The translations under genes were made by a program, and so were the position numbers. Below the pieces are notes generated by a model. The model saw nothing but the letters and a program-made list of their open reading frames with translations, did not search any database and was not told where the DNA came from. DNA of 28,307 nt from a virus: the IMG/VR virus record IMGVR_UViG_3300050013_000110, positions 1-28,307 of that record. One strand, written 5' to 3'. Positions 1 through 28,307 of this stretch are shown in pieces. Each line of letters begins with the position of its first letter. Within the stretch, counting starts at the first letter, position 1.

Positions 1-144
1 GGAGACGATTTTGGCTCGCGCACTTTTGACGAGGACAATTCTCCTTACCTGTTCGAGACAAAAGAGGCGTGCGAGGCCGCGTATAGGGTCGGCGAAGATG
101 CCTGTATCGCCATTGCCACCGTCACATGGGAGGAAACGGCATGA
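1..144 (+). CDS. C-terminal end of a small phage protein (5' truncated)
   Basis: The reading frame is open from base 1 to TGA at 142-144 and gives the last 47 residues of a protein that begins outside the window. It ends in VTWEETA, which matches the ends of the next gene (HVTWEG) and of the gene at 3739-4086 (RLSWEN). I therefore take it as a third member of that small-protein family. Its stop overlaps the next start in an ATGA. Function is unknown. Confidence 0.6.
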   Translation, partial: GDDFGSRTFDEDNSPYLFETKEACEAAYRVGEDACIAIATVTWEETA

Positions 145-494
145 TAGAAATCAATAAAACGTACACAACCCGCGCCGGTGATGTAGTCAGAAACTTGACA
201 AGGTTAAATAACCCGACTTGGCCCATTGCCGGTATCATCGTTCATGAGAACGGATTTGAGAGTGCCGAGACTTGGACGGAGGACGGGGCGTTTATGTACG
301 GTTCAAAAACGGGAAGAACTGACCTCGTTCCCGTTTCCACGAAGCATGAGGGTTTTGTTTGTGTCCAAGCGGACACTGGCGAGATGCGCGGGCCTGTTTT
401 TGCGACAGGGAAAGAGGCTGCCGATTACAATGACAAGTTCGCAGCCTATAGGCCGTTTGGCATGGTTGTTGCTCACGTCACCTGGGAGGGCTAA
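141..494 (+). CDS. Small phage protein of the YxTRxGxxV...W family (paralogue 2)
   Basis: A 117-residue protein. I chose ATG 141 because it overlaps the upstream TGA (ATGA) and has GGGAGG (126-131) at good spacing; an in-frame ATG at 126 would lie inside that site. The N-terminus (KTYTTRAGDVV), a central proline/glycine turn, a central Trp and LVPVSTK match the protein at 3739-4086 (KYQTRDGTPVR ... LVPALTK). Small proteins of this look, with a charged beta-rich N-terminus reading like TRDG-x-V and a DLV segment, are common in phages but have no assigned role. No membrane segment or signal peptide is present. It sits directly before the primase and is co-translated with it through a TAATG overlap. 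Confidence 0.75.
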   Translation: MIEINKTYTTRAGDVVRNLTRLNNPTWPIAGIIVHENGFESAETWTEDGAFMYGSKTGRTDLVPVSTKHEGFVCVQADTGEMRGPVFATGKEAADYNDKFAAYRPFGMVVAHVTWEG

Positions 495-1543
495 TGTTCG
501 ATAAGAAGAGATTGCGCGGCCCACAATTCCGCGCCGTGGAGGCGTTAGAAAAACTTGGCTCCAGCCTTGAACACGCACAACAGGGCGACGGCTACGTACT
601 TTTGAGTAAGCCCTTTCATTCCGACAGAACACCTTCCGTTGAGGTTTTCAGAGATGGGGGATATCGGGACTGGGCCGAGGACACGACGGGCTGGGAAGCG
701 CTTGGGCTAAAATCCATTGGAACTTATCTGGACTTGGAAGAGGCCGCCGAGGGGAGGTTTCAGAAGGTCTGGAATGAACTCTCCCCGCTTTCGGAAGAAG
801 GGAGAGCATACCTGGAGGGCCGCAAGATTTCAACCGAGGGGTTGAAGTCGGACGGCCCCGCTGTGTGTTTTCCGTTGTGGCACGGTGACAAGATGGTGGG
901 GATACAGCGCCGCTTCATTGATGGCAGGGTGCCAAAGAACCGGTGCTTCGCGGGGAGTGATGCAAGCGGGTTGTTCTACCCGCTACAGCGGGATGAGGGA
1001 ATAGTGAACAAAAACATTATGGCTATTTGCGAGGGTGCGACCGATTCGTATACGATGGCAAGGTACAGTTTAGTCACCGGTGTGTTGTCGGCCTCCACGT
1101 TGGTGGGATTGCAGGAGGTTATCCCCTCCTCGTCCTACGAGTTTGTTCTTTGCTTTGATGCAGACAGTGCGGGGAGAGAAGCCGAACGCAAGGTCTTGGC
1201 GATGTTCCCCAACCAAAGTTTCAGTCGGTTGGTACTCGGCAAATATAAAGATGTGAACGAAATGGTGTGCCAGCGCGGGATTGAGGGAGTGTTGGCGGAA
1301 AAGATAACCCGCGACGCTACCCCCGACCTTGAGTTTATTTCGGGAAGCTTGGCACACGCCCCCGTCAATTCTGCTCTTTGGCTGGGGTTCTGGCCGCCAG
1401 ACGTTCCGAAGGGAGCGCCGACCAGTTTTTCCCCGCGAGATGGGTATAGTTGGTACGTCTTTCCTCCCGATATTGACCCGCTGAAAGCGCGGGAGTGGTG
1501 CTGGACGAGGCATGTGTCCGGCTATGTGTGCAAGGAGGCATAG
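494..1543 (+). CDS. DNA primase with TOPRIM domain and degenerate zinc-binding domain
   Basis: A 349-residue DnaG-type primase, expected to make RNA primers with the DnaB-like helicase at 7126. Residues about 33-60 (KPFHSDRTPSVEVF, then YRDW) align with the CHC2 zinc-binding domain, but all the zinc-ligand cysteines are absent. The TOPRIM core is clear: ICEGATD with catalytic E180, FDADSAG with D222 and D224, and KDVNEM at 252-257. About 75 further residues follow TOPRIM (275-349). They are rich in Trp and Pro and I do not recognise them. The start ATG overlaps the previous stop (TAATG). The protein is shorter than bacterial DnaG because it lacks a helicase-binding domain of normal length; phage primases are often this short. 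The primase call is sure, the status of the zinc domain less so. Confidence 0.88.
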   Translation: MFDKKRLRGPQFRAVEALEKLGSSLEHAQQGDGYVLLSKPFHSDRTPSVEVFRDGGYRDWAEDTTGWEALGLKSIGTYLDLEEAAEGRFQKVWNELSPLSEEGRAYLEGRKISTEGLKSDGPAVCFPLWHGDKMVGIQRRFIDGRVPKNRCFAGSDASGLFYPLQRDEGIVNKNIMAICEGATDSYTMARYSLVTGVLSASTLVGLQEVIPSSSYEFVLCFDADSAGREAERKVLAMFPNQSFSRLVLGKYKDVNEMVCQRGIEGVLAEKITRDATPDLEFISGSLAHAPVNSALWLGFWPPDVPKGAPTSFSPRDGYSWYVFPPDIDPLKAREWCWTRHVSGYVCKEA

Positions 1544-1747
1544 GTGCTCGTAGCAATCGTAGTTTTCAAGACAGAAAGCGGCGTGATTGGCGGGGACTTT
1601 GCCTATGAGGGTATTCGTTCGTGGAAAACGCAGGGAGGGTTCTTGGTTCTCACTCGCAGTCGCCATGAGCACATCATCGTACCGTGTGACGCGTTCACGT
1701 CTGCCGAGATAAGGGTTGATAAGGATTTTGAGGAGGTGTCGCCATAA
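1544..1747 (+). CDS. Hypothetical protein, 67 aa, GTG start
   Basis: It starts at GTG directly after the primase stop, with AAGGAGG at 1531-1537 as a strong ribosome binding site. The protein is short and beta-rich (LVAIVVFKTESGVIGGDF, then GGFLVLTRSRHEHIIVP), without Cys pairs, membrane segment or known motif. Its last codons overlap the next small reading frame. Function is unknown. Confidence 0.65.
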   Translation: MLVAIVVFKTESGVIGGDFAYEGIRSWKTQGGFLVLTRSRHEHIIVPCDAFTSAEIRVDKDFEEVSP

Positions 1748-1878
1748 CCTACGACCAGTATAGGCAAGCAAGGGCTGAGTTTGATGCCCTTTTTGAAGTG
1801 ATAGCCGAAAAGACCGATAAGGGAGTGGTTGCGAGGCTTCTTGCCCTGCATGATTTTCTAAAAGAGGCGATTTCGTGA
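1744..1878 (+). CDS. Small ORF, 44 aa, apparent ATA start
   Basis: A frame reading ITYDQYRQARAEF and on to DFLKEAIS has no ATG, GTG or TTG near its 5' end. It would start at ATA 1744, where ATA and the upstream stop TAA form a 4-base overlap of the same geometry as the ATGA overlaps elsewhere, with GGAGG at 1732-1736 seven bases upstream. At its 3' end the stop TGA overlaps the next GTG start (GTGA). The protein is predicted helical and amphipathic. An alternative start is GTG 1798, without a convincing binding site. Either a rare ATA start or a sequencing error in an ATG would explain it. Confidence 0.5.
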   Translation: MTYDQYRQARAEFDALFEVIAEKTDKGVVARLLALHDFLKEAIS

Positions 1879-2165
1879 CCCGCGACCAGATTATCTCCGA
1901 CTATCAGCTTGGCGACTTTGAGGCCGCCCGCCTTCGCCTGAATGAACTGCGGGAGACGGGGGTTTTAGAAAGTGACATGGGCTATGAAAAATTGGAGATG
2001 TTTCAGGCGCATACGGACTTTCTGGAGACGGTTCTTCAGGAAGCAAAGATTAAGCGTTCAGAGTTAAATGGCCTCATTGAAGTCTTGGATAGCATGAGCA
2101 AACAAGCCCATGCGCAGATTAAATACTGCTCAATCACGCTCTCACAATTACAAAAACGTCAGTAA
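1875..2165 (+). CDS. Hypothetical helical/coiled-coil protein, 96 aa
   Basis: The GTG start at 1875 overlaps the previous TGA. The protein is almost wholly helical and charged (ARLRLNELRETGVLESD, LQEAKIKRSELNGLIEVLD), and the second half suits a coiled coil. There is no catalytic motif. It lies between two small hypothetical genes and the metallophosphoesterase. Function is unknown. Confidence 0.7.
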   Translation: MTRDQIISDYQLGDFEAARLRLNELRETGVLESDMGYEKLEMFQAHTDFLETVLQEAKIKRSELNGLIEVLDSMSKQAHAQIKYCSITLSQLQKRQ

Positions 2166-2188
2166 AAATCTGTCAATCAGGAGGCACT

Positions 2189-3160
2189 ATGCCACAAACG
2201 GAAAGCCACGTATACACGGAGGAAGATCGCGATGTTACCGCTATGATGATAGCCGACGCCATCGCCACAGGAAAGACGAGCGGAGTTTGGGAAGAAATTG
2301 CCGCCGAAATCGGGGTCAGTAATCCCGACGCGGTAAGAAAGTATGCTCGTTCCCTTGGCCTTCCCCCCATCAGGTTGAACAAGCAGGCGCTCGAAGCCCT
2401 ATGGCAACGCCCGCCTGTTCCTGACCTCGCAAGTCAGGTTCTCCACATTGAAGCGGAGAGGGTGGGCGTCAGTGGTGACAAGCACGAACCCTTTATGAAC
2501 CGTGATTTATTTTACCGCTTTCTCGACACTTGTCAAGGGTGTGACACAATTATCGACCTTGGCGACGACGGGCAGTACGACGCCTTTTCCAAGTTCGCAT
2601 CCCGTTCTTCCGGCTCGGACGATCTCGCGCAGACGGTCGAGTGGATTGAGCAGGATATTGACCTTGAACTCCAGGTAGCAGAACGGGTCGTGAAAATCCC
2701 TGGCAACCACGACTTCTTTCTCTCGCGCATTACCAACGGGGCACTCAGCCCGTGGGCCTTAATCAACACATGGGCTAAAGCCAAATACGGCGACAGGGTA
2801 GTATTCAGCCAGTTCCCCATCGCCTATCTCGCGCTCGGCAAGCAGAAGTGGGTTCTTCACCATCCCGACAGTTACCGTGTCGTTCCTGGAAGCGTAGCGC
2901 GGGAGTTTGCTGACGAGTACAGTTCTAACACGATTTGCGGGCATAGCCACGTCACCAATGAAAGCAACAGCAAGGGCGGGTATTGTGCCATTGACGTGGG
3001 CGGGCTGGTGGACGAAAGGAAGATGCCCTACAGGTACTACACCGACAAGCCCTACTGCAAGTGGGTTCCTGGGTGGGTTGTCCTCACTCCCACTAATCAC
3101 AGTTTGACCAAGATTGACCCGTTGGACGGCACATACGGCACGTCGTCCATGCTGAACTAA
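2189..3160 (+). CDS. Calcineurin-like metallophosphoesterase with N-terminal HTH
   Basis: A 323-residue protein. Residues about 30-60 (SGVWEEIAAEIGVSNPDAVR) look like a helix-turn-helix of the resolvase/sigma type. Residues 85-256 carry the full set of dinuclear-metal phosphoesterase motifs: GDKH (D97, H99), LGDD (G125, D126), GNHD (172-175), LHHP (H224/H225) and GHSH (251-254). The family cleaves phosphate esters, including nucleic acids (SbcD/Mre11 type) and nucleotides. Fusion to an HTH suggests a DNA-directed nuclease or phosphatase, which is inference. A good binding site (GGAGG, 2180-2184) precedes ATG 2189. The homing-type endonuclease follows after only 3 bases. The fold call is firm; the substrate is unknown. 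Confidence 0.85.
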   Translation: MPQTESHVYTEEDRDVTAMMIADAIATGKTSGVWEEIAAEIGVSNPDAVRKYARSLGLPPIRLNKQALEALWQRPPVPDLASQVLHIEAERVGVSGDKHEPFMNRDLFYRFLDTCQGCDTIIDLGDDGQYDAFSKFASRSSGSDDLAQTVEWIEQDIDLELQVAERVVKIPGNHDFFLSRITNGALSPWALINTWAKAKYGDRVVFSQFPIAYLALGKQKWVLHHPDSYRVVPGSVAREFADEYSSNTICGHSHVTNESNSKGGYCAIDVGGLVDERKMPYRYYTDKPYCKWVPGWVVLTPTNHSLTKIDPLDGTYGTSSMLN

Positions 3161-3163
3161 ACG

Positions 3164-3739
3164 ATGACAGACGAACAGAAAGCAAGGTTGTCTGTGGCAC
3201 TAATGGGGCACACGGTATCGCCTGAAACCCGTAAGAAGATTTCTCTTATAAATACCGGTCGTGCCCAGTCTCCCGAACTGCGGGGGAGAAAATCCGCCAC
3301 GTTGATGGGGCATACGGTGTCCACGGAGACTCGCGCAAAGATTTCTTTGGGGAATATGGGAAATACAAAATGGTTAGGTTCTCACCATTCGGCAGAAACT
3401 ATTGCCAAAATCACCGCGTGGAATCGAGGCAAAATTGTTTCTCCCGAAACGCGGGCAAGAATATCTGCTGGTCTGTGGAAGGGTGGCCAGATGATTGCCA
3501 ACGGGCGACGTCGTGCCAAACGTCGCTCAATGGGGTATGTCTTTCTAAACAAATGGTTTTCCGGCTGCGACGGCCACCATGTGGACAATGAACAAATTAT
3601 CAATATGCCAAGGAAATTGCACCGAGGCAAAGGAAACGGCCACAATCATTATACCGGAAGGGGTATGGCTCGAATGAATGCCATTGCATACAACTTTCTT
3701 TTCAAACAAGAGGTCGAAGCGGCCTTAGGGGTGAACTGA
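3164..3739 (+). CDS. NUMOD3-repeat HNH homing-type endonuclease
   Basis: A 191-residue free-standing endonuclease. The N-terminal half carries four or five NUMOD3-type DNA-binding repeats of the form hxxSxETRxKIS (about residues 16-27, 48-61, 73-84 and 91-101). The C-terminal half has a His/Cys-rich nuclease core, GCDGHHVDNEQ (134-144), then LHR and HNHYTG (160-165), as in phage and intron HNH enzymes, and a basic linker (RRRAKRRS). There is no clear binding site; the start lies 3 bases after the phosphoesterase stop, so it may be translated by re-initiation. Its stop overlaps the next ATG (TGATG). Such genes are selfish insertions, and this one separates paralogue 3 from the rest of the operon. 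Confidence 0.85.
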   Translation: MTDEQKARLSVALMGHTVSPETRKKISLINTGRAQSPELRGRKSATLMGHTVSTETRAKISLGNMGNTKWLGSHHSAETIAKITAWNRGKIVSPETRARISAGLWKGGQMIANGRRRAKRRSMGYVFLNKWFSGCDGHHVDNEQIINMPRKLHRGKGNGHNHYTGRGMARMNAIAYNFLFKQEVEAALGVN

Positions 3740-4086
3740 TGAAGATAACCATGGAAGGAAAGTACCAGACAAGAGACGGTACTCCAGTAAGGTTGCTGGC
3801 AACAGACCTCAAGACCACTCCGCGCCCCGTTGTTGGAATTGTAACCGACGCTCAAAACTATGATTCGGTTCTTACGTGGAATCTAGAGGGTTTTTTAGAT
3901 GAGGACGGCAGACACCGCCCCCTTGACCTCGTTCCGGCACTCACAAAATATGGGGGTTGGGGCGTGGTAAACAAACAAGGGGAACTGATTGCGGCCTTTT
4001 CCGACAAGGACGCATGGTACCGTGCTAGCATCCGGCGGGACTTGTTTGGCGGCGACAGTGTTGTCCGCCTTAGTTGGGAGAACTGA
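3739..4086 (+). CDS. Small phage protein of the YxTRxGxxV...W family (paralogue 3)
   Basis: A 115-residue protein alignable by eye with the product at 141-494: KYQTRDGTPVRLLATD, then PVVGIV, TWNLEGF, DLVPALTKYGG and the end RLSWEN. The start overlaps the endonuclease stop (TGATG). No catalytic residue set or membrane segment is visible. The family is frequent in tailed phages as a small protein of unknown role. The presence of three copies in 4 kb suggests tandem duplication followed by insertion of other genes between the copies. Confidence 0.75.
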   Translation: MKITMEGKYQTRDGTPVRLLATDLKTTPRPVVGIVTDAQNYDSVLTWNLEGFLDEDGRHRPLDLVPALTKYGGWGVVNKQGELIAAFSDKDAWYRASIRRDLFGGDSVVRLSWEN

Positions 4087-4087
4087 C

Positions 4088-4315
4088 GTGGCCGCACTCA
4101 ATCCTATCGAGGATTTCACCGAGAAGATGTCCGAAGAAGTCGCGGAGGGAAGAATCAATTCCTCTGCCGAGGGCATGGTTTCCCTGCTTTCCCAAGTTCT
4201 GAATGGTGCACCGAACGCCACAGAGAAGCTTGCGGGGGCGTGTTATATCCGCTCTTTGCAACGCCGCGACGTTATCTATGGTACGTGGCCGAAGCTCGAC
4301 CGCACGAACAACTAG
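4088..4315 (+). CDS. Hypothetical protein, 75 aa, GTG start
   Basis: I chose GTG 4088, one base after the previous stop and nine bases after GGGAG (4074-4078), over an in-frame upstream ATG at 3989 that would overlap paralogue 3 by about 100 bases. The product (VAALNPIEDFTEKMSEEV, ending IYGTWPKLDRTNN) is helical, with no recognised motif. Function is unknown. Confidence 0.6.
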   Translation: MAALNPIEDFTEKMSEEVAEGRINSSAEGMVSLLSQVLNGAPNATEKLAGACYIRSLQRRDVIYGTWPKLDRTNN

Positions 4316-4324
4316 GGGGACACA

Positions 4325-4543
4325 ATGAGTGAAGAGCGGCTTGATTTTATTCTGGACGGTATTTGGGACGAACTTATGACTATGAACGCTCTCACCGCAT
4401 TGAAGTTTCAGCACGACCCGTGTCTCTCTTCGGAAGAGAGGGGGTTCGTGGCGGGGGTTGCCAGTTCGGTCATTGAAGCCGAAGCTGATGCCCCCTTTCC
4501 CCATGGAGGGGAGGACGAGGAAGGGGAAGTCGGTGGCTGCTAA
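4325..4543 (+). CDS. Hypothetical acidic protein, 72 aa
   Basis: ATG 4325 is preceded by AGGGGGA (4314-4320). The protein is helical in its first half and very acidic at its end (GGEDEEGEVGG). It overlaps the next gene by 11 bases in another frame. There is no known domain; function is unknown. Confidence 0.6.
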   Translation: MSEERLDFILDGIWDELMTMNALTALKFQHDPCLSSEERGFVAGVASSVIEAEADAPFPHGGEDEEGEVGGC

Positions 4544-4823
4544 GTTTGACCAGTTTGCAAATAGGGCCGCCCAATTTACCAGCAACGTCACCAAGTTGAT
4601 TCGACAGGGAGCGCACGGCTGGATTCAATGGAAAGGAACGGACGTGTGCATGGACTTCAACTGCGGCAAGTGTGGCTACCGAGGGCATATTGATGACGAG
4701 TTTGTTTACTACATTGAGTGCCCTGAGTGCCACGCCCTCTACGAAGTCAGCGGCTTCGTTGAAATGATTGAGGCGGACGAGAGCAATAGAAGCAGTGCCA
4801 AACATTGCAGGGAGGACGATTGA
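4533..4823 (+). CDS. Zinc-ribbon protein, 96 aa
   Basis: GTG 4533, with AAGGGGAAG just upstream, is preferred to ATG 4503, which would overlap the previous gene further. Two CxxC pairs (NCGKCGYRGH, then IECPECHALYEV) about 20 residues apart form a zinc ribbon. The N-terminal part (FDQFANRAAQFTSNVTKLI) is helical. Zinc ribbons of this size bind nucleic acid or proteins. The stop overlaps the next start (TTGA). A role in replication or transcription is inference from the fold and position. Confidence 0.7.
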   Translation: MAAKFDQFANRAAQFTSNVTKLIRQGAHGWIQWKGTDVCMDFNCGKCGYRGHIDDEFVYYIECPECHALYEVSGFVEMIEADESNRSSAKHCREDD

Positions 4824-5164
4824 AAGCGTGGGTTCATAGCGAGCACAAGTTCGCCGACGCCCTTGGCCTCACCCGCCTTGAGCACTCGAAAACAAACTGG
4901 GGGGCAGTGTGCCCTGACGCACTTGGGGGCGGGGAGTATGGAGGCCCCCCGCTCCTGCTGGAATCCAAGTCGCGCAAGAGTGGCTTTCCCAAGCTGATTC
5001 AGGACGCGATGGCGCAGGCCCTCTCGTATAAAGAGTGCAAGGGGAGGGTGCCGGTGGTGGGGCTGCATAGAAATGGTGGAAGGGCGGACGCCGACTGGCT
5101 GGTAATCCTTCAACTGAAAGACTTCGCAGAAATAACAAGGAGGGCCTATGAAAAAACTGGGTAA
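4820..5164 (+). CDS. Small PD-(D/E)xK nuclease, possible Holliday-junction resolvase, TTG start
   Basis: A 114-residue protein starting at TTG 4820, which overlaps the previous TGA (TTGA) and has AGGGAGG (4809-4815) at ideal spacing. The nuclease core is visible: E8 in the first helix, PDALGG with D33, LLLESKSR with E48 and K50, then a helix QDAMAQAL (the QxxxY-like position) and strand VPVVGLH. This is the layout of small PD-(D/E)xK enzymes such as VRR-NUC and phage resolvases. It would cut branched or nicked DNA in replication and recombination. The family assignment within the superfamily is uncertain. It overlaps the following gene by 17 bases. Confidence 0.7.
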   Translation: MKAWVHSEHKFADALGLTRLEHSKTNWGAVCPDALGGGEYGGPPLLLESKSRKSGFPKLIQDAMAQALSYKECKGRVPVVGLHRNGGRADADWLVILQLKDFAEITRRAYEKTG

Positions 5165-5495
5165 ATTGGTGATCCTGACGTTCGCCGAGTATGAATCTCT
5201 GATGTGCCGGACAGAAGACGCCGAGGCGCACGCTGCGGACTTCGCCGAAGAGCTAGATAGGGTTCGTTCTAATTATGAGATTGATGTACTGGACGCGTTC
5301 AACGCGGGAAAGTTTCATGCTGCGGGCGGGTATGGCAAAGCCCTCAAAGCGGTGCGGGCCAAACTCCAGGAGACAGAGACGTTGCTGTTGGCAACGGCGT
5401 CACAGCGATTCGAGATGCAGCATCTGCTTGAAAAGTGGCAGCCATTGGTGGAGGCACTCGAAACAACGCCAGGCCAGTTCACGGTGGTACCATGA
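5148..5495 (+). CDS. Hypothetical coiled-coil protein, 115 aa
   Basis: ATG 5148 follows AAGGAGGGCC. The protein is mostly helical (EDAEAHAADFAEELDRVRSN, then AVRAKLQETETLLLATASQR), which suits a coiled coil. It has no Cys and no catalytic motif. The end TVVP* overlaps the next ATG (ATGA). Proteins like this are common in phage early operons, where their role is unknown. Confidence 0.7.
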   Translation: MKKLGKLVILTFAEYESLMCRTEDAEAHAADFAEELDRVRSNYEIDVLDAFNAGKFHAAGGYGKALKAVRAKLQETETLLLATASQRFEMQHLLEKWQPLVEALETTPGQFTVVP

Positions 5496-5569
5496 AGTGG
5501 TCATCGCGTGGGACAGAACCCATCAGTTGGTTTGATATCCTCGCGCCTGACACAAAGGAGAAGCCATGA
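5492..5569 (+). CDS. Micro-ORF, 25 aa, coupled at both ends
   Basis: The frame reads MKWSSRGTEPISWFDIL and ends in APDTKEKP. Both junctions are ATGA overlaps, which is the pattern of the real genes around it. The last codons encode the ribosome binding site of the next gene (ACAAAGGAGAAGCC). The C-terminus resembles those of the products at 11044 (LAPDTKEGK) and 11364 (TPAPKEKP), so it may be the surviving tail of a once longer paralogue. Confidence 0.45.
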   Translation: MKWSSRGTEPISWFDILAPDTKEKP

Positions 5570-5772
5570 AGTTATCTGTGGAAAGAACTGAGAAGCAACA
5601 GAGAAAGGCAGTCTCTAATGCCATTCAGGACAATATCCGCAAGGGATTCATGGAGCGTGTCTCTCGTGGAGTCTATCGTCTGACTCCTGCCGGAATCGCC
5701 CATACCGAAGCGATGCTTGGCCCTGAACTTGTAGCAAAGATGAATGCTCTTGACCCGAAGGTGAAGCCATGA
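5566..5772 (+). CDS. Small winged-helix-like protein, 68 aa
   Basis: ATG 5566 overlaps the previous stop and follows AAAGGAG. The segment FMERVSRGVYRLTPAG reads like the wing of a winged-helix domain, and the first 30 residues would be the helices (KQQRKAVSNAIQDNIRKG). A DNA-binding regulator role is possible but rests only on this resemblance. It ends in DPKVKP with a further ATGA junction. Confidence 0.55.
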   Translation: MKLSVERTEKQQRKAVSNAIQDNIRKGFMERVSRGVYRLTPAGIAHTEAMLGPELVAKMNALDPKVKP

Positions 5773-6059
5773 CCGGAGCATTGTACCTTGACCAGCAGGT
5801 TGCCCGTAATTGCTGGAACCTCTATGACTCCTATGGCGAAATCTGTGTCAAGTGTAACTGCTGTGGCGGGTTCGACAAGAAGACCATGTACGCGAGTCGG
5901 TTGAGAGTGGTGAAGCGGTGGCTTAAGGAAGATCAGGCAAAGCTCAGTATGCGAGGGTTTCAGTCTGCGTTGCAGCAGAAGAACATTCGCACCGATATTC
6001 GTCGCTTCCAGTGGCAGATTCACTACTACGAGCGCAAGGTAAAGGAGGCAGGCAAATGA
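5769..6059 (+). CDS. Hypothetical Cys-containing protein, 96 aa
   Basis: ATG 5769 overlaps the previous TGA. A Cys cluster CVKCNCCGG at about residues 25-33 could bind zinc. The remainder is basic and helical (RLRVVKRWLKEDQAKLS, then FQWQIHYYERKVKEAG). Function is unknown. Confidence 0.65.
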   Translation: MTGALYLDQQVARNCWNLYDSYGEICVKCNCCGGFDKKTMYASRLRVVKRWLKEDQAKLSMRGFQSALQQKNIRTDIRRFQWQIHYYERKVKEAGK

Positions 6060-6628
6060 AGTGGGTAGAAGGCAAGTACGAGAGAAGATGGCGGCACAGC
6101 GATAACTATTACGCCTGGCAGGACCTCTTGCATGTCATGCTCGTGACACTGGCGGTTTGTCTTGTTGTTGCTTGTGCGGTTTTCCTGTTACTCATTCTCA
6201 TGAATCCAAGGGTAGCAACAGCCGGTGACATCGTCAACTTCCGCAGAGAACGCCGACTGGCAGCCGTGGTCATTCAATCTGAGAAGGTGACGACAAGGTT
6301 CTCAGAACCTATCATGGTTCTGTCCATGGAGTGCACAGCATACTCGCCTACTGTGTCAGAATGTGACGCAGCTCCGCTTATTACTGCGTCAGGGCAGAGG
6401 GTGAGAGCGGGTGGAATTGCAGCAGACTTGCGGGTTCTACCCTTCGGTAGCATCGTCATTATCCCTGATTATAACAACGGCAATCCCTGTACCGTCATCG
6501 ATACTGGCTCTGCTATCAAGGACAACAAGTTGGACGTGTTCATGTATTCGGCGCACGAGGCAACCCACTGGGGACGGCGTAAGAACGTACCCGTGCGGGT
6601 GCTGTTCGAGCCGAAGGTGACGCCATGA
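6056..6628 (+). CDS. Membrane-anchored 3D-domain (RlpA/MltA-like) cell-wall protein
   Basis: A 190-residue protein. I chose ATG 6056 because it forms an ATGA overlap; an in-frame ATG at 6011 would lie inside the previous gene. A short basic N-terminus precedes one strong membrane segment at about 24-48 (VMLVTLAVCLVVACAVFLLL), so the rest would face the cell surface. Residues about 92-182 form a 3D domain: ECTAYSP, TASG, LPFGSIVIIPDY, IDTG (D149), KLDVFM (D160), then WGRR and VPVRVL. The 3D fold is the double-psi beta-barrel of lytic transglycosylases, which cleave peptidoglycan glycan strands, and the three Asp are those of the name. Its place among replication genes is unusual. It may remodel the wall early or act in exclusion; this is inference. 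Confidence 0.8.
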   Translation: MKWVEGKYERRWRHSDNYYAWQDLLHVMLVTLAVCLVVACAVFLLLILMNPRVATAGDIVNFRRERRLAAVVIQSEKVTTRFSEPIMVLSMECTAYSPTVSECDAAPLITASGQRVRAGGIAADLRVLPFGSIVIIPDYNNGNPCTVIDTGSAIKDNKLDVFMYSAHEATHWGRRKNVPVRVLFEPKVTP

Positions 6629-6771
6629 GAAAATCCATGAACGCAGCGTGCTGGGACTGTAAGTTCTACCTCGCCTTGAATGGCGTTTCCATGTGCTGCG
6701 TCACGGCGAAGAACGTAAAGATTGCCATGATGCCGATGCGGTGCGAGATGCGGGAAAAGGTGAAGAAATGA
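6625..6771 (+). CDS. Small Cys-rich protein, 48 aa
   Basis: This ORF runs from ATG 6625 to TGA 6769-6771, with ATGA overlaps at both ends. It contains CWDC (C9, C12), CC (24-25) and C40, and is rich in Met and Lys. The spacing suits a small zinc-binding module. It resembles in style the Cys-rich products at 9700, 10688 and 10860. Function is unknown. Confidence 0.6.
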   Translation: MRKSMNAACWDCKFYLALNGVSMCCVTAKNVKIAMMPMRCEMREKVKK

Positions 6772-7133
6772 GCGAGTTTACGAGCTTGGAGGCCAGCAAG
6801 CGGCTGGCTGTGGCGGGGTTTGAGGCGCCGGAAGGATTTGACACCGTTGGCTATCCGTTCAAATGGCTGGAGCGCGCCCCTGGCGATGTTGACCTTGTAG
6901 AAGGTTGGCATGGGGCGGAAAGCGGAGACGGCCCGATTGCTTACCGTGCCGACACCCTTCTTGCGTGGCTGCTGAACAAAGAATGGGATATTGACATCGG
7001 TCAACTCCATAAGTTGAATGATAAGATAGTCATTGACGCGGTGCTATCTGGAACGAATCAGAATATAGCGACTGAGGGGCCTACCCTCTGTGACGCCCTG
7101 GCGGAATTGGTATTGAAGGTGATAAATGCCTGA
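6768..7133 (+). CDS. Hypothetical protein of the LxxAGF family (paralogue 1), 121 aa
   Basis: ATG 6768 (ATGA overlap) is chosen over an upstream in-frame start at 6693 inside the previous gene. The N-terminus SLEASKRLAVAGFEAPEGFD matches the one at 11603 (SLEVCQQLKVAGFPQD), and a central DTLLAWLL corresponds to the EGILRELPP helix there. Proteins with this opening (a short helix followed by AGF) are widespread in phage early regions without a known role. It overlaps the helicase gene by 8 bases. Confidence 0.7.
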   Translation: MSEFTSLEASKRLAVAGFEAPEGFDTVGYPFKWLERAPGDVDLVEGWHGAESGDGPIAYRADTLLAWLLNKEWDIDIGQLHKLNDKIVIDAVLSGTNQNIATEGPTLCDALAELVLKVINA

Positions 7134-8304
7134 GCGCGTCAGTAAGAACGAGGAGCTGGCCGTTTTAACGTGGGCCGTTACCCACCCCAAAGACGACATT
7201 CCCCTTGTCCCTTCCGACTTCTTTTTTCCCGACCATCAGCTCATGTGGAAGCTCATTAAGGCTGGTTTTAATGACAAGGTACGATTAGAGATTGAGCTGG
7301 GCAAGGTCAACAAGGCCCGCCTCGTGGACGAGTTGTGCGTGGAAGTCGTTGACATAGAACCTCTCTGGCAGGACTTGGCGCAGAAGGCGCAGGGGCGTGA
7401 ACTCATACGCATGCTTGAAAGCCAGCAGGAGAACCCCGACCCGTTAGCCATCGAAGCCTTTATCCAAAGCATGAGGACGGTCGGGCAGGCGAAACCCATC
7501 AGCCAGCTCTTCAACATGGACGAGATCGAGGGGCTGTCGAAGATGAGGATTTTTAAGACCGGCTTCACTACCCTTGACAAGTTTACCAAGCTGATGAAGG
7601 GAGAGTATTGGGTGCTGGCGGGGGAGACCTCTCACGGCAAGACCCAGATGGCCCTCAATATGGCGGTGAACCTTTGCCGCAACCAAGGCGCGAAGGTGTT
7701 GTTTGTCTCGCTGGAAATGACCTACTACCAAATCTTTATACGGCTGGTCAACATGCTCTACGACTTTCCGCTGGAACAGTGCGACTATGGCAACCCGCAG
7801 TTCTTGTCTTTCTTCTACAAAATGTTTATCGAGAACGAGTGGTTGAACAACCTGTGGGTGCAGGAAAGCTGCTCCAACGAACTCTCCGCCGTCCTCGGCT
7901 ATATTCGTCAGGTCAAGCCAGACGTGGCAATCATTGATTATCTGCAACTGATACAGATCGGTGGAAACTCGGGGGAAGAGAAGGTAGTTAATCAGGTAAC
8001 GACCACACTCCGCGCCCGCGCCCAGCACCAGCCCATTATTATGCTGTCACAATTCAGCAGAGGGCAGCCAGGAGACGAGAGGGCCAGTTTGCGGCGGCTC
8101 AAGGGCAGTTCCGCCGTCGAGCAGTCTGCGTCCGTGGTGGTATTCGTGGAGGCGGAGACAAAGGGCCTCGACCCCGAAACGCAGAGGGAAAAAAAGGCGT
8201 GGACATATCGCCTCGTGAAAAATAGAAACTGGGGTACGACTGCCGATTATCCAATAAATATGAACGCGCATTACGGAAAGATGTCAGAAGAGGTGATTCA
8301 ATGA
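7126..8304 (+). CDS. Replicative DNA helicase, DnaB/RecA-fold type
   Basis: A 392-residue protein. The N-terminal 125 residues are a short helical domain. The RecA-like motor follows: Walker A GETSHGKT (166-173), LFVSLEM (192-198), Walker B IIDYLQLI (269-276), LSQFSRG (307-313), LKGSSAVEQSA (325-335) and the arginine-finger region VKNRNWGT (364-371). These are the DnaB C-terminal motifs in order. The enzyme unwinds DNA at the fork using ATP and should pair with the TOPRIM primase at 494. No separate loader gene is recognised. It overlaps both neighbours (8 and 4 bases), so it is coupled to the small-gene operon. Confidence 0.92.
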   Translation: MPERVSKNEELAVLTWAVTHPKDDIPLVPSDFFFPDHQLMWKLIKAGFNDKVRLEIELGKVNKARLVDELCVEVVDIEPLWQDLAQKAQGRELIRMLESQQENPDPLAIEAFIQSMRTVGQAKPISQLFNMDEIEGLSKMRIFKTGFTTLDKFTKLMKGEYWVLAGETSHGKTQMALNMAVNLCRNQGAKVLFVSLEMTYYQIFIRLVNMLYDFPLEQCDYGNPQFLSFFYKMFIENEWLNNLWVQESCSNELSAVLGYIRQVKPDVAIIDYLQLIQIGGNSGEEKVVNQVTTTLRARAQHQPIIMLSQFSRGQPGDERASLRRLKGSSAVEQSASVVVFVEAETKGLDPETQREKKAWTYRLVKNRNWGTTADYPINMNAHYGKMSEEVIQ

Positions 8305-8726
8305 CAAAGGTAGAAGAACTACGAGAACCCGCCTACAACGATGTAGCACACTATCTGTTCGACTGTGGGCATGGTGACAATGCGGAGAAAGAGGCAACTG
8401 CCGAGATTGACCTCCTCATCGCCGCCGCCCGCGCAGAAGGGATAGAGGCGGGCTTGAATAGGGCAAAACATTGGATCGCTAGCCAGGTTGAGCGAGAGAT
8501 TCCCGTTATCAGTCTGCCAAAAGACGGATTGATGGATGCCGTCGCACTCACCCTGTCCGCCATGGTAGAATTGCCAAAATCCTATGGTGATTCCCTGCCC
8601 ATAAAGGAGAAACCCGCCTACTACGCCGTTGGTGACAATGGCCAATCTGGACAAGCCGCAACATCGTCGGGTGCATATTGGAAGTCGATCTATGTGTCGC
8701 CACCTGAAATAAATGGAGGTGAGTAA
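8301..8726 (+). CDS. Hypothetical protein of the KVEELR family (paralogue 1), 141 aa
   Basis: ATG 8301 overlaps the helicase stop (ATGA). The N-terminal KVEELREPAY, then EIDLLIAAARAEGIEAG, match the product at 11044 (RVEELRKVIV, EVDALISAARAEGAEQ). The C-terminal half differs and carries a GHGD...LPKDGLMDAV region of no known motif. A third, cut-short copy is at 10638. Function is unknown. Confidence 0.7.
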   Translation: MTKVEELREPAYNDVAHYLFDCGHGDNAEKEATAEIDLLIAAARAEGIEAGLNRAKHWIASQVEREIPVISLPKDGLMDAVALTLSAMVELPKSYGDSLPIKEKPAYYAVGDNGQSGQAATSSGAYWKSIYVSPPEINGGE

Positions 8727-8995
8727 TGCAGCGGCTAGGCTTTGTCTTTCATGAAGACCTTGAACTTAAGGACGAGTTCGGCCCCATGGTGGAGGCATGG
8801 ATGAACAACACGGGGCACACTGACCGCCGCATCCTATCTCAGGATTGCCTTCACGACCTCTTAGTCAACTGCGCGTGGTGGAAGGGGAAAATGGAAGCCG
8901 ATTATAACCGCTATCGCGGGTCGTATCTGCCCACCGTTGCCTTGCACGGCGACCTCATGGAGACCGACAATGGGTTTCGTGCTGTGGGCAATTGA
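8726..8995 (+). CDS. Hypothetical protein, 89 aa
   Basis: A TAATG overlap with the previous gene and GGAGGTGAG upstream support this start. It has a helical core (DCLHDLLVNCAWWKGKMEAD) and a Trp-rich middle, with no recognised domain. Function is unknown. A 26-residue hydrophobic frame (8970-9050) overlaps its end. Confidence 0.65.
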   Translation: MQRLGFVFHEDLELKDEFGPMVEAWMNNTGHTDRRILSQDCLHDLLVNCAWWKGKMEADYNRYRGSYLPTVALHGDLMETDNGFRAVGN

Positions 8996-9019
8996 CGCTT
9001 TTCTTCTGGGGGTGGCGAC

Positions 9020-9703
9020 ATGGATAGTCGTGAAGCAACCATTACTGTAAGCCCAACAAGTATCAGCTTTTACCTAGATTGTCCTCTCGCGTGGCGGCAC
9101 CGCTACCTCGATAGTTGGGATGTTCCTGACGCGGCCCCCGCTCTGGCGGGCAGTTTCCTCCACAAGACCGTCGCCGACTTCTTAACGGGCGGGCCGCTTC
9201 CATTGTGGGGCGACCTCATGGACGAGATTTCAGAGAAAACGGACTCCGACCCCTTCGCCGCCAAGGAACAGGCAGAGAAGCAGTGGGGCGTCTGGTCGGC
9301 AAACACTCTCTTCCGCGCCCCCGATGGGGTAGAGATTGAGATACGGACGGACGACCCGACCCTGGGGCACGTTCACTGTTTCCTCGACTACGTTCAAGTT
9401 CCCGTCCTCGTTGACCACAAGTTTGTCGGGAAGCTGGGGCGCAAGAAAGAGGCGTTGCAGTTGGCCTTCTACCGCCGCTTTGCCCCCTGCACGACGAGGT
9501 GGGCGTATGAGCTGATCAGCCCCGAAGAGTACAAAGTTCAGTGGGTGAGTGTGCTTGAAATGGACAAGGCCGATGCCCTGATTGACGCGACCCTTGACTG
9601 CATCAAGGAAGGGGATTTTACAGCTGCGCCGAAAAGGTACGGGCGCGACCCCTACTGCGTCTATTGTCCATTTTGTGAGAATTGTGAGGAGGCGAGAAGA
9701 TGA
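9020..9703 (+). CDS. Cas4/RecB-like PD-(D/E)xK nuclease with Cys cluster
   Basis: A 227-residue protein opening with SPTSISFYLDCPLAWRHRYL, the typical start of RecB-family nucleases. Core residues are H48 (GSFLHKTV), D123 (CFLDYV), VDHK with D132 and K134, and ALQLAFYRR (145-153, motif QxxxY). C21 with C213, C216, C219 and C222 near the end (YCVYCPFCENCE) is the arrangement that binds a 4Fe-4S cluster in Cas4 and AddB. Such enzymes resect DNA ends. No cas1 or repeat array is nearby, so a recombination role is more likely than CRISPR adaptation. The binding site is GGGGGTGG before ATG 9020. Confidence 0.82.
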   Translation: MDSREATITVSPTSISFYLDCPLAWRHRYLDSWDVPDAAPALAGSFLHKTVADFLTGGPLPLWGDLMDEISEKTDSDPFAAKEQAEKQWGVWSANTLFRAPDGVEIEIRTDDPTLGHVHCFLDYVQVPVLVDHKFVGKLGRKKEALQLAFYRRFAPCTTRWAYELISPEEYKVQWVSVLEMDKADALIDATLDCIKEGDFTAAPKRYGRDPYCVYCPFCENCEEARR

Positions 9704-9897
9704 AAGAGATACCAAGCGGATTTTCTTGCAATGGTTGTGTCTTTCTGGGGGCAGATGATGACGGGTGGATAGACCTGTACCAGTGTACCCTGTTAATTGG
9801 TGCCTGGGGAGAGAGCGGGGAGCGGATTAGTGAATGTCTTGCCACCTATCCCAACGGAGCAACGGTGACGATTGTACCAAAGGAGAGGGCGGGCTAG
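9700..9897 (+). CDS. Small Cys-rich protein, 65 aa
   Basis: ATG 9700 overlaps the nuclease stop (ATGA). Cysteines form SCNGC, then YQC and SEC, a zinc-finger-like set. The end TIVPKERAG is encoded by a TTGTACCAAAGGAGA stretch (9872-9886) that recurs exactly at 12344-12358, although here no gene begins beside it. It is the last gene before the promoter at 9911. Function is unknown. Confidence 0.6.
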   Translation: MKEIPSGFSCNGCVFLGADDDGWIDLYQCTLLIGAWGESGERISECLATYPNGATVTIVPKERAG

Positions 9898-9910
9898 TGT
9901 AATTTACCCC

Positions 9911-9938
9911 TTGCAGGAATTACGAAACTCCGTATAAT
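9911..9938 (+). promoter_or_regulatory. Sigma70-type promoter TTGCAG-16-TATAAT
   Basis: TTGCAG (9911-9916), a 16-base spacer and TATAAT (9933-9938) lie in the 97-base gap before the gene at 9995. Bases from TACCCC before the -35 to TAGTA after the -10 are closely matched by the minus-strand promoter at 14523-14550. Expected start is near 9945. Confidence 0.75.
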
Positions 9939-9994
9939 AGTAATATAGGAAATACGGGCAAGTCGCTATCGGCGCACCGTAATAGGAGGTTCAA

Positions 9995-10561
9995 ATGGGT
10001 GAAAACTACAGCAGCAGGAAGTGGACGGTTTCTGACATTATCGACACCTACGGCCCGTCTAAGATGGGGTCGTTCAAGCTGACCTTCAAGGCGACGGACG
10101 GGAATATCTCCACTACCGTCAAAAAGTGGTTCAATAAGGGCGAGGCATTGTGGGAGAACGGCAAGGAGTTCACCGCTGCGCTTGAGGAAGTCACCAATAC
10201 CTACGGCACCGATCTCATGGTGAAAGAGGACAAGCCCGCTTTCGGGGGTGGTTTCAAGAAGGATGACCCTCAAAAGGAAGCCCGCATCATGCGGGGCAAC
10301 GCCCTGAACGCGGCGAGTTATCTGTTCGCGGGGAAGGGAAAGGACTGCCAGGGCGCAATGTGGGCCACCTTCCGTGCGATGGATGAGTTCCTGAAAACAG
10401 AGAAGCGGGTTAGAATGTCCACCACCGAGCAGCACGCGGCCATCGTCAAGATGTTCAAGGACGATATTCCAAACGCCCGCGCCGCAGTGTGGAGCAAGTT
10501 CGGGCGGGAGTATATTGAGGAACTTTCGTTCGAGGAGGCGGCTTCTTTTCGTGGGGAATGA
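9995..10561 (+). CDS. Possible ssDNA-binding/recombination protein, 188 aa
   Basis: It is first in a transcription unit, with its own promoter and TAGGAGG (9982-9988) before ATG 9995, so high expression is likely. The N-terminal 85 residues (SFKLTFKATDGNISTTVKKW) are beta-rich and could be an OB fold. After a Gly-rich hinge (AFGGGFKKDD) comes a helical part (QKEARIMRGNALNAASYLF). This plan, OB-like domain followed by a helix rich in Arg, Asn and Ala, is seen in phage ssDNA-binding proteins, and the neighbouring Cas4-like nuclease fits a recombination pair. I did not recognise the family for certain. Gene order and promoter are seen; the role is inference. Confidence 0.5.
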   Translation: MGENYSSRKWTVSDIIDTYGPSKMGSFKLTFKATDGNISTTVKKWFNKGEALWENGKEFTAALEEVTNTYGTDLMVKEDKPAFGGGFKKDDPQKEARIMRGNALNAASYLFAGKGKDCQGAMWATFRAMDEFLKTEKRVRMSTTEQHAAIVKMFKDDIPNARAAVWSKFGREYIEELSFEEAASFRGE

Positions 10562-10637
10562 AGACCCCCGCCTAGCCCTTCTTCTTTGGACGTTCGATGC
10601 ACACGAGGTAGACCAATGAAGGCAAAGGAGGCCGGCA

Positions 10638-10691
10638 ATGACAAGTAAGGTAGAGGAACTGAACAAGAAGGCTGAGGGGGTGAAGATATGA
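10638..10691 (+). CDS. 17-residue remnant or leader of the KVEELR family (paralogue 2)
   Basis: A short frame (MTSKVEELNKKAEGVKI) has a very strong binding site (AAAGGAGG, 10624-10631) and an ATGA overlap with the next gene. Its first residues and the leader around it match the start of the gene at 11044. It may be a deleted paralogue that persists because it delivers ribosomes to the next gene. Confidence 0.4.
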   Translation: MTSKVEELNKKAEGVKI

Positions 10692-10873
10692 CCTATATCA
10701 TCAGCAAGGAAGTTGATAGTGCTTGTCTGAACTGTACCCGATTGGGTAATGGCTGCGCGGGCGGTGTGCCGCGAACGAACGTGTCAATGTCTTGCCGGCG
10801 GACGCCCGACGCCACATGGAACGGCGATCATGGCGGGTTCACAGTGAAGGAGGCGGCTAGTGAAGTGCATTGA
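10688..10873 (+). CDS. Small Cys-rich protein, 61 aa
   Basis: ATG 10688 overlaps the preceding TGA. It has CLNC, then GNGC and MSC (about residues 13-36), spaced as in small zinc-binding proteins. The ending GFTVKEAASEVH overlaps the next gene by 14 bases. Similar small Cys-rich phage proteins are of unknown role. Confidence 0.6.
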   Translation: MTYIISKEVDSACLNCTRLGNGCAGGVPRTNVSMSCRRTPDATWNGDHGGFTVKEAASEVH

Positions 10874-11060
10874 TTGCGGCAAGCACGGCATGGTTTTTTG
10901 CGCTATGGGTGAGACGATTTTGAAGTCTGAACTGTGTTGCCAAGCGAGCAACGAAAAAGTGGTCGTGGCGGGCGCAACCAAAGCGGTCATGACGGCAACG
11001 GAAGCGCCCACATGGTGTCCGCTGAAGCATGAGGAGGCCGACAATGGCAACAAGGGTTGA
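10860..11060 (+). CDS. Small Cys-rich protein, 66 aa, GTG start
   Basis: GTG 10860 follows AGGAGGCGG at a good distance. It begins with KCIDCGKHG, followed by FC, LCC and WC, up to six Cys in 66 residues. Zinc binding is likely; function is unknown. It overlaps the next gene by 17 bases. Confidence 0.6.
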   Translation: MKCIDCGKHGMVFCAMGETILKSELCCQASNEKVVVAGATKAVMTATEAPTWCPLKHEEADNGNKG

Positions 11061-11367
11061 GGAACTGCGAAAAGTGATTGTCAGTGATTGGTGGTTTGAG
11101 CAAAAAGTTATGGATGAGGTTGATGCCCTTATTTCTGCCGCCCGCGCAGAGGGGGCGGAGCAGGAGAGGGAGAGGATAAGAAAAGTCTCTCGCTTCCTTC
11201 TGGCAAACGAGAACGTGGAAGAAGGTTTTGAGTTGTGTACTGGCGACGAGGAGTATGGCAGTTATATTATTGTGCCAACAGACAATTACCGACTGGTGCG
11301 AGAAACGGATATGTTCCCTGAAGTTCCCGCTTCCGTCCTCGCCCCTGATACAAAGGAGGGGAAGTGA
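11044..11367 (+). CDS. Hypothetical protein of the KVEELR family (paralogue 3), 107 aa
   Basis: I chose ATG 11044, seven bases after AGGAGG (11031-11036), rather than an in-frame ATG at 11029 that contains part of that site. The N-terminus matches 8301 and 10638. The rest is helical (RAEGAEQERERIRKVSRFLL), then beta-rich, ending LAPDTKEGK. Its last codons form the binding site of the next gene, and the stop overlaps a GTG start (GTGA). Function is unknown. Confidence 0.68.
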   Translation: MATRVEELRKVIVSDWWFEQKVMDEVDALISAARAEGAEQERERIRKVSRFLLANENVEEGFELCTGDEEYGSYIIVPTDNYRLVRETDMFPEVPASVLAPDTKEGK

Positions 11368-11606
11368 GCGACAAGGCGAAGAAACTCCAAACCATGCTGG
11401 AGGGGCTAGGGCACAAGAATGTGAGGGTGTGGTGGGAGCCGATTAATAACGTGGTCAGTGCCCCAAAAGGCTGGATGTACTACAGCGACAACGAGAGGCT
11501 TGCCGAAGGAGAGGGGCTTGGCATCGGCTACAACTTCGCGGAGGCAACAGAATACATCCGCCTGTACATGAAAGCGGCGACCCCTGCCCCAAAGGAGAAG
11601 CCATGA
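11364..11606 (+). CDS. Hypothetical protein, 80 aa, GTG start
   Basis: GTG 11364 overlaps the previous TGA, after CAAAGGAGGGG. It has an N-terminal helix (SDKAKKLQTMLEGLG), then VRVWWEPI and a Tyr-rich region. The end TPAPKEKP is encoded by the recurrent CCAAAGGAGAAGCC. Function is unknown. Confidence 0.6.
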   Translation: MSDKAKKLQTMLEGLGHKNVRVWWEPINNVVSAPKGWMYYSDNERLAEGEGLGIGYNFAEATEYIRLYMKAATPAPKEKP

Positions 11607-12058
11607 CTCTCACTGACCTTGTTCCTTCTCTTGAAGTCTGCCAGCAGTTGAAGGTGGCTGGATTCCCGCAGGATACGGCGATGGTGTGGGCGAATAAACA
11701 TGATTTTGACGACGACACCGACCCCTTCACGTTTAATGTTGCAGATTGGATTGTTGTAGAAAGAATCGGAATGCTTGACGATGATGGAGACCCGATGAAC
11801 GAGTTTGTTGCCGCCCCTACCGCCGAGGGGATCCTGAGGGAGTTGCCGCCCTATTTACGGGGAAGTTGCGTTCAACTTGATTTGAACGTATCGCATGTGG
11901 TAGGCTGCAATTTTGACGGCGTACAACAAGAACCGTTGTGGATAGTCCAATGGTGTTGCCCAGAAATAGATGAGGTTGTGGGGAGACAAGAGTCGCGGTC
12001 TTTTCTTGTCCTTGCCGCTTCTGCCGCCTATTTCTGGTGGAAAGGGGAGAAGCCATGA
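11603..12058 (+). CDS. Hypothetical protein of the LxxAGF family (paralogue 2), 151 aa
   Basis: ATG 11603 overlaps the previous stop. SLEVCQQLKVAGFPQD, an acidic middle (DFDDDTDPF) and AAPTAEGILRELPPYL are marks of a common phage protein family, and the product at 6768 shares the opening. A C-terminal Trp-rich piece (WIVQWCCPE) follows. No function is assigned to this family as far as I know. Confidence 0.7.
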   Translation: MTLTDLVPSLEVCQQLKVAGFPQDTAMVWANKHDFDDDTDPFTFNVADWIVVERIGMLDDDGDPMNEFVAAPTAEGILRELPPYLRGSCVQLDLNVSHVVGCNFDGVQQEPLWIVQWCCPEIDEVVGRQESRSFLVLAASAAYFWWKGEKP

Positions 12059-12366
12059 ACTACGACACGATGAGTGTGCAAGGTTTACTTGACCGGTATG
12101 TCAGAGTCACAAATACCGATGTCACGAGTTCCCACTATGAGGGACAAAAGCCCGCAGAATTGGAGCGAACCGTCTCCGCCCTCCGCAAGGCCGTCATCCG
12201 AGAGGCAAGCGTGGGGGAAGTGACCGTGAAGGTTACAGAGAGCGAAGATGAACTCACTGCTCCTGTCGGCTCTCCCGATAGAATCGTTACGTGTTCTGAG
12301 CAGATTGTTTCTCAGGCTTGGGTTCCAGAAGGGAAGTATAACCTTGTACCAAAGGAGACCCCATGA
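12055..12366 (+). CDS. Hypothetical protein, 103 aa
   Basis: ATG 12055 (ATGA overlap, after AAAGGGGAG) is preferred to the in-frame 12037. A helical first half (LERTVSALRKAVIREAS) is followed by a beta-rich second half. It ends NLVPKETP, encoded by the TTGTACCAAAGGAGA copy (12344-12358). Function is unknown. Confidence 0.62.
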   Translation: MNYDTMSVQGLLDRYVRVTNTDVTSSHYEGQKPAELERTVSALRKAVIREASVGEVTVKVTESEDELTAPVGSPDRIVTCSEQIVSQAWVPEGKYNLVPKETP

Positions 12367-12515
12367 AGGGCGACCAGTTCGCGCCAATTGAGGCACCTTA
12401 TCTGAAATTATGGAGGGAGAGACTGGCAGATAAAGACACTCCCCGCCCGACGAAGGAATTAGACAAGGTGGTGGCGCAGATTAAGAAAGGAAAACTTCCC
12501 AAAAGGAGAAAATGA
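12363..12515 (+). CDS. Small basic protein, 50 aa
   Basis: This ORF runs from ATG 12363 to TGA 12513-12515, with CCAAAGGAGA upstream and ATGA overlaps at both ends. The N-terminal half contains PYLKLWRERLAD; the end is very basic (KKGKLPKRRK). It could bind nucleic acid, but no motif supports this. Confidence 0.55.
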   Translation: MKGDQFAPIEAPYLKLWRERLADKDTPRPTKELDKVVAQIKKGKLPKRRK

Positions 12516-12913
12516 TGTCCGTATTCAGCGGAAACCCGCCACCGCCTTCGGGCAATGACGGCGCGTACGACCTCCTTTTCCAATTAGACGCGTTCAGGGC
12601 GCAGACAAAATTTGCCTTGAACTGCCTCCCCTACAAGATTCGCATGGCCGCTCCGTCAATAAAAGAGTTAGCGGACGAGTTCTGCTCTAGTTCTATTGGG
12701 CAAGGAACGGCGGCGGATAGTCTAATGGGGATTCGCGTTGTGGAGTGTTCCCTTGTTCCCGACCATGAGGCGTGGGTTTTCTACCGCGACTTAGCCGCCG
12801 AGTTGGGGTTCAGCGTAAAGAAAATCAAGTGGGGCAAACCCAAAAGCCCCCTTTCGGGGGCTGAGTTTAGGGCAACCGAGCATCCTGTTTTACGGGTTCG
12901 CGCCCCTGCATGA
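12512..12913 (+). CDS. Hypothetical protein, 133 aa
   Basis: It starts at ATG 12512 or 12515 after AAAAGGAG. A Pro/Gly-rich N-terminus (GNPPPPSGN) leads into a helical, then mixed, domain. Codons for the last 20 residues cross the hairpin at 12845-12862 and read into the minus-strand remnant described separately, so the true C-terminus may have been altered by that sequence. Function is unknown. Confidence 0.55.
   Translation: MMSVFSGNPPPPSGNDGAYDLLFQLDAFRAQTKFALNCLPYKIRMAAPSIKELADEFCSSSIGQGTAADSLMGIRVVECSLVPDHEAWVFYRDLAAELGFSVKKIKWGKPKSPLSGAEFRATEHPVLRVRAPA
12845..12862 (-). terminator. Rho-independent terminator on the minus strand
   Basis: Read on the minus strand this is AGCCCCC, GAAA tetraloop, GGGGGCT, then TTTTGGGTTT (overlapping the last stem base). 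It lies 4 bases after the stop of the minus-strand remnant at 12867, and inside a + strand gene. Confidence 0.6.
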
Positions 12914-13013
12914 GATACATCTTCAATCCCGTGAGGAGCATTTCCCCGTACGTCACCCCGTCCTCGATGGCGCGGTACTTGACAATGTAATTGTTCCAAA
13001 TATAATAAAACCC
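12867..13013 (-). pseudogene. Possible remnant (3' end) of a minus-strand gene
   Basis: The minus frame ending TAA 12867-12869 reads naturally as protein (GFYYIWNNYIVKYRAIEDG, then GEMLLTGLKMYLMQGRE) and is followed at once by a canonical terminator. No ATG, GTG or TTG opens the longer frame; only GTG 12956, giving 29 residues, is available. All other genes here are on the plus strand. It may be the tail of a gene lost by recombination, or a chance frame. The AT-rich first part coincides with the plus-strand promoter at 12979. Confidence 0.3.
12979..13006 (+). promoter_or_regulatory. Consensus sigma70 promoter TTGACA-16-TATAAT
   Basis: Both hexamers are perfect: TTGACA at 12979-12984 and TATAAT at 13001-13006. 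A short leader with a CCCC...GGGG hairpin and TAAGGAGG leads to the TTG start at 13039. It gives the HNH-like gene its own transcript. Confidence 0.75.
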
Positions 13014-13038
13014 CCGTGGAGTGGGGTAAGGAGGCAAC

Positions 13039-13374
13039 TTGGGTATCTATGCCAAAGATATCTTAGATTTCCAGCACCACATGCGGCGACTGGTCAAAGA
13101 CGAGTTTCCATCGGCATTTGGCGGCAAAGCCGAGGTTGGGCACCACTTGCTGCGGCGGCTGAACCACCCCAGCCAAGTGAACGATCCCCGCGTCATCGTT
13201 CCCGTCACGGCGAAGCAACACGACCAATTTCATGCCAACCCGCCGACCATTGTGTTTTTAGGGTTTTCCCTAGACAGGAACAACGAGATTGTCGGAGTCC
13301 TGTTTGATTACCACGGCAAGGAGTATGGGTGGTTAAATAGAAAGTGGCTTGAGGCATGGAAGGCGATAGATTAA
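13039..13374 (+). CDS. HNH-like protein, 111 aa, TTG start
   Basis: It starts at TTG 13039, five bases after AAGGAGG (13028-13034). The motif GHHLLRRLNHPSQVNDPR, then VPVTAKQHDQFH, is a His-His ... Asn ... His-x3-His layout like the beta-beta-metal core of HNH nucleases. The flanks are short, with a beta-rich end (IVFLGFSLDRNNEIVGV). Family HNH enzymes nick or cut DNA and in phages often act with packaging or recombination. It stands alone, with promoter and terminator, after the polycistronic run, which suggests separate timing. The nuclease assignment comes from motif spacing only. Confidence 0.6.
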   Translation: MGIYAKDILDFQHHMRRLVKDEFPSAFGGKAEVGHHLLRRLNHPSQVNDPRVIVPVTAKQHDQFHANPPTIVFLGFSLDRNNEIVGVLFDYHGKEYGWLNRKWLEAWKAID

Positions 13375-13379
13375 ACACT

Positions 13380-13401
13380 AAGGCCCCGCAAGGGGCCTTT
13401 T
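13380..13401 (+). terminator. Rho-independent terminator after the HNH-like gene
   Basis: The 8-bp stem AAGGCCCC / GGGGCCTT (13380-13387, 13392-13399) has a GCAA tetraloop and a TTTT tail, 5 bases after the stop at 13374. It ends the rightward arm. Confidence 0.85.
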
Positions 13402-13555
13402 CCATTTCTACTGTGACAACTTTTGGCGGGTTACTGTGACATCCAACTCAGAAAGTTAACAGAAACCGCAACAATTTGACATGGAGGTATCCGGCCTTTC
13501 CCGAGGTGTCCAGAAACCATTTATATATAGAAATGGGGAACGGAATGACCCGCTC

Positions 13556-13603
13556 ACACTTTAACGGTGCATAATCTGACCCCGACCTACACTTTCACGG
13601 TGC
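13556..13603 (+). repeat. Pair of 15-bp direct repeats
   Basis: ACACTTTAACGGTGC (13556-13570) and ACACTTTCACGGTGC (13589-13603) differ at one base and begin 33 bases apart, about three helical turns. TGACCCC (13577-13583) between them is mirrored by GGGGTCA (13616-13622). The phasing suggests binding sites for a dimeric DNA-binding protein or the end of a transposable element. Confidence 0.65.
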
Positions 13604-13747
13604 TAACGTTTTGCTGGGGTCAGCAAGGCGTGACGAGTTGTCATAACCCTTAAGATTTTCTGAAGTATTCGGTATTTCCTAAGAGATCGAACCGGCTACA
13701 ATCCGTAGCCATTTTGCCGACGTGGACAAAATGGTGGACACCGCCCT

Positions 13748-13878
13748 GCAACTTGTAAGGATTACTTGTGAGTTCAAACCAAATGACACTATGATGTGCT
13801 GGTTTGATTGCCGAGGACGCACATCATAGTGTCATTTGGAGTGCAAGAAAGTCAGCAACTCACTTGCTAAAAAGTTGC
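13748..13878 (+). repeat. Nested inverted repeat with perfect 21-bp inner arms
   Basis: The inner arms 13779-13799 and 13819-13839 are perfect complements over 21 bp (left arm begins CCAAATGACAC, ends GATGTGC), with a 19-base loop. Outer complementary pairs continue the nesting: GTGAGTT (13768-13774) with AACTCAC (13857-13863), and GCAACTT (13748-13754) with AAGTTGC (13872-13878). A rival pairing exists: TCAAACC (13774-13780) with GGTTTGA (13801-13807) in the loop. GCAACT at 13855 can also pair with 13873-13878. Confidence 0.8.
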
Positions 13879-13922
13879 GAGAACGTAGGGATTGTGTACA
13901 TAAGCGAGGAAAAGTTGCCAGT

Positions 13923-14077
13923 ATGTGCATTATTTGCACATCTGATCTGCATACGGTTGAGCGTATCTAATGCAAATCATAATAAGAATTCCACTATTAT
14001 CGGAAAGTGGCAATTTGCAATAATAAGGACACGCACCCTTAACTCAATTCACGTTTGGTGTAACACGGTTCGTGTTA
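13923..14077 (+). repeat. Cluster of three short hairpins
   Basis: ATGTGCA/TGCACAT (13923-13941, loop 5), ATACG/CGTAT (13951-13966, loop 6) and TAACACG/CGTGTTA (14061-14077, loop 3). None has a T-run, so they are not simple terminators. They may belong to the same structured element as the long inverted repeat. Confidence 0.55.
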
Positions 14078-14269
14078 TTCCGATAGAATAATTCCAAATG
14101 GATAATTCCGCACTATGCCAAATGATTGTGCCAAACCCTTAAATAGGAAAACCGCATCATTGTTAACGATGCAGCAATATTTGCTTCAGTTTTAGGCAAG
14201 AACTTTAATAAAGATGGATTAAATCTCACTCCACCTGAGAGCCAACTGGAGTAGTATTGATGCAGCAGC

Positions 14270-14298
14270 TTGATACTCATGTTTGGTGCTGGTATAAA
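14270..14298 (+). promoter_or_regulatory. Promoter-like TTGATA-17-TATAAA facing the ncRNA
   Basis: TTGATA (14270-14275), a 17-base spacer and TATAAA (14293-14298). A transcript from about 14305 would run antisense through the minus-strand RNA gene and into the late genes. No coding frame follows. Confidence 0.5.
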
Positions 14299-14345
14299 AT
14301 ATCCGCTCTGCCTACGCTTTCGTCAACTAGCCGCCAAGGGGGATA

Positions 14346-14516
14346 TGAAAAGACCCCCAGTCACGGAACGGGCTGGGGGTACGAGAGGCTACCGTATTCT
14401 AGCCTTATGGTCCTGGCTCCTTAGCCTGCCCCCGTAGGTCGAACCTTGCGGGGTACACATTTCAGAACCTGGCGCGTGCCCTTTGGCACGGCTTTAATCG
14501 CGAAGGCTAACCCTTC
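14346..14516 (-). ncRNA. Candidate structured small RNA, about 170 nt, family unknown
   Basis: Bounded by a promoter (14523-14550) and a terminator (14353-14380), this stretch has no reading frame with a binding site. Helices seen on the minus strand are: GAAGG/CCTTC (14516-14512 with 14506-14502); CGTGCC/GGCACG with AAAG loop (14490-14475); a long-range 7-bp helix GGTTCTG/CAGGACC (14469-14463 with 14415-14409) with one G-T pair; inside it a hairpin CCCCG/CGGGG with inner AGGT/ACCT (14453-14430) and a small GGCT/AGCC hairpin (14426-14415, competing at one base); then AGGCTA/TAGCCT (14405-14386) and the terminator stem. It is not a tRNA (no T-arm or CCA-end layout), and I found no hammerhead core. 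Ends are inferred. Confidence 0.6.
14347..14380 (-). terminator. Terminator of the small RNA / late operon
   Basis: On the minus strand an 8-bp stem ACCCCCAG/CTGGGGGT (14380-14373 with 14360-14353), a 12-base loop, then CTTTTC. It would also stop late-gene transcripts running leftward. Confidence 0.7.
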
Positions 14517-14522
14517 TATACT

Positions 14523-14550
14523 ATTATACGGGTTTTAGTGTTTCCTGCAA
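14523..14550 (-). promoter_or_regulatory. Minus-strand promoter TTGCAG-16-TATAAT, twin of the one at 9911
   Basis: TTGCAG (14550-14545), 16 bases, TATAAT (14528-14523), flanked by ACCCC before and AGTA after, as at 9905-9943. The -35 lies inside the last codons of the metallopeptidase gene. Expected start is near 14516. Confidence 0.7.
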
Positions 14551-14891
14551 GGGGTACACTGGCCCTTTTTCTTCTTTTTCTTCCGCTCCACCAATGCTTT
14601 GACCATTTGCTTGGATACCTGATAGTTGTTGTCCTCATCAAGCCCGCATCCCGTCAAGTATTGGAGACAGTGGAATAATTCATGGGCTATCGCCAGGCGA
14701 GTTCGGTACTGTGACATTTTCTCCATGATAAGAACCTCAACCGTTTGATAGCCCTTTGTTCCAGGGGGAACGTTGGTCACTCCCTCTGGTGCTTTCCCGT
14801 CTGGTTCCTCCCCGACAGAACGGGGAACGTCCTTGTAAGCCTCTAAAAGCTTTGCGGGTACTTTCTCAACGGTTATCACCGTGTATTTCAT
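14535..14891 (-). CDS. Mini zinc metallopeptidase (HExxH), 118 aa
   Basis: Start ATG (14891-14889) overlaps the stop of the 1688-residue gene (ATGA). IAHELFHCLQYL carries a complete HExxH zinc motif (H70, E71, H74) in a helix, as in gluzincin/SprT-like and ImmA-like small peptidases. A third ligand is not obvious, though LDEDNN follows 10 residues later. The C-terminal tail has six Lys in a row and CTPC. There is no signal peptide, so it is cytoplasmic or packaged in the virion. As the last gene of the late operon it could process a virion protein; this is inference. Confidence 0.7.
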   Translation of the reverse strand: MKYTVITVEKVPAKLLEAYKDVPRSVGEEPDGKAPEGVTNVPPGTKGYQTVEVLIMEKMSQYRTRLAIAHELFHCLQYLTGCGLDEDNNYQVSKQMVKALVERKKKKKKGQCTPCRKH

Positions 14892-17800
14892 GGGGCCAGT
14901 TCCTCATAATTGCCCTTGGGCCGCCAACTGAAAGGCCCGAACTTCTTGATGCCGTAAGTCTCGGGGTTCTCCGCGATGGTCGCAAAGGTCATAATGATGT
15001 TGTCTGTCGCGGTAGTCATGTAGACCTTTGCGTCAGCAGGGTATGTCTTGGCGTTGTGAATGAGTTGTCCAATCGCACTAGCCCGCCCGTTGACAAAGTG
15101 CTTGAGCGCGGCGTTGCTCGACCTGCTGGTGGCATCTACGAGAGCGTAGAAGTCATCGACAGCGGCGTTGCTGCTTGTTGTGGGGTCTTTGACAATGAAC
15201 CGCTTGGTGAGAGGGGAGGCTTGTGTAGACGTTCCCTGCCCCACCATGTCGAAGACGTACTGTACCTGCGAGGGAATGTCCGCTAAGAATGACCGCACCA
15301 GAAAGGCCGCTTGCCCCTCGTCCATTCCCGTCTTCATAAGGGCGGCTTCCAGTGGATTTGCGGGGGGTGTACCGACGGCTGCCGTTACTGCTGCCCCAGT
15401 AAAGAAGTTCAGGTTGTACCTATATTGCAGGAAGATATTGAGGGCGGGGGGAAGGAAGAAGTTTTCCGGCCCAGGAAGAACCGAGACCGCCTGCCTCGCA
15501 ATGTCCAGTGGGTCACCCTTGTAGCCGAGTACGTAGTCTGTTGCGGCCTTGATGGGCTGGAACCCAATGGGAACGGGGAGTTTCACCCACCCGCCCGAAG
15601 GGGTCGGAAAGTAGAAGTACGAAGCGCGGTCGCGCAGGAGCTTGTACTCTTTCTCTTTCCCAGCCTCTTTGATGGCGAGGGCACTGACAAGGGCAAAGAT
15701 AATCGTGGCAAGATTACGCCCCGCCAGTTTCTCGGCTCCCTGTTTTCTAGAGAAGGTTCCGCCCTTGTCCCCGATGGGAAGTCCGAAGAAGGTGTTACGA
15801 TAGGCCACCCTCATAACGGCGATTGTTGCTCGCGTAAAAGGAATACAACTGGGGATGAAGTCATTGAAGAACGTGCCGTGCAGAGCAAAGAAACCAGTGG
15901 AGGCAAAGTAGCCGTGGAGCTGGTCTAAATATGTTCCGCCTCGGTCAAGGATGCTCTCCGCAATGACGGAGCGGGTAAGTGATTCCCCGATTTCGTTGGG
16001 GTAGGTTATGATAGATGTAATGGTCTTCAGCGCCTCGATTGCCCTTGTTCCTTTCGACATCATCGGGTCGCGGTAGGAGTCAAACCACTGGGACAATCCT
16101 GGACTCTTGAACGCCCGAATCGTGCCCTTGACTAAGCCCTTTGGAGTAAAGGGAACCGTCCCCACCCCCTGTATGCTATCTCGCATAATATTATAGAGAC
16201 CGAATGCGGGGTTGAGACCTGTAGCAAAAAGACGAAGTGCGGTTGTCGGAGATTTGACTAGCCACTTTTCCCATGTTGGAACTTCTGGCTTGGCAAGGGT
16301 CAGGTTGTGAACCGACTTGGTGACGTTCGTGTCGTGGACGTCGTAAGCCCTGTCTACCCCGTTTTCTTTCAGGTGGACGACGCTGTCGGAAAGGACGGTC
16401 GTTGCCACCTCGGAGTTCTTGTTTGACCTTACTGCCTCCCGCTTGGCATTGTTGATACCCTGCGCTCTGATGGCGTCACGATAGACCGCCAATAATCCAG
16501 GAAGCGGTTCAACAACCTTATCAAGTTCGGTCAGGCCGTGGGTACGTTCCAGCGGGGCAACGCCACCACGGTCAAAGATGTCCGTTCTTCCTGCCGAAAG
16601 GGAGACATAATAGTTAGGATGCGCCTTTTCATTGGCATAGGTTTCAGGTGAGAGGAATTGCCTGTAGAACTCTGGGAGGAGTGCGTTAGCTTTTCCAAGC
16701 TCTTGCGCTGCGGCCATGTAATCCACGAACAACTGCGGCTCGTTCTTCTGAAAGTTGACCAAGCTCATTCTCGCGTCGTCGATGTGCTGTTGCGCGAGCT
16801 TCATCTTGTCGGGGTCGAGTCCTGCGGTTGCCTCAATGGGAATACCCGCCCGCTGCAAGTGCTGGAGAAACTTGCCGTAGTTGGGGCCGTACTGTTTAAG
16901 CTGGCGGTTCAAGATGGCGGGGGCAAACTCTCCCTCAACGGGAACCTTGTTGCCGGTCTCGTCAATGTAGAAGGGGTGAGCGTATTCCTCTCGCAACACC
17001 TCGTCGGCCTCAATCGCCATTGTCATCCATTCCGCTCCGGCGGGAGTTTTCATCAACCCGTCGAACTGGTTTTCATACCGGCGGACTTGAAGGTCTCTCC
17101 CCTCCTTGAACTTAGCCATGCCGGAAAGGCTAGTGTCCTTCGTTCCGGCGGTATTCTGAATGTAGTTGTCAAACCCCTTGCCTGTATTGCTAACACTTTT
17201 TAACACGGCGGGGCTAGTAACGCTAGTAGTACCGTTTAGTTCTATCGTAGAATAGTCAATGAGGCCGTGCGCGGGAGAGGCGTTTCCGAGTGAGGGGGCC
17301 GCCGCTGGCGCAGAGGTCGAAGTCAAGAATGAAGCAGGGACACTGGCGGGGTTTGCAATCTCGCCATGTGCCACCACCTGTTCTTCCACCTTGCCGTCAT
17401 ATACCGCCTTATTGTTGTTGATGGTCTCCTGCGCCCGACCGATGGCGTCCTTGACCGTGGCACCCTGACCGATAAGATTGCCAGAGCGTGCTTCGATGAC
17501 AGAGAAAGGACGAGATGTAGCAAGACTTGCCGAGTGATTTGCAAGGCCCTCTGCTTTTGCTTCCTCTTCCGTCAACCGTGTCAGATAATAGGTATGGGAA
17601 TCTCCCTTGAGTTCCAGTCGCTTTCCTGTCTCTGGAATAAATGGGCCAGCAATTCCTTTCTCTGCTGCCGTCGTCGGAGAATAAGCACGGACACTTTCGG
17701 TTCCAGAGGCAAGCCGATAAGTCATAGGGGTTTTAATTGTTGCTACATCCCCTCCGCCTACCCCGTCTGTCCTGCGAGAACCTACCGCGTCTATCCACTT

Positions 17801-19954
17801 GCCCCATTTTGCCACACTAGCCCCTGTTTTGGCTTCCCCTTGAGGGGAAACGGGGGGAGACGTACTAATACTGGTCTTTTGATTTAAGATTGTCGTGGCG
17901 GTGCCAATTTGAGGGGTAGTTGATAAGGGGGGGGAAACGGAGGGCGGAATCGGGGCAATTTGGACGGCAGGTGTTTCCATTTTGGAAATAGTTGGGGCGG
18001 GTTGTGTTACCTCCCCCAGCAGTTTATTCCCCTCAATACCATACCACTCTTTCAGCTGGGGTTTGTCTACCCCCATCGCTTCAAGCGGGGTAGTGCCATT
18101 CGTAAACATCACTACCCGCCGTTTGGTGTCCAAGACAACATTCGTGGCGGTGGGGTGCTGAACCTGAACGGATTTCAGATCCACCTTCGCCGTGACATCA
18201 ACGAGGTTAGCCTTCTTGACATCAATGGTGGGGATTGTGTGGTCAATGGCGCGGGGCGGTGTAATCGCATCACGAAACGCGGAAGGGGTGATGGGTACCG
18301 CCTTGACGGGGGGCACCACTTGAGCGGGCTTCTGTTCCCCAATGAGGGCATAGATTTCATCACCGACATCATAGGGAACACGAGCGGGGTTCGATTCAGC
18401 GGAAAGTAGCTGCTTGAACTTCCCAATCGCGGCCACCCTATTGGGTGAAGCATTGATGCGGTTCGTCAATTCTTCCAGGTAGAACGGTTCTTCGGGGATG
18501 CTGCCGTACTTAGCAACGATGTCGGCACTTAAGCGATTGGCGGGTCTTAGGGCCGCCCCCTCGTCCATTCCTTCGGTTGCCTCACCTTGTCCTGCGGCGA
18601 GAACAATCTGTTCCGCTAATGCCTTGTCGGACATCTTGGCAACGGTCTGTTCTGTTTTCTTGCTCCAAGCTGTCAATTCGGTCTGGTCGGCAGAACCACC
18701 AATGATTCGGTATGAACCCTTGGGGATAACAACGGGTTCATCTCCGCTGACCTGAATCTCGTCTGCGGCTTGCACCTTCAGGCGATTGACTGGCAAGGCT
18801 GAATGGTCAATCTCAAATATCATTCCTGCCCCGCCGTTTCTCGTGGCGTAATCTTTTGCCGTTCCTAGCACTGGCGTAAGAGAAACGCCGACTTGTTTCC
18901 CCCCGAAGTTTTCTGATGGATTCAAAACAAGGTCGCCGTTCGCGTTGATAAAGGGAATGGTAGAGGCTTCTCTCGTTCCATGATATAGAACGGCGGGCGC
19001 TACCACGGGCGCGGGAGTTTTCACTACCGTTGGCGCGGGTAGTGTTCCATTTCCCATCGGAATGGCGGGTGCGGTTGAATGGACGAGACCGGCGGGCATG
19101 GGGATAGACTGGAAAATCCCCGTTTGAGCAATAGTCCGTACGGCAGAGGGAACAATATTTTGTGCAACCGTTTGAGCAGATGGGTTCTGTGAAGCGAGCG
19201 ATATTTGATTCAGCGACCGCGACAGCGTGGACGCGTTACTGGCGAGGGCGTTCAATTGAGCGGTATTTCCGCCCGTTCGTGCCACAAGGGAGGAAATGGA
19301 GTTTGCCGTTTCCTCGTCCATGCCTGGATTTGCCTGAGCAACCCGAACGGCAAGGTCATTTGAGGCAACCCCGCCCTCGACCGTCGGCCAGTTCCACTTG
19401 GAGTTCATCTCCCTCGTAAAATTAATAGCGCTTACAAGTCCCCCGACCACTTGAACGCCAATTTTTATAGCGGCCCCCATCGTGGCTAGACTGGCAGCAA
19501 AATCAACATATCGGTTGCCGGTAATACCCCCCTCTGCGGGGGCGTTTTGGCCCATGAAAGCCTTTGCTGTTGCGTTGTTGTATGTGTCTACGCCTTCCTT
19601 AAGCGCGTCAAAGAAGGACTTGCCCGCAAGAGCGGCGTACATCTGCTTTCCTTCCTGCGTCCGTTGTTCGACGGTTTTACCCGTCAACCATAAAGAGGCG
19701 GGAGATGTTGGCTTCGGAGCGACTGCCTTCATTCTCTGTTGCTCAACGGGCGTGACGAGAGGGCGACCAATAAACGGAGTAGACGACGCAGCGGGGGCGG
19801 GGACTTGCCGCACGGGGATTTGTTTCGGCGCCGGTATCGGAGTGAACTTTATGGCGTTGAAGTCAATCTTCCGCCCCTTGGCGGGCGTCGTCAGTGCGGT
19901 GACTTTTGGGGGAGTTCCCCTAAGAACTATTTTGGAGAAGTCAATGAGGGGCAT
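14888..19954 (-). CDS. Giant internal virion (ejection) protein with ART-like domain, 1688 aa
   Basis: The N-terminus (LIDFSKIVLRGT) is followed by a Pro/Ala-rich region and a helical region. Residues about 322-420 look like an ADP-ribosyltransferase fold: LYHGTREAST, then GVSLTP, AKDYATRNGGAG, EID, and VSGDEPVVIPKG near the end. Pro/Thr-rich linkers follow to about 900, where LIDYSTIELNGT repeats the N-terminal motif. The C-terminal 780 residues are helical (NPAFGLYNIMRDSIQG, then SLTRSVIAESILDRGG) with hydrophobic stretches (NLATIIFALVSALAIK, INFLQ-like helices). They resemble the large polyvalent proteins of podoviruses that enter the host ahead of the DNA. It follows the 637-residue gene with no gap. 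The ART call is moderate; the virion role comes from size and context. Confidence 0.7.
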   Translation of the reverse strand: MPLIDFSKIVLRGTPPKVTALTTPAKGRKIDFNAIKFTPIPAPKQIPVRQVPAPAASSTPFIGRPLVTPVEQQRMKAVAPKPTSPASLWLTGKTVEQRTQEGKQMYAALAGKSFFDALKEGVDTYNNATAKAFMGQNAPAEGGITGNRYVDFAASLATMGAAIKIGVQVVGGLVSAINFTREMNSKWNWPTVEGGVASNDLAVRVAQANPGMDEETANSISSLVARTGGNTAQLNALASNASTLSRSLNQISLASQNPSAQTVAQNIVPSAVRTIAQTGIFQSIPMPAGLVHSTAPAIPMGNGTLPAPTVVKTPAPVVAPAVLYHGTREASTIPFINANGDLVLNPSENFGGKQVGVSLTPVLGTAKDYATRNGGAGMIFEIDHSALPVNRLKVQAADEIQVSGDEPVVIPKGSYRIIGGSADQTELTAWSKKTEQTVAKMSDKALAEQIVLAAGQGEATEGMDEGAALRPANRLSADIVAKYGSIPEEPFYLEELTNRINASPNRVAAIGKFKQLLSAESNPARVPYDVGDEIYALIGEQKPAQVVPPVKAVPITPSAFRDAITPPRAIDHTIPTIDVKKANLVDVTAKVDLKSVQVQHPTATNVVLDTKRRVVMFTNGTTPLEAMGVDKPQLKEWYGIEGNKLLGEVTQPAPTISKMETPAVQIAPIPPSVSPPLSTTPQIGTATTILNQKTSISTSPPVSPQGEAKTGASVAKWGKWIDAVGSRRTDGVGGGDVATIKTPMTYRLASGTESVRAYSPTTAAEKGIAGPFIPETGKRLELKGDSHTYYLTRLTEEEAKAEGLANHSASLATSRPFSVIEARSGNLIGQGATVKDAIGRAQETINNNKAVYDGKVEEQVVAHGEIANPASVPASFLTSTSAPAAAPSLGNASPAHGLIDYSTIELNGTTSVTSPAVLKSVSNTGKGFDNYIQNTAGTKDTSLSGMAKFKEGRDLQVRRYENQFDGLMKTPAGAEWMTMAIEADEVLREEYAHPFYIDETGNKVPVEGEFAPAILNRQLKQYGPNYGKFLQHLQRAGIPIEATAGLDPDKMKLAQQHIDDARMSLVNFQKNEPQLFVDYMAAAQELGKANALLPEFYRQFLSPETYANEKAHPNYYVSLSAGRTDIFDRGGVAPLERTHGLTELDKVVEPLPGLLAVYRDAIRAQGINNAKREAVRSNKNSEVATTVLSDSVVHLKENGVDRAYDVHDTNVTKSVHNLTLAKPEVPTWEKWLVKSPTTALRLFATGLNPAFGLYNIMRDSIQGVGTVPFTPKGLVKGTIRAFKSPGLSQWFDSYRDPMMSKGTRAIEALKTITSIITYPNEIGESLTRSVIAESILDRGGTYLDQLHGYFASTGFFALHGTFFNDFIPSCIPFTRATIAVMRVAYRNTFFGLPIGDKGGTFSRKQGAEKLAGRNLATIIFALVSALAIKEAGKEKEYKLLRDRASYFYFPTPSGGWVKLPVPIGFQPIKAATDYVLGYKGDPLDIARQAVSVLPGPENFFLPPALNIFLQYRYNLNFFTGAAVTAAVGTPPANPLEAALMKTGMDEGQAAFLVRSFLADIPSQVQYVFDMVGQGTSTQASPLTKRFIVKDPTTSSNAAVDDFYALVDATSRSSNAALKHFVNGRASAIGQLIHNAKTYPADAKVYMTTATDNIIMTFATIAENPETYGIKKFGPFSWRPKGNYEELAP

Positions 19955-21868
19955 TTAACCGCCGTTATAGAAGGCCGCGATTGCGTCCAACTCCCTTTGA
20001 TTGAGGGGCGTACCCGACGCCTGTACCGCTTTCAAGTATTGCTGTGCATAGGCCGCTACATCAACCCCACCATAATTGCCGGTAATCGACGAAACCTTAT
20101 TGATGAAGTTATTGACATTGGCCGTTTCAGTGGCATCAAGGGGCAGGGGGGTCGTTGTTCCCGACGTTTTATCCCGAACCGCGACGGCAGCACGATAGGC
20201 GGGTTCCAATTCGGCGATCTGCTGTTTCAGAGTCGTTACGTCCACTTCCATGTCAGTGTAGGGTAAAACCTTCTTCGTAACGGGGTCAACGGTCTGTAAG
20301 GTATTCACTACGCTCTTGTACCATTTTCCATCAGTTCCCTGATGTAAATTCCCTAGCGTTGTAGTGAGCTTTGTGTAGTCGTCAATCACCCCGTTCGCCT
20401 GCGCGTAGGTGAGGCCGCCCGCAGTGCCCGCGGTGGGTTTGGTGGCGTTGTACCGAGAGGTATCAGCGTTCATTCTTGACGTTGCAGCATTGTACTGGGA
20501 AATATTAAGTTGCCCCGATTGATATGCGGCGGTGGCCTGTTGGGTCGCAGTGGAGATATTGACCTTGGCGGTAGCCAAGATGTTGTCAAACGTCTGCTGT
20601 GCCGCAGCCGCCTTATCCTTGGCCGCCTGCGCCGCCGCTGTCGCCTGTGCCGCAGTAAGGGCCTGTGCCTTCTGATTGTGTGCCGATTCGAGCATCCCCT
20701 CCTTAAAGGCGTAAAGGGGGTCGTTGGGGTCAAGCGCATTGGCGGCTGCCTGATAGTCATTGGCATACTGCCCCATCGTTGCGATAAACTCGTTCTGTGC
20801 GTCCGTCGTTGCCGCAGAAGTGGCGGCGTTGGTCTGTAGGTTCTGCGTAAACGCCGTATTTGCAGCATTGGCTGCATCAGCGTTAAGTTGCTCCTGCTGA
20901 TTAAAGGCTGTTGCCTGCATCTGCTGCCCTGTTGCAAAGGTCTGTGCCGCAATGGTATCAATCACTCCCGCTTTCTGAACATTCAGTGAGGCAAGGAGGG
21001 CTTGGGCGGTCTGTTTAGTTTGTGCGTCTTGTGCAACAACTGAGAGCATCTCTGCCGTGTACTGTGCGACAGCGGAAGCGTTCCCCTTGATGGTTTCAAT
21101 GTCGATATTGCCGGACAATACCGCCATGTCGGAGGCTATCTTAGCAAGTGAAGCCTTGTCCTGTTGTGCCGCCTGACCCTTCTGGGTCGTGTAGGCGGCG
21201 TTGACCTGCCCCATAACTGAGTCAAGGACGGTCGAGAAGAACATGCCGCGCTGGTTCATTTCTTCTGTCGTTTGCTGTCGGGAAGCAACAACGGCGCTGT
21301 CAAGCGTATCGATGACCTTTGCATAATCTGCGGCGTCCTGCGCATTCAGGGCAACCCGACTAGACTCCACGTTTGCCTTGGCAATAGTAGAAATCTGTGT
21401 AAGGGAAGCGATAGAGTCCTGCATCTGTTTATCCGCTATGGGTTGCAGCGTGGCCCAGATTCCCCCGCTATTGATAATGGAGTTGGCTTGAGCCGCCTGT
21501 GCGTCAAGAGCGGTGTTGGCGGCGTTTGTCGCGCTTTGCTGATATTGGGCAAAGGTTGAATTAACTGGTGTCGTAGCGGCGGGCGTAGTTGTCCCGCCTG
21601 TGCCAAAGATTCCCGCAAGCATGGCCTTGTCGTACGCCCCGCCACTTCCAGGTAAATCAACGGCGGGCGCGGGCGTTGTAACTCCCGCCTTTTGAGCGGC
21701 GGTTGTTTGCTGGTTGACGATTGTTTGCTGGGCCGCCGTTGGGTTGACGATTGGGGTGTTTGTGGGTTTAGGGGCAACCGTACCCGCCGGAGCGGGAACC
21801 TTCGCTGCGTTAGCCGCAGCGAGCGTCTGGGCCAATAATTCTTTTGGTGTCAGGATTTTATATGGCAT
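19955..21868 (-). CDS. Ala/Gln/Thr-rich coiled-coil virion protein, 637 aa
   Basis: ATG 21868 (MPYKILTPKELLAQ) overlaps the stop of the previous gene (TAATG) and has GGGAGGAA just before it; an in-frame start 20 codons upstream lies within that gene. The protein is low in complexity: a Pro/Thr N-terminus, then about 400 residues of Ala, Gln, Asn and Thr in long helices (AQKAGVTTPAPAV, AATAAAQAAKDKAAAAQQTF). No enzyme motif. Its position beside the giant protein and its composition match the internal core or ejection proteins (gp14/gp15-like) of T7-type podoviruses. This is inference from context; sequence similarity was not checked. Confidence 0.65.
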   Translation of the reverse strand: MPYKILTPKELLAQTLAAANAAKVPAPAGTVAPKPTNTPIVNPTAAQQTIVNQQTTAAQKAGVTTPAPAVDLPGSGGAYDKAMLAGIFGTGGTTTPAATTPVNSTFAQYQQSATNAANTALDAQAAQANSIINSGGIWATLQPIADKQMQDSIASLTQISTIAKANVESSRVALNAQDAADYAKVIDTLDSAVVASRQQTTEEMNQRGMFFSTVLDSVMGQVNAAYTTQKGQAAQQDKASLAKIASDMAVLSGNIDIETIKGNASAVAQYTAEMLSVVAQDAQTKQTAQALLASLNVQKAGVIDTIAAQTFATGQQMQATAFNQQEQLNADAANAANTAFTQNLQTNAATSAATTDAQNEFIATMGQYANDYQAAANALDPNDPLYAFKEGMLESAHNQKAQALTAAQATAAAQAAKDKAAAAQQTFDNILATAKVNISTATQQATAAYQSGQLNISQYNAATSRMNADTSRYNATKPTAGTAGGLTYAQANGVIDDYTKLTTTLGNLHQGTDGKWYKSVVNTLQTVDPVTKKVLPYTDMEVDVTTLKQQIAELEPAYRAAVAVRDKTSGTTTPLPLDATETANVNNFINKVSSITGNYGGVDVAAYAQQYLKAVQASGTPLNQRELDAIAAFYNGG

Positions 21869-22542
21869 TAGTTTCCTCCCCACAAAGCCACAAATTTGCT
21901 GGGCTTCATAGAACGTTCTTTTTCCCACGCCAAACGTATCCTCACGAACTCCCCCATCCTGCGGTCGAACTGCGGAAAGTTGTCATCCTTCAACACGGCC
22001 TGCGCCGTGGCATAGGCGACCACTCCCGCGCAATAGGATTCGGGGAGTTCCATCGCGTCGGTCGGAGCGACAAGCGGGGTCGGGAAGCGGTACATAAAGA
22101 CTTCCAGCAACCCACTCAGTTTTTCAGTGAATACCATGTAGTCGTCGCGGATTTCTTTCAACCTCTTGGTTTCCTGCAAGTTTTCCCTGTCTGGAAGGGT
22201 TTGTTCTACCCACGCGCCGGAAGTGTAGGTATAATACCGCATCGTCGTTGAATCAATATATTGGTCGCCCTCTGTGGGCGTGGCGGGGGCTGTCGCCACG
22301 AAGGTAAATACCCCCTCAATCGGATAGAAGTAAACACTCTCTACAAACTTGGCAAGGGCGGGAAGGCCGCAGCGAAGGTCGGCGTCCAAAACGAGGCGTT
22401 GTACGTCCTCAATGCCCTTGCTTTCGCACATGGCATGAAGCCCCTCGTTGATGTACTGTTCCAATTCTACGTCAGTCCAGTATCCGGCTACCGGCTCAGC
22501 GATGGTCGAGCGGACTTGAGTAAGTGCATCGAGTTGGGTCAT
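21868..22542 (-). CDS. Putative head-to-tail adaptor-like protein, 224 aa
   Basis: The opening TQLDALTQVRSTIAEP, then YWTDVELEQYINEGLHAM, is the helical pattern of phage adaptor (gp6/gp11-like) proteins, in which a helix ends in a DxELxxxINE segment. A beta insert is in the middle (GDQYIDSTTMRYYTYT), and two long helices end it (AYATAQAVLKDDNFPQFD, FVRIRLAWEKERS). These proteins form the ring between portal and tail. ATG 22542 lies 3 bases after the fibre-like gene's stop. The call is from motif style and gene order. Confidence 0.6.
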   Translation of the reverse strand: MTQLDALTQVRSTIAEPVAGYWTDVELEQYINEGLHAMCESKGIEDVQRLVLDADLRCGLPALAKFVESVYFYPIEGVFTFVATAPATPTEGDQYIDSTTMRYYTYTSGAWVEQTLPDRENLQETKRLKEIRDDYMVFTEKLSGLLEVFMYRFPTPLVAPTDAMELPESYCAGVVAYATAQAVLKDDNFPQFDRRMGEFVRIRLAWEKERSMKPSKFVALWGGN

Positions 22543-22545
22543 GGG

Positions 22546-23025
22546 TTATCCCCACGCTTCCCATCGATAAGTAGCGGCATTAACATTACAGGAGGCATTA
22601 TCAGTTCCAGAGTTAGCGGTGACAAATCCGGTGGCCGAGAGAGCAAGGCCAGCAGAGGCAGCAGAAAGATAAACCATCGTCGGCTGTATCTCACCCGCAT
22701 AAGTGGCATCTATTCGACATGTGAACTGGCTACCGGACATTGACCACACAAACACAAGTTTTGGCTGGAATCCAGCGGTAATCGCCCTATTGGCTGCGCC
22801 ATTCCCCGTATAGGAACCGCAGTTAAATTGGGCCGCGCCAAGTGTCGTCAACATGGCCCCCACCGTTATATCGTCCAATACGGCCGCCGCCGCCGCCGTG
22901 ATTGTGGGATGCAGGGTTGCCGTGTCTCCAACACCGGCAATGATGTCGTCGAAGTTTTTGTTGACCTGTGTACCGTCAGCGGGAGTTCCGTTCGCAAAAG
23001 TGTACGTCTTCGCTATGTTAGCCAT
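22546..23025 (-). CDS. Tail-fibre/appendage-like protein, 159 aa
   Basis: A strong site GAGGAGGA precedes ATG 23025. The N-terminus TYTFANGTPADGTQVNKNFD is a frequent opening of phage tail-fibre and minor tail proteins. The middle is Ala-rich, and the beta-rich C-terminal part (FQPKLVFVWSM, then TYRWEAWG) resembles the receptor-tip domains of short fibres. It is placed between the nozzle-like and adaptor-like genes. It would attach at the tail and touch the cell surface; the receptor is unknown. Confidence 0.6.
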   Translation of the reverse strand: MANIAKTYTFANGTPADGTQVNKNFDDIIAGVGDTATLHPTITAAAAAVLDDITVGAMLTTLGAAQFNCGSYTGNGAANRAITAGFQPKLVFVWSMSGSQFTCRIDATYAGEIQPTMVYLSAASAGLALSATGFVTANSGTDNASCNVNAATYRWEAWG

Positions 23026-23034
23026 TAGTCCTCC

Positions 23035-24660
23035 TCATACGCCATGCTTGGATTTGTAGCGGTATACCAGCGCGTACCCCAACAGTGCGCCGTCTCCGGT
23101 TCCGGTGAACAGAAAACTAATCGTCCTCGCAAGCGGAAGGGAAATAAATCTCTTATAGACCGCCATCCCCCCATTTGCGAGCGACCAGTGGCCGTGGCCG
23201 GTAGTCGCTTCTGCGCCCCACAACATCGTTCCCCACAAGTCTCCGCTCGTAACCCCCACAATGGCGGGGTTAATGGTCATGTTGCCTCCACGGTCGGCAG
23301 AATAGGAGGCATGCATTACGTCGCTTGTGTTTCTGGCATAGACAAACAGGGAGGTATACCGCTTCGGTGTCGTCGTAATCCCCTGATTGAGCGTCGGGGT
23401 TTGGAGATACCAAGGGCGATAGCCCGCGGCGGTCACGTTGGGAACATCTGGTTCCAAAATGTAACCGGTTGAGGTTCCAATATACAAGTGGTCGAAGGCG
23501 TAGACGATATTCTGTACGCCCACGTCCGTCGCCCCGTAGAGTCCGCCAAGTTTATATTTCTCCCAACTTCCCGTAGCCGCATTAAGGGCAACGAGGGTTC
23601 CGCCGGTACAAAACCAAATCCTGCCGTCGAAATTGGCGATTGAAACAACCCCGCTTATCAGGTTAATCAGGGGCTTGACCGCCTCTGAAATCTTCTTGGG
23701 GGTATCATATTCGGTTTTTAGCGCACTCAGGACAAAGAACCCGCCACCCGAAACGTAGAACACGCCCCCCGCCGTGATGACTGCCCCATCTTTAGGGGTA
23801 TCCGCGCCATTGTAGGAGTTAAAGGAGGTGAAGGTGGTTTCCGAGTAGCCAGAGAACTTGAAGACGGCGCTCGCCGTGAACATCAGAAGGGTTTCCTGTG
23901 CGGGAAGTAGGCCGGTACAGAGAGAGTTTTCCGGCGTCTTGAGAACTATCATGCTGAGGGTAGACCAGCCGTTATCATAGTGAGAGGCGTCTGTGTCGTG
24001 GAGGACTTCGGCAAGGTTGATGTTGCTCCATATCACGGCTGACTTTAACGCCCCGCCCGCAACTGAGGCTGTCTCCGTTCCGTTCGAGGTCGCCGTTGTT
24101 GACATTCCATAAAAAGCGGTGAGGCAACCAACCCATAAGCGGTTCTTCCAGAGGGTGATATGCTTTCCTTTTGGCCCGTTCCACAGCGCGGCCAGTGTGG
24201 TTCCGTCATAGCCCATACACTGTGTATCTTCCTGTGCGATGAAGAGGTTGTTGTTCATTCCAGCGGCATAACTGGCCTTTTTGGTGGAACCAAAGGCGGC
24301 CACGTCATCTGGACTTGTTCCCTTGCGGATTTCTACCCACGCGAGGGGAGTTCCCGCCCTCTTATACAGCTTCGCCCCATACTGTGCCAGAAGAGTCGTC
24401 GTTCCATCGTCTTTCTGCCAGACAAACATGGAGGTAAGGGCCGTCTCGCCCGCAGGGGGTGCAATGGTGGTGGGGTTCGGGATGGCAGCGACCATGCCCT
24501 CCTGCGAAATCTTAAGGTTTTCCATGTCGGGGACATACCCCTCGGGGATAAGTTCATCGGAAATGCCCGCGAAGATACCTTTGAACCCAAGGTGATCCTC
24601 CTGATAGGCGTTTGTCTGAGCCAGTACCTCTACATTTGACGGCAGTTTCCGTGTAGCCAT
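23035..24660 (-). CDS. Beta-propeller nozzle/tail-tube-like protein, 541 aa
   Basis: It is wholly beta, with repeated strands of the form WKNRLWVG, NLFIAQED, GRIWFCTGG and HLYIGTSTG about 50-70 residues apart, as in the beta-propeller nozzles (gp12-type) of podoviruses. The N-terminal PSNVEVLAQTNAYQ and LIPEGYVPDMENL set the docking region, where similar proteins grip the adaptor ring. No signal peptide or enzyme residues. It would close the tail channel and pass DNA out. It follows the lysis cassette and begins the run of tail and ejection genes. A run of eight G lies just upstream of the start. Confidence 0.7.
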   Translation of the reverse strand: MATRKLPSNVEVLAQTNAYQEDHLGFKGIFAGISDELIPEGYVPDMENLKISQEGMVAAIPNPTTIAPPAGETALTSMFVWQKDDGTTTLLAQYGAKLYKRAGTPLAWVEIRKGTSPDDVAAFGSTKKASYAAGMNNNLFIAQEDTQCMGYDGTTLAALWNGPKGKHITLWKNRLWVGCLTAFYGMSTTATSNGTETASVAGGALKSAVIWSNINLAEVLHDTDASHYDNGWSTLSMIVLKTPENSLCTGLLPAQETLLMFTASAVFKFSGYSETTFTSFNSYNGADTPKDGAVITAGGVFYVSGGGFFVLSALKTEYDTPKKISEAVKPLINLISGVVSIANFDGRIWFCTGGTLVALNAATGSWEKYKLGGLYGATDVGVQNIVYAFDHLYIGTSTGYILEPDVPNVTAAGYRPWYLQTPTLNQGITTTPKRYTSLFVYARNTSDVMHASYSADRGGNMTINPAIVGVTSGDLWGTMLWGAEATTGHGHWSLANGGMAVYKRFISLPLARTISFLFTGTGDGALLGYALVYRYKSKHGV

Positions 24661-24682
24661 TGCCCCCCCCTCGCACTACTCC

Positions 24683-25093
24683 TTAGACAACTGGCGTTTC
24701 TTGTGGAATGGGCTGGTCGGGGATAGTGGGCACTGGAGGAACGTCAGGCGTCTTTCCACCAAGTGCTTCCCAACTTGTACCAGAGGCCAGCTTCATGTCT
24801 GCTACGGCCTGCTCGATAAGATCGTGCAATGCTTCGGGCGGGAGGTGAAGTTCATCGGTCAATCGTTGAAGGGCAATCTGATATTTGGCGGAGTTTTCCA
24901 GCATATTGAACGTTTGCTGAACTACCTCGACAATCTTGAGGGCAACCGCTTCGTTCTTATCAACGACCGCTTTTGCCTTCGTCAACTGTGCAGTGAACGC
25001 ATCAAAGACCGCTTTGACGATGACCGGCACAAGAGCGGTAATCAGGGTAGCAATAAGCGCCACAAGTGCTGTCGTAATGGGTTCCCAGTTCAT
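24683..25093 (-). CDS. LLH-type phage holin, 136 aa
   Basis: TAGGAGGT precedes ATG 25093. One membrane segment at about 7-30 (ALVALIATLITALVPVIV) is followed by a helical cytosolic part (ALKIVEVVQQTF, then ALHDLIEQAVADMK) typical of the LLH holin family of Gram-positive phages. The tail is Pro-rich (PPVPTIPDQPIPQE). Holins gather in the membrane and open it, letting the lysin reach the wall. It directly follows the lysin gene, 9 bases away, and so forms the lysis cassette with it. Confidence 0.75.
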   Translation of the reverse strand: MNWEPITTALVALIATLITALVPVIVKAVFDAFTAQLTKAKAVVDKNEAVALKIVEVVQQTFNMLENSAKYQIALQRLTDELHLPPEALHDLIEQAVADMKLASGTSWEALGGKTPDVPPVPTIPDQPIPQETPVV

Positions 25094-25102
25094 GTGTACC
25101 TC

Positions 25103-26464
25103 CTATTTACCTAAAGCCGTGAGCAGTCTAAAAATTGTCCATTCCATTGCGCCCCACGAGATGACGCCATTGGCATCATGCCCTGGGTCAATGATTTTAA
25201 GGTCGATCAACTTCTGTTCCGCAGCGCTGATAGGCTTTGGCGCGGGCGTTACAACGGGCGTTGGTATAGCCACTGGGGCCTCCTTAGTTATCTTGCCTTG
25301 CTTTCCATAGTTCATCGACCACCCCCGATAGGGATAGGCTCCATTGCGGGTGTATGTGCTTACGCTTTGAAACCCTATGGCATTACCTAATGATTCACTG
25401 ATGAACGCGGACGCCATGAACACGTCAGTTCCCCCGCCCTTCGTGTCGAGTCCAACATGGCCATCTGAACCCGCCGTCCAGTAGTGAAAGGCACCAATCG
25501 GGGCTTTCGTCGCATCGGGATTCAGTGTTCCTGCCAAGTCACCGGCAATCTTTGCCGTAGCAGGAAATGGGAATGATGGAACTTTCCCGTAGGCAATCAA
25601 CATACGAACCATGAGCGCAGCGCACCACAGGTGCCACGTTCCCCCGTCTTTTGTTGGGTGCAACTTCGCAAAGGTTCTTGCCTTCTGGTCTAAGTTCAAT
25701 TCATCGCCTCCTTCCATTCCAAGATACAGGTCAAAATAGTCAGGTATTGATTCCAGCAGCCCCGCGAAGCTCATGGTGGTGGAGTTGCCGAACGAAACTA
25801 CCCCACTTGGATCTACGTGGAGCGTGTGGGCCGCGATATACCCGCTCGCATCAACGTTCCCATAGAAGTAGATGGTGTCCGTGTTGTACATTGCGTTTGT
25901 CTTTCCAACGGTCGGGTCGTAGATAAATCCGTCCTGTGGTTCGACCAGTCGCCAGTTCTCAATGTTCTTCCAGTCCCCGCCGAGGAAACAGACATTGTAG
26001 GCGTGTGAGATACCGCCACCTGCATTGCCTGATGCTGATAGAATGACGCCATAACCGAGAGCCTTGTATGCAGCCAACGCAAGGTCTGTCGAGTATTGGT
26101 GGCACTCGTAGAACCCCTTGGTAGCAGAATACGGATAGCGTGTTCCATGCAGCCACCCATAGGTCATCTTCGTTCCCACGAACTTCTTGATGGTAGCAGG
26201 AACAACCGCTCGTATCTGTGCTGTCCATCCGTCCGGCCACGTCAGTTGTGCCGTTTCGCCCGTGAACAGGCCCGCCTTGATGACCGCAAGGTCTAGCAAC
26301 TGGTTCATCTGCGAGTTCACGTAGGCCACATCATTGGCGCCCACTGCCCCGTCGAAGTCAATGTCAAACTTGCGGACATACGGGGTCGGCGAAGCCGCGT
26401 CGGGCCGACCGTCGTTGTTCAAGTCGCAATCGAGAGCATCAAGGGGGATATATGCGCCTTTCAT
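25103..26464 (-). CDS. Endolysin-like protein: dockerin + two thiol-enzyme domains, 453 aa
   Basis: ATG 26464 overlaps the previous stop (ATGA); an in-frame upstream start 27 codons earlier falls inside that gene. Residues about 12-50 hold two calcium loops, DLNNDGRPD and DIDFDGAVGAND, as in type I dockerins. Residues about 100-190 carry ECHQYS (C121), SHAYNV (H154) and LVEPQDG (E175), a Cys-His-Glu set of transglutaminase/C39-like thiol enzymes. Residues about 275-390 carry WHLWCAAL (C281), APIGAFHYW and DGHVGLD (H336), as in CHAP/NlpC-type amidases. A Pro-rich linker then leads to a helical end domain (WGAMEWTIFRLLTALG). It should cut peptidoglycan. Two thiol domains and a dockerin in one lysin is unusual. 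Domain names are by motif only. Confidence 0.7.
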   Translation of the reverse strand: MKGAYIPLDALDCDLNNDGRPDAASPTPYVRKFDIDFDGAVGANDVAYVNSQMNQLLDLAVIKAGLFTGETAQLTWPDGWTAQIRAVVPATIKKFVGTKMTYGWLHGTRYPYSATKGFYECHQYSTDLALAAYKALGYGVILSASGNAGGGISHAYNVCFLGGDWKNIENWRLVEPQDGFIYDPTVGKTNAMYNTDTIYFYGNVDASGYIAAHTLHVDPSGVVSFGNSTTMSFAGLLESIPDYFDLYLGMEGGDELNLDQKARTFAKLHPTKDGGTWHLWCAALMVRMLIAYGKVPSFPFPATAKIAGDLAGTLNPDATKAPIGAFHYWTAGSDGHVGLDTKGGGTDVFMASAFISESLGNAIGFQSVSTYTRNGAYPYRGWSMNYGKQGKITKEAPVAIPTPVVTPAPKPISAAEQKLIDLKIIDPGHDANGVISWGAMEWTIFRLLTALGK

Positions 26465-26886
26465 TTCGCCAGCAGTATGCCGATGTACGGCAAGAGCCGC
26501 ACAAGGGTATAGGTGAGGATGCACCCGAGCGCTATATCCAGCCACTTGTTTAGCCGACGATTGTTATTGACGAGCGGGACTAACGCCTGCTGAATCAGCG
26601 ATAGTGCATCAGCCATCTTGCTCTGATTGTCGCTCAGGTCATTGAGCCTGTCAACCACCCCAACCTGCGGGGTGTCCAACTTGAAAAGGACTCGGTCAAG
26701 ACCTTGCCTCACGACATCGAGGACTTTAGCAATCTCATCGGCTTTTTCCTCATACTTGTCCTTCCCCTCTGCGATTTCCTTCCGAATAATCGTCATACTC
26801 TCTGCTGCCTTCAGACTGCTTCGAAGGAGACACTGAGTGTCAGTAACCATATTCTCGCCATCGTGTTTTAACTCGTTTTCGCTCAT
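26461..26886 (-). CDS. XhlA-like lysis membrane protein, 141 aa
   Basis: I chose ATG 26886 (GGGGGTAAG just before it). The same frame is open for another 51 codons to a GTG at 27039 and reads like protein, so a longer form is possible. Residues 20-110 are a charged helix (KAAESMTIIRKEIAEGKD, then QVGVVDRLNDLSDN); a C-terminal membrane segment follows (LGCILTYTLVRLLPYIGILL). This layout, helix then C-terminal anchor, is that of XhlA-type holin partners. Its stop overlaps the lysin start (ATGA). Confidence 0.6.
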   Translation of the reverse strand: MSENELKHDGENMVTDTQCLLRSSLKAAESMTIIRKEIAEGKDKYEEKADEIAKVLDVVRQGLDRVLFKLDTPQVGVVDRLNDLSDNQSKMADALSLIQQALVPLVNNNRRLNKWLDIALGCILTYTLVRLLPYIGILLAK

Positions 26887-27103
26887 CTTACCCCCATTCA
26901 ATATCGGTGCTTCTGTCTTGACAGCCAAGTCAGCGTTCACCGCTACTTTCTGCAAGTCCGTCAGTTCTACTGTCGCCATGTCCAGACTTGCTTGGATAAC
27001 TGCCACCTGCTCAGTCTTTTGCTTTACCAGCACTACCACACCAGCCGTGTAGGTCAGCGTATGTGGTTTGACACTTGCGCAGAAAGGAGAGTCCGTTCAT
27101 CCT

Positions 27104-27259
27104 TTAGGTTATTCCAAGTAACTGTTCGATCCTCAGCAGGCGTTCTGCCGTTGTGAGTGCTTTAGCCTTCTCCATCTCTTTATATTTCTTCAACAGGACA
27201 TCTCGTTTGTCTTGTGTTTCGTGCGCAAGTTTCAAGTCAGTTTCTTTAACTCTTTCCAT
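27104..27259 (-). CDS. Small helical protein, 51 aa
   Basis: ATG (27259-27257) follows TAAGGAGG at a good distance and lies 12 bases after the previous stop. The product (MERVKETDLKLAHETQDKRD, ending RLLRIEQLLGIT) is charged and helical throughout. It stands between the tail protein and the lysis genes. Function is unknown; the binding site and codon pattern support a real gene. Confidence 0.65.
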   Translation of the reverse strand: MERVKETDLKLAHETQDKRDVLLKKYKEMEKAKALTTAERLLRIEQLLGIT

Positions 27260-27271
27260 ATCGTTGCCTCC

Positions 27272-28307
27272 TTACTCAAAACTAAACCCGAAGCTCTTAA
27301 CCTCTAACGTCGTTGTAGCCGTTCCTTTGAGAATCTCGAACCAGACGTTAACCCCCCAGTTCGCATTGGTCTTCGTTGTATTGGTGAACGTGTGAGCCTG
27401 TTGGGCTGTAAAGTCTGCTGTGACGTCTTCCCACGTTGGCGACACGTCAAGACCGTTATTGCAGGCTTTGATTGTGAGCGTAGCCCCTGTTGGCACGGTC
27501 AATATTGCACTTACAACAATCTTACGGGCAGCCGCACTGGTTTGAATTGGAGAAGCAAGCACAAACTCAAGACGGTCGTCTGGCAGGATGATGTAGCATC
27601 CATCGGAATCAACAGAATCAGATACCAAGATTCCAGAAGCCAGATTCAAAGCTGGGCGAACGCCGTTGCTGCCATTGCCCGCATAGTAGTAGTCCCACGT
27701 GCCGTCCGTGAAGACGTCGCGGGCGTAGAACGAAACCGCGGCGTACGGAGTTCTCAACCACCAATACCACGCCGCGCCACTGGCAGGTTTAGACGCACTT
27801 AAGGTGTTAGCCACCAACTGGGCTGTCGCGGTAACAATTCTGTTGGCATTGGCAGCAAAGATTGAAAATAAGCTACCTTCCGCGATACTGTTTTCGTTCG
27901 CGAGTCCAACCTCTGTATTGCTCAACAGGAAAATCTTGTCGATGACCGTCTCAGACGTAGCACCGGTATCTGTGATGGTATTCCGTGCTACGGTCAAGGT
28001 TGTATCCAGTATTTTAATTAGTTCCCATGGGGTGAAATTGCCGAGGAATCCCTTAATGTCATTGTATCCGGTGGGTTGGTCAAACCCCGCATCGTTGGGC
28101 GTTGCGTCGTGATTGTTTGTATTGAGGACACCATCGCCCGGGTTCTGCGCTGCCCACCAAGCAGAGGCAGCCCCGCCACTATTGAGCCATTGACGCAAGT
28201 TTGATGAGAGGTATCTGTTGTTACCGTAGGAAACACGGTTTGCATCAGCACTTCCCGCTTCTTTCGCGTCGAACCCTCGCAGGTCGATTATTTGGTTCGC
28301 GAGCACC
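27272..28307 (-). CDS. DUF6273-type tail/adhesion protein (5' truncated)
   Basis: The frame runs to the right edge, and the first in-frame start-like codon is the GTG at 28306, which is more likely an internal Val. RYLSSNLRQWLNSGG, then IFLLSNTEVG, WWLRTPYAAVSFYARDV and NGSNGVRPALNL are the ordered marks of the DUF6273 (C-type-lectin-like) domain found in phage tail and surface proteins. A C-terminal beta-sandwich follows (ARKIVVSAILTVPTGATLT, then EVKSFGFSFE). It would bind a cell-surface ligand. Residues between the conserved WWLRTP and GVRPAL are rich in Tyr, Phe, Trp and Asp. Confidence 0.7.
   Translation of the reverse strand, partial: VLANQIIDLRGFDAKEAGSADANRVSYGNNRYLSSNLRQWLNSGGAASAWWAAQNPGDGVLNTNNHDATPNDAGFDQPTGYNDIKGFLGNFTPWELIKILDTTLTVARNTITDTGATSETVIDKIFLLSNTEVGLANENSIAEGSLFSIFAANANRIVTATAQLVANTLSASKPASGAAWYWWLRTPYAAVSFYARDVFTDGTWDYYYAGNGSNGVRPALNLASGILVSDSVDSDGCYIILPDDRLEFVLASPIQTSAAARKIVVSAILTVPTGATLTIKACNNGLDVSPTWEDVTADFTAQQAHTFTNTTKTNANWGVNVWFEILKGTATTTLEVKSFGFSFE

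Follow-up and report, generated by a model that had tools for sequence, protein, structure and literature searches.

What is encoded in the short stretch that follows the last late gene of this phage? The window (the whole 28,307-nt stretch of viral DNA that was analysed) carries there about 170 nt in which no reading frame is conserved; an earlier note, made from the sequence alone, had described this segment as a complete transcription unit for a non-coding RNA, equipped with a promoter and a terminator. Comparison with related phages supports that description. We read the RNA as belonging to a new family of modular phage RNAs, and the version in the window as a deletion derivative. The existence of the family is well supported by comparison of the related sequences. 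The features of the window and the order of the modules in its relatives are collected in Table 1.

The promoter proposed for the unit is present on the minus strand, with TTGCAG at 14550-14545 and TATAAT at 14528-14523 separated by a spacer of 16 nt. Its -35 element is poor, agreeing with the sigma-70 consensus at 3/6 positions, so a consensus sigma-70 scan of the window did not call it. Searching the unit against its own genome revealed a second copy that agrees with it at 32/32 specified positions, and the TTGCAGGAA box belongs to both (14556-14519 and 9905-9942). When sites were scored against the aligned consensus TACCCCTTGCAGGAAnnACnnAAnnCCGTATAATAGTA, which has 32 specified positions, the window yielded two sites, both at 32/32. 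G001, G002 and G003 each have two sites at 30-32/32, plus a third at 21-22, and G008 has three at 25-28/32, the site of the RNA gene scoring 28/32. The RNA-gene promoter is retained at 28-32/32 in the relatives, while no site in ten shuffled versions of the 43.6-kb G001 scored above 20/32. In G001, the second site precedes a 191-aa early ORF and the third lies just upstream of an early gene with a ribosome-binding site and ATG. These copies point to a genuine promoter that is a member of a phage-specific family. Since the same family stands before early genes, the promoter is of the early-gene type, though the RNA sits on the late strand. The locus was earlier labelled late, which is right as to place, the site following the last late gene, but may be wrong as to timing. 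Members of the family, CTTGCAGGAAACAC-n-CGTATAATAGTA, lie at 9905-9942 in the window and at 16318-16355 and 29903-29940 in G001 (L016, L017); their -35 box is extended and differs from the sigma-70 consensus, and the family is common to the RNA gene and early genes.

Table 1. Features of the RNA locus in the window, and module orders (read by eye) in the window and its relatives.
Feature	Position	Strand	Remarks
Last late-operon gene, 118 aa, IAHELFHC zincin-like motif (HExxH)	14535..14891	(-)	Directly upstream of the RNA
Phage-family promoter TACCCCTTGCAGGAAnnACnnAAnnCCGTATAATAGTA	14519..14556	(-)	Overlaps final codons of the HExxH ORF; precedes the RNA gene
Promoter, second copy	9905..9942	(+)	Upstream of 188-aa early ORF 9995-10561
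RNA gene, ~170 nt	14346..14517	(-)	Ends inferred from promoter and terminator
Weak module A copy, three-way junction GGUU-hp1-AUUAAA-hp2-GCCAG	14469..14517	(-)	Match to the R3 model
Module B hairpin GUACCCCGCAAGGUU...CUACGGGGGCAGG-CUAAGGAGCCAGGAC	14409..14456	(-)	B1/B2 fusion; deletion junction within CTACGGGGGCAGGC
Hairpin CCAUAAGGCUAGAAUACGGUAGCC, loop AGAAYACGGU	14381..14410	(-)	Paralogue of the relatives' module C
Terminator hairpin (module E) CCCCCAG-loop-CUGGGGG, tail UCUUUUCA	14346..14379	(-)	
Module order, window			A-B-hairpin-E
Module order, G001			A-B1-C-B2-hairpin-E
Module order, G008			A-C-D
Module order, L050			A-B-C-D-A-E
Module order, L051			C-D
Module order, L055			B-A
Module order, L056			B-A-D-E
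Module order, L060			A-D
Module order, L065			A-D
Module order, L079			B-(A-like)-D
Modules, L080			At least 5 A copies, and D

At the other end of the unit, the terminator with a T-tail is also present. Its stem pairs 14379-14373 with 14360-14354, the tail is TCTTTTCA, and the hairpin is almost unchanged in L001, L050 and L056. In minimum-free-energy (MFE) folding, 196 of 200 dinucleotide-shuffled versions were less stable than the predicted transcript (14522-14346; z -2.1); folded with the promoter included, the RNA gives z -1.45.

The earlier picture of a self-contained RNA of ~170 nt is only partly right, since this length does not represent the ancestral form, which appears to have been ~400 nt long. 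A search with the 118-aa ORF recovered four relatives, three of them close and one distant. The three close relatives carry an RNA of ~400 nt that has the same promoter and terminator and the same 5' and 3' parts; a further 222-225 nt lie between two copies of the hairpin GTACCCCGCAAG-N-CTACGGGGGCAGGC. The window passes from copy B1 to copy B2 within the 14-nt identical stretch CTACGGGGGCAGGC: the first part of its module B equals B1 of L001 and the last part equals B2, with the 14-nt exact repeat at the junction. The full-length version, 471 nt from promoter to terminator, is identical in three other metagenomes, and the ~400-nt version of a relative folds with z -3.4, none of 100 shuffles being as good. 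The window RNA thus appears to be a shortened allele that lost ~225 nt through recombination between the two hairpin copies. Because the window matches G002 at 99.9% identity across 5.9 kb on one side of the deletion and 3.8 kb on the other, this seems to have been a strain-level event. Assembly collapse is disfavoured as the origin of the short form and a real deletion is likelier, because the exact repeat is just 14 nt long, below the usual word sizes of assemblers; a chimera is the less likely alternative.

Near-complete identity extends over ~1.9 kb, from about -500 to +1450 of the RNA promoter, among G001, G002, G003 and the window, which come from different metagenomes. The DNA on either side of this block differs by 1-10% or more, so that the block may have recombined recently or be strongly constrained as a whole. 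Purifying selection on the RNA was considered from its 100% identity in the close relatives and rejected: because the flanks are equally identical, this identity says nothing about selection for the RNA.

The deletion also bears on the 7-bp long-range helix, GGTTCTG/CAGGACC (14469-14463 / 14415-14409), that had been thought to enclose the core of the RNA. Both of its sequences exist and they pair in the MFE structure of the window transcript. The helix is invariant in the close relatives, was not seen in the more distant ones and has no covariation in its favour. The full-length MFE structure is without it; there, GCCAGG on the 5' side pairs with CCUGGC of the segment that the window has lost. 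Since the deletion joined its two parts and only the window MFE structure has it, the helix is probably a by-product of the deletion; as a specific feature of the RNA it is unsupported.

A search with the terminase of G001 brought in G008, a genome of 43.3 kb mostly 70-87% identical to G001, whose corresponding site holds a diverged RNA of ~340 nt, preceded by the same promoter. A pattern for the shared hairpin led to L050 and L051, an alignment of the metallophosphoesterase gene that neighbours these two to a further set, and a pattern for module D to L079 and L080; a pattern match in L049 was rejected as chance. In about ten more phages of the group, the last late gene is followed directly by RNAs composed of recurring modules. 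These were distinguished by eye as A (GGUUC-hp1-GAUUAAA-hp2-GCCAG), B, C, D and E, and their combinations vary. No array follows the last late gene in L061 and L062, the most distant of the metallophosphoesterase relatives. The promoter, module B, C-like hairpin and terminator of the window and L001 all recur in the arrays of relatives. For the B and C-like hairpins of the window, the support consists of few copies read by eye; the C-like hairpin has stems GGCU/AGCC versus GGUC/GACC, with an identical loop in L001, L044, L050 and L051. The 3' modules vary as well, with terminator E in L001, L050 and L056 and other ends in L044, L065, L079 and L080.

In the metallophosphoesterase subgroup, the interval from the stop codon of the late gene to the array consists of tens of bases and TGACGCAGTA repeats, and no TATAAT-type promoter was seen within it. 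One to three TGACGCAGT repeats lie in this interval in L050, L051, L055, L056, L060 and L079, all of the promoter-less subgroup, and are a possible processing or regulatory site. In L060, an HNH-endonuclease-like ORF stands directly after module D (~5258-5728), in an otherwise non-coding region, and homing endonucleases may help to move modules.

Structural conservation was assessed for modules D and A. RNAalifold found compensatory changes at 23 of the 34 pairs of module D in an alignment of six sequences. In this module 98.5% of cells are paired, and both-side changes at 23/34 pairs compare with at most 5 when the partners are slid and with 0/500 shuffles. Across 8 distinct sequences of D, double changes occur in 56 cells, and the D model matches L079 (138 bits) and L080 (135 bits), neither of which was used in building it. 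A search with the same model found no module D in the window or in its close relatives. Module A was aligned with an iterated covariance model, in which a seed found distant copies and the model was then rebuilt. Under the rebuilt model, 93% of cells are paired in 14 distinct copies and 21 cells carry double changes, compared with 5.6 in shuffles and at most 7 with slid partners; this alignment was fitted to the structure and so leans towards it. A reading of 13 copies by hand gives 95/104 cells paired versus 76 in shuffles, a count matched by 0/5000 shuffles. In the window, module A is the top R3 match in the stretch and lies at the expected place, a weak match of 7.3 bits (E 0.047, filters off) that scores below the 14 copies of the relatives. 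For the complete arrays of two relatives, thermodynamic z values are about -1.3 each. The covariation of modules A and D across homologues is what would be expected of a structured non-coding RNA.

Single copies of module A also occur between early genes, one in G008 (L044:6498-6421) and one in G001 (L016:15540-15463); no solitary copy is present in the window. By inspection, the stems of the two solitary copies differ by compensatory changes (GGCUGG/CCAGCC versus GUCCGG/CCGGAC, and UGGCGG/CCGCCA versus UGACAG/CUGUCA). In both, the loop of the longer arm contains the palindrome CUUAAG, which could form kissing dimers.

The earlier statement that no named phage RNA has this layout holds up. Rfam gave no match in the window (gathering threshold), in the RNA stretch (E up to 5), in L001 or in 124 kb of relatives (gathering threshold); sub-threshold matches to P10, Glutamine-II and miRNA families were rejected as chance. 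The RNA has no nucleotide match in 50,697 phage records, in which merely remote protein matches were found. In the searched bacterial genomes, a protein scan for a host found nothing, and seven pattern matches were not confirmed by the D model. The packaging RNA of phi29 had been offered as a lead. It is similar in length (174 nt, the figure of the earlier note) and has a three-way junction, but the length of the window RNA was produced by deletion. No Rfam packaging RNA matched at E up to 5, and a phi29-type packaging RNA was rejected for want of such support. The terminase of G001 resembles ordinary large terminases, being ~25% similar to those of other phages.

Among other structured phage RNAs, ROOL, which occurs in phages and prophages, is likewise large, non-coding and highly structured and has no known function; both ROOL and GOLLD form RNA-only nanocages (PMC12286853). 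ROOL env-120 is 659 nt long, compared with 170-400 nt here, and ROOL often lies near tRNA genes, whereas ARAGORN found no tRNA or tmRNA gene in the window; moreover, the RNA described here is modular and rearranged between relatives and has no Rfam match. GOLLD resembles it in being phage-borne and multi-domain, with a function that is not known. Many GOLLD RNAs exceed 800 nt, and the window RNA has neither a match to an Rfam family nor a linkage to tRNA genes. The 3' part of GOLLD is conserved, universally so for its 3' domain, and its 5' part less so (PMC12286853), whereas in the RNA described here both ends as well as the middle differ between relatives. In ICP1, an ORF-less RNA of ~800 nt at gp139-gp140 is the most abundant transcript and offers a likeness in kind, as an ORF-less region giving an abundant phage RNA without an assigned role (PMC7567579); it differs in its length and in adjoining a lysis cluster. 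We read the RNA of the window as comparable to ROOL and GOLLD in kind, not in sequence.

We propose that phages of this group carry, at the site after the last late gene, an RNA of ~170-700 nt built from swappable folded modules. The window allele would combine a weak A, a fused B, the C-like hairpin and the terminator. In the subgroup of the window, expression would be driven by the RNA's own early-type promoter, while in the other subgroup the RNA would appear as the tail of the late message. The transcript is expected to accumulate as a stable RNA, shielded by its folds and terminator, and to act in trans by its shape and not by pairing to messages. Action by shape is probable because mostly the fold, not the sequence, is conserved. 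By analogy, it may be a scaffold or decoy that binds a host or phage protein, the ribosome or copies of itself, and a stable trans-acting scaffold or decoy is the most likely role. We hold with fair confidence that a tailed phage here carries a genuine gene for a non-coding RNA that is modular in build, transcribed and stable and acts in trans by shape. More tentatively, its independent modules may form a construction kit, recombining at one site into composite trans-acting RNA machines or RNA-only assemblies, with A also used alone in early messages. Such recombination can be likened to the shuffling of tRNA arrays or of protein domains.

The main rival is that the structure belongs to the 3' end of the late message and acts in cis only, shielding that message against exonucleases or insulating the early and late units, which converge here, with no function in trans. 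That the array consistently follows the last late gene fits this explanation, as does the short, promoter-less interval of the metallophosphoesterase subgroup. However, the dedicated promoter before the RNA in the subgroup of the window would be needless for a 3' UTR, module A also stands alone between early genes, and such elaborate, varied modules exceed the needs of insulation; we regard a cis-acting role as unlikely. RNA-based anti-CRISPRs exist and are a precedent in kind for a decoy or counter-defence RNA, whose modules would imitate host RNAs or RNA-binding defence proteins, or titrate them, and turn over in an arms race. Rapid exchange of modules in close relatives, gain and loss of copies and the early-type promoter all suit such an RNA, yet no Rfam family was matched and the modules are unlike the single repeated unit of a CRISPR repeat, leaving this account rather improbable in our judgement.

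A regulatory antisense RNA that pairs with phage messages would make sense of an early-type promoter of its own and of transcription convergent towards the early operon. The longest exact complementarity to early and late phage messages is, however, 10-11 nt, equal to that of shuffled RNAs, so base-pairing with them is unlikely and an antisense role scarcely credible. It is also very improbable that the locus is a spacer with chance structure, in which promoter and terminator are incidental. The weak advantage of the window version over shuffles (z -1.45 to -2.1) would agree with this, and the window's own modules are just weakly supported. The conserved promoter family and the homologues at the same site speak against it, and the compensatory changes in relatives already contradict it. 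We favour the modular, trans-acting RNA. Large structured phage RNAs of the ROOL and GOLLD type are widespread and their functions are not known. The present family adds separable parts, at least 14 natural copies of a three-way junction and a natural deletion derivative, with which function could be asked module by module. Because module A is found both within composite RNAs and singly between early genes, a common binding partner is suggested, for which the module offers a bait of ~80 nt.

The surroundings of the RNA gene hold several further elements. The 118-aa HExxH ORF has no match in Pfam or PHROGs, and the 1688-aa late ORF at 14888-19954 has none in Pfam or the phage collection. Immediately 3' of the last early ORF lies a perfect 8-bp GC-rich hairpin resembling a terminator (13380-13399). 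In the ORF-poor region that separates the end of the early operon from that of the late operon lies a perfect 21-bp inverted repeat, CCAAATGACACTATGATGTGC / GCACATCATAGTGTCATTTGG, with a 19-nt loop (13779-13839); it is a candidate replication or regulatory site.
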